A stretch of 64,000 nucleotides of DNA, taken from contig NZ_JADNRL010000019.1 of assembly GCF_015595025.1 (NCBI RefSeq), positions 803,521-867,520 of the forward strand. The letters run 5' to 3'. Below, piece after piece: positions 1 through 64,000 of this stretch. The notes beneath the pieces were generated by a model, which did not search any database, was not told where the DNA came from, and worked only from the letters and a program-made list of their open reading frames with translations. The DNA is from Halomonas sp. KAO. GTDB lineage: Bacteria; Pseudomonadota; Gammaproteobacteria; Pseudomonadales; Halomonadaceae. The translations under genes were made by a program, and so were the position numbers. Every line of letters begins with the position of its first letter. The stretch's first letter is position 1.

Positions 1-1296
1 ATCTTCGCCATGGAAGTGGTGATGATGGAGTACACCATCATCGGCTTCATGCCGGTGATCCTGGCCTCCACCATGGGCGCTGTGGTGGCTCAGATGGTCT
101 ATGGCCCCGACCCTGCGATCTTCGTGCCCGACCTGCATCTCAACTCGCTGCTCGATCTGCCGTGGATCATCGTCAGTGCCCTTGTCATTGGCCTGCTCGC
201 CGGCTTGTTCGTGAGGGTCTCGCGGCTGGGGGATCGCCTGGAGCCTCTGCCCATGGCGCTGCGCTTCCTGATGGCAGGCGGTGCCGTGGCCGTCGTGGCC
301 TGGTGGTACCCCCAGGTACAGGGCATGGGCTACGACACACTGCAGGCCACTCTCAGCGGTTCGGTGGCGGTGGATGTGCTGATCGCCGTGGCGATCGGCA
401 AGCTGTTGCTTACCGCCGGCACCGTGGCCTGCGGAATTCCGGTCAGCATCATCGGGCCGGTACTGGTGATCGGTGGGGCAGCCGGTGCGCTGTGTGGCAT
501 GGCGGGCCACTGGCTTCTGCCCATCGAGGCATCCGACCCGGCGCTGTTCGCCATGCTGGGCATGGCGGCGATGATGGGGGCGGTACTGCAGGCGCCGCTG
601 GCGGCGCTGATGGCGCTGCTCGAGCTGACTCACAACCCCAATATCATCCTCCCAGGCATGCTCGCGGTGGTGATCTCCTGCCTGACCGCGCGGCAGCTAT
701 GCCGCTGTAGCGGCTTCTTCCTGAGCGTGAAGCGCCAGGGGCTGCACCCCCTTCAGCAGCCGTTGATGCAGGCGCTCTCGCGGGTCTCGGTACCGGCGGT
801 GATGGATCGTCGGCTGGAGCGTACCCAGCGCATGGTGACCCATGAGAAGGCGCGGGCGCTGCTGAAATCGGAGCCGGTGTGGATCCTGATCGAGCGCTCC
901 AGTGACGAGAAGCCGATACTGGCGCTCAAGGCCGCGGATCTGGCTCGCTGGCTCACTGTCCAGGAAGAGACCGCCCGGGAAGAGAAGGAGAATGCAGGTT
1001 CACCCCTCGAGGGCGAGGAGGCCGGCGATCGACAGGGTCGCAGGAAGGGAACACCGAAAGAGAGAAGCAGGGACAGGAGTGAACCACCCCTGGTGGATCT
1101 GCTGGAGATACCCGGCGAGCGCCTGGAGCTCGCCCCGATCGGGTTGCAGGCCACGCTCTCCGAGGCGTTCAACAAGCTCAACGACTCGATGCTCGATGCG
1201 CTCTATGTCGAGCATGGTCATCGGCCGAAGCAGAAGCGCATTTCCGGTATCATCACCCGCGGAGCCATCGAACGCTTCTATCGCGTCGGTGGCTGA
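1..1296 (+). CDS. Chloride channel (ClC family), 3' part of the gene
   Basis: The reading frame is open from base 1, so the gene starts outside the window. The visible 431 residues hold the second half of a ClC-type anion channel or H+/Cl- antiporter of the inner membrane. Hydrophobic segments alternate up to about residue 245. The stretch GIPVSIIGPVLVIGG (about residue 145) sits where ClC proteins have their GxFxP-type selectivity-filter loop, and GMGYDTLQATL resembles the preceding conserved helix. A cytosolic tail of about 190 residues follows and may contain a CBS-like domain. The tail carries a charged low-complexity insert rich in E, G, R and K (about bases 985-1085). The family call is firm from the membrane region; CBS identity and ion specificity are inferred. 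The gating glutamate would lie in the missing N-terminal half. Confidence 0.8.
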   Translation: MFAMEVVMMEYTIIGFMPVILASTMGAVVAQMVYGPDPAIFVPDLHLNSLLDLPWIIVSALVIGLLAGLFVRVSRLGDRLEPLPMALRFLMAGGAVAVVAWWYPQVQGMGYDTLQATLSGSVAVDVLIAVAIGKLLLTAGTVACGIPVSIIGPVLVIGGAAGALCGMAGHWLLPIEASDPALFAMLGMAAMMGAVLQAPLAALMALLELTHNPNIILPGMLAVVISCLTARQLCRCSGFFLSVKRQGLHPLQQPLMQALSRVSVPAVMDRRLERTQRMVTHEKARALLKSEPVWILIERSSDEKPILALKAADLARWLTVQEETAREEKENAGSPLEGEEAGDRQGRRKGTPKERSRDRSEPPLVDLLEIPGERLELAPIGLQATLSEAFNKLNDSMLDALYVEHGHRPKQKRISGIITRGAIERFYRVGG

Positions 1297-1334
1297 CGCC
1301 ACCCATCACCTCATCGGTCTCGCAAGGAACTCCC

Positions 1335-1766
1335 ATGTATCTGTGGTTCAAGGCCCTGCATCTCATCGCCATGGTGACCTGGTTTGCCGCCATGTTCTAT
1401 CTGCCCCGGCTCTACGTCTACCACGCCAAGGCGCGTGACCGGGGGGAGCAGCAGGCAATCGATCACTTCCTGGTCATGGAGCGCAAGCTCTATCGCGGCA
1501 TCATGACCCCCTCCATGATTGCCGTGCTGCTGTTCGGCGGCATCATGCTGGTGCTCAACCCCGGCTGGCTGACTCAGGGGTGGATCCATGCCAAGCTGCT
1601 GCTGGTGGCACTGCTGGTCGGCTATCACCATGTCTGTTTGATCTATTTGAAGCAGTTTGCCGAGGCACGCTGCCGGCGTGGTCATGTCTTCTTTCGCTGG
1701 TTCAACGAGCTGCCGGTGATCGCCCTGCTGATCATCATCTTCCTGGCCGTGCTCAAGCCGTTCTGA
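1335..1766 (+). CDS. hemJ: Protoporphyrinogen IX oxidase HemJ
   Basis: This 143-residue protein is almost entirely membrane-embedded, with about four hydrophobic helices. It has the family signature near its start: KALHLIAMVTWFAAMFYLPRL contains the conserved N-terminal histidine, followed by the basic YVYHAKA segment. HemJ oxidises protoporphyrinogen IX to protoporphyrin IX, the penultimate step of heme synthesis, in bacteria that lack HemG or HemY. The length matches the family. The stop codon overlaps the thiD start by one base (TGATG), so the two genes are probably cotranscribed and translationally coupled. hemL and hemW lie just downstream, which makes this a heme-biased neighbourhood. 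Confidence 0.9.
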   Translation: MYLWFKALHLIAMVTWFAAMFYLPRLYVYHAKARDRGEQQAIDHFLVMERKLYRGIMTPSMIAVLLFGGIMLVLNPGWLTQGWIHAKLLLVALLVGYHHVCLIYLKQFAEARCRRGHVFFRWFNELPVIALLIIIFLAVLKPF

Positions 1767-2611
1767 TGGCAGACAACGTGACACACGAACCCCATCTTCC
1801 GGTGGTGCTGGTACTGGCGGGTCATGACCCTACCGGCGGCGCGGGTCTGGTAGCCGACGCCGAGGCGGTGGCCGCCGGTGGCGGCTGGGCGCTTACCGTC
1901 CCCACGGCCCTGACCGTTCAGTCCTGTACGGATGTCTCCAGGGTGTTGCCTGCCGACCCCGATGTCATGCGGGCCAGTGTCGCTGCCCTCGATGAGTTCG
2001 AGGTGGCGGCGATCAAGCTCGGCCTGGTGGCCGATCTGGCTACCCTGGATGCGGTCAGCGATATTCTCGAACGCTTCCCCGGGGTGCCGGTAGTGGCCGA
2101 TCCGGTGCTGCGCGCCGGCGGGGGAAGAGAGTTATCCACAATCGAGCTGATCGACGCCTACCGGGAACGGCTGCTGCCACGGGTGGATATCCTGACCCCC
2201 AACCGGGGTGAGCTGACGAGGCTGTCGCCGCAACTGGCCGAGGACACGGAGCGAGCCGTGGCGCTGATGCATCTTGGCTGTCAGGCGGTACTGGTGACCG
2301 GGACAGACGACCCCGTACCCGGCGCACCGGCGGATCGGGTGACACACACACTGCATGCCATTGACCAGAGTCGTCAGTGGAACTGGCCGCGGCTGACGGG
2401 GCAGTTTCATGGCTCCGGCTGCACCATGGCGGCCTTCCTGGCCACGCGCCTAGCCCTTGGGGAGTCGCTGGTGGCGGCGTGTGAACAGGCACAGGCCTTC
2501 ACCTGGGAAGCCCTGTCGCACGGTTGGCGACCCGGCTCGGGCCAGGCGCTGCCGCGTCGCCTCTGGCACTTGCCGATGGCGACGCACCGCGGATCGCCCG
2601 CTTCTCCCTGA
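1766..2611 (+). CDS. thiD: Hydroxymethylpyrimidine/phosphomethylpyrimidine kinase ThiD
   Basis: The 281-residue ribokinase-fold protein phosphorylates HMP and HMP-P in the pyrimidine branch of thiamine synthesis. Motifs seen are VLAGHDPTGGAG near the N-terminus (substrate and phosphate binding), VVADPVLRAGGG in the middle, and GQFHGSGCTMAAFLA near the C-terminus (anion hole and catalytic region). The start chosen is the ATG overlapping the hemJ stop. A longer in-frame extension exists upstream but only reads through hemJ in another frame. No TPP riboswitch is visible, and none would fit because the gene has almost no leader. A perfect DnaA box (TTATCCACA, 2132-2140) lies within the coding region. 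Confidence 0.9.
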   Translation: MADNVTHEPHLPVVLVLAGHDPTGGAGLVADAEAVAAGGGWALTVPTALTVQSCTDVSRVLPADPDVMRASVAALDEFEVAAIKLGLVADLATLDAVSDILERFPGVPVVADPVLRAGGGRELSTIELIDAYRERLLPRVDILTPNRGELTRLSPQLAEDTERAVALMHLGCQAVLVTGTDDPVPGAPADRVTHTLHAIDQSRQWNWPRLTGQFHGSGCTMAAFLATRLALGESLVAACEQAQAFTWEALSHGWRPGSGQALPRRLWHLPMATHRGSPASP

Positions 2612-2694
2612 TGGGGGGATGGTCTTTGGCGGCCGGAGCATCGAGAATGGGGGAATTGAAGACGTTTGCCACCTTTTCACCCCCTGTGAATAGC

Positions 2695-2715
2695 TTATCC
2701 AGAGAATTATCCACA
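2695..2715 (+). promoter_or_regulatory. Pair of DnaA-box-like sites upstream of hemL
   Basis: The thiD-hemL gap contains TTATCCAGA (2695-2703) and a perfect TTATCCACA (2707-2715) in the same orientation, 12 bases apart start to start, ending about 20 bases before the hemL ATG. A third perfect copy is inside thiD at 2132-2140. The nearest oriC is about 20 kb away. The sequence match is direct; a role in DnaA titration or in regulating hemL is only inferred. Confidence 0.4.
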
Positions 2716-2735
2716 GCTTCGAGGACAGATACGAT

Positions 2736-4028
2736 ATGACAACCTCCGCTCAGCTTTTCGCTCAGGCCTGCCGGCATATTCCCGGGGGCGTCAACTCGCC
2801 GGTGCGCGCCTTCAAGGGGCTGCATCGCCCGCCGGTGTTCATGGAGCGCGCCCAGGGAGCCTATCTGTTCGATGTCGAGGGCCAGCGTTATGTGGATTAC
2901 GTGGGCTCCTGGGGTCCGATGATCACCGGACATGCCGACCCCGATGTGCTGGGCGCGGTGCGCAGCCGCCTCGACAACGGCCTCTCGTTCGGGACCCCCA
3001 CCGCCATCGAGACCACCATGGCGGATCTTATCTGCGAGATGATCCCCTCCATCGAGATGGTACGCATGGTTAACTCCGGTACCGAGGCCACCATGTCGGC
3101 GATCCGTCTGGCACGTGGCGTCACCGGACGCGACAAGATCGTCAAGTTCGAGGGCAACTACCACGGTCACTCCGACTCCCTGCTGGTCAAGGCCGGCTCG
3201 GGCGCACTGACCCACGGCGAGCCCAGCTCTCCCGGGGTTCCCGCTTCCCTGGCCGAGCACACCATCACCCTGGCCTATAATGATGTCGAGGCCGTGGAGC
3301 AGTGCTTCGAGGAGATCGGCGATCAGGTGGCCTGCATCATCGTCGAGCCGGTGGCCGGCAATATGAACTGCATTCCCCCGCAGCCCGGCTTCCTGGAGTG
3401 CCTGCGTCGAGTCTGCAACGCCCACGACAGCGTGCTGATCTTCGACGAGGTGATGACCGGGTTCCGCGTGGCCATGGGAGGTGCCCAGGCGCACTATGGC
3501 GTGCGCCCCGACCTGACCTGCCTGGGCAAGATCGTTGGCGGTGGCATGCCGGTGGGCGCCTTCGGCGGGAACGAGGCCCTCATGTCCAATATTTCGCCGC
3601 TGGGCTCCATCTATCAGGCGGGCACGCTATCCGGCAACCCGCTGGCCATGGCGGCGGGCATCGCACTCCTCGGCAAGCTGCGTGAGCCCGGCTTCCATGA
3701 TGCCCTGGCACAGCGGGTCGATACCCTCTGCCACGGCCTGCAGGAGCGTGCCGACGCGGCAGGGGTGGAGATGATCACCCAGAGTGCGGGGGGCATGTTC
3801 GGCCTCTTCTTCACCGGCCAGAGCCGAGTCGACAACTTCGCCCAGGCCACCGCCTGTGATGCCGATGCCTTCCGCCGTTTCTTCTCGGCGATGCTCGACG
3901 AGGGTGTCTATCTCGCGCCGTCGGCCTACGAGGCGGGCTTCATGTCCAGCGCCCATACACCGGAGGATATCCAGTTCACCCTGGATGCCGCCGAGAAGGC
4001 CTTCGTGGCTATGCAACGTCAAGACTGA
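2736..4028 (+). CDS. hemL: Glutamate-1-semialdehyde 2,1-aminomutase
   Basis: HemL is a PLP enzyme that isomerises glutamate-1-semialdehyde to 5-aminolevulinate in the C5 pathway of heme synthesis. The 430-residue length fits the family. The Schiff-base lysine falls at residue 265 in [19 protein letters not shown], the same number as in E. coli HemL. Other class-III aminotransferase signatures are [15 protein letters not shown] (cofactor phosphate binding) and [12 protein letters not shown] (the aspartate that contacts the PLP pyridine). The start follows a GAGG-type ribosome binding site. The 124-bp leader holds two DnaA-box-like sequences and no obvious terminator after thiD. Confidence 0.96.
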
Positions 4029-4076
4029 GCAGCGTCAGGACTGACGCCTCATTGAATCACCACCGGGAGAACCCCC

Positions 4077-5336
4077 ATGCGTCATACCCTGGACGCCGAC
4101 AAGGCCGGCAGTGGCGAAAGTCTTGAGCTGGAATCGCTTATCGATGCGCTGGTGGCCCATCATCGCGATGCGATATCCGACGCCGCCGCGGCGCAGGAGG
4201 CCGGTCGGCCATTGACGCTGGCCATGAAGGCCGAGCTGGCGGAGATTCGCGGGGCTCTGTGGGATGAAGGGGAGCGTAAGCGACTCGATCAGCTGGGAGA
4301 GTGGCTGGAGCAGGATCTGGTGCGGCTGACGCCCATCCTCGAGGCGCGTGCCCACCGTCGGGTGCCGAGCTGGGCGCTGCACCATCCCGAAAGCCGCCTG
4401 TGTCACGCCGGTCGACCGCTGCTGGTCAACGCCATCGGACGTGACCTGGAGGTGCCGGGGGCCGATCTCGCCGACGATCCGGCCAGCGACCTGGCGGCGC
4501 TGCTGGTGGGCCTGGAGGGCCGCGAGACCCCGGAGCTGACGCGGCTGGCGCTGGATCGCTATCTGCGTCGGTCGGGGGACTATGAACTCGCCCGTCTGCT
4601 GTCGCTGTTCGGAACCTGTCATGCCCTGACGTCGGCACGACGCGCCCTGCGACGTCGACTCGCGGATGGTGTCGATTCGGAAAACTCCGCCCTGCTGGCC
4701 GAAAGCATGGCCGAGTGCCGTCGCTACCTGGCCCTTGCCGAGCGGATCGCGGAGTTCCGCTTCCCTCCACTGGTGATCGCCGTGGGCGTCTCGGGCAGCG
4801 GCAAGAGCCGTTTTACCCGTGGGCTGGTGACCGGCCTCGGTGCGATTCGTGTCAGCTCGGAGGCGGAACGCCAGCGACTCGCACAGCCCGAGGAGGGTTC
4901 AGGCCATCCACAGGGCGATCCCGGCCAGACGGCTGTGGATATCTTCGGCGAGGCGGCCACCGCGGCGACCTATCGGCGGCTTGCCGCCTGTGCCGGCTTT
5001 CTGCTCGATGCCGGCATTCCCGCCTGCGTGGATGCCACCTGTCTGACGCGTGCCCAGCGCGATCAGCTGCGTCAGCAGGCCGAGGCGCGTGGCCTTCCCT
5101 GTCTGCTGGTCAGCTTCGAGGCCGATGATGCCACCCTGAGGCGGCGCATCGAGAAACGGGCCACGCGCCAGGGGGGCGCCGTCGAGGAGAGCCTGGCGGT
5201 ACTGGCGCGGCAGCAGCGGCGATTCGAGCCGTTCGGCGACGAGGAGCGTCTGCATCTGGTCCATCTCGATACCACCGCGGACAATGCCGCCGATACCCTG
5301 CTGGGGTTGATCGAGGAGCACGTGAAGCTTGCCTGA
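4077..5336 (+). CDS. P-loop kinase of the aminoglycoside-phosphotransferase-like/AAA fusion family
   Basis: This 419-residue protein has two parts. Residues about 85-215 resemble the C-terminal half of the APH-like domain of COG2187 proteins (for example RYLRRSGDYELARLLSLFGTCHALTSARRAL). Residues about 235-415 form a P-loop kinase with Walker A GVSGSGKSRF, SSEAERQRL, a VDATCLTRAQRDQL strand and R-rich lid motifs. Related fusion proteins are usually about 500 residues or more, so this one appears to lack the N-terminal lobe of the APH domain. No substrate is known to me. It sits between hemL and rdgB on the same strand, with its stop 10 bases before the rdgB ATG. The kinase fold is a confident call; the substrate is unknown. 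Confidence 0.7.
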   Translation: MRHTLDADKAGSGESLELESLIDALVAHHRDAISDAAAAQEAGRPLTLAMKAELAEIRGALWDEGERKRLDQLGEWLEQDLVRLTPILEARAHRRVPSWALHHPESRLCHAGRPLLVNAIGRDLEVPGADLADDPASDLAALLVGLEGRETPELTRLALDRYLRRSGDYELARLLSLFGTCHALTSARRALRRRLADGVDSENSALLAESMAECRRYLALAERIAEFRFPPLVIAVGVSGSGKSRFTRGLVTGLGAIRVSSEAERQRLAQPEEGSGHPQGDPGQTAVDIFGEAATAATYRRLAACAGFLLDAGIPACVDATCLTRAQRDQLRQQAEARGLPCLLVSFEADDATLRRRIEKRATRQGGAVEESLAVLARQQRRFEPFGDEERLHLVHLDTTADNAADTLLGLIEEHVKLA

Positions 5337-5346
5337 GAGAAATGTC

Positions 5347-5961
5347 ATGATCACTCCCGCTCGTCTGGTGCTTGCCAGCGGTAATGCCGGCAAGCTGCGT
5401 GAATTCGCCCAGCTGCTGGGGCCGCTGGGCTGCCAGGTATTCCCACAGTCGGACTTTGCCGTCGCCGAGGTGGAGGAGAGCGGCCTGACCTTCGTCGAAA
5501 ACGCTCTATTGAAGGCGCGTGAGGCCAGTCGTGTCAGTGGCCTGCCGGCGCTGGCCGATGATTCGGGCCTCGAGGTCGACGCCCTCGAGGGGGCACCCGG
5601 TATCTATTCGGCCCGCTATGCCGGCGAACCGAAGAGCGATGCGCGCAACAATGCGAAGCTGCTCGAGGCGCTGGCCGAGGTTCCCGAAGGGGCCCGCGAT
5701 GCACGCTACTGGTGTGTACTCGTGTACCTTCGCCATCCCGAGGACCCGGTGCCGCTGATCGTGCAGTGTAGCTGGGAGGGGCAGATCCTCGCCCATCCGC
5801 GTGGCGAGGGTGGCTTCGGTTATGATCCGCTGTTCTGGCTGCCCGATCAGGGCATGAGTGCCGCCGAGCTGTCGGCGGCGGAGAAGAACCGCTTGAGTCA
5901 CCGGGGGCGGGCGTTGCAGGCTCTGGTCGAGCCGTTCCGCCGAGTCGACGGGAGCCGCTGA
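5347..5961 (+). CDS. rdgB: XTP/dITP diphosphatase (RdgB/HAM1 family)
   Basis: This 204-residue cytosolic enzyme hydrolyses non-canonical purine triphosphates such as dITP and XTP, keeping them out of DNA and RNA. The N-terminal SGNAGKLREF loop binds the triphosphate and DDSGLEVDAL carries the metal-binding acidic residues. The C-terminal GEGGFGYDPLFW and LSHRGRAL motifs are also present. The ATG at 5347 was chosen because GAGAGAAA lies just upstream; an in-frame TTG at 5329 would overlap the preceding gene and adds no conserved sequence. The stop overlaps the hemW ATG by one base, so the pair is probably coupled. Confidence 0.94.
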   Translation: MITPARLVLASGNAGKLREFAQLLGPLGCQVFPQSDFAVAEVEESGLTFVENALLKAREASRVSGLPALADDSGLEVDALEGAPGIYSARYAGEPKSDARNNAKLLEALAEVPEGARDARYWCVLVYLRHPEDPVPLIVQCSWEGQILAHPRGEGGFGYDPLFWLPDQGMSAAELSAAEKNRLSHRGRALQALVEPFRRVDGSR

Positions 5962-7142
5962 TGGCATTTCCGTCCCCGGTGCTTCCGCCCTTGGCCCTCT
6001 ATGTCCACGTGCCCTGGTGTGTGCGCAAGTGCCCCTACTGCGACTTCAACTCGCATGGGGTCGGCCGCGATGCCGGGCTGCCCGAGGAGGCCTATCTCGA
6101 GGCCTTGCTCGCCGATCTGGACGCCGACCTGCCGCTGGCGGGGGAGCGCGAGCTGGTCAGCCTCTTTATCGGCGGCGGCACCCCGAGTCTGCTCTCTTCA
6201 GGCTTCTATCGTCGCCTGCTGACGGGGGTTTCCGAGCGGCTGCCCCTGGCCCGCGATATCGAGATCACCCTCGAGGCCAATCCCGGCACCCTAGAGCGCG
6301 GTCGCTTCGCCGGCTACCGAGAGGTGGGCATCAACCGCCTGTCGCTGGGTATCCAGAGCTTCCAGGCGGCGCAGCTCGAGGCACTGGGCCGCATCCACAG
6401 TGGTGATGACGCCGAGGCCGCCTTTGCCGAAGCCCGCGAGGCCGGTTTCGACAACCTCAATGTCGATCTGATGCATGGGTTGCCGGGCCAGACCCCCGAA
6501 CAGGCGCTGCAGGATCTTGAGCGTGCCCAGGCGCTGGGACCCGAGCATCTCTCCTGGTATCAGCTCACCCTGGAACCCAATACGGAGTTCTACCGCTATC
6601 CGCCGGCTCTGCCCGAGGAGGAAGCGCTGTGGGAGATCCAGGATCGGGGCCATGAGCGTCTCGAGGCTTCGGGTTATCACCGTTACGAGATCTCGGCCTA
6701 TGCGAGAGAGGGCTATCGATCGCGGCATAATCTCAACTACTGGCGGTTCGGTGACTACCTGGGCATCGGGGCCGGCGCCCATGGCAAGTTGAGCCTACCC
6801 GGCGAGGAGGGCGGCTTGCGTATCGAACGCCGCTGGAAGAGTCGTCAGCCCGAGGCCTATCTGCGCCGGCGGCATGACCCGCGCGGCTTCGTTGCCGATG
6901 CGCATCGCGTCGGCGAGGCCGATCTGCCGCTGGAGTTCGCCATGAATGTCCTGCGACTCCCCGAGGGGGTGCCGATGGCGCTCTGGCGTGAGTCCACCGG
7001 CCTACCGGAAGCCGTGCTGGCCGAACGTCTCGCGACCGCCCGTGAAAAAGGATTGTTGATGGAAGCCGGCCACAGGCTTCAAGCTACCCCGCGAGGTCTA
7101 CTATTCTTGAATGAATTGCTGGCATCGATCGACGAGCAGTGA
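5961..7142 (+). CDS. hemW: Radical SAM heme chaperone HemW
   Basis: HemW is a radical-SAM protein related to HemN. It binds heme and an iron-sulfur cluster and delivers heme to respiratory targets; older annotations call it oxygen-independent coproporphyrinogen oxidase-like. The 393-residue sequence begins with YVHVPWCVRKCPYCDFNSH, which holds the CxxxCxxC cluster motif with the CPYC spacing. It continues with FIGGGTPSLL (SAM binding), NRLSLGIQSF and LMHGLPGQT. The ATG overlaps the rdgB stop. The HemN-specific cysteine extension before the cluster is absent, which favours HemW over HemN. Confidence 0.93.
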   Translation: MAFPSPVLPPLALYVHVPWCVRKCPYCDFNSHGVGRDAGLPEEAYLEALLADLDADLPLAGERELVSLFIGGGTPSLLSSGFYRRLLTGVSERLPLARDIEITLEANPGTLERGRFAGYREVGINRLSLGIQSFQAAQLEALGRIHSGDDAEAAFAEAREAGFDNLNVDLMHGLPGQTPEQALQDLERAQALGPEHLSWYQLTLEPNTEFYRYPPALPEEEALWEIQDRGHERLEASGYHRYEISAYAREGYRSRHNLNYWRFGDYLGIGAGAHGKLSLPGEEGGLRIERRWKSRQPEAYLRRRHDPRGFVADAHRVGEADLPLEFAMNVLRLPEGVPMALWRESTGLPEAVLAERLATAREKGLLMEAGHRLQATPRGLLFLNELLASIDEQ

Positions 7143-7234
7143 CGATGCCGCCCGTGTAAAGGCTCATCGCAACCTTTGCCCTCAATGGCCCCATGGATGA
7201 TCGACCGGGCCACCGAACCAAGGAGATAATCACG

Positions 7235-7912
7235 ATGACCAAGCCATTCCGCCTTGTTGCCCCGCTGGCAGCCGCCGTTCTGCTGGCGGGTTGTGCCACT
7301 ACGGATCCCTATAGCGGTCAGACCAACCGCAACCAGACGGGGACCGGTGCCGCCATCGGCGCCGTGGTGGGGGCCGCCGCCGGTGCCCTGAGCGGTGACG
7401 GCAGCACCAGCCGTCGCGATCGTGCCCTGGTGGGTGCCGCCGTGGGCGCCGCCGCGGGTGCCGGTGTCGGTGCCTACATGGATCGTCAGGAGCAGCAGCT
7501 TCGCCAGAGCACCCAGGGCACCGGCATTGGTGTCGACCGTCGCGGTGACGATATCGTGCTGAACATGCCCAGCGAGGTCACCTTCGGCTTCGACTCCAGC
7601 GAACTGACCTCCAATGCGCGTAATGCCCTCAATGATGTGGCCAGGGTGCTGACCCAGTATGACGACACCCGCGTCAATATCGGTGGGCATACCGACAGCA
7701 CAGGCGATGCCGGTTATAACCAGCGCCTCTCCGAGCGTCGTGCCCAGGCCGTCGGCAACTACCTCTCCCAGGCCGGTGTGGCGAGCGGTCGTCTCAACAT
7801 GACCGGCTATGGCGAGAACCAGCCGGTGGCCAACAACAACACCGAGCAGGGGCGTGCCCAGAACCGTCGGGTCGAGATTACCCTCTCTCCCATCCAGAGT
7901 CGCTTCGAGTAA
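7235..7912 (+). CDS. OmpA-family outer membrane lipoprotein (YiaD-like)
   Basis: The 225-residue precursor has a lipoprotein signal: MTKPFRLVAPLAAAVLLAGC, with the cleavage and lipidation cysteine at position 20. A glycine-zipper segment follows (GAAIGAVVGAAAGAL and a second repeat, residues about 45-85). The C-terminal OmpA-like peptidoglycan-binding domain (about 105-220) includes NIGGHTDSTGD and LSERRAQAVGNYL. The protein probably anchors the outer membrane to murein. The ATG follows AAGGAGATAATCACG, which decides the start over an upstream in-frame codon. A strong hairpin terminator follows the stop. Confidence 0.88.
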   Translation: MTKPFRLVAPLAAAVLLAGCATTDPYSGQTNRNQTGTGAAIGAVVGAAAGALSGDGSTSRRDRALVGAAVGAAAGAGVGAYMDRQEQQLRQSTQGTGIGVDRRGDDIVLNMPSEVTFGFDSSELTSNARNALNDVARVLTQYDDTRVNIGGHTDSTGDAGYNQRLSERRAQAVGNYLSQAGVASGRLNMTGYGENQPVANNNTEQGRAQNRRVEITLSPIQSRFE

Positions 7913-7943
7913 GCGCTACCGCGACAGCGAGCGGTAACCCTTC

Positions 7944-7980
7944 GGGCTCGTCACTGGTGTGGCGAGCCCTTTCTCTTTCT
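7944..7980 (+). terminator. Rho-independent terminator after the OmpA-like gene
   Basis: An 11-bp stem (GGGCTCGTCAC pairing with GTGGCGAGCCC, one G-T pair) closes on a TGGT tetraloop and is followed by a T-rich run, TTTCTCTTTCT. It lies 32 bases after the stop and 23 bases before rlmJ. Confidence 0.85.
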
Positions 7981-8002
7981 GGCCGATTCGCGGACCCGCT
8001 CC

Positions 8003-8851
8003 ATGCTCTCCTATCAGCACGCCTATCATGCCGGCAACTTCGCCGACGTTCATAAACACTTGACCCTGTACGGGGTCATCGATCATTTATTACGTAAAGA
8101 ATCACCTGTTACGTTTATTGATACTCACGCCGGCCGAGGCCTCTATCCCCTGGCCGCGGAGGAGACGGCTCGGCTGCATGAGTACCATCAGGGGGTTCTG
8201 CCGCTATGGGAGTCCCGTGAGTCGCTTTCGACGGATGGGCTTCTGCATGACTGGCTGGTGGCACTGGCCGAGGTACAGTCGGATCCGTCACGGTTGAGCC
8301 ATTACCCAGGGTCGCCCTGGTGGATGAGCCAGCGCCGGCGCTCCCAGGATCGTCAGCTGCTCTTCGAGCTGCATCCCGGGGAGCATGATCACCTGGCGGA
8401 CCAGGTGCTGGGGGGCGCCGTTCGCACGATCCACGGCGATGGCTTGAAGGGGCTCGTGGAGCGCTTGCCGGTGAAGACGCCGCGTCTCTGTGTGCTGATC
8501 GACCCCAGTTACGAGCGCAAGCAGGAGTATGTCGAGGTGGCCGATACGCTGTCGACGACCCTGCACAAGGCGCGTCATGCCGTGGTGCTGGTGTGGTACC
8601 CGCTGCTGCCGGCGGGGCGCCACCATGAGCTGCTCGAGGCGGTGAAGGCGCATGGCCTGCGCAAGGTATGGCGCAGCGAGTTCCTGCAGCATGCCCCCAG
8701 GGAGGGCGAGCGCGGCATGTATGGCAGCGGCATGCTGGTGATCAATCCGCCCTGGGGGCTCGATAAGCGCCTGGCCGGGGCCATGGCGCGGGTGGCACCG
8801 CTGCTGTCGCGAGAGGCCCGCTACCAGGCCGACTGGTGGGTGGGCGAGTAG
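8003..8851 (+). CDS. rlmJ: 23S rRNA (adenine2030-N6)-methyltransferase RlmJ
   Basis: The 282-residue protein methylates N6 of A2030 in 23S rRNA with SAM. It begins with the highly conserved LSYQHAYHAGNFADVHKH. The SAM-binding FIDTHAGRGLY follows, and the amino-methyltransferase motif IV appears as LIDPSYE, where E. coli RlmJ has DPPYE. Length fits the family. It is preceded by the OmpA-like gene's terminator, so it is probably a single-gene unit. It converges on the Fe-ADH gene with only 20 bases between stops and no clear hairpin there. Confidence 0.93.
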   Translation: MLSYQHAYHAGNFADVHKHLTLYGVIDHLLRKESPVTFIDTHAGRGLYPLAAEETARLHEYHQGVLPLWESRESLSTDGLLHDWLVALAEVQSDPSRLSHYPGSPWWMSQRRRSQDRQLLFELHPGEHDHLADQVLGGAVRTIHGDGLKGLVERLPVKTPRLCVLIDPSYERKQEYVEVADTLSTTLHKARHAVVLVWYPLLPAGRHHELLEAVKAHGLRKVWRSEFLQHAPREGERGMYGSGMLVINPPWGLDKRLAGAMARVAPLLSREARYQADWWVGE

Positions 8852-8871
8852 CGGGCAGAGAGTCGAAGGGA

Positions 8872-10017
8872 TTACAGGCAGCGCCTGAACAGTGCCTCGA
8901 GATTGTCCTGGGTCAGCACGATGGGGTTACCTCCGCAGCTGGGGTCCTGAAGGGCCATGCGGGTCAGCTCGTCGATGCGATCCTCGGTCACTCCTATCTC
9001 GGAGAGGGTACGGGGAATGCCCAGCCGGTCGTTGAGCGTCTGTACAAAGGTGCGGAAGCCATCGAAACCGCCTTCGATGCCCAGGTAGGCAGCGGCCATG
9101 TCGAAGCGCTCGCGGATCGCCTCGGCGTTGAGATCGAGTACCGCCGGCATGCAGATGGCATTGGTGGTGCCATGGTGGCTATTGAACAGCGCCCCGATGG
9201 GATGACTCATCGCATGGATGGCCCCCAGGCCTTTCTGAAAGGCGGTGGAGCCCATCATCGCCGCGCTCATCATCTGGCCGCGGGCCTCGATGTCGCCGCC
9301 ATCGGCATAGGCGCGCGGCAGATACTCCTTGACCAGACGCATGCCCTCGAGGGCGATGCCCTGGCTCATGGGGTGATAGTGGGGGCTGGAGAATGCCTCG
9401 ACGCAGTGTGCAAAGGCATCCAGGCCGGTACCGGCTGTGATCGGCTTCGGCATGCCGACGGTGAGCTCGGGGTCGCAGATCACCACCGAGGGCAGCACCC
9501 TGGGATGGAAGATGATCTTCTTCTCGTGAGTTAGGGAGTTGGTGATCACGCTGGCCCGCCCTACCTCCGAGCCGGTTCCGGCGGTGGTAGGCACCGCGAC
9601 GATGGGGGCGATCGCCTCGGCGTCGGCACGGGTCCACCAGTCATCGATATCCTCGAAGTCCCACACCGGGCGCGTCTGGCCGGCCATGAAGGCTACCATC
9701 TTGCCCAGGTCGAGCCCGGACCCCCCTCCAAAGGCAATGACACCGTCATGGTTGCCGTCCCGGTACGCCTCCACTCCGGCCGCCAGGTTGGTGTCATTGG
9801 GATTGGGGTCGACTTCGGCGAACAGCGCGCGTCCGAGGCCGGCCGCCTCGAGGATATCCAGCGTGGCTTGAGTGATGGGCAGGGTGGCCAGCCCCCTGTC
9901 GGTTACCAACAGGGGGCGGCGGATGCCGGCCTGGGCACAGGCCTCGGGTAGTTCGCCAATCCGCCCTGCGCCGAAGCGGATGGCGGTGGGGTAGGACCAG
10001 TTTCCCGTCAGCGTCAT
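8872..10017 (-). CDS. Iron-containing alcohol dehydrogenase
   Basis: This 381-residue group III alcohol dehydrogenase is the last gene of the minus-strand operon. GGGSGLDLGK is the NAD(P)-binding loop and VPTTAGTGSEV the family signature. Metal ligands can be placed in GLDAFAHCVEAF (Asp and His) and in GAIHAMSHPIGALFNSHHG (two His). These enzymes oxidise primary alcohols or reduce aldehydes with a divalent iron centre. Together with the adjacent ALDH and GS-like ligase it could oxidise the hydroxyl of a gamma-glutamylated amino alcohol. That role is an inference from context; the family assignment is firm. Confidence 0.92.
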   Translation of the reverse strand: MTLTGNWSYPTAIRFGAGRIGELPEACAQAGIRRPLLVTDRGLATLPITQATLDILEAAGLGRALFAEVDPNPNDTNLAAGVEAYRDGNHDGVIAFGGGSGLDLGKMVAFMAGQTRPVWDFEDIDDWWTRADAEAIAPIVAVPTTAGTGSEVGRASVITNSLTHEKKIIFHPRVLPSVVICDPELTVGMPKPITAGTGLDAFAHCVEAFSSPHYHPMSQGIALEGMRLVKEYLPRAYADGGDIEARGQMMSAAMMGSTAFQKGLGAIHAMSHPIGALFNSHHGTTNAICMPAVLDLNAEAIRERFDMAAAYLGIEGGFDGFRTFVQTLNDRLGIPRTLSEIGVTEDRIDELTRMALQDPSCGGNPIVLTQDNLEALFRRCL

Positions 10018-10081
10018 GTTGTTACCTTCCTCGGATAGTAAGCGTTGCCCCGTTCGGGGCGTGTTCGATGCCTGGTATCGG

Positions 10082-11464
10082 TTAGCCCGATGGCGCCTGG
10101 AGGTAGTAGGACTTGGGGCGGGTCAGGTTGTGGTAGCCGATGACCGAGAGTGAGCCGCCGCGGCCGGTATCCTTGCAGCCGGTCCAGCACAGCGCAGGGT
10201 CGAGGTAGTCGGCGCGGTTCATGAACACGGTGCCGGTCTGGAGCTGGTCGCCGATATGCCGGGCACGTGCGGCGTCGGTGGTCCATAGGCTCGCGGTCAG
10301 CCCGAAGGGGCTGTCATTCATCAGACGAATCGCCTCGGCATCATCGGCGACGGGCATGATGCCCACCACCGGACCGAAGCTCTCGTCGCGCATCACCCGC
10401 ATGTCGTGGGTTACGTCGGTCAGGATCTGCGGCGTGAGGTAGGCACCGCCGTCGTCCTGGGGTTTTGTGGCGATATGCGCCGTGGCGCCGGCAGCGACCG
10501 CCTCATCGATCTGGGCACGTACCTCGGCGGCGAAGCGCACATGGGCCATGGGTCCGATATCGGTGGTCTCTTCCAGCGGGTTGCCCAGCCGGTAGCCCTC
10601 GACGAGTGCCACGGCTTTCTCGACAAAGGCGTCGAAGAGGCTTTCGTGCACGTAGATGCGCTCGATGCCGCAGCAGCACTGGCCGGAGTTGAACATCGCG
10701 GCGTCGATCAGGGTGGCGACGGCGGCGTCGAGGTCGGCGTCCTCCATCACATAGCCCGGGTCCTTGCCCCCCAGCTCCAGGGCCATGCCGGTAAAGGTGC
10801 CTGCCGCCGCTTGCTCCAGGGTGCGGCCGGCGTTCACCGAGCCGGTAAAGTTGATGAAATCGAAGCTCCCCTCGGCGATCAGCGTCGAAGTGGTGGCGTG
10901 ATCGAGGAAGACGTTCTGGAACACCGCCTCGGGCACCCCTGCTGCGTGGAACGCCTGAGCCATGCGCTCACCCACCAGCAGGGTCTGGGTGGCGTGCTTG
11001 AGGAGCACGCTGTTGCCGGCGATCAGTGCCGGGGCGACGCTGTTGATGGCGGTCATGTAGGGGTAGTTCCAGGGCGCGACCACCAGCACCACGCCGTGAG
11101 GGACACGCTTGATATAGCGCTTGAGGCCGGGGTCGTCGCCGACCCTGATATCGGCCAGCGCCTCCTGGGCGATGGAAGCCATGTGTCGGCCGCGCTCCTC
11201 GAAGCCGCCGAACTCGCCCCCGTAGCGCACCGGCCGCCCCATCATCCGGGCCAGCTCGGGAACGATAACGTCGTTCATCTCACCCACCGCGGTGATGCCA
11301 CCCAGGACGCGGTCGATACGCTCCTGCAGCGGACGTGCCGCCCACTCGAGCTGGGCCTGACGCGCCTGTCGTGCCGCCTGTCGGGCGGCGTCGGGTGACA
11401 GCGTCAGGCGTTCGGCATAGACCGTGCCGTCGATTGGTGAGATGCATTGCAGTGTCTGGCCCAT
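10082..11464 (-). CDS. NAD(P)-dependent aldehyde dehydrogenase family protein
   Basis: The 460-residue sequence has the full ALDH fold. The nucleotide-binding VLVVAPWNYPYMTAINSVAPAL lies around residues 105-126. The general-base glutamate is in ALELGGKDPGYVMEDAD, and the catalytic cysteine is in FNSGQCCCGIERIYV. A triple cysteine at the active site is unusual but still offers the needed thiol. It lies 64 bases upstream of the Fe-ADH gene and 42 bases downstream of the GS-like gene. An ADH-ALDH pair suggests two-step oxidation of an alcohol to an acid. Substrate unknown. Confidence 0.92.
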   Translation of the reverse strand: MGQTLQCISPIDGTVYAERLTLSPDAARQAARQARQAQLEWAARPLQERIDRVLGGITAVGEMNDVIVPELARMMGRPVRYGGEFGGFEERGRHMASIAQEALADIRVGDDPGLKRYIKRVPHGVVLVVAPWNYPYMTAINSVAPALIAGNSVLLKHATQTLLVGERMAQAFHAAGVPEAVFQNVFLDHATTSTLIAEGSFDFINFTGSVNAGRTLEQAAAGTFTGMALELGGKDPGYVMEDADLDAAVATLIDAAMFNSGQCCCGIERIYVHESLFDAFVEKAVALVEGYRLGNPLEETTDIGPMAHVRFAAEVRAQIDEAVAAGATAHIATKPQDDGGAYLTPQILTDVTHDMRVMRDESFGPVVGIMPVADDAEAIRLMNDSPFGLTASLWTTDAARARHIGDQLQTGTVFMNRADYLDPALCWTGCKDTGRGGSLSVIGYHNLTRPKSYYLQAPSG

Positions 11465-11506
11465 TATCCTCTCCGATAGGCTGAAATCGTTGTAGCAGTG
11501 ACTCTC

Positions 11507-12877
11507 TCAGGCACGCTCGAAGCCGCGTGCCACCTCGAACTGGGTCACCACCTGGTCGAACGCTTCCAGCTCGACCTCGGCGGCGCGCACGTAGTGATCG
11601 ACCACATCGTCGCCCAATGACTCGCGCAGCATCGTGGAGCCTGCGAGAGCATCCCTGGCATCGCGCAGATTCTGCGGAATCAAGCCACTGTCGCCGCTGT
11701 AGGTGTCGCCCTTGGCCGGCGGCGATAGCGCCAGCTCCTCGGTGATCCCGCGAATGCCGGCGGCCAGCTGGGCCGCCATGGCCAGGTAGGGGTTCAGGTC
11801 GGAGCCGCCGATGCGGTTTTCCACCCGTACCGCCTCGGTACCCGCTGCACAGAGGCGGAAGCCGGCGGTGCGGTTATCCACCGACCACACCGTGCGCGTC
11901 GGGGCGAAGGAGCCCTTCTGGAAACGCTTGTAGCTGTTGACGTAGGGCGCCAGGAAGTAGGTGGTATCGGTGGCGTAGTGCAGCAGTCCGGCCAGGTAGT
12001 GCTTCATCAGTGGCGACATGCCCAGGTCGTCATCCTCATCGAAGAAGGCGGACGATCCATCTCGAAACAATGACTGATGAATATGGCTGGAGCTGCCCGA
12101 ATGAGCGTGGTGCCACTTGGGCAGAAAGGTCACCGCGCGACCCTGCTGCCAGGCGATCTCCTTGATCGCGTGCTTGGCGATGGTGTGATAGTCGGCGGTA
12201 TCGAGCGCCGGTGCGTAGCGAATATTGAGCTCTTCCTGACCCCTGCCGGCTTCCCCCTTGGTCCCCTCGATGGGTATCCCGGCGGCGTGGAGATGATTGC
12301 GCACCGGACGCATCACATGCTCCTCCTTGCTGGTCTGGAAGATATGGTAGTCCTCGTTGTAGCCACTGATCGGCTGCAGGTCGCGGAAGTCCCCCCGGCG
12401 GATCTCATCGAAGCTCTTCTCGAACAGGAAGAATTCCAGCTCGGTGGCCATCATCGCGCTCAGTCCCAGATCACTCAGACGTGCCAGCTGGCGCTTCAGC
12501 ATCGCTCGGGGTGAATGGGGCACGGGCTCGTGGGTGTGGTGATCCAGCACGTCACACAGCACCAGCACCGTGCCCTCGAGCCAGGGCAGGGGGCGTAGCG
12601 TGGTCAGATCGGGGCGCATGATGTAGTCGCCGTACCCGGCCTGCCAGGAGGTGCTGGCATAGCCATCCGGGGTCTCCATCTCCAGATCGGTGGCCAGCAG
12701 ATAGTTGCAGCAGTGAGTCTCCCGCCAGCCTCCGTCGATGAAGTGGTGCGCATGCAGCCGCTTGCCCATCAGGCGGCCCTGCATATCGACGAAACACGCC
12801 AGCACCGTGTCCACCTCACCGTTTTTGACCCGATCCGCTAGGTCTTCCAGGGCATCCAGCGTCACTGCACTGTTCAT
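11507..12877 (-). CDS. Glutamine synthetase-like gamma-glutamyl ligase
   Basis: This 456-residue protein belongs to the glutamine synthetase superfamily, the group that includes PuuA, IpuC and GlnA-like enzymes joining glutamate to amines. Catalytic-domain motifs are ATELEFFLF (metal glutamate), KGEAGRGQEELNIRYAP, HAHSGSSSHIHQSLF (ATP and metal) and NRTAGFRLCAAGTEAVRVENR (arginines contacting glutamate and phosphate). I see no adenylylation-site tyrosine loop typical of GlnA. The start at 12877 is preferred because AGGAG lies eight bases before it; the ATG at 12883 would be only two bases from that site. ALDH, ADH and an FGase-like amidohydrolase in the same operon point to amine or amino-alcohol catabolism rather than nitrogen assimilation. 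Confidence 0.85.
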   Translation of the reverse strand: MNSAVTLDALEDLADRVKNGEVDTVLACFVDMQGRLMGKRLHAHHFIDGGWRETHCCNYLLATDLEMETPDGYASTSWQAGYGDYIMRPDLTTLRPLPWLEGTVLVLCDVLDHHTHEPVPHSPRAMLKRQLARLSDLGLSAMMATELEFFLFEKSFDEIRRGDFRDLQPISGYNEDYHIFQTSKEEHVMRPVRNHLHAAGIPIEGTKGEAGRGQEELNIRYAPALDTADYHTIAKHAIKEIAWQQGRAVTFLPKWHHAHSGSSSHIHQSLFRDGSSAFFDEDDDLGMSPLMKHYLAGLLHYATDTTYFLAPYVNSYKRFQKGSFAPTRTVWSVDNRTAGFRLCAAGTEAVRVENRIGGSDLNPYLAMAAQLAAGIRGITEELALSPPAKGDTYSGDSGLIPQNLRDARDALAGSTMLRESLGDDVVDHYVRAAEVELEAFDQVVTQFEVARGFERA

Positions 12878-12905
12878 TTCCATGGCTCCTTATGGGGTCG
12901 CCGTG

Positions 12906-12958
12906 CCGCGTCCCGACGGTGTCGGGGCGCGGTGGGCTTTGAGCCCGGCGTAGCCGGG
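12906..12958 (-). other. Two tandem stem-loops between the TRAP binding-protein gene and the GS-like gene
   Basis: Hairpin one is CCGCG-T-CCCGAC / GTCGGG-G-CGCGG (12906-12932, loop GGT). Hairpin two is CCCGGC / GCCGGG (12944-12958... arms ending at 12958, loop GTA). Neither has a T-run on the minus strand. They lie just downstream of the dctP-type gene, where such loops often protect the abundant binding-protein message. Function is inferred. Confidence 0.45.
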
Positions 12959-12969
12959 GGTGTGATAGC

Positions 12970-14022
12970 TCAGGCGTCGGTGTAGCGGTAGGGACGGCCG
13001 GCCTTGCGCATGTCGGCGTTGTACTGCTTGAAGATCTCGACCACCTTGGCCTTGGTCTCCGACTGGGCGGCGATTTCGTCCCAGAACTCCTGGGCGGCAT
13101 TCTCCACCTGATCCCACTCGGCATCGGGGATGGAGGTGAGTTCGAGCTTGTCGCCATGCACCCGCAGCCTGGCCTCACCGCCCCAGTACCAGTGCTGGCG
13201 ATAATAGTGAGACTGCTCGCAGCACACCTCGAACAGCAGCCGAAGATCCTCGGGCAGCGCATTCCAGCGCTCCATATTGACGAAGAAGTGGCCAATCCAG
13301 GCCCCCGAGATGTTGTTGGTCAGGAAGTAGTTGGTGACATCGGCCCAGCCCACCGTGTAGTCCTCGGTGATACCGGACCAGGCGATACCGTCCAGCTCGC
13401 CGGTCTGCACGGCCACCTCGATGTCCTCCCAGGGGAGCGTCACCGGTACCACACCGAACTGTGACAGGAAGCGCCCGGCGGTGGGGAAGGTGAAGATACG
13501 CTTGCCCTCGAGATCCTTGAGGCTGCGAATCGGCTCCTTGGTGACGAAATGGCAGGGGTCCCAGGCGCCGGCGCTGACGTGCTTGACGCCGACCTTGGCG
13601 TACTCCTCCTCCCAGATCTCCTTGAGTCCGTACTGGTTGAACAGCACCGGGACATCCAGGCTATAGCGCGACCCGAAGGGGAAGTAGCCGCCGAACACGG
13701 TCACCTCCGTGGGTGAGGCCATGGAGTCGTCGTCAGACTGCACCGCGTCGATGGTGCCGCGCTGCAGGGCACGGAACAGCTCGCCGGTAGGCACCAGCTG
13801 ATCGGCGTAGAACAGCTCGATCTGCATGCGGTCTCCGGCGATGCGGTTGAACAGGTCGATGGCCGGCTTGGCGACGTGCTCGGCCAGTGCGGCGCCGGCG
13901 TAGGTCTGCATGCGCCACTTGATGGTGGGCTCGTCCTGGGACTGCGCCATGACGCGGCTGGCCAGCGGTGCCATGGCGGCTCCGGCGGCGGCGGTGATCA
14001 GAAACTTGCGTCTTGTTGTCAT
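12970..14022 (-). CDS. TRAP transporter substrate-binding protein (DctP family, Tat-exported)
   Basis: The 350-residue periplasmic protein starts with MTTRRKFLITAAAGAAMAPL. This is a twin-arginine signal (RRKFL) followed by a hydrophobic stretch, with a likely cleavage after VMAQ near residue 27. The mature part has DctP features: the LVPTGELFRALQRGTIDAV hinge, the FPTAGRFLSQFGVVPVTLP segment with the arginine that usually contacts a carboxylate, and GELDGIAWSGITEDY, which recalls TakP-type proteins. It feeds the DctQ/DctM permease encoded upstream. The ligand is not deducible, but a carboxylate-bearing compound is the usual TRAP substrate. A good CAGGAGAG site precedes the start. Separation from dctM by 141 bases suggests its own translation control. 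Confidence 0.92.
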   Translation of the reverse strand: MTTRRKFLITAAAGAAMAPLASRVMAQSQDEPTIKWRMQTYAGAALAEHVAKPAIDLFNRIAGDRMQIELFYADQLVPTGELFRALQRGTIDAVQSDDDSMASPTEVTVFGGYFPFGSRYSLDVPVLFNQYGLKEIWEEEYAKVGVKHVSAGAWDPCHFVTKEPIRSLKDLEGKRIFTFPTAGRFLSQFGVVPVTLPWEDIEVAVQTGELDGIAWSGITEDYTVGWADVTNYFLTNNISGAWIGHFFVNMERWNALPEDLRLLFEVCCEQSHYYRQHWYWGGEARLRVHGDKLELTSIPDAEWDQVENAAQEFWDEIAAQSETKAKVVEIFKQYNADMRKAGRPYRYTDA

Positions 14023-14163
14023 TGTGTCGCTCTCCTGCTATTTCATAACACTGTTGATAACGCTCGTCTTTTCCTGGTTTTACGCTCTTGGCGCTCCTCC
14101 CTGAGAGCCCCTTTCATGGCGATGAGACCCGAAGCCAACGCCAAGTCGATGTCATTGATATGT

Positions 14164-15486
14164 CTAGTGGCCATAGACATAGCCGGGCAGCCACAGGGCG
14201 ATCTGTGGGAACAGCATCACCAGGCTCAGGGCCACGGTCATCACGAACACGAAGGGGATGATCGAACGATAGATGTCGCGCAGGCCGATCTCGGGAGGGG
14301 CCATGGCGCGCATCAGGAACAGGTTGTAGCCGAATGGCGGGGTCATGTAGGCGATCTGGGTGGTGATGGTGTAGAGCACGCCGTACCAGATCAGATCGAA
14401 GCCCAGCGCATCGACCAGCGGCACATAAAGCGGCGCCACGATCACCAGCATGGCGGTGTCGTCGAGGAAGGTTCCCATCACGATGAAGCTGAGCTGCATC
14501 AGGATCAGGATCAGCCATGGCGATAGTCCCAGCTTCTCCGTGAACAGGCTCTCGATCGCCTTGACCGCACCCAGCCCATCGAAGATGGCGCCGAAGGCCA
14601 GGGCGGCGAGGATGATCCACATGAACATGCAGGAGATCGCCAGGGTCTGGCGCACCGATACCTCGAATACCCGGCGCGTCATGCGTCCCTTGAGGATGGC
14701 CGCCAGCAGGGCCGCCGTGGCCCCCACCGCCGAGCTTTCGACCAGCGAGGTCCAGCCCTTGACGAAGGGCACCATCATCACCGCGAAGATCACCAGCGGC
14801 AGCACGCCCGCGCGCAGCAGGCGCAGCTTTTCCGCCATGGGCACATCGCGCTCCTCGGCGGGCAGCACCGGTCCCAGCTCGGGCTGCAGGCGACAGCGAA
14901 AGTAGATGTAGAGGATAAACAGCGTCGCCATCATCAGCCCCGGCAGCACCCCGGCCAGCCATAGCTGGCCCACCGGCTGACGGGCGATCATGGCGTAGAG
15001 CACCAGCACCACGGAGGGTGGCACGAGAATCCCCAGGCTCGAGCCTGCCTGTATGACCCCGGTGACCATGATCTTGTCGTAGCCACGTCGCAGCAGTTCG
15101 GGCAGGGCGATGGTGGCGCCAATGGCCATGCCCGCCACCGAAAGCCCGTTCATGGCCGAGATCAGCACCATCAGGCCGATGGTCCCGATGGCCAGGCCTC
15201 CCCTTACCGGGCCCATCCAGACATGAAACATCCGATACAGATCGTCGGCGATGCGGCTTTCCGACAGCACATAGCCCATGAAGACGAACATCGGCAGGGT
15301 CAGTAGCGGGTACCACTTCATCAGCTTCATGGCCGAGGAGAAGGGAATATCCACCCCTCCCGTGCCCCAGAGGAGCACGCCGGCCAGGGCGCCGACGAAG
15401 CCGATGGCGCCGAATACCCGCTGTCCGGTCATCAGCATCAGCATCATCGAGCTGAACATGACGATGGCGATCATCTCGTACGACAT
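14164..15486 (-). CDS. TRAP transporter large permease subunit (DctM family)
   Basis: The 440-residue integral membrane protein has about twelve or more hydrophobic helices and DctM signatures such as ISAMNGLSVAGMAIGATIALPEL and PPFGYNLFLMRAMAPPEI. It is the Na+-coupled transport subunit of the TRAP system. The start is the ATG whose A overlaps the dctQ stop (TGATG); a much longer upstream extension in the same frame is a shadow of dctQ. Coupled translation with dctQ is likely. Confidence 0.93.
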   Translation of the reverse strand: MSYEMIAIVMFSSMMLMLMTGQRVFGAIGFVGALAGVLLWGTGGVDIPFSSAMKLMKWYPLLTLPMFVFMGYVLSESRIADDLYRMFHVWMGPVRGGLAIGTIGLMVLISAMNGLSVAGMAIGATIALPELLRRGYDKIMVTGVIQAGSSLGILVPPSVVLVLYAMIARQPVGQLWLAGVLPGLMMATLFILYIYFRCRLQPELGPVLPAEERDVPMAEKLRLLRAGVLPLVIFAVMMVPFVKGWTSLVESSAVGATAALLAAILKGRMTRRVFEVSVRQTLAISCMFMWIILAALAFGAIFDGLGAVKAIESLFTEKLGLSPWLILILMQLSFIVMGTFLDDTAMLVIVAPLYVPLVDALGFDLIWYGVLYTITTQIAYMTPPFGYNLFLMRAMAPPEIGLRDIYRSIIPFVFVMTVALSLVMLFPQIALWLPGYVYGH

Positions 15487-16082
15487 CAGATGTCCACTCC
15501 GCGAAGCCGGCCGATATCCCGGAAAAATTCGGCAAGGGATTGAAGAATCATCAGAAAAATCCCGATGCACAGCAGGGTCTTGATCGGCCAGAGCCACGGC
15601 CGCCAGGCGGTGGGGCTGCGCTCCAGGAAGCCGATCATCTCCCCCGCTGCCGAGGAGCCCTGGGTCAGGAAGGTCCATCCCAGGTTGAACAGGAAGGCGA
15701 AGGGTTCGCTGCCGAAGTAACCCAGCGAGTAGGCGGTCGATACCAGTCCGCCATACAGCAGCACCCCCAGATAGAAGAGCAGAAAGCACACCGTGAAGGC
15801 ATCGACCCAGGCCTTGGTCTTCAGGCTCCAGTCGCCGTAGAACAGATCCATGCGAACGTTCGAACCCAGCTGGATCGAGTAGGGGCCACCCAGCACGAAG
15901 TAGGCCACCATGACGAACTGGGCGGTCTCGAGCGTCCACATCGAGGGAGTCAGGAACACCTTGGAGGTCGACGACCACAGCAGCACGCCGATCAGCACGA
16001 AGATCAGGTACATGGCGGCCCGTCCGATGACGCGGTTGAGAGCGTCGATGGCACGGATATAGCCACGGATCAGGCTAGGCAT
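15486..16082 (-). CDS. TRAP transporter small permease subunit (DctQ family)
   Basis: The 198-residue protein has four main hydrophobic segments. The DctQ region includes VLLWSSTSKVFL, an LGSNVRMDLFYGD motif typical of the family (normally written G..HV..D.....), and a long hydrophobic C-terminal half. It assembles with DctM in the inner membrane. Its start region overlaps the end of the amidohydrolase gene by 8 bases and its stop overlaps dctM by one base, so the first three genes form a tightly coupled block. Confidence 0.9.
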   Translation of the reverse strand: MPSLIRGYIRAIDALNRVIGRAAMYLIFVLIGVLLWSSTSKVFLTPSMWTLETAQFVMVAYFVLGGPYSIQLGSNVRMDLFYGDWSLKTKAWVDAFTVCFLLFYLGVLLYGGLVSTAYSLGYFGSEPFAFLFNLGWTFLTQGSSAAGEMIGFLERSPTAWRPWLWPIKTLLCIGIFLMILQSLAEFFRDIGRLRGVDI

Positions 16083-16881
16083 GGGGGGATCCTTTCGGGC
16101 CGGGGCGGATCAACCCCAGTGCCACCAGAGCCGGTTCGAGCAGTTGCAGCAGCTCGTCGGCCAGGGTGTGGATGGCCTCGGGGGTGGCCAGCAGGTCGTT
16201 GCGGATCTCGAGCATCACGTTGGGCAGCCCATGGCCGATGCCATGCAACTTCAGCGAGTGGGTCACGCCGTCTTCGGGCCCGTAGGGCGCGTTGCGCTCT
16301 ACCTTGCGGTGCGCCAGACGTGGTGCCTGGACCAGCATGGCATCGGCCAGGCGGCTGTCGGCGTCGTGGAGCACACCGATCTCCACCGCCCTTCGTCGGC
16401 CGTGGTAGTCGGGGGTGAAGCTGTGCACGGTGACCAGCGCGGTGGGATGGTGTTGCTCGGTGCGAGACTCGATGACCCGGGTCACGCTGGCGCAGAAGGG
16501 AAGGTAGACGGACTCGATACGGGCTTGGCGCTGGGCAGGTGTCAGCCGACGATTGCCCGGGACCTCGATGATCTCGGAGCGCTCGGGCATGGCGCTGGCC
16601 GCCTCGGGCGGGCGATTGCAGTCATACACCAGTCGCGACACACGGCTGGCCACCAGGGGCGCATCCAGCGCCTGTGAGAGCCGCAGGGCCAGCTCGCGGG
16701 CTCCTGGGTCCCAGGCCGCATGGCTGTAGCGGTGACGGGGGGCGAGACCCAGTTCGTGATAGGGCGTGGGGATATGATGCGATGCGTGTTCGCACAATAA
16801 TATCACCGGCCCCATGCCGGCAGGGTTGTGCAGCTCTACGCTCGGGGATGTCACTGTTGTTGACGTTGTTGTTGTTGACAT
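16075..16881 (-). CDS. N-formylglutamate amidohydrolase family protein
   Basis: This 268-residue protein of the FGase family is the first gene of the minus-strand operon. Seen motifs are ILLCEHASHHIPTPY near the N-terminus (metal-binding EH), HAAWDPGARELAL, SRLVYDCNRPP (arginine and aspartate signature) and VTVHSFTPDYHGRRR. The classical member (HutG) deformylates N-formyl-glutamate in histidine degradation, but no other hut genes are here. Beside a GS-like ligase it may instead hydrolyse a gamma-glutamyl amide; this is an inference. The N-terminus is threonine-rich because of a short run of ACA/ACG codons. A GAGGAAG site precedes the ATG. Confidence 0.82.
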   Translation of the reverse strand: MSTTTTSTTVTSPSVELHNPAGMGPVILLCEHASHHIPTPYHELGLAPRHRYSHAAWDPGARELALRLSQALDAPLVASRVSRLVYDCNRPPEAASAMPERSEIIEVPGNRRLTPAQRQARIESVYLPFCASVTRVIESRTEQHHPTALVTVHSFTPDYHGRRRAVEIGVLHDADSRLADAMLVQAPRLAHRKVERNAPYGPEDGVTHSLKLHGIGHGLPNVMLEIRNDLLATPEAIHTLADELLQLLEPALVALGLIRPGPKGSPHA

Positions 16882-16906
16882 CGTGCTTCCTCCACGGTCT
16901 TGTAAA

Positions 16907-16936
16907 GATATAGACGGGAGTTGATCAGCATGTCAA
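16907..16936 (-). promoter_or_regulatory. Candidate sigma-70 promoter of the TRAP/GS/ADH operon
   Basis: On the minus strand a perfect -35 TTGACA (16931-16936) is separated by 18 bases from TATATC (16907-16912). The inferred start site lies about 20 bases upstream of the amidohydrolase ATG. It sits in the 110-bp divergent gap shared with the rpiR-type gene, so the RpiR protein could act here. No clear operator palindrome was identified. Confidence 0.6.
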
Positions 16937-16991
16937 GATTTCTTCAGAAGCGCCGTTCACACCGCCATGGCGTGCCACAGACAGGTGATGC

Positions 16992-17858
16992 TTGACGACC
17001 CTCAAGGCTACCGTGCGTGAGCTTATCCGCCAGCACTACTCGGTACTGACCCAGTCCGAGCGCAAGCTGGCCAATACCCTGCTGGAGAACTACCCGGCGG
17101 CGGGGCTCGCCTCGATTACCAGCGTCGCCGGCAACGCAGGGGTCTCCTCGCCGACCGTGGCGCGAATGGTCAAGAAGCTTGGTTTCAAGGGCTATCCTCA
17201 GTTTCATCAGGCGCTGCTCGAGGAGCTGGAGGCCCGCGGGGTGGGCCCGACCCAGCGGCGCAACAGCTGGCTCACCGAGGCGCCCGAGACGCACCTGTTG
17301 AACCGCTTCACCCATGCGGTTCGCCATAACCTTGAGCAGACCTTCGCCCAGATAGAGCTGGAGCAGTTCGATCGGGCGGTTCACCGAATGGCCGATGCCG
17401 AGCATCAGCTCTATATCGTCGGTGGACGCATCACTCATGCCCTGGCCGACTACGCCTTCACCCATCTGCAGGCGGTTCGCCCTCGAGTCACTCATCTGAG
17501 CGACTCCTCGGGTACCTGGCCCCATTACGTGCTCGACATGCAGCCCGGGGATACCCTGCTGATCTTCGATATCCGCCGTTACGAGACCAACCTGCTGCGC
17601 CTGGCCGAGCTGGTCGGCCAGCGTGGCGTGGCCATCGTGCTGTGTACCGACCAGTGGGGATCACCGATCTCGAGTGTGGCCGATGTGACCTTCAACTGCT
17701 GGGTGGAGATTCCTTCCGGGTGGGACTCCAGCGTCTCCACCCTGCTGCTGCTCGAGGCGATGATCGCCGCGGTCCAGGAGCAGCGATGGCCGGAGGTCCG
17801 TGATCGCTACGAGCGACTGGACGAGCTGTTCGACAAGACGCACTTCTTTCGCAAGTGA
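16992..17858 (+). CDS. RpiR/MurR-family transcriptional regulator
   Basis: The 288-residue protein has an N-terminal RpiR helix-turn-helix (residues about 1-80, including ITSVAGNAGVSSPTVARMVKKLGFKGYPQFH). A SIS domain follows from about 120 to 260 (LYIVGGRITHALADYAF, MQPGDTLLIFDIRRYETNLLRLAEL). RpiR regulators usually bind phosphosugars or related metabolites through the SIS domain. The start is a TTG with AGGTGA just upstream; an ATG four bases before it is in another frame that stops quickly. Divergent from the TRAP/GS operon, it is probably the local regulator. Confidence 0.87.
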   Translation: MTTLKATVRELIRQHYSVLTQSERKLANTLLENYPAAGLASITSVAGNAGVSSPTVARMVKKLGFKGYPQFHQALLEELEARGVGPTQRRNSWLTEAPETHLLNRFTHAVRHNLEQTFAQIELEQFDRAVHRMADAEHQLYIVGGRITHALADYAFTHLQAVRPRVTHLSDSSGTWPHYVLDMQPGDTLLIFDIRRYETNLLRLAELVGQRGVAIVLCTDQWGSPISSVADVTFNCWVEIPSGWDSSVSTLLLLEAMIAAVQEQRWPEVRDRYERLDELFDKTHFFRK

Positions 17859-17874
17859 ACGCTTCTGGTCGATC

Positions 17875-17982
17875 CAGAAGCTGCCGAAGATCTCGCATGC
17901 TTATCTACTTGCCGATACAGAAGCCGTCGAAGCTCTCGCATGCTTATCTACTTGCCGATACAGAAGCTACCGAAAATCTCGC
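17875..17982. repeat. 43-bp tandem duplication of the mnmE 3' end
   Basis: Unit one is 17875-17917 and unit two 17918-17960; a partial third copy (17961-about 17982) is the real coding end of mnmE. The units begin CAGAAGC and share the segment TCGCATGCTTATCTACTTG, differing by a few substitutions in the CAGAAGC.. to TCGC part. The mnmE stop codon (17948-17950, minus strand) is inside unit two, and an older copy of the last codons and stop is repeated beyond it. Confidence 0.85.
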
Positions 17983-19315
17983 CGAGCAGATCATCGGCGC
18001 TGAACTCACCGGTGATCTGGCCCAGCGCCTGCTGGGCATCACGCAGGTCCTCGGCGAGCAGCTCGCCGGCGCCGTGGCCGGTGAGCTGGGCTTCTCCGTT
18101 CTCCAGTGCCTCCTCGGCACGGTCCAGGGCATCGAGGTGGCGCCGACGGGCCGAGAAGCGTCCCTCCGCCGTGGCGTTGAAGCCCATCACCTCCTTGAGA
18201 TGCGCCTTCAGGTTATCCACACCCTCCGTGGTCTTCGCCGAGAGCTTCACGATGGGAGTGGGTGTGGACAAGTCGAGCCCCGGGCGCTCTTCGCTGGCGT
18301 CGATCTTGTTGCGTACCAGGGTCAGCCGAGAAGGATCGGGTAGCCGGGCCACGAACTCCGGCCAGATGGCCATCGGGTCGGTAGCGTCGGTGGCCGCGGC
18401 ATCGACCAGCAGCAGCACCCGGTCGGCCTTCTCGATCTCCGCCCAGGCGCGAGCCACACCGATCCGCTCCACGGCGTCCGGCGTGTCGCGCAGGCCGGCG
18501 GTGTCGATCACATGCAGCGGCATGCCGTCGATATGGATATGCTCGCGCAGCACGTCCCGAGTGGTGCCGGCTATATCGGTGACGATGGCCGTCTCCTGCT
18601 CGGTCAGGGCATTGAGCAGGCTCGACTTGCCGGCATTGGGCCGGCCGGCGATCACCACGTTCATGCCCTCACGCATCAGTGCGCCCTGGCCGGCGGCGGC
18701 ACGCACCATGGCCAGCTCCGCCTTTACCTCGGCGAGCATCGCCGCCACCCGGCCGTCACCCAGGAAGTCGATCTCCTCTTCGGGGAAGTCGATGGCCGCC
18801 TCCACATAGATGCGCAGCTCGATCAGACGCTCCACCAGGCCCTCGACACGCCTGGAGAAGTCCCCCTGCAGGGAGCGCAAGGCATTTTCCGCCGCGGCCT
18901 GGGAGCTGGCATCGATCAGGTCGGCGATCGCCTCGGCCTGGGCGAGGTCGAGCTTGTCGTTGAGGAAGGCGCGCTCGGAGAACTCCCCCGGACGGGCGGG
19001 GCGGGCCCCCAGCTCGAGGCAGCGGCCGAGCAGCAGATCCATGATCACCGGACCACCATGCCCCTGCAGCTCGAGGACATCCTCCCCGGTGAAGGAGTGT
19101 GGCCCGGGGAAGAAGAGCGCGATGCCTTCATCGATCACGCCGCCGCCGCCTCGAAAGGGTCCATAGTGCGCGTGACGAGGTGCGGGGGAGTGGCCCACCA
19201 CCGCCTTGGCGATCATTGCACAGAGCGGGCCTGAGACCCGGATGATGCCGACGCCGCCGCGTCCCGGCGGCGTGGCCAGTGCGGCGATGGTGTCCTGGTC
19301 GTGAAGCGGGGCCAT
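17948..19315 (-). CDS. mnmE: tRNA uridine-5-carboxymethylaminomethyl modification GTPase MnmE
   Basis: MnmE works with MnmG to modify U34 of several tRNAs. The 455-residue protein has the N-terminal tetrahydrofolate-binding domain ([21 protein letters not shown]), the embedded G domain with P-loop [14 protein letters not shown] around residue 222, G3 DTAGLRD and G4 NKID. The invariant C-terminal CIGK, whose cysteine is essential, is present. An AGGAG site precedes the ATG. The usual downstream partners mnmG, rsmG, parA and parB are not next to it; an RpiR gene and catabolic operon converge on it instead. The 3' end carries a tandem duplication. Confidence 0.97.
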
Positions 19316-19370
19316 GGGGGTCTCCTATGCGTGATGCAGGCATTGTCGTTGCGCCTTCCCTGAAACGCCA

Positions 19371-19393
19371 GACCCCCGCATGAGGCGGGGGTC
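19371..19393 (-). terminator. Hairpin between yidC and mnmE
   Basis: A 9-bp stem, GACCCCCGC / GCGGGGGTC, has a 5-base loop. On the minus strand it ends 26 bases after the yidC stop and is followed only by a weak GCGTTTC tract, so it may act as a partial terminator before mnmE. Confidence 0.55.
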
Positions 19394-19418
19394 CGGGGAG
19401 TGGCTCGGGAATGAGCGG

Positions 19419-21107
19419 TTACTTGGTCTTCATGCCCTTGCCGACGCTTGGGTCGTTCTCGATCTTGCGAGTGATCACGTACTGCTGGGCGATGGAGATG
19501 ATGTTGTTCACCACCCAGTAGATAACCAGACCGGCCGGGAACCACAGGAAGAAGAAGGCGAAGACGATGGGCAGCATGCGCATGATCTTCGCCTGCATGG
19601 GGTCCGGCGGCGTCGGGTTGAGCATCTGCTGCACGAACATGGAGGCACCCATCAGGATCGGCAGGATAAACAGCGGATCCTTCACCGAGAGATCCTGAAT
19701 CCAGAACATGAAGGGCGCGTGACGCAGTTCCACGGACTCCAGCAGCATCCAGTAGAGTGCGATGAATACCGGCATCTGCACCAGAATCGGCAGACAGCCA
19801 CCCAGAGGATTGATCTTCTCCTTCTGGTAGAACTTCATCATCTCCTGGGACATCTTCTGGCGGTCGTCGCCATACTGTTCCTTGAGGCGCTGCATCTCCG
19901 GGCCCAGTTTGCGCATGCGGGCCATGGACTTGTAAGCCTTGGCGGAGAGCGGCCACAGGGCGGTCTTGACCAGGATGGTCAACAGCACGATGGACCAGCC
20001 CCAGTTGCCGATGACGTCATGAATCTTGTCGAGCAACCAGAACAGCGGGTTGGCGATAAACCACAGCCAGCCGAAATCGACGGTCAGCTTGAGGTTGGGT
20101 GCCACCGCTTCCATGTAGTCCTGCACCTTGGGGCCCACATAGAGGGTGGCGCCGAGGCGTGTTTCGCCATTGGCCGCCAGTTCCGTCACCGGGCCGGCGA
20201 AGGCGGCCACATTACGACCGCGGGAGTCGGTGGTGGCGTAGAAGAGGTTCTGTTGGTTCTGCGGCGGGGCCCAGGCGCTGACGAAGTAGTGCTGGATGAT
20301 CGCTACCCAGCCGCCCTCGGCTTCGCGGTTCTCGAACTTGCCCTCCTGGATCTCCTCGAAGTCGACCTTCAGGTAACGATCCTCAGGCGTGGAGTAGGCC
20401 GCGCCCAGATAGGAGCGCATGCCCATCTTGGGGCCACTGGAGGGGTCGCTGCTGTTGTCGCGGGCCAGCTGGCCGATGAAGCGAGCGGAGACAGGAGACT
20501 CGGTGTGGTTGGCCAGGAAGTATTCGACATCCACCGCATAGCTGTTGCGCTCGAAGGTGAATCGCTTGATGACCTCGATGCCGTTGACCTCACCATTGAG
20601 GTCCACCTCGAGGCGGCTGTCTCCTTCGGCCAGGCGATACTCGGTCTGCTCGGGAGCGTAGGCGATGCGCCCAGACTGGCCATCCAGCTGAAGCCCGGAA
20701 CGTGCCACATAGCTGCGCGTCTCGCCATCGGAGAGCATCACATAGGAGCGGTCCGAGTCGAGGGTCAACTTATGCTGAGGCAGCGCCGCATAGACGATGT
20801 CACCGCCCTGGGGATCGATACGCAGGTCCAGCACATCGGTCATCACGGCAACCAGGTCCCGGCTGGACGCTGTCGCGTTCTCGCCAGGCATCGCCTCCGT
20901 CATGCGATCGCCACCGTTCGCCGTGGGGGCTGCCAGGCCTTCCTCGGCACTTTCGGCCTGGGAGCCGGTGCTTTGGGGCTGGCTGCTGGCGAAGGAGGGA
21001 GCCTGCGGCTCAGCGGCCATCTGGCCGTAGTCCTGATTCCACTGAACGACGATCAGATAGGCGAGCACCGCCAGTGGAATCAGCAATAGGAGTCGTTTTA
21101 CGTCCAT
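19419..21107 (-). CDS. yidC: Membrane protein insertase YidC
   Basis: YidC inserts and folds inner-membrane proteins alone or with SecYEG. The 562-residue sequence has an N-terminal membrane anchor (KRLLLLIPLAVLAYLIVVQW). A Ser/Ala/Gln-rich linker and the large periplasmic beta-domain of gram-negative YidC (about 60-340) follow. The conserved five-helix core includes NWGWSIVLLTILVKTALWPL, the arginine-containing groove helix, GGCLPILVQMPVFIALYWML and the VIYWVVNNIISIAQQ final helix. The leader is 129 bp and contains the terminator of rnpA, so a separate promoter is expected. No yidD gene lies between rnpA and yidC. Confidence 0.97.
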   Translation of the reverse strand: MDVKRLLLLIPLAVLAYLIVVQWNQDYGQMAAEPQAPSFASSQPQSTGSQAESAEEGLAAPTANGGDRMTEAMPGENATASSRDLVAVMTDVLDLRIDPQGGDIVYAALPQHKLTLDSDRSYVMLSDGETRSYVARSGLQLDGQSGRIAYAPEQTEYRLAEGDSRLEVDLNGEVNGIEVIKRFTFERNSYAVDVEYFLANHTESPVSARFIGQLARDNSSDPSSGPKMGMRSYLGAAYSTPEDRYLKVDFEEIQEGKFENREAEGGWVAIIQHYFVSAWAPPQNQQNLFYATTDSRGRNVAAFAGPVTELAANGETRLGATLYVGPKVQDYMEAVAPNLKLTVDFGWLWFIANPLFWLLDKIHDVIGNWGWSIVLLTILVKTALWPLSAKAYKSMARMRKLGPEMQRLKEQYGDDRQKMSQEMMKFYQKEKINPLGGCLPILVQMPVFIALYWMLLESVELRHAPFMFWIQDLSVKDPLFILPILMGASMFVQQMLNPTPPDPMQAKIMRMLPIVFAFFFLWFPAGLVIYWVVNNIISIAQQYVITRKIENDPSVGKGMKTK

Positions 21108-21172
21108 GAGGGTTCTGCCCAGTGGGTAGTGAACTTGCCAGGGGCGGAAGGCGATTCAGCCGCCCGAGATAG

Positions 21173-21196
21173 ACAAAAGCCTGCCAAGGGCAGGCT
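21173..21196 (-). terminator. Rho-independent terminator after rnpA
   Basis: On the minus strand an 8-bp stem AGCCTGCC / GGCAGGCT with a 3-base loop is followed by TTTTGT. It lies about 40 bases beyond the rnpA stop and separates rpmH-rnpA from yidC. Confidence 0.8.
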
Positions 21197-21236
21197 GTAT
21201 TCCGAACACGGACTTTCTAGGGTAGCCCCGGCAGCG

Positions 21237-21689
21237 TCAAGTCCTGCCTCGAGAAGGGGTGCGCTCATGATCCTGCGGGCTCCGATCCGATGAGAGTGGC
21301 TCGATGCTCGGTGATGGCTGTGTTGCGAACGATTTCTTGGCGTCGCGGGTCAGCCTTCGCCACATTCCGAACAGCTGCCGGTGCAGGGTCTCATTGTCCA
21401 GTTCGCCGACTCCGCGACGTGACAGTATCACGATGTCGACGGCAGGTAGCCGATGTTGCTGGAACCGGATCGATTCGCGCACCAGCCGCTTGACACGATT
21501 GCGGTCCACGGCGCGGCGCATGCTCTTCTTGCTGATCACAAGGCCGATACGGGGGTGTCCCAGATCGTTGGGCGAGGCGAGTGCCATCAGCCCTTTACCA
21601 TGTACCTTAAAGGCAGCGTTATCGAAGACCTGACGGTAATCCCCTGCCGTCAGCAGGCGCAGACGGCGGGGAAACGTTTGGCAGGGCAC
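21237..21689 (-). CDS. rnpA: Ribonuclease P protein component
   Basis: RnpA binds RNase P RNA and helps mature tRNA 5' ends. The 150-residue protein contains the conserved RNA-binding segment KKSMRRAVDRNRVKRLVRESIR and the central-cleft F/K residues near the N-terminus (RLLTAGDYRQVFDNA). It starts with GTG 13 bases after rpmH, as is common for this pair. The last 25 residues or so (after RDAKKSFATQ) are a polar tail that is longer than in most RnpA proteins. Transcription from the rpmH promoter is likely. Confidence 0.95.
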   Translation of the reverse strand: MPCQTFPRRLRLLTAGDYRQVFDNAAFKVHGKGLMALASPNDLGHPRIGLVISKKSMRRAVDRNRVKRLVRESIRFQQHRLPAVDIVILSRRGVGELDNETLHRQLFGMWRRLTRDAKKSFATQPSPSIEPLSSDRSPQDHERTPSRGRT

Positions 21690-21702
21690 GCAGGGTCCGT
21701 GA

Positions 21703-21837
21703 TCAGGCGCTCAGGCGCTTGCGACCCTTGGCGCGACGACGCGCCAGTACGGCACGACCGTTCTTGGTGGCCATCCGGGCACGGAAACCATGCATGCGCT
21801 TGCGCTTCAGGACACTGGGCTGAAAGGTGCGTTTCAT
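21703..21837 (-). CDS. rpmH: 50S ribosomal protein L34
   Basis: The 44-codon frame encodes a protein beginning [19 protein letters not shown] and ending in a very basic tail ([13 protein letters not shown]), the standard L34 sequence and length. It is the first gene of the rpmH-rnpA unit that faces away from oriC. A well-formed promoter lies 100 bases upstream. The gene is short and easily missed, but the match is unmistakable. Confidence 0.97.
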
Positions 21838-21934
21838 AACTCGTTATTCCCACGTGGTTTTCAGGACGATTCGTCGTTTTCGAGGCGTCTGGATTCCCGC
21901 TGGGAACCCGGACGTATTCGGCTCAAGACCGGAA

Positions 21935-21963
21935 ATTGTAGTGTTTTCCCCCGAGCGGTGCAA
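21935..21963 (-). promoter_or_regulatory. rpmH promoter (sigma-70 type)
   Basis: On the minus strand TTGCAC (21958-21963) is followed after 17 bases by TACAAT (21935-21940), an excellent match to the consensus. Expected start site about 21928, giving a leader of roughly 90 bases before rpmH. Confidence 0.7.
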
Positions 21964-22064
21964 TTTTTCCGTGTGCTAATTGCACTCTTCGTCAAGGCAG
22001 GCGTGGTGGGCGATCGTGCTGGGTGGTGTGGGATCTCGGCAGCCAAGGGGGATTCAAGTACGTA

Positions 22065-22382
22065 GCGGGCTTGCGCGGCATCAATAACAATAATGTTTAT
22101 ATCTTGTAATGCCTTGTTATTAATACTGGGGAAGCTGTTTGTGGATAACTGGTTTTATATCAATTATGACAATTAGTTGGGCTGCAATAAAATATGTGGA
22201 TAATGGCGGGAAAAACGGTGCCCTCCTCGCGGAGATCCTGTGGATGAAAATGGGTCTTCTCCACAGCGCTGGGTTGCCCACAGCTCAATCCAGAAGGCGT
22301 CATCACACCATACGCCTGTTTTCCACAGGGTGTGTCAAGGTGCCTCGGGGTGTGGATAACCGAGTGTTGTGGCGATACAATG
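22065..22382. other. Chromosomal replication origin oriC
   Basis: The 578-bp gap between rpmH and dnaA holds no gene. An AT-rich stretch (about 22070-22200) suits duplex unwinding. Seven DnaA-box-like 9-mers follow: TTATCCACA on the minus strand at 22140-22148 and 22195-22203, a TCATCCACA variant at 22239-22247 (minus), TTCTCCACA 22257-22265 (plus), TTGCCCACA 22274-22282 (plus), TTTTCCACA 22319-22327 (plus), and TTATCCACA 22351-22359 (minus). Position between rpmH and dnaA matches oriC in Pseudomonas and other gammaproteobacteria. The remaining part (21838-22065) holds the rpmH leader and promoter and nothing else I recognise. Confidence 0.9.
22353..22381 (+). promoter_or_regulatory. Candidate dnaA promoter overlapping a DnaA box
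   Basis: A -10 TACAAT (22376-22381) has a poor -35 (TGGATA, 22353-22358) at 17-base spacing. The -35 lies inside the perfect DnaA box 22351-22359, an arrangement expected for autoregulation of dnaA. The leader before the GTG start would be about 30 bases. Confidence 0.45.
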
Positions 22383-22415
22383 CCCGGCCGTTTTACGACA
22401 AGGTGGTGACGTCGC

Positions 22416-23885
22416 GTGTCGCTGGCTCTCTGGCAACAGTGTCTGGATACCCTGCAGGATGAGTTGAGCTCGCAGCAGTTCAACACCTGGATTCGCCCGC
22501 TTCAGGTAGAGGAGGGCGAAGGGGGAGAGCTGTGCCTGTTGGCCCCCAATCGCTTCGTGCGTGACTGGGTCAGCGACAAGTTTGCCAAGCGGATCACCGA
22601 ACTGCTGCGCGAGCTCTCCCCGGCGCGGCCGCCCAAGGTGGTCCTGAGCGTGGGAAGCCGGCGTGCCACGCCTCGGCCACAACCGCGGGAGCTCGGCACG
22701 CCCGTGTCGGCGACGCCGCGGCAGCCGGCAGCTCCGGCGGTCCATACGCGACCCCGGGGTGAGGTGGCCGACGAGGCCGAGATTCAGACATCCCGAGACG
22801 ACGCGCCGTCGGCCCGACGACCAGGAGGGGAGCGTCAGGTCCAGGTGGAGGGGAGTCTCAAGCACACCAGTGGCCTCAATCCCAACTTCACCTTCGAGAC
22901 CTTTGTCGAGGGCAAGTCGAACCAGCTGGCTCGGGCCGCCTCGCGCCAGGTATCGGAGAATCCCGGTGGGGCCTATAACCCGCTGTTTCTCTATGGGGGC
23001 GTGGGCCTGGGCAAGACCCACCTGATGCATGCCGTAGGCAATGCCCTGGCGGGCCGGCGCGAGAATGCGCGGGTCGTCTATCTGCATTCCGAGCGCTTCG
23101 TGGCCGATATGGTCAAGGCACTGCAGCTCAACGCCATCAACGATTTCAAGCGTTTCTACCGTAGCGTCGACGCCCTGCTGATCGATGACATCCAGTTCTT
23201 CGCCGGCAAGGAGCGCTCCCAGGAGGAGTTCTTCCATACCTTCAACGCCCTGCTCGAGGGCGGGCAGCAGATGATCCTGACCTCCGATCGTTATCCCAAG
23301 GAGATCAGCGGTGTGGAAGAGCGCCTCAAGTCCCGCTTCGGCTGGGGGCTGACGGTCGCGATCGAGCCCCCGGAGCTCGAGACGCGTGTCGCCATCCTGA
23401 TGAAGAAGGCCGATCAGGCCAGGGTCGACCTGCCGCACGACGCCGCCTTCTTTATCGCCCAGAAGATCCGTTCCAACGTGCGTGAGCTGGAGGGGGCACT
23501 CAAGAAGGTAATCGCCGACTCCCACTTCATGGGCAAGCCGATCACCCAGGACTTTATCCGCGAATCGCTGAAGGACCTGCTGGCCCTCCAGGACAAGCAG
23601 GTGGGGGTCGACAATATCCAGCGCACCGTGGCCGAGTACTACAAGATCAAGCTCGCCGACCTGCTCTCCAAGCGCCGCTCTCGCTCGGTGGCACGCCCTC
23701 GACAGGTGGCCATGGCCCTGGCCAAGGAGCTGACCAATCATAGCCTGCCGGAGATCGGTGATGCCTTCGGAGGGCGTGATCACACCACGGTGCTGCACGC
23801 CTGTCGCAAGGTGAAGCAACTTCAGGAGGAGAGCTCCGATATCCGTGAGGACTACAAGAACCTCATGCGTCTGCTGACCAGCTGA
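22416..23885 (+). CDS. dnaA: Chromosomal replication initiator protein DnaA
   Basis: DnaA binds the 9-mer boxes at oriC and opens the duplex. The 489-residue protein has domain I (about 1-85, [26 protein letters not shown]), a variable Pro/Arg-rich linker (about 85-150) and the AAA+ domain with Walker [11 protein letters not shown], Walker [13 protein letters not shown] and sensor residues. Domain IV carries the DNA-binding signature [33 protein letters not shown]. It starts with GTG after an AAGGTGG site. It heads the dnaA-dnaN-recF-gyrB run. Confidence 0.98.
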
Positions 23886-23992
23886 TCGCTTCGCCCTCCG
23901 AGATACTGCCGGCTTGTGGTTTAATGGTCGTCATGCCATCTGGCCGGGCCCCTGCCGGCTGCAACCCCTTCAGGACAAGACGTGGAGCCGAC

Positions 23993-25096
23993 ATGAAATT
24001 TTCCATCTCCCGCGAAGCGCTGCTGCGACCGTTGACGCTGGTGGCAGGCGTGGTCGAACGCCGCCAGACCCTGCCGGTACTTTCCAATGTGTTGATTCAG
24101 GTAGGGCAGGAGGAGGTCGCTCTGACCGGCACCGACCTGGAGGTAGAGCTGATCGGTCGCACCGTGGCAACCCGGGTGGATGAGCCTGGTGGCGTTACCG
24201 TGCCAGCCCGAAAGCTGATGGATATCTGCAAGTCGCTCCCCGACCAGGCCGAGATCCAGCTCTCCCTCGAGGATGGGCGCGCCGTATTGCGTAGTGGTCG
24301 ATCGCGCTTCACCCTCTCTACCTTGCCGGTCGCCGAGTTCCCGAGCATCGAGGACAGTCAGGGCAGCACCGAGTTGAGCCTGCCGCGGGGAATGCTCAAG
24401 CACCTGATCGACGCTACCTCCTTCGCCATGGCACAGCAGGATGTGCGCTACTACCTCAATGGCATGCTCCTCGAGATGCGTGACAACCTGATCCGCGCGG
24501 TGGCTACCGACGGCCACCGCCTGGCGGTCTGTTCGCGTCCGGCGGAGCTTCATGTGGAGTCGCCTCAGAAGTTGATCGTGCCGCGCAAGGGGATCCTGGA
24601 GCTGGTGCGCCTGCTCGATGATGGTGAGGATCCGGTCAGCCTGACCCTGGGAGCCAGCCATATTCGGGCCCACACGGGAGACTTCACCTTCACCTCCAAG
24701 CTGGTTGACGGCAAGTTCCCCGACTATGAGCGAGTGGTTCCCCGCGGTGGGGACAAGGTGTTCATCGCCGAGCGTGCCGAGATGCGGCAGGTGCTGTCAC
24801 GCACCGCGATTCTCTCCAACGAGAAGTATCGAGGAGTGCGACTTCACCTCGAGGAGGGCAATCTCAAGGTGATGGCCAATAATCCCGAGCAGGAAGAGGC
24901 CGAGGAGAACATCGCGATCGAATACAGCGGCGACTCTCTCGAGATCGGCTTCAATGTCGGCTATCTGGTCGATGTGCTCAATGCCATCGACGACGAGCGC
25001 ATCCAGATGACGCTGGCAGACTCCAATAGCAGTGCGCTGATGGAGGAGCCGGGTGGTGGGGACGCTCTCTACGTCGTCATGCCGATGCGCCTGTGA
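23993..25096 (+). CDS. dnaN: DNA polymerase III subunit beta (sliding clamp)
   Basis: The 367-residue protein forms the dimeric ring that tethers polymerase to DNA. The N-terminus MKFSISREALLRPLTLVAGVVERRQTLPVLSN and C-terminus ending VVMPMRL are both diagnostic. The length matches the E. coli clamp (366). The start is the ATG of MKFSIS; an in-frame codon 23 codons upstream would add only non-conserved sequence. The gap from dnaA is 107 bp. Confidence 0.98.
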   Translation: MKFSISREALLRPLTLVAGVVERRQTLPVLSNVLIQVGQEEVALTGTDLEVELIGRTVATRVDEPGGVTVPARKLMDICKSLPDQAEIQLSLEDGRAVLRSGRSRFTLSTLPVAEFPSIEDSQGSTELSLPRGMLKHLIDATSFAMAQQDVRYYLNGMLLEMRDNLIRAVATDGHRLAVCSRPAELHVESPQKLIVPRKGILELVRLLDDGEDPVSLTLGASHIRAHTGDFTFTSKLVDGKFPDYERVVPRGGDKVFIAERAEMRQVLSRTAILSNEKYRGVRLHLEEGNLKVMANNPEQEEAEENIAIEYSGDSLEIGFNVGYLVDVLNAIDDERIQMTLADSNSSALMEEPGGGDALYVVMPMRL

Positions 25097-25105
25097 CCCA
25101 CCCAG

Positions 25106-25125
25106 GGCGGCCCGACCGGGCCGCC
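25106..25125 (+). other. GC-rich stem-loop between dnaN and recF
   Basis: GGCGGCCC / GGGCCGCC with a GACC loop starts nine bases after the dnaN stop and ends 13 bases before the recF ATG. With no T-run it is more likely a processing or attenuation element than a full terminator; it could contribute to low RecF synthesis. Confidence 0.5.
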
Positions 25126-25138
25126 ATGTTCTCCCCTT

Positions 25139-28692
<3,554 letters not shown>

Positions 28693-28697
28693 TCACA

Positions 28698-28713
28698 TGT
28701 TTCATGTGAAACA
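28698..28713. other. parS-like site 3 (downstream of gyrB)
   Basis: TGTTTCATGTGAAACA matches the parS consensus with a C-to-T change at the centre. It starts six bases after the gyrB stop. Confidence 0.88.
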
Positions 28714-28750
28714 CCGCCAATCGCCTTGATGCCCGTCATCAGGCGACTGT

Positions 28751-28786
28751 AAGAGGCCCGTCATCGCTATCGATGACGGGCCTCTT
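28751..28786. terminator. Bidirectional terminator between gyrB and gmhB
   Basis: A 14-bp perfect stem, GAGGCCCGTCATCG / CGATGACGGGCCTC, with loop CTAT is flanked by AA and TT, so it could serve both converging genes. Confidence 0.85.
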
Positions 28787-28834
28787 CATCACTGTACCTC
28801 AAGGCGTGGGGAGGCTGAGCCGGGCCCTTGTGCC

Positions 28835-29446
28835 TCACGCCTTATTTCCATCCTCGCTCTCACTCCCACGTCCACTGTCACCCCCATCTCCTAGAAGCCA
28901 GCCGACGAAGTCGGCCAGGCTGTCGAAGATCAGCGTATCGTTACCCGGAGCGGCCAGCTCGGTGTGTTGCTCAAGGGTGCGCTGACCCTTGCCAGTGCGA
29001 ACCAGAACGGGGCGACAGCCCATGGGGGCTCCGGCCTGCAGGTCGCGCAGGCTGTCTCCCACCATCCAGCTGCCTGCCAGGCCACGCAGCTGCAGGGCAT
29101 CGCGAATCTGCTCCAGTAGCCCGGGCAGCGGCTTGCGGCAGCAGCAGTGGTCATCGGGACCGTGAGGGCACCAGGCGATATGGGCAATCTCGCCACCGGC
29201 CTCGGTTACCCGGCGGCAAAGTTCCTCATGCATCTCTGCCAGGGTTTCCTCGGTGTAGTAACCACGAGAAATGCCCGACTGGTTGGTCGCCACGGCTACC
29301 GTCCAACCGGCCTGGCTCAGGCGTGCTATGGCTGCGATGGCGCTGGGGTAGGGAATCCACTCCGCCAGAGATTTCACATAGTCATCAGAGTCCTGGTTGA
29401 TCACGCCATCTCGGTCGAGGATCACCAGGCGATCACTGGTATGCAC
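28835..29446 (-). CDS. gmhB: D-glycero-beta-D-manno-heptose 1,7-bisphosphate 7-phosphatase
   Basis: GmhB removes the 7-phosphate in the pathway to ADP-heptose for the LPS inner core. The 203-residue HAD enzyme has motif I LDRDGVINQDSDDYVK, motif II ATNQSGISRGYY, the zinc site CPHGPDDHCCCRKP and motif IV MVGDSLRDLQAG. The start is a GTG with AAGGAAAC upstream. The C-terminus ends in an acidic, Gly/Ser-rich tail not needed for catalysis. Its pathway partners hldD and hldE lie 4 and 17 kb away. Confidence 0.95.
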   Translation of the reverse strand: MHTSDRLVILDRDGVINQDSDDYVKSLAEWIPYPSAIAAIARLSQAGWTVAVATNQSGISRGYYTEETLAEMHEELCRRVTEAGGEIAHIAWCPHGPDDHCCCRKPLPGLLEQIRDALQLRGLAGSWMVGDSLRDLQAGAPMGCRPVLVRTGKGQRTLEQHTELAAPGNDTLIFDSLADFVGWLLGDGGDSGRGSESEDGNKA

Positions 29447-29484
29447 GGCACCGTTTCCTTTTCGCTGGGTTGGTTGGCACGCAG

Positions 29485-29500
29485 TGTTTCACGTGAAACA
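29485..29500. other. parS site 4 (gmhB-glyS intergenic)
   Basis: TGTTTCACGTGAAACA, a perfect palindrome, 11 bases before a run of heptamer repeats. Confidence 0.93.
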
Positions 29501-29510
29501 TGGCCTGCCA

Positions 29511-29566
29511 AGGAGCAAGGAGCAAGGAGCAAGGAGCAAGGAGCAAGGAGCAAGGAGCAAGGAGCA
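29511..29566. repeat. Eight tandem copies of the heptamer AGGAGCA
   Basis: The unit AGGAGCA is repeated perfectly eight times (56 bp) in the gmhB-glyS gap, flanked by parS sites on both sides. Perfect short repeats of this kind are prone to slippage, so copy number may vary between strains. No gene covers it. Confidence 0.95.
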
Positions 29567-29618
29567 AGGGCGTGGGGGTGATTGGCTATTGTTTGGCGTT
29601 GCGTGGCTGGAACGGCGA

Positions 29619-29634
29619 TGTTCCACGTGAAACA
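29619..29634. other. parS-like site 5
   Basis: TGTTCCACGTGAAACA, one mismatch from the canonical 16-mer. Confidence 0.85.
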
Positions 29635-29654
29635 TCACCATGAATGGCAGCCCA

Positions 29655-29670
29655 TGTTCCATGTGAAACA
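29655..29670. other. parS-like site 6
   Basis: TGTTCCATGTGAAACA, two mismatches from the perfect palindrome; it lies 36 bases from site 5 measured start to start. Confidence 0.75.
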
Positions 29671-29685
29671 CCAGGGTGGCCAGAT

Positions 29686-29717
29686 ACAAAAAGGCCGGCA
29701 GTTGTTGCTGCCGGCCT
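29686..29717 (-). terminator. Rho-independent terminator of glyQS
   Basis: Minus-strand stem AGGCCGGCAG / CTGCCGGCCT with a 6-base loop runs into a TTTTT tract about 22-50 bases after the glyS stop. Confidence 0.9.
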
Positions 29718-29738
29718 CGATGGTGCTACGGGGGGCGG

Positions 29739-31805
29739 TTACTGCTGGAGCTGAGCGATATCGGCAACCTCGAGGAACAGTGCCCGCAGGCCGGCCAGCA
29801 GGGCGAGCCGGTTACAGCGCACCCCCTCATCATCGGCCATGACCATCACTTCATCGAAGAAGGTATCAACCGGCTCACGCAGGCCGGCCAGGACATCCAG
29901 CGCCTCCTGATAGCGCGCCTCAACGAGCAGTGGCGTGACCCTGTCTCGGTGACTGACCACCGCGTCGTGGAGCCTCTTCTCGGCGGCTTCCTGCAGCAGA
30001 GTGGCATCCACGGTGCTGCTCACCTCACTGCCCTGTTTGGCAAGGATATTGGAGACACGCTTGTTGGCAGCGGCGAGGGCGGCGGCCTCGTCGCGTCCGG
30101 TGAACGCCTCTACCGCGCGCAGGCGGCGGGCGAAATCCAGCGGACGAGTCACGGGGCGTGCCCGCACCGCCAGGTAAGCCTCGGTCGAGATGTCCTCACC
30201 CTGACCCCAGGCCCGGAAGCGGTCGAGCATGTAGGCAAGCACCTCATCCACAAGGTTCTCGGCGTACGGCAGCCCCTGGTGCTGGGCCGCGGCCAGCTCG
30301 AGCAGCTCACGGAGGTCGAGTTGCAGCTCCCCCTTGACCATGATGTTGAGCACACCGATGGCGGCGCGACGCAGCGCAAAGGGGTCCTTGGTACCGGTGG
30401 GGCGGGCGCCGATACCGAAGATGCCGGTCAGGGTGTCGAGGCGGTCGGCCAGGGCCAGGGCCTGGCCGGTCCGGCTCCGGGGAGTGGCATCGCTCGCGAA
30501 GCGGGGGAGGTACTGCTCCTCCATGGCCCGGGCCACCTCGGCGGGCTCACCATCCTGAGCGGCGTAGTAGCGACCCATGGTGCCCTGGAGCTCGGGAAAC
30601 TCGAGCACCATCTCGGTCACCAGGTCGCACTTGGCCAGTTCGGCGGCGCGGCGGGCATGGCTGACATCACCACCTAGCTGGCCGGCGATAAAGGCGGCCA
30701 CGGCGGCGGTACGGTGGGCCTTGTCGGCGAGGGTGCCGAGCTGCTTCTGGAATACAACGCCCGAGAGCTCGTCGATTCGAGAGGCCAGGGTGCGCCTGCG
30801 GTCGGTATCGTAGAAGAAGGCAGCATCGGCCAGGCGGGGGCGAATGACCTTCTCGTTGCCCTCGATGACGCGGTCGGGCTCACTGCTGTCGATATTGGCA
30901 ACGGTGATAAACAGCGGCTTCAGCTGGCCTTCGCTATCGAGCAGGTGGAAGTACTTCTGGTTCGCCTTCATCGAGGAGATCAGACACTCGGCCGGTACCT
31001 CAAGGAAGCGCTCGTCGAAGCTGCCGGTGAGGGCCACGGGCCACTCCACCAGGCCGCTGACTTCGACCAGCAGCGCCTCATCGATGACTGCGGTGGCCTC
31101 CTGCACCTCCGCTTCCGAAAGTACCTGCTCACGGATACGCTCGCGGCGTAGCTCGCGGTCGGCCAGAACCCACGCCTGTTCCAGGGTGGCGAGATAGTCA
31201 TCGGCGTGGGCCAGTTCGATGGGGTCGGGAGCATGAAAGCGATGGCCACGGGTCGTGCGGCCGGCCTCGAGGCCCAGTGCCTCGGCTTCGATGATCTCGT
31301 TGCCATAGAGCACGACCAGCCAGTGTGCCGGCCGGGAAAACTCCACCCGTGAGGCACCCCAGCGCATGTTCTTGGGTACCGGCAGGGCGGCGACGGCTTT
31401 CTTGAGGATGGCTGGCAGCAGGGCAGCGATACTCTCCCCCTGCTGTTGTTCGCGATACCCCAGCCAGGTGCCCTTGTCGGTTTCCAGGTGAATCAGCTCA
31501 TCCACGCTGACGCCGCAGGAGCGAGCGAAGCCTTCGGCGGCCTTGGAGGGCTGGCCATCCTTGAAGGCAGCGGCCAGTGCCGGGCCGCGCTTCTCCACCA
31601 CCCGGTCGGGCTGCTTGCCGGCCAGGGACTCGATCTGGACCGCCAGGCGACGCGGCGTGGCGTACGCACGTATTTCGCCATGCTCGACATCGGCATCGCT
31701 CAGGCCGCGGCGCAGCCCTTCGGCCAGGGCATCGGAGAGGGCGTCGATGGCGTTCGGAGGTAGTTCCTCGACGCCCAGTTCAACCAGTAGGGTGTTGGCA
31801 GCCAT
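29739..31805 (-). CDS. glyS: Glycyl-tRNA synthetase beta subunit
   Basis: GlyS is the large subunit of the bacterial alpha2-beta2 glycyl-tRNA synthetase and carries tRNA-recognition, HD-like and anticodon-binding regions. The 688-residue protein starts LLVELGVEELPPNAI, the family hallmark, with PKNMRWG, ALTGSFDERFLEVPAE and the C-terminal anticodon-binding segment typical of GlyS. The ATG at 31805 lies two bases after the glyQ stop, so the subunits are translationally coupled. A TTG six bases further upstream overlaps the glyQ stop and is less likely. Confidence 0.97.
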   Translation of the reverse strand: MAANTLLVELGVEELPPNAIDALSDALAEGLRRGLSDADVEHGEIRAYATPRRLAVQIESLAGKQPDRVVEKRGPALAAAFKDGQPSKAAEGFARSCGVSVDELIHLETDKGTWLGYREQQQGESIAALLPAILKKAVAALPVPKNMRWGASRVEFSRPAHWLVVLYGNEIIEAEALGLEAGRTTRGHRFHAPDPIELAHADDYLATLEQAWVLADRELRRERIREQVLSEAEVQEATAVIDEALLVEVSGLVEWPVALTGSFDERFLEVPAECLISSMKANQKYFHLLDSEGQLKPLFITVANIDSSEPDRVIEGNEKVIRPRLADAAFFYDTDRRRTLASRIDELSGVVFQKQLGTLADKAHRTAAVAAFIAGQLGGDVSHARRAAELAKCDLVTEMVLEFPELQGTMGRYYAAQDGEPAEVARAMEEQYLPRFASDATPRSRTGQALALADRLDTLTGIFGIGARPTGTKDPFALRRAAIGVLNIMVKGELQLDLRELLELAAAQHQGLPYAENLVDEVLAYMLDRFRAWGQGEDISTEAYLAVRARPVTRPLDFARRLRAVEAFTGRDEAAALAAANKRVSNILAKQGSEVSSTVDATLLQEAAEKRLHDAVVSHRDRVTPLLVEARYQEALDVLAGLREPVDTFFDEVMVMADDEGVRCNRLALLAGLRALFLEVADIAQLQQ

Positions 31806-31807
31806 GC

Positions 31808-32782
<975 letters not shown>

Positions 32783-32879
32783 TGGAAAAGCACCGTTGGC
32801 CATGAATTCACAGGGCTTCAAGTATACAATCACCGGAAGATCGGTTATAGGCGCACGCCCCGAACAGAGGAATCTCTCC

Positions 32880-33836
32880 ATGATCGTAGTGACAGGCGGG
32901 GCCGGCTTCATCGGCTCGAATCTGGTCAAGGCACTCAATCAGCGTGGCCATCAGGATGTGATGGTGGTCGACGACCTGAGCGACGGCACCAAGTTCGTCA
33001 ATCTGGCCGATTGCAGCCTGGGTGACTATCTGGACAAGGATGACTTCCGCCAGCGGGTAGAGGCCGAGTTGCGCGGAGAGTCTGCCAGGCTGCCGGAGAT
33101 CGAGGCGATCTTTCACGAGGGAGCCTGCTCCGATACCACCGAGTGGGATGGCCGCTTCATGCTCGATAACAACTTCGAGTACTCCAAGGTGCTGCTGCAC
33201 TTCTGTCAGCAGCGGGGGATTCCCTTCCTCTATGCCTCCTCGGCGGCCACCTACGGTGGCAGCGAGGTGTTTCAGGAGGCGCCGGAGCACGAGAAGCCGC
33301 TCAACGTCTATGGCTACTCCAAGCTGCTTTTCGACCAGTATGTGCGTATCCACCGGGATTCATTTCGCAGCCAGGTGGTGGGTTTCCGCTACTTCAACGT
33401 CTATGGTCCCCGAGAGCAGCACAAGGGCAAGATGGCCAGCGTGGCCTATCACCACCATACCCAGATCAGCGCCGGCCAGGACGTCAAGCTGTTCGGCGCC
33501 TGGGATGGCTTTGATGCCGGCATGCAGAGCCGCGACTTCGTCTACGTCGGGGATGTGGTGGATGTGAACCTGTGGTTCCTCGACAACCCCGAAGCGTCCG
33601 GCATCTTCAATCTGGGCACCGGTCGTGCCGAACCCTTCAAGGCGATCGGGAACGCGGTGATCGATTACTATGGTCATGGGGCCATCGAGTACATCGACTT
33701 TCCCGATGAGCTGAAGGGGCGCTATCAGAGCTATACCCGAGCCGATATCTCGCGGCTGCGCGAGGCCGGATACGATCGCGAATTTCGCACCGTGGCCGAG
33801 GGGGTACGCGAGTACCTGGAGTGGCTGAATGGCTGA
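32880..33836 (+). CDS. hldD: ADP-L-glycero-D-manno-heptose-6-epimerase
   Basis: HldD converts ADP-D,D-heptose to ADP-L,D-heptose, the donor for the LPS inner core. The 318-residue extended SDR has the NADP-binding [16 protein letters not shown], the [11 protein letters not shown] strand and the [11 protein letters not shown] catalytic pair. The start follows an AGAGGAA site. It overlaps the following waaF-type gene by 8 bases, so the two are coupled. Confidence 0.96.
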
Positions 33837-34884
33837 ATCGGCTTCGCGGGGGGAGACAAGCGGCGAGCGTATCCTGGTGGTCGGCCCCTCCTGGGTCGGC
33901 GACATGGTGATGGCCCAGAGCCTGTTGATGACGCTGCGTGACCGCCACCCCGGCTGCACACTCGCCGTGATGGCGCCGGGCTGGTCGCTGCCGATCCTCG
34001 AGCGCATGCCCGAGGTGGATGAGACGATCGCCCTGGACGTGGCTCATGGCCAGTTCGGCTGGTCCGTACGCCGTGAGGCGGCTCGCGGGCTGCGGGGTCG
34101 TTTCGATCGAGCCATCGTGCTGCCGCGCTCCTGGAAATCGGCGCTGGTGCCTTTCCTGGCGGGTATCCCACGACGCGTCGGCTTCCATGGCGAGCAGCGC
34201 CTTGGTCTGCTCACCGAGCGTCGTCGTCTCGACAAGAGCGTGCTCGACCAGACCGTCAAGCGTTTTGTCTCCCTGGGGCTGTCCGCCGAGGAGGCGGCCA
34301 GGGGCAACTTCCCCATACCTCAGCCTCGGCTGATGGTGGACGCGGGTAATCAGGCCGCCCTGCGCGAGCGTCTGGGGCTTTCCGCGTCACCGGCCATCGG
34401 CATGATGCCGGGGGCCGAGTACGGCCCCGCCAAGCAGTGGCCGCTGGAGCACTTCCGCAGCCTGGCCGAGGCGCTGATAGCAGAGGGGGTCGAGGTGCGG
34501 GTGCTGGGAGGGCCCAAGGATGTCGAGGCGGGTGAGACGATCGTCGATGGGCTGATGGGTGCCCATAATCTGTGCGGCAAGACACGCCTCGCCGACGCCG
34601 TGGACCTGCTGGCCGACTGCGAGCAGGTGGTCACCAATGACTCGGGGCTGATGCATGTGGCGGCGGCGGTGGGCACTCGCGTCCAGGCGCTCTATGGCTC
34701 CTCGTCGCCGGCCTATACGCCGCCACTGACCGATAACGCCGAGATCCACTACCTGGCCGTTGAGTGCTCGCCCTGCTTCGAGCGTACCTGCCCACTGGGT
34801 CATACGCGCTGCCTGGTGGAGATGGCTCCCGAGCGAGTGCACCGGGCGATTCATGCGTGGCGTACCACCATCGCAAGGAGCTGA
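33829..34884 (+). CDS. waaF: Lipopolysaccharide heptosyltransferase II
   Basis: This GT9 enzyme adds the second heptose to the LPS inner core at the cytoplasmic face. The 351-residue protein begins [22 protein letters not shown], a WaaF signature. It also carries [15 protein letters not shown] (nucleotide-sugar site) and [15 protein letters not shown], the conserved D-S-G-x-x-H loop. A cysteine-containing stretch near the C-terminus ([14 protein letters not shown]) is also typical of WaaF. Coupling to hldD fits the pathway. Confidence 0.94.
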
Positions 34885-34891
34885 TGCGCGG

Positions 34892-36571
34892 TTAGTCCTT
34901 GCCGGAGTTTGCTTCATCTGCAGTATTGTCGAGCGCATCCAGAATCTGCCGGGAAGCGGCCTGCCCGCTCTTCTGCTGCCTGCCTTCAGGTATCAGGCCT
35001 TCCCATAAGCGCTGCTGCAGGGCGGTCTCTTCGTGCATGCGAGCCGCCAGGTCGGTCAGGCCATGCTGCTCCACCAGGGTCGGTTGCTCGGAGAGCAGGG
35101 AGACACCTAACCCAGCCCGGTGGCGCTCGATGGTATAGCCCATCGCCTCAAGTATGGTGGGGAAAAGATCGATAGAGGCGGCCTCGCGATGGGTCCGCTG
35201 GCCGGCCTCGATACCCTGGCCCAGCAACATGAAGGTGTTGTCCCGCTCGCCGGCGATGAGTTGCTCCCAGGCCGACACACGCATCGTCAGATGATCGCTG
35301 GCGAGCACGACCAGCGTATTCTCCAGCAGCCCTTCATTTTCGAGTCGGTCGATCAGGTCGAAGGCGAGCCAGGCCGAACACTCCACGGAGTAGAGGATAT
35401 CCTCGCCGTCGAACTCGCCCTGACGCTTTCGACAGGCCCGCGCCGGATAGCCTCTGGGCGCATGGGCGGTGAGACTCAGATTGACCACCCCCCAGGGGCC
35501 GGCATCTTCCGCCTCCAGGCGGCGAATCTCGTTGATGGTAAAGTCATACAGATTGTCGTCGTAGAGTCCCCAGTCGTTGACATAATCGGGCTCGACGAGA
35601 CGAGGCTCGAGACTGGCTCGTCCCATCACCCTGTCGAAGCCATGATCCTCGTAGAAGATTCCCTTGCCGGCGAACTCGGTACTGGCGCCGCCCAGGAAGC
35701 TGAGACGATAGCCCTGTTCATCCAGCAGGTCGCCCAGGCAGCGAATACCGGGAACCACGCGGCCCAGAGGCTCGAACTGGTTGTCGTGGAGCAGGCCCGC
35801 GGGCATCAGCGGGGTGCCACACTGGCTAGCGATCATGCCGGCCATGGTCCAGCCGGTGTTCTCCAGCTGGCGTATGCCCTCGAAGACATGACCGCGTCGG
35901 CCCAGGGCATCGAGGAAGGCGTAGGCATCCCCGAAGCGCTGGCGGTCGGCATAGGTGCGCTCCATGCTTTCCAGGTAGAGCAGCAGCAGGTTGGGTGGGC
36001 TCTCCGGCGCCTGCTGGATCGTCGGAGCCACATAGCGACGATCCAGCCAGGCACCGTCATCGGTGACGATGGCCGCACTGCGTTGCCCCATGCTGTAGAA
36101 GAGCGGATTGGTGGCGATCAGTACCAGTGCCAGCAGGCGGTCGACGAGGCGCCAGCGATGGTCACGGCGCACCAGCCAGGTATAGGCAGCGAGCAGGGCC
36201 AGCATCGCCAGGGTATAGAGTGCCGCCGCCAGCAGGCGGCTGCTGCCTCCATGCTCGGCGATCCCGGCCTGGAGGTGGAAGAAGATCGCCCCGATCTCGA
36301 CGATGCCGAAGCTTTCGGCCAGGTAGACGTAGACGCCCCACAGGCAAAGGGGCACCAGCGACCAGGGCCAGATCTGCCGGGGCGGGCGTGGCGTGGCCGG
36401 CCTTCCCCAGCGCAGCAGCCAGCCAAGGCCCAGCCAGAGGCCGGTGATGGGGATCAGGCTCCAGAGTGGCAGCACGGCCACGGTGGCGATGGCATAGCCA
36501 AGGCAGACCCCGATGACGAGCAGGGACCACCAGCGAGAATGTTTGAGCCAGTTCGGGTTTGCGAGTTGCAT
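34892..36571 (-). CDS. OpgB-like phosphoglycerol transferase (membrane sulfatase-fold)
   Basis: The 559-residue protein has about five membrane helices in the first 160 residues and then a periplasmic alkaline-phosphatase/sulfatase-type domain. It resembles OpgB (MdoB): NLLLLYLESMERTYADR around residue 200, with a metal-binding glutamate. GWTMAGMIASQCGTPL carries the likely nucleophile Thr near 242, and YVNDWGLYDDNLYD and VVLASDHLTM hold further metal ligands. OpgB transfers phosphoglycerol from phosphatidylglycerol to periplasmic glucans. In this LPS locus the acceptor could be a glucan or the LPS itself. It converges with waaF (7 bases between stops). The family call is firm; the acceptor is not known. 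Confidence 0.8.
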   Translation of the reverse strand: MQLANPNWLKHSRWWSLLVIGVCLGYAIATVAVLPLWSLIPITGLWLGLGWLLRWGRPATPRPPRQIWPWSLVPLCLWGVYVYLAESFGIVEIGAIFFHLQAGIAEHGGSSRLLAAALYTLAMLALLAAYTWLVRRDHRWRLVDRLLALVLIATNPLFYSMGQRSAAIVTDDGAWLDRRYVAPTIQQAPESPPNLLLLYLESMERTYADRQRFGDAYAFLDALGRRGHVFEGIRQLENTGWTMAGMIASQCGTPLMPAGLLHDNQFEPLGRVVPGIRCLGDLLDEQGYRLSFLGGASTEFAGKGIFYEDHGFDRVMGRASLEPRLVEPDYVNDWGLYDDNLYDFTINEIRRLEAEDAGPWGVVNLSLTAHAPRGYPARACRKRQGEFDGEDILYSVECSAWLAFDLIDRLENEGLLENTLVVLASDHLTMRVSAWEQLIAGERDNTFMLLGQGIEAGQRTHREAASIDLFPTILEAMGYTIERHRAGLGVSLLSEQPTLVEQHGLTDLAARMHEETALQQRLWEGLIPEGRQQKSGQAASRQILDALDNTADEANSGKD

Positions 36572-36626
36572 GAGTCTCTTCGATAGGGATCGGGTGGCGG
36601 CCTTTCAGCTGCATCCATGGACCCTG

Positions 36627-36713
36627 TCAGGAAGACTGGTGGAGCGCGTAGGCCTTCATGTACTTCCAGAATACGCCATTGGCGTTGGAGAAGGCGATAA
36701 CAAAGCCCGTGTC
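36627..36713 (-). pseudogene. C-terminal fragment of an LPS-core family 2 glycosyltransferase
   Basis: Minus-strand translation ends in VIAFSNANGVFWKYMKAYAL and a stop, closely matching the C-terminus of the intact GT2 gene at 41917-42666 (VIAVANANGVFWKYMKRRV). Nothing upstream of about base 36713 continues the homology, so only the last 28 codons or so remain. The fragment is G+C-rich like the core genes and marks where an older gene was cut by recombination. Confidence 0.75.
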
Positions 36714-36998
36714 AGTTCTGGGGGCGTCATTTTGGTCCGGCATGCATTTGATCCTACCCAGCACTGGTGGAGCAAGATCATGGGGCCTGAATGAACGCAG
36801 AGTCGACAGATTTCTTGACAACTACCGGGATCTTCCGATTTTTTGGCCAGAGACAAAAGTTGTGCGCTACTGGATGATAAGAAAAATGCTGGCGTCAGCT
36901 TCTCGGATTCAGGATAGAGCTTGCTTCGATCATCAAGTAGAATTCGCTGGAAAAAATAGCATCGATCATTAGCTGTCAGTGCTGCATTTGATGGGGAG
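36714..36998. other. Unassigned segment between the GT2 fragment and the IS remnant
   Basis: Base composition drops towards AT-rich from here. A plus-strand frame is open to 36972 (for example LDNYRDLPIFWPETKVVRYWM in two parts around 36820-36900), but its start lies inside the GT2 fragment and I recognise no family. It may be another gene scrap. No promoter or RNA structure stands out. Confidence 0.3.
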
Positions 36999-37824
36999 TG
37001 TAGGGTCCCGGATGATCAAATTATTTTTTGCTAGCCGCGAGGGAGCTTCTTCAGCAATTCATCCGGGAGCAGGTTCATGGACATCAAGCTGCATAAACAA
37101 GCGGCGACGACACCGAAGATTCGTGCCAAGATCCAGGCAGCACCCTCCAGCATCACGGATAGCGAGCTGGCCCGTCAGTGTGGTGTTGTCACCGTGACCA
37201 TTCGGCGCTGGCGTTATCGTGATAATGTCTATGATCGACCCTACACGCGTCACAACCTCCTGGCTACGCTCACGTCCGAGCAAGAGGAGGTGCTGATCAC
37301 GGCTCGTGAGTTCCTGTGCCTCGGCCTGGATGACCATCTCGTCGTTGCGTGTGAGTTCCTGAATCCCCGCTTGTCACGCTCTGCCCTGCATCGCATGCTC
37401 AAGCGGCATGAAGTGCCGACGCTGGTGGAACTGGCTTGGCAGGCCGCCGGTGACGACGAGAAACCCAAGTCTTTCACCGGTCGCTTCACGCGGGCAGGCG
37501 AACGCAAGCCCAGCGGTCGCCATTCCTTCGATCAGTAGTGTCAGGTCTATGGTATCGAGCACTGGCTAATCAAGCCGGGACGGCCGCAGATGAATGGCAT
37601 GGTGGAGCGCTTCAACGAACGGGTTAGCGACGTGCTCTCGACCCGGTGCTATGTCTCAAGCGAGGACTTGGAAGAGACACTCAAGTGCTACGCTTGGCTG
37701 TACAATCAACATATCCCGCAGAAGGCACTGTACCATCAGTCACCGATCGCAGCGATTAAAGAATAGCAGGACAAACGTTCTGAGTTATTTACCAAACGGG
37801 TAGTTAGTCATACGGGACCCGACA
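36999..37824 (+). mobile_element. Defective IS481-like insertion sequence
   Basis: Terminal inverted repeats are visible: TGTAGGGTCCCGGATGA at the left end and, on the opposite strand, TGTCGGGTCCCGTATGA at the right end (15 of 17 identical). The 826-bp interval holds one transposase reading frame that is internally deleted. No clear target-site duplication flanks it. The family is assigned from the helix-turn-helix and integrase-core sequence and from TG-starting ends; it is not verified against a database. Confidence 0.75.
37077..37766 (+). pseudogene. Transposase (IS481-like), internally deleted and interrupted
   Basis: Residues 1-139 give an N-terminal helix-turn-helix region (LHKQAATTPKIRAKIQ, SELARQCGVVTVTIRRW). 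Then the frame jumps from EKPKS straight into the late integrase core (FTGRFTRAGERKPSGRHSFDQ in intact relatives follows the TDNG motif). The first two catalytic aspartates of the DDE triad are missing. An in-frame TAG (37536-37538) interrupts it. The same frame then continues with GIEHWLIKPGRPQMNGMVERFNERV, containing the final catalytic glutamate, to a stop at 37766. It cannot make an active transposase. Confidence 0.82.
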
Positions 37825-37858
37825 TTCTTCCTGTTTTTACGAATAGAGGCCAAGTTCC

Positions 37859-38719
37859 ATGTTTTTTAAGAAGGTGCAAAAGAGAAATATTTATAAAATC
37901 GGAGCACTTGTAGAGAGAGAGGTGGCTAAAAAACAGTGCCAGGTTGATGCGAGAAAGCTGAAGAAGCTAACTCAAGAAAAGCGTATTGTAAATGGTGAGA
38001 TAGTTGTAAGCTTGACGACTTACTCAAAAAGAATCCATGACGTGTATTTGGTTCTTGAAACTATTTCTCAGCAAACTGTTTTGCCTAACAGAGTTATTCT
38101 ATGGCTTGCAGAAGATGAATTTGACTTTAATGACTTGCCAATATCAATCACATCAAGGGTGAGTTTTGGACTTGAGGTTAGGTTTTGTTCAGATATTAGA
38201 AGTTACAAGAAGATAATTCCTACGATAGAAAGTTTTCCAAATAGTGTGATTATTACTTTAGACGATGATGTTTTATACCCTAGAGATACTATTGAAATCT
38301 TGTTGAGAAGTCATAAAAAAAATCCAAACGCTATAATAGGAAATAGAGCACATGAGATTACTTATAAGAAAGGTAAAATAAGGCCTTATAGGAAGTGGGC
38401 GAAAGAAACCAATGATAATAATGGTAATATATTTTTAACAGGCAGCGGAGCAATATTATATCCTCCGGGATCCTTGTATAAAGATGTGGCAAAGAAAGAA
38501 ATATTCACTGATATTTGCCCTTATGCAGATGATGTGTGGTTGTTTTTCATGGCAAAATTAAATGGAACTGAGATTATAAATGTACAAGGTAGGGATTTCA
38601 AAGATTTCATCGAAATATCGAATAGCTATGTTGTGGGTTTGAATAAATTAAACGTGGACAGGGGGTATAATGACAAGCAAATAGCTAATGTGATGAGTTT
38701 TTATAATATTGAGTTGTGA
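37859..38719 (+). CDS. Putative glycosyltransferase (low G+C)
   Basis: The 286-residue protein is probably cytosolic and contains GT-A-like features: IVVSLTTYSKRIHDVYLVLETI at about residue 48, TVLPNRVILWLAEDEF, and an acidic metal-binding motif VIITLDDDVLYPRD near residue 140. FLTGSGAILYPP and CPYADDVWLFFMA follow. Similar short proteins occur in capsule and O-antigen loci. Codon use is strongly AT-biased (AAA, ATA, TTT dominate) against a G+C-rich host, a sign of recent transfer. The start has only a weak site (GAGGCC). The next gene begins 11 bases after its stop. Confidence 0.65.
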   Translation: MFFKKVQKRNIYKIGALVEREVAKKQCQVDARKLKKLTQEKRIVNGEIVVSLTTYSKRIHDVYLVLETISQQTVLPNRVILWLAEDEFDFNDLPISITSRVSFGLEVRFCSDIRSYKKIIPTIESFPNSVIITLDDDVLYPRDTIEILLRSHKKNPNAIIGNRAHEITYKKGKIRPYRKWAKETNDNNGNIFLTGSGAILYPPGSLYKDVAKKEIFTDICPYADDVWLFFMAKLNGTEIINVQGRDFKDFIEISNSYVVGLNKLNVDRGYNDKQIANVMSFYNIEL

Positions 38720-38730
38720 TGGAGGCGTAA

Positions 38731-39741
38731 ATGCTGGATAAGTTTATAAAAAGCAATTTTTTCGAAAAAAAGTTTTTCAAAGTTAGAAAAAAGTTAGATT
38801 GGGTAGAGAAGAGATATAGATATTCTCATGGTATCGGTGAAGGGTTTGAAAATGAAGAGCTAAAAGAAAGAGCAAAGATTTCTTTAAAGATTTTAGAAGA
38901 TGCATGCTTAACCTCATATGAGCAAGGCACCGATACTAAAATTATATGGATTTATTGGGATTCAGACTTGGCAAACGCACCTGAAGTGGTTCGGCTCAGC
39001 TATGTTTCTTGGGAAAAGCTAAACCCGGATTATAAGGTGGTATTTTTAAATGATGAGAATATCGAAAATAAGTTAGGGTTTGATTTTAATTCTATATTTC
39101 ATTTATGCAACATAAGGCTAACAAAGGCTAATAAGGCTGATTTGTTGAGAGTCTATTTGCTAACTCAGTTTGGTGGTGTATGGGCAGATGCAACCACCTT
39201 TTGCCTAAAGCCGCTTAGCTCTTGGCTTCCACATATTAAGCACCAAGCTGATTTTTTCATGTTTAGACAAGAAGAGGTAAAGAGTCGCCCCCTTGAAGTT
39301 TGGTTTATTTATGCTAAAAAAGGCTCACCTTTAATTGCTAAAGCATTTGGTCTTTATTTAAGTTATTTGCTGAAGGATAGAGAGTTCGCAATTTACGTTT
39401 CGAATAGTAAGAAAATGATGCGCAAGCTGGGGTATGAAAAGACACATCCTGATAAAATATATGCACAAGGTGTACATAACGCTGAGAAGTATGGTTTTAT
39501 GCCATATTTCACATTGGCCTATTTTTTAAATGAAAGCATGGGTGAATTATTTAATGACTTTGAAGAAAAAATGTTCTTTAATTTGCCAAACAATTTTTGT
39601 AATAACAAAGAGTCTATAGATGTTTTTTTAAATTCGGTTGTTGCAAAGCAGACCTATAAAGGTAGATATCAAGAGGAAAAGGTTTATTTAGAACGTAAAG
39701 CAGTACTGCTGCTTGATATTTTGGGAAATTTTAACATTTAG
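38731..39741 (+). CDS. Capsular polysaccharide-type glycosyltransferase (GT32-like, low G+C)
   Basis: The 336-residue protein has the sugar-transferase DXD signature of the GT32/Caps_synth group: IIWIYWDSDLANAPEVVRLSYVSW near residue 75, then NIRLTKANKADLLRVYLLTQFGGVWADATTF around 130-160, where R, GG.W and D-A-T are hallmarks. It probably adds a hexose to an LPS or capsule chain. It is as AT-rich as the preceding gene and follows a GGAGG site, so the two form a transferred pair. Donor and acceptor are unknown. Confidence 0.75.
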   Translation: MLDKFIKSNFFEKKFFKVRKKLDWVEKRYRYSHGIGEGFENEELKERAKISLKILEDACLTSYEQGTDTKIIWIYWDSDLANAPEVVRLSYVSWEKLNPDYKVVFLNDENIENKLGFDFNSIFHLCNIRLTKANKADLLRVYLLTQFGGVWADATTFCLKPLSSWLPHIKHQADFFMFRQEEVKSRPLEVWFIYAKKGSPLIAKAFGLYLSYLLKDREFAIYVSNSKKMMRKLGYEKTHPDKIYAQGVHNAEKYGFMPYFTLAYFLNESMGELFNDFEEKMFFNLPNNFCNNKESIDVFLNSVVAKQTYKGRYQEEKVYLERKAVLLLDILGNFNI

Positions 39742-39816
39742 ACTAGCCCATGAGTCCTGCATCTAACCTCACTCATCATCATCAGAAAAATATTGTAAAG
39801 TTACCGTGGGTATTTA

Positions 39817-40794
39817 TTAAATATATTGTTGTGTGTGTGCTAAGTAGTGCTCAAAAACCAGCAGTGCGATGAGCCTTTCCCGTTGCGGGTGATAAAAATT
39901 GGTAATGTATTGGTTGGCGTTGTGTATGATGTCTTGGGCTTCTTCGGGATGTGTTAGGTAGTATGCAACTTTTTCGTCCAGGTCGGAAAAATCATCACTG
40001 ACCTCTACATAGTGGTGGCCTGGGGTCAGCGTACCTTCCATGAACCAAGTTTCATAAGCTGGTTGTTTCATAAAGCACAACGAATTCGATGCCATTATCC
40101 ATTTCAGATTTGTGGCAACATCGTTGCCCTCAATACTGAAGATAAACTTGTGCCCAAGCTGTTGTTTGATAGACATGAATGGCTTTCGATATGCGGTCGT
40201 TTCTACCTTGTTGTCGGTAGCACCAACATCGCACTGGGCCATATCGTGGCACTGTGCTAGAAAATTTTGGCGGTGGGGTTGATGTGCTGCTCCCCGCCAC
40301 ACTAGGGTGCTCTTTTTTTTATCATAATCATAAGGATCGTTTACCGTGTAAAAATGTCGAACGCTGTCGAGTTTGAGTAGTACTGAATTGTAGTTTTCCC
40401 CGTTAATTGGCCTGCTCTTGACAAACGTGGGTTCGTTTGGAACGAAAGTCTTGTCGCCAAAACGATAGTGATATGCACTACTTGCTGGGAAGTGCTTAGC
40501 AACTTGGTAAAAGTCGAGATGATATGTGGATTTTTTTGAGTGTATTTTGAAGTCTTGGTTGCTAGTGGCTGCACCAGAAAGCTCTGATAAGGTGTCAAGT
40601 TTGTTGTAATAGGCTACGCGTTTCATGATAAATTCCTGATCGGCTGAAGGCAGGGTGTCAAACTGGGCCATCAGTTTATCGCGCCGACGTCGGAAAAGGC
40701 TTCTCGGAGGTAGGGCACCTAGCAGACCTGAGGCGTAAAACATGAATTTATGCGCACGATAAGCGTTCTTTCCGCCCATGTTGAGTAATTTCAT
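39817..40794 (-). CDS. Glycosyltransferase family 90 (LpsA/CAP10-like)
   Basis: The 325-residue protein shows the CAP10-type core: TLVWRGAAHQPHRQNFLAQC (residues about 165-185) and KFIFSIEGNDVATNLKWIMASNSLCFM (about 230-255). The latter is the conserved nucleotide-sugar segment of GT90 proteins such as the LpsA glycosyltransferases of LPS outer core. A C-terminal YYLTHPEEAQDI..A..Y segment is also typical. It is convergent with the low-G+C pair and lies 17 bases downstream of the next GT4 gene, with which it probably forms a minus-strand unit. G+C is intermediate. Confidence 0.78.
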   Translation of the reverse strand: MKLLNMGGKNAYRAHKFMFYASGLLGALPPRSLFRRRRDKLMAQFDTLPSADQEFIMKRVAYYNKLDTLSELSGAATSNQDFKIHSKKSTYHLDFYQVAKHFPASSAYHYRFGDKTFVPNEPTFVKSRPINGENYNSVLLKLDSVRHFYTVNDPYDYDKKKSTLVWRGAAHQPHRQNFLAQCHDMAQCDVGATDNKVETTAYRKPFMSIKQQLGHKFIFSIEGNDVATNLKWIMASNSLCFMKQPAYETWFMEGTLTPGHHYVEVSDDFSDLDEKVAYYLTHPEEAQDIIHNANQYITNFYHPQRERLIALLVFEHYLAHTQQYI

Positions 40795-40811
40795 TGAATA
40801 AATACGATTTT

Positions 40812-41837
40812 TTAGACTCGAGAATAGAGTGATGTGTATGAGTTAGCCATAGCCTCAGGGCTGTATTTGGCTAAATGCTGGGAGGCTTTTTCTACAAGCC
40901 TTTTGCGTAAGTCGATGTCGCGCAGCCTTACCAAACATTCAGCTAGATACTCACTATCACCAGTCGGAAACAAGAGACCGGTTTCTTCATGACGGACAAT
41001 ATCCGGGATACCGCCCGTCTTGCTAGCTACCACGGGCACCTCTGCTCGTATGGCATCCAGCAACACTGACCCTAGCCCTTCGTTACGAGAAGGAAAGGCA
41101 AAAATATCCAATGCCGGAAGGTAATTGCCGATATCGGACTTGAAGCCGGCCCAGATTACGTTGTCCAGCCTGATACTTTCTTGCTTTAGTTCGGCCTCAT
41201 CCTCGCCTTGGCCAAAAAACACAAATAGCATGTCCGGCTGCGAGTGTTGTAGTCGTCGAGCCGCGTCGAGCAGAACACGTTGTCCCTTGTGTCGGTCCAC
41301 AAGGGCCCCAGCGTGGCCGACCAGGAATCGACCGGGATAGCGTGCACGGAAAGCCCGCGTTATGTTGGGGTCTGAGACTAGTGGAGTAAATGCGCTGGGA
41401 ATTTGTGCCACCGGGTGCGGGCTTAGCGGCTGGATATTCTCGGCAATAACCCGGGATAGCGCGACGCAGCGATGCGCTTCACGGTAAAAAATTCTGTTGC
41501 TGAGTTTGTGCTTGACGGGTGTATCCACCCGACGGGTAATCAGGTAGGGAATGCCAAACAGTCGATGGTGTAGCCAAGCCCAATGTACAGCCTTGGCGTC
41601 ATGGGCATGAACCATGGTGGCTCGCCCCGCCTGTCGATGGCCGGCCAGCTGATGGCGAGCGCTGACAAATCGAAGACCGTGGGTTGTGGCCAGCTCTGCG
41701 CGCATAGGCGAATCTGGCCGGCACACAAGCGTCTGGAGTGATACTTCTGCCTTGTCGGCCAGTGCCTGGATCAGCAGCACTGTTTGCCGCTCGCCGCCGC
41801 GAAACCCCCGGGCCAGATTGGCATGGATGATGTGCAA
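40812..41837 (-). CDS. Glycosyltransferase family 4 protein
   Basis: The 341-residue GT-B enzyme has the N-terminal loop NLARGFRGGERQTVLLIQAL, a middle RYPGRFLVGHAGALVDRHKGQ segment that begins the C-terminal domain, and the donor-binding EGLGSVLLDAIRAEVPVVASKTGG motif. It is a retaining glycosyltransferase, likely an LPS core or O-chain enzyme. The start is a TTG (41835-41837); the family often begins with the sequence seen here, so no longer start is expected. It diverges from the GT2 gene across an 79-bp gap containing a TATAAT at 41863-41868 on the plus strand. Confidence 0.82.
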   Translation of the reverse strand: MHIIHANLARGFRGGERQTVLLIQALADKAEVSLQTLVCRPDSPMRAELATTHGLRFVSARHQLAGHRQAGRATMVHAHDAKAVHWAWLHHRLFGIPYLITRRVDTPVKHKLSNRIFYREAHRCVALSRVIAENIQPLSPHPVAQIPSAFTPLVSDPNITRAFRARYPGRFLVGHAGALVDRHKGQRVLLDAARRLQHSQPDMLFVFFGQGEDEAELKQESIRLDNVIWAGFKSDIGNYLPALDIFAFPSRNEGLGSVLLDAIRAEVPVVASKTGGIPDIVRHEETGLLFPTGDSEYLAECLVRLRDIDLRKRLVEKASQHLAKYSPEAMANSYTSLYSRV

Positions 41838-41916
41838 AGCCGCCTCGTAGAAGGTTTGTGGGTATAATGACGGCTATAGTAGCATCCGGTGTCTATTCTG
41901 GCAGGGTGGTTTTTGC

Positions 41917-42666
41917 ATGCTCTCTGAGCTAAGCGCCGTGATCATCACGCGCAACGCGTCGGCAACCTTGGGCCGCACCTTGGACTCGCTCGAAGCCCTG
42001 GGGGAGGTGGTAGTTTACGACAATGGCTCCACCGATGAGACTCTCGAAATTGCTCGTCGCTACGCCAACGTATCGCTTCACCAGGGCGACTTTCTTGGCT
42101 TTGGCCCTACCAAGCGCCATGCCGTGTCACTCGCTCGTAGTGAGTGGATTGTCTCGTTGGACGCCGACGAGGCGCCCACCAGTTGCTGGCTTGAGGCGCT
42201 GGCCAGCTGGCTGCCCACCGCTGATACCGATCAGGTGGTAGAGGTGTTGCGAGAAAACTGGCTATTGGGCAAGCCCGTGCATCATTCGGGCTGGGGCAAT
42301 GACTGGTTGGTGCGTGTCTTTCATCGCCAATGGCATAACTTCAATGATGCCATGGTGCATGAGTCAGTGAAGGTTGCAAAATCCACGTCAGTCGTTCGTT
42401 TAGACGGTTGCATTGAGCATCTGGCTGTCACCGAACTTGGTCAGTTTTTGGATAAGATAAATCGATATTCGACTATTCGTGCAAAATCGGACAAGTTTCC
42501 GGTATATCCCGTGTGGGTTGTTGTGTTAAAATCCGCGTTTGCTTTCTTGCGTACCTATCTTTTAAAGTGCGGCTTTCTCGATGGCTGGCGTGGTTTGGTA
42601 ATCGCCGTGGCTAATGCAAACGGTGTGTTCTGGAAATATATGAAACGTCGTGTTCGGGATATATGA
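41917..42666 (+). CDS. Family 2 glycosyltransferase (WaaE/KdtX-like, LPS core)
   Basis: The 249-residue protein starts LSAVIITRNASATLGRTLDSL with VVYDNGSTDET and SLDADEAPT (the DXD-type metal site). GWGNDWLVRVFHR and a basic C-terminus ending in NANGVFWKYMKRRV complete the match. WaaE-type enzymes add glucose to heptose I of the inner core. A decayed C-terminus of the same family lies at 36627-36713, opposite in orientation. The candidate TATAAT is 49 bases upstream of the ATG with no good -35. Confidence 0.82.
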   Translation: MLSELSAVIITRNASATLGRTLDSLEALGEVVVYDNGSTDETLEIARRYANVSLHQGDFLGFGPTKRHAVSLARSEWIVSLDADEAPTSCWLEALASWLPTADTDQVVEVLRENWLLGKPVHHSGWGNDWLVRVFHRQWHNFNDAMVHESVKVAKSTSVVRLDGCIEHLAVTELGQFLDKINRYSTIRAKSDKFPVYPVWVVVLKSAFAFLRTYLLKCGFLDGWRGLVIAVANANGVFWKYMKRRVRDI

Positions 42667-42685
42667 ACGAGCCGACCATGAGGCC

Positions 42686-43819
42686 ATGCCGGTGAAAATA
42701 GCCCTAGTACATATGCGCCACGCTGCCTCCGGCGGTACTGAGCGGTTTCTTAATGAACTGTCACGGTATCTAGCCGAGCGTGGTGAGGATGTTACAATCA
42801 TCTGCCGTTCCCACGTGGCTCCGTCTCATCCGGCTATTCGTTTTGTTCGCTTACGCCCGTTCAGTATTGGTAAGGCCCAGCGCATGTGGCGTTTTGCCCA
42901 GGCGGTGGAGCGCCATGTAGAGGCTGCAGGCTATGATCTCGTCTATGGATTGGGAAAAACCTGGACACATGATCTGTTGCGCATAGGTGGTGGCACTGTC
43001 CATCACCATCTTGCCTCGAAGCCGAAGCGTCAGTGGCGGTGGAAGGATAGGGTGGCTGCGCAAATTGAGGCTCGGGCCATGGCGCCTGGCGCCTATTATC
43101 ATGTGGTATCAAATTCTCGGCAAAGCGACCATGAGATTGCCGAAGCGTACAATGTACCTGCTGAGCGGCGCTCTGTGATTCATAACTTTGTCGACACTCA
43201 GCGTTTTGACCGCACACGGCTCAGTGGTGATGTTAGTGCTCTTGCCCAGGAATTAGAATTGGATGGTCAAGTTCCTGTTTTTCTGTTTCTGGGCACCGGT
43301 TATCGTCGCAAAGGGCTGGAGCCAACCCTTGAAGCCTTCTCCCGGCTCGACGGAGAAGCCATCTTGCTGGTGGTTGGGCGTGACTCTCGACAGGCTCAGT
43401 ATCAGGAGCTTGCCCAGAGTCTCGGCATTGCAGATAAATGCCGATTCCTGGGCGAGCAGCCTTCACCAGAACGATATTTTTCCCTTGCCGACTGCTATAT
43501 GCTACCGGCGTATTACGAGCCGTTTGGCTTTACCGTACTTGAGGCACTTGCCTGTGGAACGCCAGTTATAACTACCCAAAAGTGTGGCGCTAAAGAGGTG
43601 GTGACGTCAGAGGTGGCTACGGTTATCGATCGCCCAGATGACATTGAAGCACTCACCGACGCTATGTCCCACTGGGCCAGGAGGAAAGGTGATGCTAGTC
43701 TGAAAATTTGCTGCCGAGAGCTGGCATTATCCCTCGACATAGAAGAAATCATGGCCCAGAACTACCGGTGCATCCTTGACGTATATCAGGAAAAGCAGGC
43801 GGCTCAATGCCAGATGTAA
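42686..43819 (+). CDS. Family 4 glycosyltransferase (WaaG-like)
   Basis: The 377-residue GT-B protein has an N-terminal donor/acceptor loop HMRHAASGGTERFLNELSRYL. The C-terminal domain runs from VFLFLGTGYRRKGLEPTLEAF and includes YYEPFGFTVLEALACGTPVI, the EX7E-type retaining signature. Overall order and length resemble WaaG, which adds the first glucose to heptose II. GAGG at 42680-42683 is two bases from this ATG but eight bases from a GTG at 42692, so the true start may be that GTG (MKIALVHM...). It overlaps the next gene by 13 bases. Confidence 0.78.
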   Translation: MPVKIALVHMRHAASGGTERFLNELSRYLAERGEDVTIICRSHVAPSHPAIRFVRLRPFSIGKAQRMWRFAQAVERHVEAAGYDLVYGLGKTWTHDLLRIGGGTVHHHLASKPKRQWRWKDRVAAQIEARAMAPGAYYHVVSNSRQSDHEIAEAYNVPAERRSVIHNFVDTQRFDRTRLSGDVSALAQELELDGQVPVFLFLGTGYRRKGLEPTLEAFSRLDGEAILLVVGRDSRQAQYQELAQSLGIADKCRFLGEQPSPERYFSLADCYMLPAYYEPFGFTVLEALACGTPVITTQKCGAKEVVTSEVATVIDRPDDIEALTDAMSHWARRKGDASLKICCRELALSLDIEEIMAQNYRCILDVYQEKQAAQCQM

Positions 43820-44394
43820 AAAACTGGAAGATCATCGGCCGGGGAGATGAGCGCATCTGCTATCTGCACCCAAATGATCCAGCTCGCTGTATTAAACTCA
43901 GTAGAAGAGAAAAGGCCAAGCAGACTTATCGCGAACTTCGATATTTCCGGCTGTTGAAGCGAAGGAAGGTTCCTTTCACATTTATTCCTGAGTTCTTTGG
44001 GGTGGTGAAAGATGATGAAGTGATCGGAATCGAGCAGCAGTTGGTGCTCGATGATCAGGGACTACTTCCACCTAATGTGGCTGAATACCTGGCCAAGCCG
44101 CTGACGCAGCAGCAGGTAGGTCAATTTTGGGTTGGGCTCGAAGCACTCCAGACCTACTTGTTGGCCTATAATGTGGTGCCTTGCGATCTGGTGATGAGCA
44201 ATCTGCTTGTGATTGAGCGGACGGATACCACCGCGGTCATACTGATCGACGGCCTTGGTGTCTCGGAATTTATTCCATTGCCAGCATATGTGCCTTGGCT
44301 TGGACGGCGCAAGATTCGGCGCAAGTGGGCAAGGTTCATGGAGAAAACAGTCAAGCCGCGCTTCATGACCACACAAGAGCGTCAACTACCATAG
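43807..44394 (+). CDS. YrbL-like kinase-fold protein
   Basis: This 195-residue protein resembles the PhoP-regulated YrbL family, a compact relative of protein and sugar kinases. Seen are a glycine loop region (IIGRGDERICYLHP), an ATP-contacting lysine (CIKLSRREK) and a catalytic-loop-like PCDLVMSNLLV. VILIDGLG replaces the usual DFG. It could phosphorylate an LPS core sugar, which fits the locus, but the family's activity is not established to my knowledge. It is coupled to the WaaG-like gene and its 3' end overlaps kdkA on the other strand by 13 bases. Confidence 0.72.
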   Translation: MPDVKNWKIIGRGDERICYLHPNDPARCIKLSRREKAKQTYRELRYFRLLKRRKVPFTFIPEFFGVVKDDEVIGIEQQLVLDDQGLLPPNVAEYLAKPLTQQQVGQFWVGLEALQTYLLAYNVVPCDLVMSNLLVIERTDTTAVILIDGLGVSEFIPLPAYVPWLGRRKIRRKWARFMEKTVKPRFMTTQERQLP

Positions 44395-45101
44395 CTGGCA
44401 GTAATCCGCTCGATTATGCGCGTTATTTCTTCTGTAGCGACAAACTTGGCTACAGAGCTCTCTAGTCTCTTCAGGTTGCGGGCTTTCCAGGCTCCGTCGG
44501 GACGCAGTCGACAGCGATCCAGGTCGATCAACCACACCTTGCCGCCTTTATCCACCAGCAGGTTGCGGGCATTGAGGTCGACATGGTCGAGGCCTGTATC
44601 GTGGAAACGGCGGATGGTGGCACCGACCCGTTGCAGTAGCTCGCCATCGGCTTCGCCATTTTCCAGCAGGCTGGCCAGGGCGCGGGCGCCGGGAATGCGC
44701 ACGGTGAGTAGCGCGGCCTCATAGGTCAGACCATGGCGGGTGACGTTGGCGGCGACCGGTCGCGGAACCGGCAGGTCACGGGCAAGCAGGTCGGCGGTGA
44801 GACGCATCTCGCGAAAGGCGCGGGTGCGCTCCAGGCCGGTCCATAGATAACGGGCATCACTGAAGCGTGCCACCATGCCGCCGCGGCGGTAAGGGCGCAG
44901 TACCCACTCTTCTCCAGTACCGGCATCCAGAAACAGGCTGGCACCGCGCCCCGGGGCCTGGCCGGTGACCCGGCCTTGCGCCAGCCACCAGTCGGGTTCG
45001 AAGGTTGACGGGCCAATTTGTGGCGCCTGGTCGGCGTCACATAGACTGTCCTTATCATATAGAATGTAGAACTTTCCCGTTCTCAATGTTGCCAAGCGCA
45101 T
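44382..45101 (-). CDS. kdkA: 3-deoxy-D-manno-octulosonic acid (Kdo) kinase
   Basis: KdkA phosphorylates Kdo at O-4 in the inner core of organisms with a single Kdo. The 239-residue length equals that of known KdkA proteins. Kinase-fold motifs include GEEWVLRPYRRGGMVARF (nucleotide-binding loop and basic residues), DLPVPRPVAA, GLDHVDLNARNLLVD (catalytic loop with D and N) and VWLIDLDRC (metal-binding D). The ATG at 45101 has GAGG eight bases upstream, inside the divergent heptosyltransferase gene. A longer in-frame extension overlaps that gene and is not needed. Confidence 0.88.
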   Translation of the reverse strand: MRLATLRTGKFYILYDKDSLCDADQAPQIGPSTFEPDWWLAQGRVTGQAPGRGASLFLDAGTGEEWVLRPYRRGGMVARFSDARYLWTGLERTRAFREMRLTADLLARDLPVPRPVAANVTRHGLTYEAALLTVRIPGARALASLLENGEADGELLQRVGATIRRFHDTGLDHVDLNARNLLVDKGGKVWLIDLDRCRLRPDGAWKARNLKRLESSVAKFVATEEITRIIERITASYGS

Positions 45102-46203
45102 GAAGCATCCTCTGCCCGCCCAACCCCGCCATATCGGCGTGCTGCGACTCTCCGCCCTGGGTGATGTCTGTAATCTGGTGCCGACGGTTCGCGCCCTGCA
45201 ACGCCAGTGGCCCGACGCGCGCATCACCTGGATCGTCGGCAAGGCCGAGCACAGTCTACTGGCGGGCCTCTCCGGGGTCGAGTTCGTGGTCTATGACAAG
45301 GCCAGCGGCCTGGCAGGCATGCGCGCCCTGTGGCGCGAGCTGTCTGATACCCGCTTCGATGTGCTGCTGCATATGCAGCAGGCCCTGCGAGCCAGCGTGT
45401 TGTCACTTGGGCTCAAGGCCGACGTGCGAGTGGGCTACGACAAGGCCCGCGCCAAGGATGCTCAACACTGGTTCACCCACCGTCAGCTTGCGCCTCATCC
45501 ACGCGCCCATGTGCTCGAGTCCTTTCTCGACTTCGCCCGACTGATGGGGATCGAGGAGCCGAGTCTCGAGTGGAATCTGGCGATTCCCCCGGCGGCCCAC
45601 GACGAGGCGCGCTCCCTTACCGGCGATACCCGTTATCTGCTGATGAGCCCATGTGCCAACCCACGGCTGCGCAACTTCCGCAACTGGTCTGCCGAGGGGT
45701 ATGCCGCCGTGGTCCAGCACGCCTGGGAGCAGCATGGCCTGCGTACCGTGCTGACTGGAGGGGGCAGCACTCAGGAGCGGGAGGTAGGGGAGCGTATCCA
45801 GGCCCTCTGCCCGGCCGAGGCGGTGATCGATGCCATCGGCAACACCTCACTCAAGGGGCTGCTGGCGCTGATCGATGCCGCCGAAGCCGTCATCGCTCCG
45901 GACTCGGGCCCCGTGCATATGGCCAACGCGCTGAATACGCCGACGGTGGGGCTCTATGCCACCACCAATCCTGATCGTGCCGCGCCCTACCGCTGGCGCG
46001 ACTTCGTGGTCAATCGCTACCCTCAGGCGGTGCGCACCTACCTGCACAAGGAGGTCGAGGATCTATCCTGGGGCCAGCGAGTGCGGCATCCCGATGCCAT
46101 GTCGCTGATTCGCGCCGATGATGTGATCGAGCGCCTCAAGGCAGCACTGCAGTATGCCGCTGACCACTCCACGGAAAGGACGCTTGCCGACGATGAGACT
46201 TGA
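45100..46203 (+). CDS. GT9 family LPS heptosyltransferase
   Basis: The 367-residue protein starts [23 protein letters not shown], the GT9 loop that binds ADP-heptose. It contains [22 protein letters not shown] and [14 protein letters not shown] (D-S-G-x-x-H). As the locus otherwise lacks a first heptosyltransferase, it may supply the WaaC step; this is inferred. Its ATG overlaps the kdkA start codon on the opposite strand (CATGA), and no good ribosome-binding site is seen. It overlaps hldE by 11 bases and heads an operon with hldE and waaA. Confidence 0.85.
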
Positions 46204-47623
46204 TCTGACCGCCCTGGAGCACTCCCGTCTACTGGTGGTGGGGGATGTCATGCTCGACCGCTACTGGCACGGCGGTACCTCGCGTATTTCGCCCGAGGCG
46301 CCGGTGCCGGTGGTGCGTGTCGAGGAGAGCGAGGACCGCCCAGGGGGCGCCGCCAACGTGGCACTCAATATCTCCTCCTTGGGCGCCCATGCCGCGCTCT
46401 CCGGCCTGGTGGGTGATGACGATAACGCGGACCGCCTGGTGAGTCGCCTGGAAGATGCCGGAGTGAGCACTCACTTCCAGCGCAGCCCGGGTGTGCCAAC
46501 GATCACCAAGCTTCGCGTGATGAGCCGCAACCAGCAGTTGATCCGCCTCGACTTCGAGGAGGGGCTGGGAGAGGCGGACACCTCCGGGCTGCTGGAGCGG
46601 GTGGAGGCGGCGTTGCCGGACTGTGATCTGGTGATCCTCTCCGACTACGGCAAGGGGACGCTCAACCGCGTCGAGGAGCTGATTCGCCTGGTGCGGGCCA
46701 GTGGCAAGCGGGTGCTGGTGGATCCCAAGGGGCGTGATTTCTCGCGCTATCGTGGCGCCAGCGTCATCACCCCCAACCTGGCGGAGTTCGAGGCGGTGGT
46801 GGGTCACTGCCGTGACGATGCCGAACTGGCCGAGCGAGGCGAGGCCCTGCGTGCCGAGCTCGAACTGGAGGCGCTGCTTATCACCCGCAGCGAGAAGGGG
46901 GTCACCCTGATTCGTGAGGGGCACGACCCGCTTCACCTGCCCACTCGGGCGCGAGAGGTCTATGACGTCACCGGTGCCGGCGATACCGTGATCGGCGTGC
47001 TGGGTCTCGCCCTGGCGGCCGGGCATGGTTTCCCCGAGGCGATGACCCTGGCCAATCTGGCCGCCGGCCTGGTGGTGGCAAAGCCGGGAACCGCGACCCT
47101 CTCCATCGCCGAGCTCTACACCGCCCTGCATGGCGACAAGCTGGCCGAGTTCGGAGTGATCGAGGAGCCGACGCTCATCGACGCGGTGCGGGCCGCCCAG
47201 GCGCGTGGCGAAAGGGTCGTGATGACCAACGGCTGCTTCGACATCCTTCATGCCGGCCATGTGGCCTATCTGGAGCAGGCCCGCCGGCTCGGTGATCGGC
47301 TGGTCGTGGCGGTCAACGATGACGCCTCCATCGCGCGCCTCAAGGGCCCCAAGCGGCCCATCAACCCCCTGGCGCGTCGCATGCAGGTGCTTGCCGGCCT
47401 GGGTGCCGTGGACTGGGTCGTCTCCTTTGGCGAGGAGACTCCACAGCGGTTGATCGAGTCGGTGCTGCCCGACGTGCTGGTCAAGGGTGGCGACTACCGC
47501 CCCGACCAGATCGCCGGCGGCCAGGCCGTGCGCGACGCCGGAGGTGAGGTGCGAGTACTGGGCTTCGAGGATGGCGTCTCCACCACGGCGATGATCTCCA
47601 CCATCCTCGACCGCGAGAGCTGA
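46193..47623 (+). CDS. hldE: Bifunctional D-glycero-beta-D-manno-heptose-7-phosphate kinase/1-phosphate adenylyltransferase
   Basis: HldE catalyses two steps in ADP-heptose synthesis. Residues about 1-320 are a PfkB-type kinase ([39 protein letters not shown] with the catalytic base). Residues about 345-476 are a nucleotidyltransferase with [16 protein letters not shown]. The 476-residue length matches E. coli HldE (477). The start at MRLDL is internal to the previous gene's end; an earlier codon would add non-conserved sequence. The stop overlaps the waaA start by one base. Confidence 0.96.
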
Positions 47624-48900
47624 TGGGCTGGCCCCGGCAGGCCTACTCCGCGGCGCTGCATCTGGCGGCTCCCCTGCTATGGCAGCGTCTGCGCCGTGAG
47701 CATGGACTCACTGACCCCAGGCCATTGCGCCTGGGGCGCATTCCCGAGACGCCTCCCGAAACGCGTATGTTATGGCTGCACTGCGCCTCGGTGGGGGAGG
47801 TCCAGGCGGCCAGGCCGTTGATCGAGGAGCTGCTCGCACGCTACCCCGGCCATTCCCTGACCGTGACTACCATGACCGCCACCGGCGCCGAGCGCGTCCG
47901 TGCGCTGGCCCAGGGGCGGCAGGATGGTCGGCTGAGTCATCACTTCGTGTCCCTGGACTTCCCGCGCGCCGCGTCGCGCTTCGTCGAGCGCCTGCGGCCC
48001 GAGCTGGCGCTGTTCTTCGAGACCGAGCTGTGGCCCAACCTGCTTCACGCCTGCCGCCATCGCGAGATACCGGTGGCGGTGGTCAATGGCCGGCTCTCTG
48101 CGCGCGCCCTGGGAGGCTATCGGCGGCTGCGTCCGTTGATGCGTGAGGCGCTGGGCTGTGTCGACTGGCTGGCCGCCAAGTCCAGTGAAGACGCCGCGCG
48201 CTTTGCCGAGCTCGGCATGGCGCCGCGGCGTACCACCGTAGTGGGCTCGCTGAAGTTTGATATCGCCCTGGAAGATGGCGCCCGACAGGTAAGTGAGCGC
48301 TTGCGTCAGCTGCTGGGGCGGCCCCGGGTCTGGGTGGCCGGCTCTACCCACGCGGGCGAGGAGTCGCACCTGCTGGCCGCTCACGCCCTGCTGCGGGAGC
48401 ACTCTCCCGAGGCCCTGCTGGTACTGGTGCCGCGCCATCCGCAGCGCTTCGATGAGGTAGCGAGCCTGTGCGAGTCCCACGGCCAGGTGCCGGCTCGGCG
48501 CTCTCGAGGCGAATGGCCCGGGCAGGCTACTTCGGTCTATCTGGCCGACACCATGGGGGAGCTCACCGTGCTCTATGGCGCGGCGGACCTGGCCTTTGTC
48601 GGCGGAAGCCTGGTGCCGGTGGGTGGTCACAATCTGCTCGAGCCTGCGGCTCTTGGCGTACCGGTGCTTACCGGCCCCGAGCTGGCCAACTTCATGGATG
48701 TGGCAGAGGCCCTGCGCGGCGCCGATGCCCTGGTGGAGACGCCCGATGAAGAGGCGCTTGCCGAGGCGCTGATCGCGCTCTTTGCCGACCCGGCCGAGCG
48801 CCGCCGCCTCGGCGAAGCGGGGCGCGATGTGGTGGCCGCCAACCGTGGGGCCCTGGCAAAGACCCTGAAGGGGCTGGACAGACTGCTAGCGGGGAAGTGA
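47623..48900 (+). CDS. waaA: 3-deoxy-D-manno-octulosonic acid transferase
   Basis: WaaA attaches Kdo to lipid IVA at the inner membrane, using CMP-Kdo. The 425-residue GT30 protein has an N-terminal hydrophobic anchor (SAALHLAAPLLWQRL), LWLHCASVGEVQAARPLIEEL, FFETELWPNLLHACR and SLVPVGGHNLLEPAALGVPVLTGP. Its stop lies inside a 16-bp perfect palindrome, AAGTGAGTACTCACTT (48895-48910), which may form a small hairpin between waaA and the convergent rpiA. The presence of kdkA suggests this WaaA may be monofunctional, adding one Kdo; this is not shown by sequence alone. Confidence 0.95.
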   Translation: MGWPRQAYSAALHLAAPLLWQRLRREHGLTDPRPLRLGRIPETPPETRMLWLHCASVGEVQAARPLIEELLARYPGHSLTVTTMTATGAERVRALAQGRQDGRLSHHFVSLDFPRAASRFVERLRPELALFFETELWPNLLHACRHREIPVAVVNGRLSARALGGYRRLRPLMREALGCVDWLAAKSSEDAARFAELGMAPRRTTVVGSLKFDIALEDGARQVSERLRQLLGRPRVWVAGSTHAGEESHLLAAHALLREHSPEALLVLVPRHPQRFDEVASLCESHGQVPARRSRGEWPGQATSVYLADTMGELTVLYGAADLAFVGGSLVPVGGHNLLEPAALGVPVLTGPELANFMDVAEALRGADALVETPDEEALAEALIALFADPAERRRLGEAGRDVVAANRGALAKTLKGLDRLLAGK

Positions 48901-48924
48901 GTACTCACTTCGCCTCGAGGCCTG

Positions 48925-49599
48925 TCAGGCGGGGGAGAGGCGTTCCACACCCTGGGTGGTTCCCAGCAGCAGCACGTCGGCACCGCGGGCCGCGAACAGA
49001 CCATTGGTGACCACCCCCACGATGGCGTTGATGCGTGCCTCCATGGCCTGCGGGTCGTCGATCATGAAATCGTAGCAGTCGATGATCTGGTTGCCGTTAT
49101 CGGTGACCACCCCCTCCCGATAGACCGGGTCGGCACCCAGCTTGACGAGTTCCCGGGCCACGTAGGAGCGGGCCATGGGAATCACCTCCACCGGCAGCGG
49201 AAAGGCACCCAGGCGCTCGACCCGCTTGGAGGCGTCGGCGATGCACACAAATGTCTCGGCACAGGCGGCCACGACCTTCTCGCGAGTCAGCGCCGCGCCA
49301 CCGCCCTTGATCATATGTAAGTGAGCGTTGACTTCGTCGGCACCGTCGATATAGAAGGGCACCGTGCCCACGGAGTTGAGCTCGAATACCTCGATGCCAT
49401 GGCTGCGCAGTCGCTCGGCGCTGGCTTCGGAGCTGGCCACGGCACCGGCAAAGTCGTGACGCAATTCGGCCAGGCGGTCGATGAAGCGGTTGGCGGTGGA
49501 GCCGGTGCCGATACCGAGCACGGTGTCGCGATGCAGGTGGGGGCGCACCTCATCGATGGCGGCCGCCGCGACGGCATCCTTGAGCTCATCCTGGTTCAT
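48925..49599 (-). CDS. rpiA: Ribose-5-phosphate isomerase A
   Basis: RpiA interconverts ribose-5-phosphate and ribulose-5-phosphate. The 224-residue protein has [15 protein letters not shown] (phosphate loop), [29 protein letters not shown] (catalytic acid and lysine region) and GVVTNGLFA. The start follows CAGGAGAACG. It stands divergent from ilvA and convergent with waaA. Confidence 0.96.
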
Positions 49600-49771
49600 G
49601 GGGCGTTCTCCTGAGGGGGTCGGCGAGAAAGGGTCGATATTATAGGCCAATCGCCACTGTCTGCCGATGGTCAATGCTGGACGCTGGGCCCGCGAAAATG
49701 CTACCAATAAGGGTTCCTCGCAGCGCAGCATTCATGCTGCGCCCTCACGCGTCACGCCGCTGGATACCAGG

Positions 49772-51286
49772 ATGCTCGAAGCTACCGTCAAGAAGATTCT
49801 CCAGGCCCGGGTCTATGAAGCCGCTCGGGAAACCCCCATCTCGCCGGCCCCCTTTCTCTCCCGTCGCTTCAACAACACCATTCTGATCAAGCGTGAGGAC
49901 CTGCAGCCGGTTTACTCCTTCAAGATTCGCGGCGCCTACAACAAGATGGCCCTGCTCAGCGAGGAGCAGAAGGCCAAGGGCGTGATCGCGGCCTCGGCTG
50001 GCAATCATGCCCAGGGTCTGGCGATGGCGGCGAAGCAGATGGGCGTCAAGGCGACCATCGTGATGCCGCGTATCACGCCCGATATCAAGGTACAGGCGGT
50101 GCGTGCCCGCGGGGCCAAGGTGGTGCTCAAGGGGGATGCCTTTGCCGAGGCGGCCGAACATGCCCAGGCCCTGATCGAGGAGCATGGTTATACCTATATC
50201 CCGCCCTTCGACGATATCGATGTGGTGGCGGGACAGGGCACCATCGCCGTGGAGATCCTGCGTCAGCAGGCCGGTGCGTTGGATGCTATCTTCGTGCCGG
50301 TGGGCGGCGGCGGCCTGATTGCCGGCGTGGCCGCCTACGTCAAGTATCTGCGCCCGGATATCAAGGTGATCGGTGTCGAGGCCGAGGATAGTGCCTGCTT
50401 CAAGGCGGCACTCGAGGCGGGCAAGCGGGTTACCCTCGATCAGGTGGGGGTGTTTGCCGAGGGGGTGGCCGTGGCCCAGGTCGGCAAGGTGCCCTTCGAT
50501 ATCGCCCGCGAGCTGGTCGACGAGGTCATTACCGTCAATACCGACGAGATGTGCGCGGCGGTCAAGGATATCTTCGAGGAGACCCGAGCGGTCTCCGAGA
50601 CGTCCGGCGCGCTCTCCCTGGCGGGGCTCAAGAAGTATATCCAGCAGACCGGCGTCGAGGGGCAGACGCTGCTGTGCATCAACTCCGGCGCCAATACCAA
50701 CTTCGACCGCCTCCAGCATATCGCCGAACGCACCGAGCTCGGTGAGCAGCGCGAGGCGATCCTGGCCGTGACCATCTCCGAGCGGCCGGGCAGCTTCAAG
50801 AAGTTCTGCAAGACCATCGGCAAACGCATGGTCACCGAGTTCAACTACCGCTATGCGGATCCGGAACATGCGCATATCTTCGTCGGCGTGCAGGTGAAGC
50901 CCGGCGGAGAGGATCGTCAGGCGGTGATCGACAGGCTTCGCGATGCCGGTTATGCGGTGGAGGATCTCACCGATAACGAGCTGGCCAAGCTTCATATTCG
51001 CCATCTGGGGGGCGGTCGACCCAAGCAGCAGTTCGATGAGGAGGTCTACCGATTCGAGTTTCCGGAGCGTCCGGGCGCGCTGATGAACTTCCTCACCCAC
51101 CTGCCCCATGACTGGAATATCTCGCTGTTTCATTACCGGAATCACGGTGCCGCCTATGGCCGGGTGCTGGTAGGCATGCAGGTGCCCAATGGCGATCGCT
51201 CCCATGTCGAGGAGTATTTCGACGCCATTGGCTACCGCTACTGGAAGGAGTCCGACAACGCCGCCTATCGGCTCTTCATGGCGTGA
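49772..51286 (+). CDS. ilvA: Threonine ammonia-lyase, biosynthetic
   Basis: IlvA makes 2-oxobutanoate from threonine, the first step of isoleucine synthesis, and is inhibited by isoleucine. The 504-residue PLP enzyme has the Schiff-base motif FKIRGAYNK, SAGNHAQGLAMAAKQ, GGGGLIAGVAAYVKYL and two C-terminal ACT-like regulatory domains (about 320-500, with EFNYRYADPEHAHIFVGV and WNISLFHYRNHG). Length equals the Pseudomonas type. The start is MLEATVKKILQARVYE; upstream in-frame codons add nothing conserved. A hairpin GCGCAGC / GCTGCGC (49723-49742) lies in the leader, but no run of Ile codons suggests attenuation. Confidence 0.96.
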   Translation: MLEATVKKILQARVYEAARETPISPAPFLSRRFNNTILIKREDLQPVYSFKIRGAYNKMALLSEEQKAKGVIAASAGNHAQGLAMAAKQMGVKATIVMPRITPDIKVQAVRARGAKVVLKGDAFAEAAEHAQALIEEHGYTYIPPFDDIDVVAGQGTIAVEILRQQAGALDAIFVPVGGGGLIAGVAAYVKYLRPDIKVIGVEAEDSACFKAALEAGKRVTLDQVGVFAEGVAVAQVGKVPFDIARELVDEVITVNTDEMCAAVKDIFEETRAVSETSGALSLAGLKKYIQQTGVEGQTLLCINSGANTNFDRLQHIAERTELGEQREAILAVTISERPGSFKKFCKTIGKRMVTEFNYRYADPEHAHIFVGVQVKPGGEDRQAVIDRLRDAGYAVEDLTDNELAKLHIRHLGGGRPKQQFDEEVYRFEFPERPGALMNFLTHLPHDWNISLFHYRNHGAAYGRVLVGMQVPNGDRSHVEEYFDAIGYRYWKESDNAAYRLFMA

Positions 51287-51375
51287 GGAGGCGTGCTGGG
51301 AGGAAGTGAGTGCTGACTCGCTCAGTGGACCTCGCCAGGCGGAAGTTTCATGAGGTGAACGTTGAGTCAGGGCGG

Positions 51376-51404
51376 TTGTCTTGATGGTTGCATCGGCTTA
51401 TAGT
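51376..51404 (+). promoter_or_regulatory. Promoter of the 31-codon gene
   Basis: TTGTCT (51376-51381) and TATAGT (51399-51404) are separated by 17 bases, about 36 bases before the small gene's ATG. Confidence 0.5.
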
Positions 51405-51439
51405 CGCCGACGTTTAAATCCTGCTACCCGGAGTCTAAG

Positions 51440-51535
51440 ATGAAGCGCAAGCCCGATGTGGTCAGGGCCCTGGTGCTGTTGTTCGGTATTGGCGTCGTGG
51501 CAACCGGCTATGCCCAGGCGCTGGTCGGCAACTGA
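51440..51535 (+). CDS. Small single-pass membrane protein (31 residues)
   Basis: This short frame begins MKRKPDVVRALVLLFGIGVV and continues ATGYAQALVGN. A basic N-terminus (KRKPD) is followed by about 17 hydrophobic residues, so it should span the inner membrane with the N-terminus inside. It has a GGAG site six bases upstream, a plausible promoter, and a strong terminator 30 bases after its stop: all the parts of an independent gene. I recognise no named family. It lies between ilvA and the fthC-6S-zapA unit. Confidence 0.7.
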   Translation: MKRKPDVVRALVLLFGIGVVATGYAQALVGN

Positions 51536-51565
51536 TCACGAGCTGTCGAGCCCCTGCCAGATTGT

Positions 51566-51606
51566 CAACGGGCCGATGCCGAGAGGCGTCGGCCCGTTGG
51601 CGTTTC
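51566..51606 (+). terminator. Terminator after the 31-codon gene
   Basis: An 11-bp stem CAACGGGCCGA / TCGGCCCGTTG extends through a mismatch to GCC/GGC with a GAGA loop, followed by GCGTTTCC. It is about 20 bases from the fthC stop and could also insulate that gene. Confidence 0.7.
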
Positions 51607-51618
51607 CAGGCGGGTGTA

Positions 51619-52263
51619 TCAGGGGCGTACCAGTCGGACGTCGCTTGCGATGGCATCGAGCGGCACGTCCCACGAGGCCACCGGCAGCGAGTCGACCCGT
51701 TGACAGTCATGGGCCAGGCCAATCAGCCGTGGCCGTGGCCCCGGTCGGCGGGTAAAGGCCAGGGTGCGATCATAGAAGCCGCCCCCCATGCCCATGCGCT
51801 GGCCGGCATCATCGAAGCCCACCAGTGGCAACAGGATCAGGTCGAGGGTCCAGGCGGGCATTCGACGCGCACGATGGGCCCCATGGCGAGTGGCGGGCTC
51901 GGCGATGCCAAAGCGATTGCGGATCATGGGTGTGTTCGCATGGTAGTGCACGAACCAAAGCAGGTTGTGTGACAGGGGCTTGAGTACCGGAAGGTAGACA
52001 CGAGCGCCACGCTGCCGTAGCCAGCCGATCAGCGGAGTGGGGTCGATCTCGCCGTCGTTGGGCAGGTAGAGCGCCACGCGACGGGCACGCTGTACCTCGG
52101 GCAGGCGTCGCAGTCGGCGACACAGATGTTCGCTGGCCAGTCGGCGCTGCTCGGCGCTCAGGGCGCGGCGGCGACGGCGCAGCTGTTGACGCAGCTCGCG
52201 ACGTGAGCCGTTGAAGCTGGTCAAGGAAAGAGGTGCGGCGGGTGTCGGCATGAGATGGTTCAT
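51619..52263 (-). CDS. fthC: 5-formyltetrahydrofolate cyclo-ligase
   Basis: The 214-residue protein (also called YgfA) converts 5-formyl-THF to 5,10-methenyl-THF with ATP. It has the basic N-terminal LRQQLRRRRRALSAEQR, VALYLPNDGEIDPTPL and the C-terminal ATP/Mg motif LLPLVGFDDAGQRMGMGGGFYDR. Its place directly after 6S RNA and zapA matches the E. coli order. In other bacteria it is cotranscribed with 6S RNA; the same may hold here because no terminator separates them. An ATG four codons later is an alternative start. Confidence 0.93.
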   Translation of the reverse strand: MNHLMPTPAAPLSLTSFNGSRRELRQQLRRRRRALSAEQRRLASEHLCRRLRRLPEVQRARRVALYLPNDGEIDPTPLIGWLRQRGARVYLPVLKPLSHNLLWFVHYHANTPMIRNRFGIAEPATRHGAHRARRMPAWTLDLILLPLVGFDDAGQRMGMGGGFYDRTLAFTRRPGPRPRLIGLAHDCQRVDSLPVASWDVPLDAIASDVRLVRP

Positions 52264-52272
52264 GTGGACGAG

Positions 52273-52454
52273 GTTCCCCAGAGTGCCGCTGTCGTTCTGG
52301 CCCTTGAACCCATTGGTTCAAGGTGGGTGGCCGCAGCCGAACCGTCAGGCTTTCCGACGCACGGACATGCACACGGGTTCGGCTAGCATTTGGCCCCCTG
52401 GGTACTGCGCATAGGCTCGAGGGACGATAACGACTGGCAAACACCCCAGGGAAC
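52273..52454 (-). ncRNA. ssrS: 6S RNA
   Basis: The minus-strand sequence between zapA and fthC begins GTTCCCTGGGGTG and ends CTCTGGGGAAC, so the two ends pair as the closing stem. It contains the hallmark 3' segment CCTTGAACCAATGGGTTCAA, nearly identical to E. coli 6S RNA. GTCCCTCGAGCC and CGGAAAGCC also match conserved parts of the molecule. Length is about 182 nt. 6S RNA mimics an open promoter and binds the sigma-70 holoenzyme in stationary phase. A promoter sits at the right distance. Ends are estimated to within a few bases. Confidence 0.95.
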
Positions 52455-52460
52455 AACCCC

Positions 52461-52490
52461 ATCGTACCAGAGCCGGTGGAGGGCGGCCAA
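52461..52490 (-). promoter_or_regulatory. 6S RNA promoter
   Basis: Minus-strand TTGGCC (52485-52490) and TACGAT (52461-52466) with an 18-base spacer put the start site at the first bases of the 6S RNA. Confidence 0.65.
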
Positions 52491-52508
52491 TGGATTCCCG
52501 GTTCAGGG

Positions 52509-52808
52509 TCAGCGTGGCTTGGTATCGGCCAGGGCACGCTCCAGGCGTTCGCTCAGGGCGTCCAGGCTGCGCTCCCCTTCACGCCGACTCTCCAGCGCCT
52601 CCAGCAGCTCATGGGTGATGTTGAGTGCCGCCATGACGGCGATGCGCTCGTTGCCCAGTAGATTGTTCTGGGAGTGGATGCCGGTCATCGCGCGATCCAG
52701 GTAGCGGGCCGCACGCTCCAGCTTGGCTTCTTCCTCGGGGGGGCAGGCAATGACGTAGCTACGTCCCAGGAGGGTAATTTCGGCGGTCGGCCGTGTCGCA
52801 TCACTCAT
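52509..52808 (-). CDS. zapA: Cell division protein ZapA
   Basis: ZapA bundles FtsZ filaments at the Z ring. The 99-residue protein has the N-terminal beta region AEITLLGRSYVIACPPEEE and a long C-terminal coiled coil (residues about 35-95, ERIAVMAALNITHELLEAL). Its place just before 6S RNA and divergent from ygfB is the classic gammaproteobacterial arrangement. Confidence 0.92.
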   Translation of the reverse strand: MSDATRPTAEITLLGRSYVIACPPEEEAKLERAARYLDRAMTGIHSQNNLLGNERIAVMAALNITHELLEALESRREGERSLDALSERLERALADTKPR

Positions 52809-52985
52809 CGGGGGGCTCCGGCTCGACCCCGCAGGTCACGCTGGCCGCGCGCCACCGGGGGCCGATGCGTTAACATCCAGTCAGTACCGCATGGCCCGTC
52901 ACTATAAGAGAGCCCTTCTCGAGGGGTCAACGCGCGGTGACGATTGCCGCCCCTCTTCCGTACACCCCGCCACCATGGAGCTTCC

Positions 52986-53564
52986 ATGTCACTGATCGAT
53001 GAACGCCAGGATTTCTCCACTATCGCCGACCTCTTCCTGCTTCACGGCAGCATGCAGTCGCCGGCCTTCAGCGACGGACGACTGTGCGCCCGACTTGCCA
53101 TGCACGATATCGACCCCGCCGTCTGGCTGGAGGAGGTGTGTGAGGTGCTTGGCGTCGAGCAGCCGCGTGACGAGCCATCCGCCGAGCGTTTCCTGGCCTG
53201 GCGCCGCCAGACCCTGGATGCCCTCTCCGGTAGCGAGCTCGGTTATGAACCACTGCTGCCCGATGAGCTCTTCTCCCTGGCCGAGCGCGCCCGCGGGCTC
53301 AAGGAGTGGACCCAGGGCTTTCTGGAGGTCGTCCAGGATGCCGGGGAGGAGCCTCGCGAGAGATGGTCAACGGCGCTACGCGAGGCGCTGGAGGACTTGG
53401 AGGGGATCGCCGCCATGCCGGCCGACCTCGAGGAGAGTGCCGAAAACGAGAATGATCTCTTTGCCCTGGTGGAGCATGTCCGCATGGCCGCCATGCTGCT
53501 CTACACCGAGCAGCACCCGGGCAAGCCTCAGGTCGAGGATGCCGAATCCACCACGCGTCACTGA
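52986..53564 (+). CDS. ygfB: YgfB/YecA family (UPF0149) protein
   Basis: The 192-residue protein opens with LIDERQDFSTIADLFLLHGSMQSPAF, in which the AFSDGRLCARLA segment around 25-35 corresponds to the conserved UPF0149 region. LPDELFSLAERARGLKEWTQGFLEV is the other family signature. YgfB proteins occur upstream of pepP in many gammaproteobacteria; in Pseudomonas YgfB has been linked to control of a murein-recycling gene, but function here is unknown. The ATG is at MSLIDE, with an upstream in-frame codon 14 residues earlier judged too early. Confidence 0.88.
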   Translation: MSLIDERQDFSTIADLFLLHGSMQSPAFSDGRLCARLAMHDIDPAVWLEEVCEVLGVEQPRDEPSAERFLAWRRQTLDALSGSELGYEPLLPDELFSLAERARGLKEWTQGFLEVVQDAGEEPRERWSTALREALEDLEGIAAMPADLEESAENENDLFALVEHVRMAAMLLYTEQHPGKPQVEDAESTTRH

Positions 53565-53601
53565 GCAGCCCATCACACCCCACCGCCGCCAAGGAGCTGC
53601 C

Positions 53602-54951
53602 ATGTTGTCCGAGACGTTGCCCGAGACCCTGTCGCGCCCGGCACCCATTGCCAACGCCGAGTATCGTCAGCGCCGTCAGGCGCTGATGGCGGCACTGCCT
53701 GGCGATGCCGCCGTGCTGCTGCCTGGTGCCTCTCTGGTTACTCGCTCGCGTGACAGCGAGTTCCCCTTTCGCCAGGACAGCGACTTCCATTATCTCACCG
53801 GCTTTCCCGAGCCCGACGCCCTGCTGCTACTGTTGCCGGGGCGAGCCGAAGGGGAGAGCGTGCTGTTCTGCCAGGATCGCGACCCGGCGCTGGAGGCCTG
53901 GACCGGTATCCGCCTGGGGGCCGAGGGCGCCATTCGCGAGCATGGTGTCGACCAGGCCTTCGAGAATGCCGAGCGCAGCGAGCGCCTGGCGGCACTGCTC
54001 GATGGGCGGCGTACGCTCTACCTGGCGCTGGACAGCGCCGAGGCGCGGGGACTGGCCGAGGGGGTGCGTGCGGACCTGGTGGCTCGCCAGCGTCAGGGGG
54101 TGTGTCCACCCCAGGCCATTGCCGATGTGACCCCGCTGCTTCACGAGGCGCGACTGATCAAGAGTCAGGCGGAGCTTGCCCTGCTGGGTCATGCCGCCGA
54201 GATCTCGGCGCGTGGCCATCTGCGCGCCATGCGTGCGGTGCGTCCCGGGATGGCAGAGTATCAGCTGCAGGCGGAGCTGGAGCACGAGTTCCGCTGGCAG
54301 GGGGGGAGTGGTTCGGCCTATGCCACCATCGTCGGTGGTGGCGCCAATGCCTGTGTGCTGCACTACATCGAGAATCGCGCCCTCCTCGAGGAGGGCGACC
54401 TGGTATTGATCGATGCCGGCGCCGAATTCGACCTCTATGCCGGTGACATCACCCGTACCTTTCCGGTCAACGGCCGCTTCAGTGACGCCCAGCGGGCCCT
54501 CTATGAGGTGGTGCTCGAGGCTCAGGAGCGCGCGGTGGACGCGGTGCGCCCCGGCACGACCCTGGCGGTGATTCATGCCGAGGTGGTGCGCGGGCTTACC
54601 GCCGGCCTGATCCGGCTGGGGCTGCTCGAGGGCAGTGTCCAGGCGCGTATCGACGATGAGAGCTACCGGCGCTTCTACCTCCACTCCACCTCGCACTGGC
54701 TGGGTCTCGATGTCCACGATGTGGGTGCCTACCGTCGCGATGGCCAGCCCCGGCCGCTGGTGCCGGGCATGGTACTCACCGTGGAGCCGGGGCTCTACGT
54801 GCCCGATGACGACGACATTCCCGAAGCCTTCCGCGGCATCGGCATCCGTATCGAGGATGATGTCGCGGTGACCGATGAAGGACATCGGGTGTTGACCGCT
54901 TCCGTGCCCAAGTCAGTTGCGGAGATAGAGGCGCTGATGGCTGAGAATTGA
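53602..54951 (+). CDS. pepP: Xaa-Pro aminopeptidase P
   Basis: PepP removes N-terminal residues before proline. The 449-residue protein has an N-terminal aminopeptidase P domain (RQDSDFHYLTGFPEPDALLLLLP) and the pita-bread catalytic domain. Metal ligands lie in LIDAGAEFDLYAGDITRTFPV (two Asp), LHSTSHWLGLDVHD (His), VEPGLY (Glu) and GIGIRIEDD (Glu). A strong AAGGAG site precedes the ATG. It lies 37 bases after ygfB and 69 bases before ubiH in the usual ygfB-pepP-ubiH-ubiI order. Confidence 0.95.
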   Translation: MLSETLPETLSRPAPIANAEYRQRRQALMAALPGDAAVLLPGASLVTRSRDSEFPFRQDSDFHYLTGFPEPDALLLLLPGRAEGESVLFCQDRDPALEAWTGIRLGAEGAIREHGVDQAFENAERSERLAALLDGRRTLYLALDSAEARGLAEGVRADLVARQRQGVCPPQAIADVTPLLHEARLIKSQAELALLGHAAEISARGHLRAMRAVRPGMAEYQLQAELEHEFRWQGGSGSAYATIVGGGANACVLHYIENRALLEEGDLVLIDAGAEFDLYAGDITRTFPVNGRFSDAQRALYEVVLEAQERAVDAVRPGTTLAVIHAEVVRGLTAGLIRLGLLEGSVQARIDDESYRRFYLHSTSHWLGLDVHDVGAYRRDGQPRPLVPGMVLTVEPGLYVPDDDDIPEAFRGIGIRIEDDVAVTDEGHRVLTASVPKSVAEIEALMAEN

Positions 54952-55020
54952 GCGTGCCAAGTTGAGCGGTATTATTAGTTATGTAATTTACATTATGAAT
55001 CACTCGTCTGAGGTGGCGCG

Positions 55021-56244
55021 ATGAGTCCCGAAGTGACACTCCCGACAACAGAGGCGGTGGATATCGCCATCGTGGGTGGCGGTCTGGTGGGTGCCAGCCT
55101 GGCCTGTGCATTGATGCCGCTGATCGAGCGGCACGGTCTCTCGGTTGCGGTGATCGAGGCGTCGCCTATCCTCGACCTGGCCGCGGCACCCTGGCAGCCC
55201 AGCTTCGATGCCCGGGCCAGTGCGATCTCCCTCGGCACCGCGCTGCACTTCACCGAGATGGGGGTATGGCAGACGATAGCCGAGCAGGCCACCGCCATTC
55301 GCCGCATCCATGTCAGCGAACGAGGCCACTTCGGGGCCACCCGCCTCGATGCTCGGGAGCTGGGGGTCGAGGCGCTGGGCCATGTGGTGCCCAACGCCTG
55401 GCTGGGTCGTGTCCTGCATCAGCATCTCACCGGACTGCCGTTGGCCTGGCACTGCCCGGATCGCGTCGAGACGATCGAGCCGACGGCGGAGGGCTACCAC
55501 CTGGGGCTAGCCTCCGGCACCAATCTGCAGGCGGGGCTCACGGTGCTGGCCGATGGCGGGCGCTCGGGCCTCAAGGAGCGCCTGGGGATCGCCAGCGAGG
55601 TGCGCTCCTATGAACAGGTGGCGTTGATCGCCAGTGTCGAGATGAGCCGGTGTCATCAGGGTGTCGCCTGGGAGCGCTTTACGCGCGAAGGCCCCATTGC
55701 CCTGCTGCCGCTCCAGGGCCAGACCATGGAGCTGGTGTGGACCCACGCTGCGGGAGACGAGCGGCGACGCCTGAACCTGTCGGAGGGTGACTTCCTGGCC
55801 GAACTGCAGACGGCCTTCGGTGACCGGGGGGGGCGCTTCCGGCGTGTGGGCAGCCGTCATACCTATCCGCTGAGCCTGGTGACCGCGCGCGAGACCACGC
55901 GGCCCGGACTGGCAGTGATGGGAAACGCGGCCCACTCCCTGCATCCGGTGGCCGGTCAGGGCTTCAACCTGGCGCTGCGTGGGGTGATGGATCTAGTGGC
56001 GTCGCTGGAGGCGGGGCTGGCGCACGGTCGCTCGGTCGGAGATACCGAGGTGCTGCAGGCCTTCGAGGCCCGCCGCGCTGGCGACCGCCACAGCGTGACC
56101 CGCTTCAGTGACGGTCTGATACGGTTGTTCGGCATCGACAGTCGGCTGCTGGGTCATGCCCGTGCCGCCGGTCTGGTCGGCCTCAACCTCGCCGGTCCCC
56201 TGAGGCGTGCGCTGGCGCGCCGCGCCATGGGGCTGGAGCGATGA
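55021..56244 (+). CDS. ubiH: 2-octaprenyl-6-methoxyphenol hydroxylase UbiH
   Basis: UbiH is an FAD monooxygenase that hydroxylates C1 of the ubiquinone ring precursor. The 407-residue protein has the dinucleotide motif VDIAIVGGGLVGASLACAL, the FAD-binding GNAAHSLHPVAGQGFNLALRGVMDL near residue 300, and the UbiH/F/I family architecture. As the first of two tandem monooxygenase genes after pepP it is best assigned as UbiH. It shares an ATGA overlap with the next gene. Confidence 0.92.
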   Translation: MSPEVTLPTTEAVDIAIVGGGLVGASLACALMPLIERHGLSVAVIEASPILDLAAAPWQPSFDARASAISLGTALHFTEMGVWQTIAEQATAIRRIHVSERGHFGATRLDARELGVEALGHVVPNAWLGRVLHQHLTGLPLAWHCPDRVETIEPTAEGYHLGLASGTNLQAGLTVLADGGRSGLKERLGIASEVRSYEQVALIASVEMSRCHQGVAWERFTREGPIALLPLQGQTMELVWTHAAGDERRRLNLSEGDFLAELQTAFGDRGGRFRRVGSRHTYPLSLVTARETTRPGLAVMGNAAHSLHPVAGQGFNLALRGVMDLVASLEAGLAHGRSVGDTEVLQAFEARRAGDRHSVTRFSDGLIRLFGIDSRLLGHARAAGLVGLNLAGPLRRALARRAMGLER

Positions 56245-57551
56245 ATCGCGCCGGCGAGAAATGTGAAGAGTCGAGAAGAGGCGAAGGCATGAGTGTCACG
56301 GGAGATGGGGGAGCGAGTCGCTCGGCCGATGGCCACCATGAGGTGGTGATCGTTGGCGGAGGCATGGTGGGGGCCGCCCTGGCGGTGCTGCTCGGCGAGG
56401 CCGGGGTCGAGGTGGCCCTGGTGGATGCCAGGCCCGCGCTGCTGGATGCCGACACCGTGGGGCGAGGGCAGCCGGCGCGCCGGGTCAGCGCGCTGACGCC
56501 GGTCTCGCAGCGGCTGCTGGAGGGGGTGGGCGCCTGGGCATGGATGGCATCACGACGCATCAGCCCCTACCGCCATATGCAGGTCTGGGACGCCGAAGGG
56601 AGCGGTGAGGTCAACTTCTCCGCCGACCAGGCCGGCCTGCCGGTGCTCGGACATATCGTCGAGAACGATGTCACCCTGGCGGCGCTGGAGCGACGGCTGG
56701 AGGCGCTGCCTTCGGTACGCCTCTGCCTGGGGGCACGGGTCGAGGGGCTGGAGGGCGGTGTCGAGGGGCGGTGTATCGTGCTGGCCGATGGTCGCCGGCT
56801 GAGCGCTCCCCTGGTGGTGGCCGCGGATGGTGTCCGCTCCCCGCTACGCGACATGGCGGGCATTGCGCTCAGCGAGCGTGAGACCGGACATGTCGGCCTG
56901 GTGACCACGGTGCGTATCGAGAGGCCCCACGGCGAGGTGGCGCGGCAGGCCTTCCTGCCGACGGGTCCACTGGCCTTCCTGCCCCTGGCGGTAGAGGAGC
57001 GGGAGCATCACTGCTCCATCGTCTGGTCTACCTCTCCCGCCGAGGCCGAACGCCTGGCGGGACTCCCGCGTGATGACCTGGGGGAAGCGCTGGCGGCGGC
57101 CATCGATCATCGGCTGGGCGCGGTAACGGTGCTCGACGAGGCGACCGGTTTCCCGCTGGTACAGCGCCATGCCAAGCGCTATACCCTGCCCGGTTTTGCC
57201 CTGGTGGGTGATGCCGCCCATGGCATTCACCCCCTGGCCGGCCAGGGGGTCAACCTCGGTTTGATGGATGCCGCTGTGCTGGCCGAGGAGCTGCTGGCGG
57301 CCCGTCGACGAGGCATGGGGCTGGGTGATGAGCGGACCCTGGCACGCTATGCACGGCGGCGGCGCGGTGATAACGCCGGCATGCTGGCGCTGATGGATGG
57401 GTTCCGACTGCTGTTCGGGGCGCGCCATCCGGCGCTGACCCTGGGGCGCAATCTGGGGATGGGTAGCGTGGACCGCCTCGTTCCGCTCAAGCGGTTGCTG
57501 CTGCAGCAGGCCACCGGCCAGCGCGGTCGCCTGCCTGTCAGTTGCCGCTGA
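56241..57551 (+). CDS. ubiI: FAD-dependent ubiquinone biosynthesis hydroxylase (UbiI-like)
   Basis: The 436-residue flavoprotein has VVIVGGGMVGAALAVLLGEAG from about residue 34 and GDAAHGIHPLAGQGVNLGLMDAAVLAEELL near 325. Gene order after ubiH matches ubiI (visC), whose product hydroxylates C5 of the ring. UbiF-like activity cannot be ruled out by motifs. The N-terminal 32 residues are polar and may not all be translated: an ATG at 56289 (MSVTGD) is a possible later start, although the ATG at 56241 gives the ATGA coupling with ubiH. Confidence 0.88.
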   Translation: MNRAGEKCEESRRGEGMSVTGDGGASRSADGHHEVVIVGGGMVGAALAVLLGEAGVEVALVDARPALLDADTVGRGQPARRVSALTPVSQRLLEGVGAWAWMASRRISPYRHMQVWDAEGSGEVNFSADQAGLPVLGHIVENDVTLAALERRLEALPSVRLCLGARVEGLEGGVEGRCIVLADGRRLSAPLVVAADGVRSPLRDMAGIALSERETGHVGLVTTVRIERPHGEVARQAFLPTGPLAFLPLAVEEREHHCSIVWSTSPAEAERLAGLPRDDLGEALAAAIDHRLGAVTVLDEATGFPLVQRHAKRYTLPGFALVGDAAHGIHPLAGQGVNLGLMDAAVLAEELLAARRRGMGLGDERTLARYARRRRGDNAGMLALMDGFRLLFGARHPALTLGRNLGMGSVDRLVPLKRLLLQQATGQRGRLPVSCR

Positions 57552-57561
57552 ACCGCCTGGC

Positions 57562-58866
57562 TCAGCGGTCGCGCTGGCGGACCACATCGAGGGCCTTGAG
57601 CAGGTTGAGGGCCTCGCTGAGCTGGTAATCCTCACGTAGCCGCTCGCTCTGCTCGGTCCTCTCCCGCGGGGCCTCCTGCGCGCCGAGATGGCCCTCCAGG
57701 TCGGCCTCGCGAACCCCGCGGCCATTCTCGGTGACCTCCACGCGCCCGCGCACCACCCTGACGTCGGGTTCGATGCCCTGGGCCTGGATGGAGCGCCCAC
57801 CGGGCGTGAAGTAGAGCGCGGTGGTGAGCTTGAGCCCCTCGCCGTTGCCCAGCGGCATGATCTGCTGGACCGAGCCCTTGCCGAAGCTCTCGGTGCCCAT
57901 CACCACGCCACGCTTCTGGTCCTGAAGGGCGCCGGCGACGATCTCCGCCGCCGAGGCGCTGCCGCCGTTGATCAGCACCACCAGCGGAACGTCGGGAGCC
58001 GCCGTTGTGGCATTGGCCGAGAAACGCATTTCGGTATCCGGCAGACGCCCCTCGGTGTAGACGATCAGCCCCTCTTCCAGGAAGGCGTCGGCCACCGCGA
58101 CGGCGGCCTGCAGGACCCCGCCGGGGTTGTTGCGCAGGTCGAGCACCAGCCCGTCCAGTTCTCCGTCGCGCTTCAGCTGGCGGATGTGTTCGCTCACCTG
58201 CTCGCCGGTACGGGTCTGGAACTGGCTGATGCGCAGATAGCCGAAGCCGGGGGTCAGCAGTTCGCTCTTCACGCTCTCGGTGCGGATATTCTCGCGTGTC
58301 AGCGGGATGCGGCGTGGCGAGCTTTCGCCCTGGCGCAGGATGGTCAGCTCGATCTCGCTGCCCGGATCACCGCGCATCAGCTCGACCGCCTCCTGCAGCG
58401 ACAGACCCTCGGTAGGCGTGTCGTCGATGCGCAGGATCTGGTCGCGTGCCTGCAGGCCGGCCCGCGAGGCGGGGGTGTCGTCGATGGGCGTGATCACCGT
58501 CAGCTGGCCATCCTCCATGCCCACCTCGATACCGATACCGCCGAACTCCCCCTGGGTCGACTCGCGCAGGCTCTGGAAGGCCTCGCTATCGAGATAGGAG
58601 GAGTGTGGATCGAGCTCGCTGAGCATGCCACGCATGGCGTTGCGCAGCAGGCTGGCGTCATCGACCTCCTCCACATAGGCGCGCTTGATGCGCTCGAACA
58701 CCTCGGCGAAGGTCTGGATCTCGGCGATCGGCAGCTCATCATCGGCGACCTGGGCGGTCGCCGTCAGCGGTAGCGTCAGCAGGGCCAGGGGCAGCAGCCC
58801 GGCCAGCAGGCGTCGAGGCGAGCAGGAGCGAGAGAGCCTGCCCGGCAGGGAAAGCGCTGGGGTCAT
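57562..58866 (-). CDS. ctpA: Carboxy-terminal processing protease (S41 family)
   Basis: The 434-residue precursor has a signal peptide (hydrophobic LLAGLLPLALLTLPLTATAQ). A PDZ domain follows (about 95-180, FGGIGIEVGMEDGQLTVI), then the serine-lysine catalytic core with the nucleophile in NGGSASAAEIVAGAL and the lysine in GTESFGKGSVQ. It is a periplasmic protease that trims or degrades envelope proteins. It converges with ubiI by only 10 bases and lies 70 bases downstream of envC, completing the common gpmI-envC-ctpA order. Confidence 0.94.
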   Translation of the reverse strand: MTPALSLPGRLSRSCSPRRLLAGLLPLALLTLPLTATAQVADDELPIAEIQTFAEVFERIKRAYVEEVDDASLLRNAMRGMLSELDPHSSYLDSEAFQSLRESTQGEFGGIGIEVGMEDGQLTVITPIDDTPASRAGLQARDQILRIDDTPTEGLSLQEAVELMRGDPGSEIELTILRQGESSPRRIPLTRENIRTESVKSELLTPGFGYLRISQFQTRTGEQVSEHIRQLKRDGELDGLVLDLRNNPGGVLQAAVAVADAFLEEGLIVYTEGRLPDTEMRFSANATTAAPDVPLVVLINGGSASAAEIVAGALQDQKRGVVMGTESFGKGSVQQIMPLGNGEGLKLTTALYFTPGGRSIQAQGIEPDVRVVRGRVEVTENGRGVREADLEGHLGAQEAPRERTEQSERLREDYQLSEALNLLKALDVVRQRDR

Positions 58867-58936
58867 GCGAACTCCGCTGTTCCGGAACGGTGAGCGACCA
58901 GCATAGCCCGCCGCCGGCCTGCATGGAAAGCGGCGT

Positions 58937-60079
58937 TCAGCGGCGGGCGATCCACGACTGGGGATCGATGGGGGTACCGGCGCGACGCACCTCGAAATAG
59001 AGAGCGGGGCGGCGATGGCCCCCGCTCCTGCCCACGGCGCCGATCGTTTCGCCCCGCGAGACCGGCCGGCCGACCTGGGCGGTAAAGTGCTGCAGGTGGG
59101 CGTGGAGCGTCATCACGCCGTCGCCATGGTCGATGATCAGCAGATTGCCGAAGCCACGCAGCCAGTCGGCGAAGACCACCCGGCCGGCATGCACGGCGCG
59201 TACCGGGCTGCCCTCGGCGGCCAGGATGAGAATGCCGTTGCGATGGACGGCATCGCCGGCGCCGAAGCGCGAGGCGAGGTTGCCCTGGGCCGGCCAGGGA
59301 AGCTCGCCGCGGGTGCGTTCGATGGCGGTGGAGGGGGGCGGGCGCTGCAGGCGGGCCAGCTGCTCCTGAACGTCGCGCAGCACCTGCTCGGCGCGCTCGC
59401 GATCCTGCTCCAGGGAGGCGAGCCGGGCGGCCTCGCCGCTGTGGCGGCTCTCCAGCTCCGCGACCAGATTCGAGCGTTCGTGCATCTGTTCGGCCAGCTC
59501 GGCGCTGCGGGCGGCCAGCTCGGCGGCGAGGGCGTCGAGGCGGTCGCCGCGGGTCTCGAGCTCGCCTCGGGTCTCGGCCAGGGCCGCGTCGAGGCGTGCG
59601 AGCTCGTCGAGGCGGGCTCGTCGGGCGCGGGCAAGGTGGTTCAGGTAGTGCTGCAGTCGGTCCAGTCGTGCCGGATCGTCCTGATTGAGCAGCAGCTTCA
59701 GCTGGGGCGAATGGCCCAGGCGATAGAGCGCATCGAGCTGGGCATGGATGGCCTCGAGCTGGGCGCTACGCTCGGCGTCGAGCTCGTCGCGGCGCGACTG
59801 CAGGGTCTCCATCTCGGTGCCCAGCTCGCGTCGCTCGGCCTGGAGCTCATCGAGGCGGCGATGGGTGGTGGCCAGCGAGGTCTCGATCTCCTCCAGCTGG
59901 CGAGCCGCCGCGTCGCGCGCCTGGCGGGTGGATGCCAGGCGCCGGTCGGCCTCCTCGATGGCCTCGCCGATGGCGTCAAGGCGCTCCTGTACCGCCTCCT
60001 CGCTGGGCTGGGCCGCCAGCGGCCCAGTCAGGAGCAGCGTCAGCAGCAGGGTGCCCGGGAGGGTGGCGCTCCTGAACAT
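58937..60079 (-). CDS. envC: Murein hydrolase activator EnvC-like protein
   Basis: EnvC activates the amidases AmiA and AmiB at the septum. The 380-residue precursor has a signal peptide (LLLTLLLTGPLAAQ) and a long coiled coil of Leu/Glu/Arg-rich repeats (about 25-255). The C-terminal LytM domain reads HRNGILILAAEGSPVRAVHAGRVVFADWL, in two parts, then HGDGVMTLHAHLQ. The HxxxD metal motif reads HRNGI, so the catalytic Asp is missing, as expected of an activator and not a hydrolase. The start is MFRSATLPG; upstream in-frame codons overlap gpmI. Confidence 0.92.
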   Translation of the reverse strand: MFRSATLPGTLLLTLLLTGPLAAQPSEEAVQERLDAIGEAIEEADRRLASTRQARDAAARQLEEIETSLATTHRRLDELQAERRELGTEMETLQSRRDELDAERSAQLEAIHAQLDALYRLGHSPQLKLLLNQDDPARLDRLQHYLNHLARARRARLDELARLDAALAETRGELETRGDRLDALAAELAARSAELAEQMHERSNLVAELESRHSGEAARLASLEQDRERAEQVLRDVQEQLARLQRPPPSTAIERTRGELPWPAQGNLASRFGAGDAVHRNGILILAAEGSPVRAVHAGRVVFADWLRGFGNLLIIDHGDGVMTLHAHLQHFTAQVGRPVSRGETIGAVGRSGGHRRPALYFEVRRAGTPIDPQSWIARR

Positions 60080-60087
60080 CCTGCCGC

Positions 60088-61653
60088 TCAGTCGAGCTCG
60101 AGCAGGGCGCGTCCACTCATCTCCTCGGGGGCCGGCTGCTCCATCATCGTCAGCAGGGTCGGGGCGATATCGCACAGGCTGCCGTCGTCGTGGAATCGAG
60201 CCGGGCGCTCGCCGACATAGATCAGCGGCACCTGGAAGGTGGTATGGGCGGTCTGGGGGGCGCCGGTCTCGGGATTGATCATCTGTTCGGCGTTGCCGTG
60301 GTCGGCGGTGACCAGGCAGGCACCGCCGGCGCGCTGGATCGCCTCCACCACACGGCCCACGCAGCCATCGACGGTCTCGATGGCCTTGACCGCGGCGTCG
60401 AAGTCACCGGTGTGGCCGACCATGTCGCCATTGGCGTAGTTGCAGACGATCAGGTCGAAGCGGCCGGAGTCGATCGCTTCCACCAGGCGGTCGGTGACCT
60501 CGTGGGCGCTCATCTCGGGTTTCTCGTCATAGGTCTTCACGTCCCGGGGAGAGGGCACCAGGATGCGCTCCTCGCCACGGTACTCGGCCTCGCGACCGCC
60601 GGAGAAGAAGAAGGTGACGTGGGGGTACTTCTCGGTCTCGGCGATGCGCAGCTGGGTCAGGCCACGGCTCTCGATCACCTCGCCCAGGGTGTTGTGAAGA
60701 TCCACCGGCGGGAAGGCCGCCGGCGCCGGGATATCGGCGGCGTAGCGGGTCAGGCTCACCAGGCCCTCGGCGGCGAGCCGCGGATGTACACGGCGGTCGA
60801 AGCCCTCGAAGCTCTCGTCGACGAAGGCCCGGGTCAGCTCCCGGGCGCGGTCGGCACGGAAGTTCATGAACAGGGCGGCATCGCCCGTCTCGAGGGTGAT
60901 CGCTTCCCCGGCCGGGCGTACGCTGGTGGCGGCCACGAACTCGTCGGTCTCGCCGCGCTCGTAGGCGGCGCGCAGGCCCGCCTCGGCACTGGCGACGATA
61001 TGCTCGCCTTCGCCCTCGGTGAGCAGGCGGTAGGCCTTTTCGACGCGCTCCCAGCGGTTGTCACGATCCATGGCGAAGTAGCGGCCGATGATCGAGGCCA
61101 CGAAGCCATTGTCGGCGCCGACCAGCTCGGCGAGACGCGCATTGGCGTGCTCGATGGAGGCCAAGGCGCTCTGGGGCGGCATGTCGCGGCCATCCAGGAA
61201 GGCGTGCACGAAGATGCGTGTGGCGCCGCGACGGGCCGCCAGCTCGGCGGCGGCGAGGATATGTTCCTCGTGGCTGTGTACGCCCCCCGGCGAGAGCAGG
61301 CCCAGCAGATGGACCGCACGCCCCGCGGCCACGGCCGCGTCGATGGGCGCGGTGAGGACCTCGATGGTATCCAGGTCGCCCTCCTCGATGGCCTTGGTGA
61401 TGCGCGTGAAGTCCTGGTAGACGACTCGGCCCGCGCCGAGATTCATGTGGCCCACCTCGGAGTTGCCCATCTGGCCATCGGGGAGTCCGACATGGCGGCC
61501 ATCGGTATGGATCAGGGTGTGGGGATGCTCGGCCCACAGGCGATCCATGACCGGGGTATCGGCGGCTTCCACGGCGTTGTTGGCCGGGTCGGGATTGTGG
61601 CCGTAGCCGTCGAGGATGATCAGGGCGACGGGGCGCGGGGCGTTGGTGGTCAT
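60088..61653 (-). CDS. gpmI: 2,3-bisphosphoglycerate-independent phosphoglycerate mutase
   Basis: GpmI interconverts 3- and 2-phosphoglycerate using two Mn ions. The 521-residue protein has the N-terminal metal motif [15 protein letters not shown], the nucleophile in [16 protein letters not shown] (Ser of NSEVGH), [15 protein letters not shown] and the C-terminal [11 protein letters not shown]. The ATG at MTTNAP was selected because extension upstream is not conserved. It is divergent from the rhodanese gene across a 309-bp gap. Confidence 0.96.
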
Positions 61654-61962
61654 GGCGAATGTCCTCGAAGCGTGAAAGGCGCGACCCGGCCCGGGCGGCT
61701 GGGGCCTCTCGTGCATGCCGATACCAAGTCCCAGGGGGCGATGCGGGGCGTTCGGGGTCGCGGTAGGAAGTGTCTTGCGGCATCATATCGCAGGCGGCAT
61801 CGTGCGTCATGGCTCCCCGCGGCCAGAGGCTGCGGCGGTTCCCCCGGGGCGGCCTGATTCGTCGGCGCCGACCTCGTGTATACTAGGCGCCCGGGCGCGC
61901 CCCAGCGCCCCTGTTTATTTACGTGTTGTTTACGAGCACCGAGACGAGAGTTATTCGTACCC
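61654..61962. other. Divergent gap between gpmI and the rhodanese gene
   Basis: The 309-bp segment has no supported gene. It should contain promoters for both directions. On the plus strand GTGTATACTAGGCGCCC (61876-61892) includes a -10-like TATACT (61879-61884), with TTCGTC (61858-61863) as a weak -35 at about 15-base spacing. I found no terminator or convincing operator. Confidence 0.35.
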
Positions 61963-62385
61963 ATGATCGATCAGCTGTTTGAATTCGTGCAGAACCACCC
62001 GCTGCTGGTGGGCGCCTTCCTCCTGGTGCTGACCGCCTGGATCCTCTACGAGGCGCGTAATAGTGCCGCCAGCGGCGTGACCTCCGGTGAGGCGACCCAG
62101 CTGATCAACCGCGAGGATGCGGTGGTGCTGGACACCCGGGAGTCGGGTGACTTCAAGGCTGGCCATATCGCCGGTGCCCGCAATATTCCTCAGAGTCGCC
62201 TCGACGAGCGCATGAACGAACTCGAGAAGGTCAAGGAGAAGCCGATCATCGTGGTCTGCAAGCACGGCCAGTCTGCCGGGGCGGCCGTGGCCAAACTCTC
62301 CAAGGCCGGTTACTCTCGAGTGCTCAAGCTCAAGGGCGGCATGATGCAGTGGCAGGCCGACGGTCTGCCCGTGGTCAAGAAGTAG
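61963..62385 (+). CDS. Rhodanese-like membrane protein (YibN-like)
   Basis: The 140-residue protein has an N-terminal membrane anchor (LLVGAFLLVLTAWILYEA, residues about 13-30) and a cytosolic rhodanese domain. The active-site loop VVCKHGQSAGAAVAKL carries the catalytic cysteine. It resembles E. coli YibN (143 residues), which lies beside gpmI and secB. Unlike in E. coli, no grxC gene lies between it and secB; the secB ATG follows after 31 bases. Confidence 0.88.
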   Translation: MIDQLFEFVQNHPLLVGAFLLVLTAWILYEARNSAASGVTSGEATQLINREDAVVLDTRESGDFKAGHIAGARNIPQSRLDERMNELEKVKEKPIIVVCKHGQSAGAAVAKLSKAGYSRVLKLKGGMMQWQADGLPVVKK

Positions 62386-62416
62386 TCTTTGTTTACCGTA
62401 TAAAAGGACCTTTCCC

Positions 62417-62929
62417 ATGGCGGAAGAGAATAACCAGAGCGCCGACGGCCAGGCCGCCGGCCAGCAGGACAAGCCGCAGCTGCAGTTCGCCGTGCAGCGC
62501 ATCTACGTCAAGGACATCTCCTTCGAGGCACCCAACTCGCCGGCGGTCTTCCAGCAGCCCTTCAAGCCCAAGGTGGGCCTGAACCTGGATACCACCAGCA
62601 CCCAGGTGGGTGACGGCCTCTACGAGGTGACGATCAAGGTCACCGCCCAGGTGACCCACAGCGAGGAGGGCACGACCTCCTTCCTGGCGGAGCTCGAGCA
62701 GGCCGGCCTGTTCCGCATTACCGGCATCGAGGGCGAGCAGCTCGACCACACCCTGGGCGCCTTCTGCCCCAATGTGCTCTTCCCCTATGCCCGTGAGTGC
62801 ATCGACAACCTGGTCAATCGTGGTGGCTTCCCGCCGCTGATGCTGTCGCCGGTCAACTTCGAGGCGATCTACGCCCGCAAGAAGCAGCGTGCGGCCGAGC
62901 AGGGCCAGGACGCGCCGGCAACCCAGTGA
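62417..62929 (+). CDS. secB: Protein-export chaperone SecB
   Basis: SecB keeps preproteins unfolded and hands them to SecA. The 170-residue protein has a Gln-rich N-terminal tail, then the conserved FAVQRIYVKDISFEAPNSP and VTIKVTAQV, and GAFCPNVLFPYARECIDNLVNRGGFPPLMLSPVNFEAIY near the C-terminus. The start follows an AAAAGGA site. Length is slightly above E. coli SecB (155) because of the two polar tails. Confidence 0.96.
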   Translation: MAEENNQSADGQAAGQQDKPQLQFAVQRIYVKDISFEAPNSPAVFQQPFKPKVGLNLDTTSTQVGDGLYEVTIKVTAQVTHSEEGTTSFLAELEQAGLFRITGIEGEQLDHTLGAFCPNVLFPYARECIDNLVNRGGFPPLMLSPVNFEAIYARKKQRAAEQGQDAPATQ

Positions 62930-62953
62930 TGCAGCGCGAGTGACCCTGAGGTG

Positions 62954-63685
62954 ATGACCAAGAGATCGCCGCGTATCCACGTCGCCGCCGACCTGCGTGT
63001 CGGCGGCGACGTCGTTCTGCCCGAGGGGCCAGCCCGCCATGTGGCGCGGGTGTTGCGCCTGGGTGAAGGGGCCACGCTGCGGCTGTTCGACGGCGCGGGC
63101 CTCGAAGCCAGTGCGGTGCTGGTGGAGGCCTCACGCAAGCGGGTGGTCGCGCGTGTCGAGTCGGTGACCACCGGAGCCTGTGAGTCGCCGTTGACGGTGC
63201 ACCTGGGTCAGGCGATCTCCAAGGGGGATCGCATGGACTACGCCATCCAGAAGGCCGTGGAGCTCGGCGTGGCCGCCATCACGCCGCTCTATACCGAGCA
63301 TGGCGATGTGCGCCTCAAGGGTGAGCGCGAGGCGAAGAAACTCGCCCACTGGCAGGCCGTGGCGGCCAGCGCCTGCGAACAGTGCGGGCGTGCCGTGGTA
63401 CCGCCGGTTAATCCGCCCCTTGGCCTGGCCGACTGGCTGGCCGGACGCGACGAGGCGCTGCGCCTGGTGCTGCATCCGGCGACCGGCGGAGGGCTGGAGA
63501 GCGAACCATCCCCCGACGGCGTGGCCCTGCTGATCGGTCCCGAGGGCGGGCTGGCCGAGGCCGAGGTTACGGCCGCCCGCGAGGCCGGCTTCGAGCCGCT
63601 CTCCCTGGGGCCGCGTATCCTGCGTACCGAGACTGCCCCCGTGGTGGCACTGTCGCTGCTGCAGGCGCGCTTTGGGGATTTGTGA
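62954..63685 (+). CDS. rsmE: 16S rRNA (uracil1498-N3)-methyltransferase RsmE
   Basis: RsmE methylates U1498 of 16S rRNA. The 243-residue SPOUT enzyme has an N-terminal PUA-like region (residues about 1-70, ARHVARVLRLGEGATLRLFDGAG) and the SAM knot with ISKGDRMDYAIQKAVELGVAAITPL, LLIGPEGGLAEAEV and LGPRILRTETAPVVALSLLQ. A GTG three bases before this ATG is an alternative. It is 24 bases from the secB stop, so may be cotranscribed. Downstream lies an attC-like palindrome. Confidence 0.94.
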   Translation: MTKRSPRIHVAADLRVGGDVVLPEGPARHVARVLRLGEGATLRLFDGAGLEASAVLVEASRKRVVARVESVTTGACESPLTVHLGQAISKGDRMDYAIQKAVELGVAAITPLYTEHGDVRLKGEREAKKLAHWQAVAASACEQCGRAVVPPVNPPLGLADWLAGRDEALRLVLHPATGGGLESEPSPDGVALLIGPEGGLAEAEVTAAREAGFEPLSLGPRILRTETAPVVALSLLQARFGDL

Positions 63686-63737
63686 GAATTGGTTGGGCAG
63701 GGCTCGGCCAGAAGCAGGCGTGTAGGAATTTCTGATG

Positions 63738-63839
63738 TAACGCCAATGTTCAGCGGCGGCCTTTACGTAGCGGAGCGGAGAAAAGGCCGTCCGGTGGAGG
63801 CCCTTCAGGGCCGGAACGAACTGGAATAACTGGTTAGGC
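63738..63839 (+). repeat. attC-like palindromic element (possible integron cassette recombination site)
   Basis: The 102-bp segment starts TAACGCC and ends GTTAGGC, the GTTRRRY core of integron attC sites. Inside are imperfectly pairing arms (GTTCAGCGGC and GCCGGAACGAAC) and two hairpins: CGGCCTTT / AAAGGCCG (63757-63764 with 63782-63789) and GGCCCT / AGGGCC (63799-63812). The 5' end lacks a clean RYYYAAC, so the match is partial. No integrase gene is in the window. Confidence 0.45.
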
Positions 63840-63864
63840 ATAGTCTATCAACCTGGCGATGCCC

Positions 63865-63972
63865 ATGAATAAAAAAGAACCACAGCTCCACCTGATAGAC
63901 CGAGCAGCCAAACCACACCGATGGAAACGATCCCGATTGCTCGCATCGGTGCTCGATCAGTATTCAGCGTAG
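63865..63972 (+). CDS. Short hypothetical frame at the window edge
   Basis: A 35-codon frame starts MNKKEPQLHLIDRAAKPH and ends SVLDQYSA before TAG (63970-63972). The same frame stays open after the stop to the window end (KQLLATTEL), which could mean a nonsense-interrupted longer gene. It follows the attC-like element by 25 bases, as a cassette gene would. I do not recognise the family. No strong ribosome-binding site. Confidence 0.35.
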   Translation: MNKKEPQLHLIDRAAKPHRWKRSRLLASVLDQYSA

Positions 63973-64000
63973 AAACAGCTCCTGGCAACCACCGAATTAA

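Follow-up and report, generated by a model that had tools for sequence, protein, structure and literature searches.

The window, a 64,000-nucleotide stretch of the Halomonas sp. KAO genome (contig NZ_JADNRL010000019.1), very probably carries a halomonad operon for gamma-glutamyl ethanolamine utilisation. Eight genes without internal stops occupy positions 8872–17858 (reading frames and Pfam), each assigned to its main Pfam family by a score above the gathering score, and are accompanied by two predicted regulatory features:

8872–10017, minus strand: putative iron-type alcohol dehydrogenase (GETADH; PF00465/PF25137), gamma-glutamylethanolamide to aldehyde
10082–11464, minus strand: putative aldehyde dehydrogenase (GAADDH; PF00171, Aldedh), gamma-glutamyl-aminoacetaldehyde to gamma-glutamylglycine
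11507–12883, minus strand: putative glutamine synthetase (GS)-like ethanolamine gamma-glutamyl ligase (ETAGA; PF00120, Gln-synt_C; PDB 5dm3; Glu327 to Phe326)
12884–12969, minus strand: GC-rich stem-loop in the DctP–ligase gap (RNA fold)
12970–14022, minus strand: TRAP solute-binding protein DctP (EtoX; PF03480; PDB 4uab/4xf5; Glu220), predicted to bind ethanolamine
14164–15486, minus strand: TRAP large permease DctM (EtoW; PF06808)
15486–16082, minus strand: TRAP small permease DctQ (EtoV; PF04290)
16075–16881, minus strand: FGase-family amidohydrolase, putative gamma-glutamylglycine amidohydrolase (GGAH; PF05013; PDB 2odf)
16907–16946, minus strand: predicted promoter/operator of the operon (alignment with halomonad loci)
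16992–17858, plus strand: divergent RpiR-family regulator (HTH_6 and SIS domains; PF01418 and PF01380), with MED193_10021 given as RpiR counterpart in the gene listing of PMC10132767

The genes for the FGase-family enzyme, DctQ, DctM, DctP, the ligase, the aldehyde dehydrogenase (ALDH) and the iron-type alcohol dehydrogenase (Fe-ADH) all lie on the minus strand, and the RpiR gene, whose first in-frame start is a TTG, diverges from them. The FGase and DctQ genes overlap by a few bases, as do those of DctQ and DctM, the first ATG of the DctM frame overlapping the DctQ stop. An earlier reading of this DNA from its letters (hereafter the sequence-only reading) had proposed just such a seven-gene operon with a divergent RpiR gene and neither aminotransferase nor amine oxidase; Pfam and the intact frames bear out the layout, and neither enzyme was found by Pfam among the seven operon genes.

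In the route we propose, ethanolamine would be bound by DctP and imported through DctQM, and the GS-like ligase would couple it to glutamate at the expense of ATP, yielding gamma-glutamylethanolamide. Its hydroxyl end would be oxidised by the Fe-ADH and then the ALDH to gamma-glutamylglycine, from which the FGase-family amidohydrolase would release glycine and glutamate. The operon would be regulated by the RpiR protein, presumably in response to ethanolamine. The same succession of import, gamma-glutamylation, two oxidations and FGase-family deglutamylation had been suggested by the sequence-only reading, and it agrees with the published ethanolamine pathway. Within the present analysis, the assignment rests on the genes present, their homology, key residues and the conservation of their order. 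Ethanolamine binding and a rise in protein levels on phosphorylethanolamine come from papers on relatives, and by analogy the proteins of this strain would function alike, including the order of steps and the response of RpiR.

The sequence of DctP supports naming ethanolamine as the probable substrate. Over residues 26–350 the protein matched PDB entries 4uab/4xf5 (E 7.1e-218, 725.9 bits), with 307 of 325 residues identical by hand count of the printed alignment; the second-best PDB match was far weaker (2.3e-23). Entry 4UAB is Csal_0678 of Chromohalobacter salexigens, in whose structure Glu220 holds ethanolamine, as stated in a passage of PMC12410723, and a passage of PMC4646407 describes Csal_0678 as lacking the arginine typical of carboxylate-binding TRAP proteins. 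The window protein has Glu220, as do 69 of the 70 related loci with a DctP match, the remaining locus being unaligned at that site. Residues 176–178, which we take to be the stretch of the carboxylate-binding arginine, read I-F-T in the window, and an arginine occurs there in none of 69 aligned loci. The window protein thus shares with Csal_0678/EtoX the ethanolamine-binding clade, the platform Glu220 and, taking 176–178 as its site, the absence of the carboxylate arginine. The preference of the sequence-only reading for an amino alcohol over a diamine agrees with this homology, with Glu220 and with the published ethanolamine pathway.

It is very unlikely that the pathway, otherwise unchanged, mainly serves another amino alcohol of this kind, for example L-alaninol (2-amino-1-propanol), with gamma-glutamylalanine as its product. 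The enzymes could accept this chemistry, and a second PDB entry exists for the same DctP, 4xf5, which presumably holds (S)-2-amino-1-propanol. However, ethanolamine is the ligand in 4UAB (in the relevant passage of PMC12410723), EtoX of Phaeobacter sp. MED193 binds ethanolamine with a Kd of about 7.9 uM, and at least five products of its operon were raised on phosphorylethanolamine (Table 2 proteomics; both from sections of PMC10132767).

The ligase matched PDB 5dm3 with E 3.3e-256, and its N-terminal GS domain (PF03951) scored below the cut-off. Residue alignment placed Phe326 of the window protein, and Tyr340 of PuuA, at Glu327 of E. coli GlnA, which we take to be the flap glutamate at the ammonium site; the window ligase therefore lacks this hallmark of GlnA. 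It also differs from GlnA at S53 (Ala76) and Y179 (gap). Against the assignment, a tyrosine of the window ligase falls on Y395, the adenylylation tyrosine of GlnA, although its flanking residues differ. Also against it, an NCBIfam search of proteins other than DctM gave no match for the FGase-family enzyme, and among the matches listed no equivalog reached its cut-off for the ligase (best GS match 234.3 bits, cut-off 429.15) or the Fe-ADH (best match 4-hydroxybutyrate dehydrogenase, 357.3 bits versus 500); nor did any for the ALDH (best match 312.7 bits versus 521, among 25 of 45 matches listed). The sole PDB match of the FGase-family enzyme was 2odf, Atu2144 of A. tumefaciens (E 1.1e-73). Its H32, H153 and E225 are kept in all 69 loci with an aligned FGase, and E230 and C264 of the ALDH in 78 of the 80 loci that gave a match, the other two being unaligned there.

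With a GS-like ligase that weakly matches the gamma-glutamylputrescine synthetase model (200.4 bits, cut-off 650), one might think of a Puu-like pathway for a diamine or alkylamine (putrescine, isopropylamine), but the lack of an amine oxidase or aminotransferase, the presence of an alcohol dehydrogenase and a DctP of the ethanolamine-binding type make this highly unlikely. A chance pairing of ordinary glutamine synthetase with a HutG-like deformylase of the histidine pathway, as the Pfam names of both families might suggest, can be given hardly any credence in view of the missing flap Glu327 and the conserved gene order described below. Both enzyme identities were rejected on the flap residue and the NCBIfam results; the FGase-family protein was not named HutG there because no NCBIfam model reached it.

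Returning to the gamma-glutamyl ethanolamine operon, all eight genes recur in identical order and orientation in 60 of 89 related loci. These 89 were made up of the top 80 among the 577 relatives listed plus nine further loci, with no repeats between the two sets. In a later set, the full order was found in 26 of 40 loci, or 24 of 38 once two repeats were removed (L188 and L194, which duplicate L076 and L078). These 40 combined 20 of the 31 matching genomes of one search with the 20 highest rows, not already taken and from 19 genomes, of another that matched 124 of 295. Both Gamma- and Alphaproteobacteria keep this order, and in Chromohalobacter canadensis (L022) the set of eight is complete and its order unchanged. 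Such recurrence, in 60/89 and 24/38 loci, argues that the grouping is not due to chance, and conservation in relatives, which the sequence-only reading had set as a test of its proposal, was thereby observed. The full set was not found in 29 of the 89 loci, some of them short contigs and others with different genes; part of these may be incomplete through contig ends rather than different in content. The residue tallies above cover the 70 (DctP), 80 (ALDH) and 69 (FGase) of these 89 loci that had a match.

Closer inspection of the region between the RpiR and FGase genes revealed, on the minus strand, a −35 element TTGACA (16936–16931) and a −10 element TATATC (16912–16907) separated by an 18-base spacer, the −35 sitting inside a conserved imperfect dyad, TGAAnAAATnTTGAC (16946–16932). 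TTGAC, TATATC and their spacing are identical in the window and nine aligned halomonad loci, and the final A of TTGACA is kept in eight of these ten. We infer from this conservation that the block is probably the promoter/operator of the operon, offering a handle on RpiR regulation. A consensus promoter scan found no promoter because its rule requires a final T in the −10 element; the same scan returned three terminator-like sites against 3.3 expected. The stem-loop in the DctP–ligase gap has a predicted folding energy of −37.6 kcal/mol (z −2.91 versus 200 shuffles) and could possibly act as an mRNA-stability or attenuation element.

In related clusters without TRAP genes, Pfam searches of chosen genes showed other importers in their place. 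In other Proteobacteria, the importer is an amino-acid- or ethanolamine-permease-type protein. A few marine clusters have a 2-aminoethylphosphonate-type or PhnD-type ABC importer, one of them with a HAD hydrolase adjoining the ligase. Among the chosen neighbouring genes of ten loci (L040, L042, L071, L072, L087, L169, L179, L182, L190 and L198), no clear ethanolamine importer was seen. It is conceivable, although we lean slightly against it, that the enzymes of the gamma-glutamyl ethanolamine route act as a module in which lineages have swapped one importer for another, with the marine ABC clusters serving phosphoethanolamine or phosphonate uptake. There, phosphoethanolamine (or a phosphonate) would be taken up and cut in the cytoplasm, and ethanolamine would enter the same pathway; since these clusters keep the alcohol dehydrogenase, their ligase would still act on ethanolamine. 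No FGase gene was found beside them, which either counts against this reading or means that the gene lies elsewhere.

Two readings of the distribution were rejected. EutB of the Eut pathway (PF06751) had no match in genome G000 (completeness 100), and among 97 relatives EutB occurred in 13, the ligase in 10 and both in none; mutual exclusion was rejected, as with such counts chance alone would leave the two sets disjoint in roughly one case in five (hand hypergeometric estimate), which proves nothing. The ligase is encoded (E ≤ 1e-120) in 27 plasmid records, which among the genera listed are mainly alphaproteobacterial, but none has one place covering 80% of the operon DNA, and plasmid carriage was rejected as a sign of recent transfer.

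Ethanolamine, which forms the head group of a major bacterial phospholipid, would yield glycine and glutamate by the proposed route with no need for the Eut pathway's ethanolamine ammonia-lyase. The operon is already known from salt-loving and marine bacteria and was correctly reconstructed from sequence alone; the window contributes a halomonad example whose substrate can be assigned clearly. Beyond the published work, our analysis contributes the conserved promoter/operator-like block and the related clusters with importers other than TRAP.

Among known systems, the E. coli Puu pathway likewise places gamma-glutamylation before oxidation, and PuuA, like the window ligase, lacks the GlnA flap glutamate; the puu stretch differs in its annotated importer PuuP, oxidase PuuB and hydrolase PuuD and has no alcohol dehydrogenase. 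In Streptomyces coelicolor, the GlnA4 pathway also employs a GS-like gamma-glutamylethanolamide synthetase, after which two dehydrogenases and an FGase-family amidohydrolase are predicted to act, whereas the regulator is EpuRI and the pertinent sections name no TRAP importer; in another Streptomyces, a putative ethanolamine permease was tested (PMC6529630). The ethanolamine operon of C. salexigens (Csal_0678 region; Vetting et al. 2015, Biochemistry 54:909, as cited in later papers) has a near-identical DctP and the same four enzyme families (PF05013, PF00120, PF00171 and PF00465; Table 2 of PMC9397018), and this comparison of DctP homology and enzyme families showed no difference from the window. 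The eto operon of Phaeobacter sp. MED193, a Roseobacter (Alphaproteobacteria) likened to our halomonad by gene listing, comprises RpiR, GGAH, EtoV, EtoW, EtoX, ETAGA, GAADDH and GETADH at consecutive locus tags (Fig. 5 legend of PMC10132767, a paper that names Vetting et al. 2015 as the source of the pathway). The sequence-only reading knew of no description of an FGase-family enzyme serving as deglutamylase alongside TRAP import and RpiR control; its pathway logic held against the published pathway and the residue and homology tests, but its claim of novelty fails because this legend gives all eight genes in matching order, RpiR and an FGase-type GGAH included, the enzyme families also appearing in that Table 2. 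Reading the sequence alone thus recovered a published pathway, and the comparison showed where the novelty claim failed. As in the MED193 listing, the window combines the GS-like ligase, Fe-ADH, ALDH and FGase with TRAP genes and places the RpiR gene at the FGase end.

All eight genes that the sequence-only reading had named at window positions 8872-17858 are present, with the main Pfam family exceeding its gathering score in each. From low to high coordinate, genes for Fe-ADH, ALDH, the GS-like ligase, DctP, DctM, DctQ and FGase lie on the minus strand, followed by RpiR on the plus strand; DctM most likely begins at 15486, with an ATG that overlaps the stop codon of DctQ. Two genes, named by eye, flank the operon:

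8003-8851, plus strand, rlmJ-like gene
17948-19315, minus strand, mnmE-like gene

Elsewhere in the window, an AT-rich island (37859-39741; GC 0.346 in 38001-40000 versus about 0.6-0.7 across most of the window) sits within an apparent cell-surface gene region, contains two ORFs that by eye resemble glycosyltransferases, and was perhaps acquired.

The operon order was checked in other genomes and proved conserved. In a first set of 89 loci carrying a ligase relative (9 loci plus the best 80 of 577), 60 shared the complete eight-gene order and the divergent RpiR; among the named ones are Halomonas faecis, Vreelandella arcis, Chromohalobacter canadensis, Ruegeria, Roseovarius and Leisingera. A second set gave the full order in 26/40 loci, or 24/38 after removal of two repeats of the first set. 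With the window ligase as query (E ≤ 1e-100), a match was found in 10 of 97 relatives, eight of them from the window's own genus (genome G000 included in both counts). Querying with the ligase of an Amylibacter MAG locus (L074) returned a relative at E ≤ 1e-150 in 31 genomes from a phylum-wide sample of 299 (counting G000), and at E ≤ 1e-195 in 124 of 295 genomes from the family of genome G191. Within the window's genus the distribution is patchy, and similarity to alphaproteobacterial copies is high; together these suggest that the genes may have been transferred between classes.

The best PDB match of DctP was 4uab/4xf5 (E 7.1e-218, 725.9 bits, residues 26-350), the 4xf5 ligand presumably being 2-amino-1-propanol; the next-best match was far weaker (E 2.3e-23). 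According to PMC12410723, 4UAB is the 1.40 Å structure of Chromohalobacter salexigens Csal_0678 with bound ethanolamine, the ligand being held by platform residue Glu220. Residue 220 is Glu in the window DctP and in 69 of the 70 loci with a DctP match, the remaining locus being unaligned there. Residues 176-178, which by SiaP we take to be the stretch with the Arg position, read I-F-T in the window, and Arg was absent from this stretch in all 69 aligned loci. Csal_0678 is without the carboxylate-binding Arg of TRAP proteins, according to PMC4646407. The substrate can now be assigned as ethanolamine.

The single PDB match of the FGase protein was 2odf (Atu2144, Agrobacterium tumefaciens; E 1.1e-73), and its H32, H153 and E225 are kept in all 69 loci with an FGase match. 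ALDH and Fe-ADH had many family matches among solved structures, and the PDB search found no near-identical structure for either. Among the NCBIfam matches listed, no equivalog reached its cut-off for the operon enzymes.

Alignment of the RpiR-FGase gap between the window and nine halomonad loci revealed two blocks conserved at fixed spacing in all ten sequences (window 16907-16946). Read on the minus strand, these are TTGACA, 18 bases and TATATC, with the first hexamer ending in G in two loci (L015 and L020) and TATATC (-10) ending 25 bases upstream of the FGase ATG; the arrangement represents a plausible candidate sigma-70 promoter. The TTGACA hexamer lies within an imperfect dyad, TGAAnAAATnTTGAC, which is conserved and represents a candidate RpiR site or operator. 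The DctP-ligase gap (12884-12969) harbors a stable stem-loop (z -2.91).

Some clusters without TRAP genes retain the ligase and ADH, mostly ALDH, and often FGase and RpiR, with differing transport genes. Three loci carry an amino acid permease family gene in the TRAP position, between FGase and ligase:

L171, 8833-10425
L173, 6390-7889
L180, 7540-9216

The L173 permease scored 367.3 bits against an ethanolamine permease model, slightly below the cut-off of 381.75. Two further loci, L060 (4671-10344) and L074 (4514-10368), hold ligase-ALDH-ADH clusters in which phosphonate-type ABC importer genes replace TRAP; no match was found for an FGase adjoining either ligase. Immediately upstream of the ligase, L060 has ABC genes and a 2-aminoethylphosphonate-type SBP (phnS2, 504.1 bits versus a cut-off of 392.75), relatives of its SBP and permease being likewise upstream of the ligase in L178, and L074 has a PhnD-type SBP, ABC genes and a HAD hydrolase. 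These few loci, all outside the window, possibly reflect phosphoethanolamine entry into the same pathway. A literature search did not find the phrase 'phosphoethanolamine transporter' among the 20 of 31 papers listed, and a published description may still exist. In L023 (3902-12954) and L035 (4837-12972), a Na/Pi-cotransporter-PhoU-type gene adjoins FGase and ligase, joined in L023 by an inositol-phosphatase-like gene; both clusters include a DeoR-type regulator (in L035 by clustering only).

The operon is an already known pathway, so classed because of published descriptions. PMC10132767 reports the ethanolamine pathway in Phaeobacter sp. and, citing Vetting et al. 2015, also names C. salexigens and A. 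tumefaciens C58, which refutes the earlier view that the FGase-TRAP-RpiR combination was undescribed. PMC6529630 and PMC9397018 set out the same steps and assign the role of gamma-glutamylglycine amidohydrolase to a member of the formylglutamate amidohydrolase family; in PMC6529630 the pathway of C. salexigens is termed an in silico prediction. The proposed mechanism itself (TRAP import, gamma-glutamylation, oxidation and deglutamylation) is supported.

The GS-like ligase matched 5dm3 (E 3.3e-256) and 11zs (3.9e-158), with the remaining glutamine synthetases in the PDB at 3.8e-52 or weaker. We take 5dm3 to be Csal_0679. In an alignment with the E. coli proteins GlnA and PuuA, the ligase retains the residues at GlnA 50, 129, 131, 212, 220, 265, 269, 271, 273, 321, 339, 344, 357 and 359, the roles attached to the compared positions being our assumption; S53 becomes Ala76 and Y179 a gap. 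Weighing against a substrate other than ammonium, a Tyr of the window protein (Y395) lines up with the adenylylation Tyr397 of GlnA, in differing surroundings. The GlnA flap Glu327 is replaced by Phe326, the PuuA residue there being Tyr340; the replacement would be expected of a GS-like enzyme acting on an amine other than ammonium.
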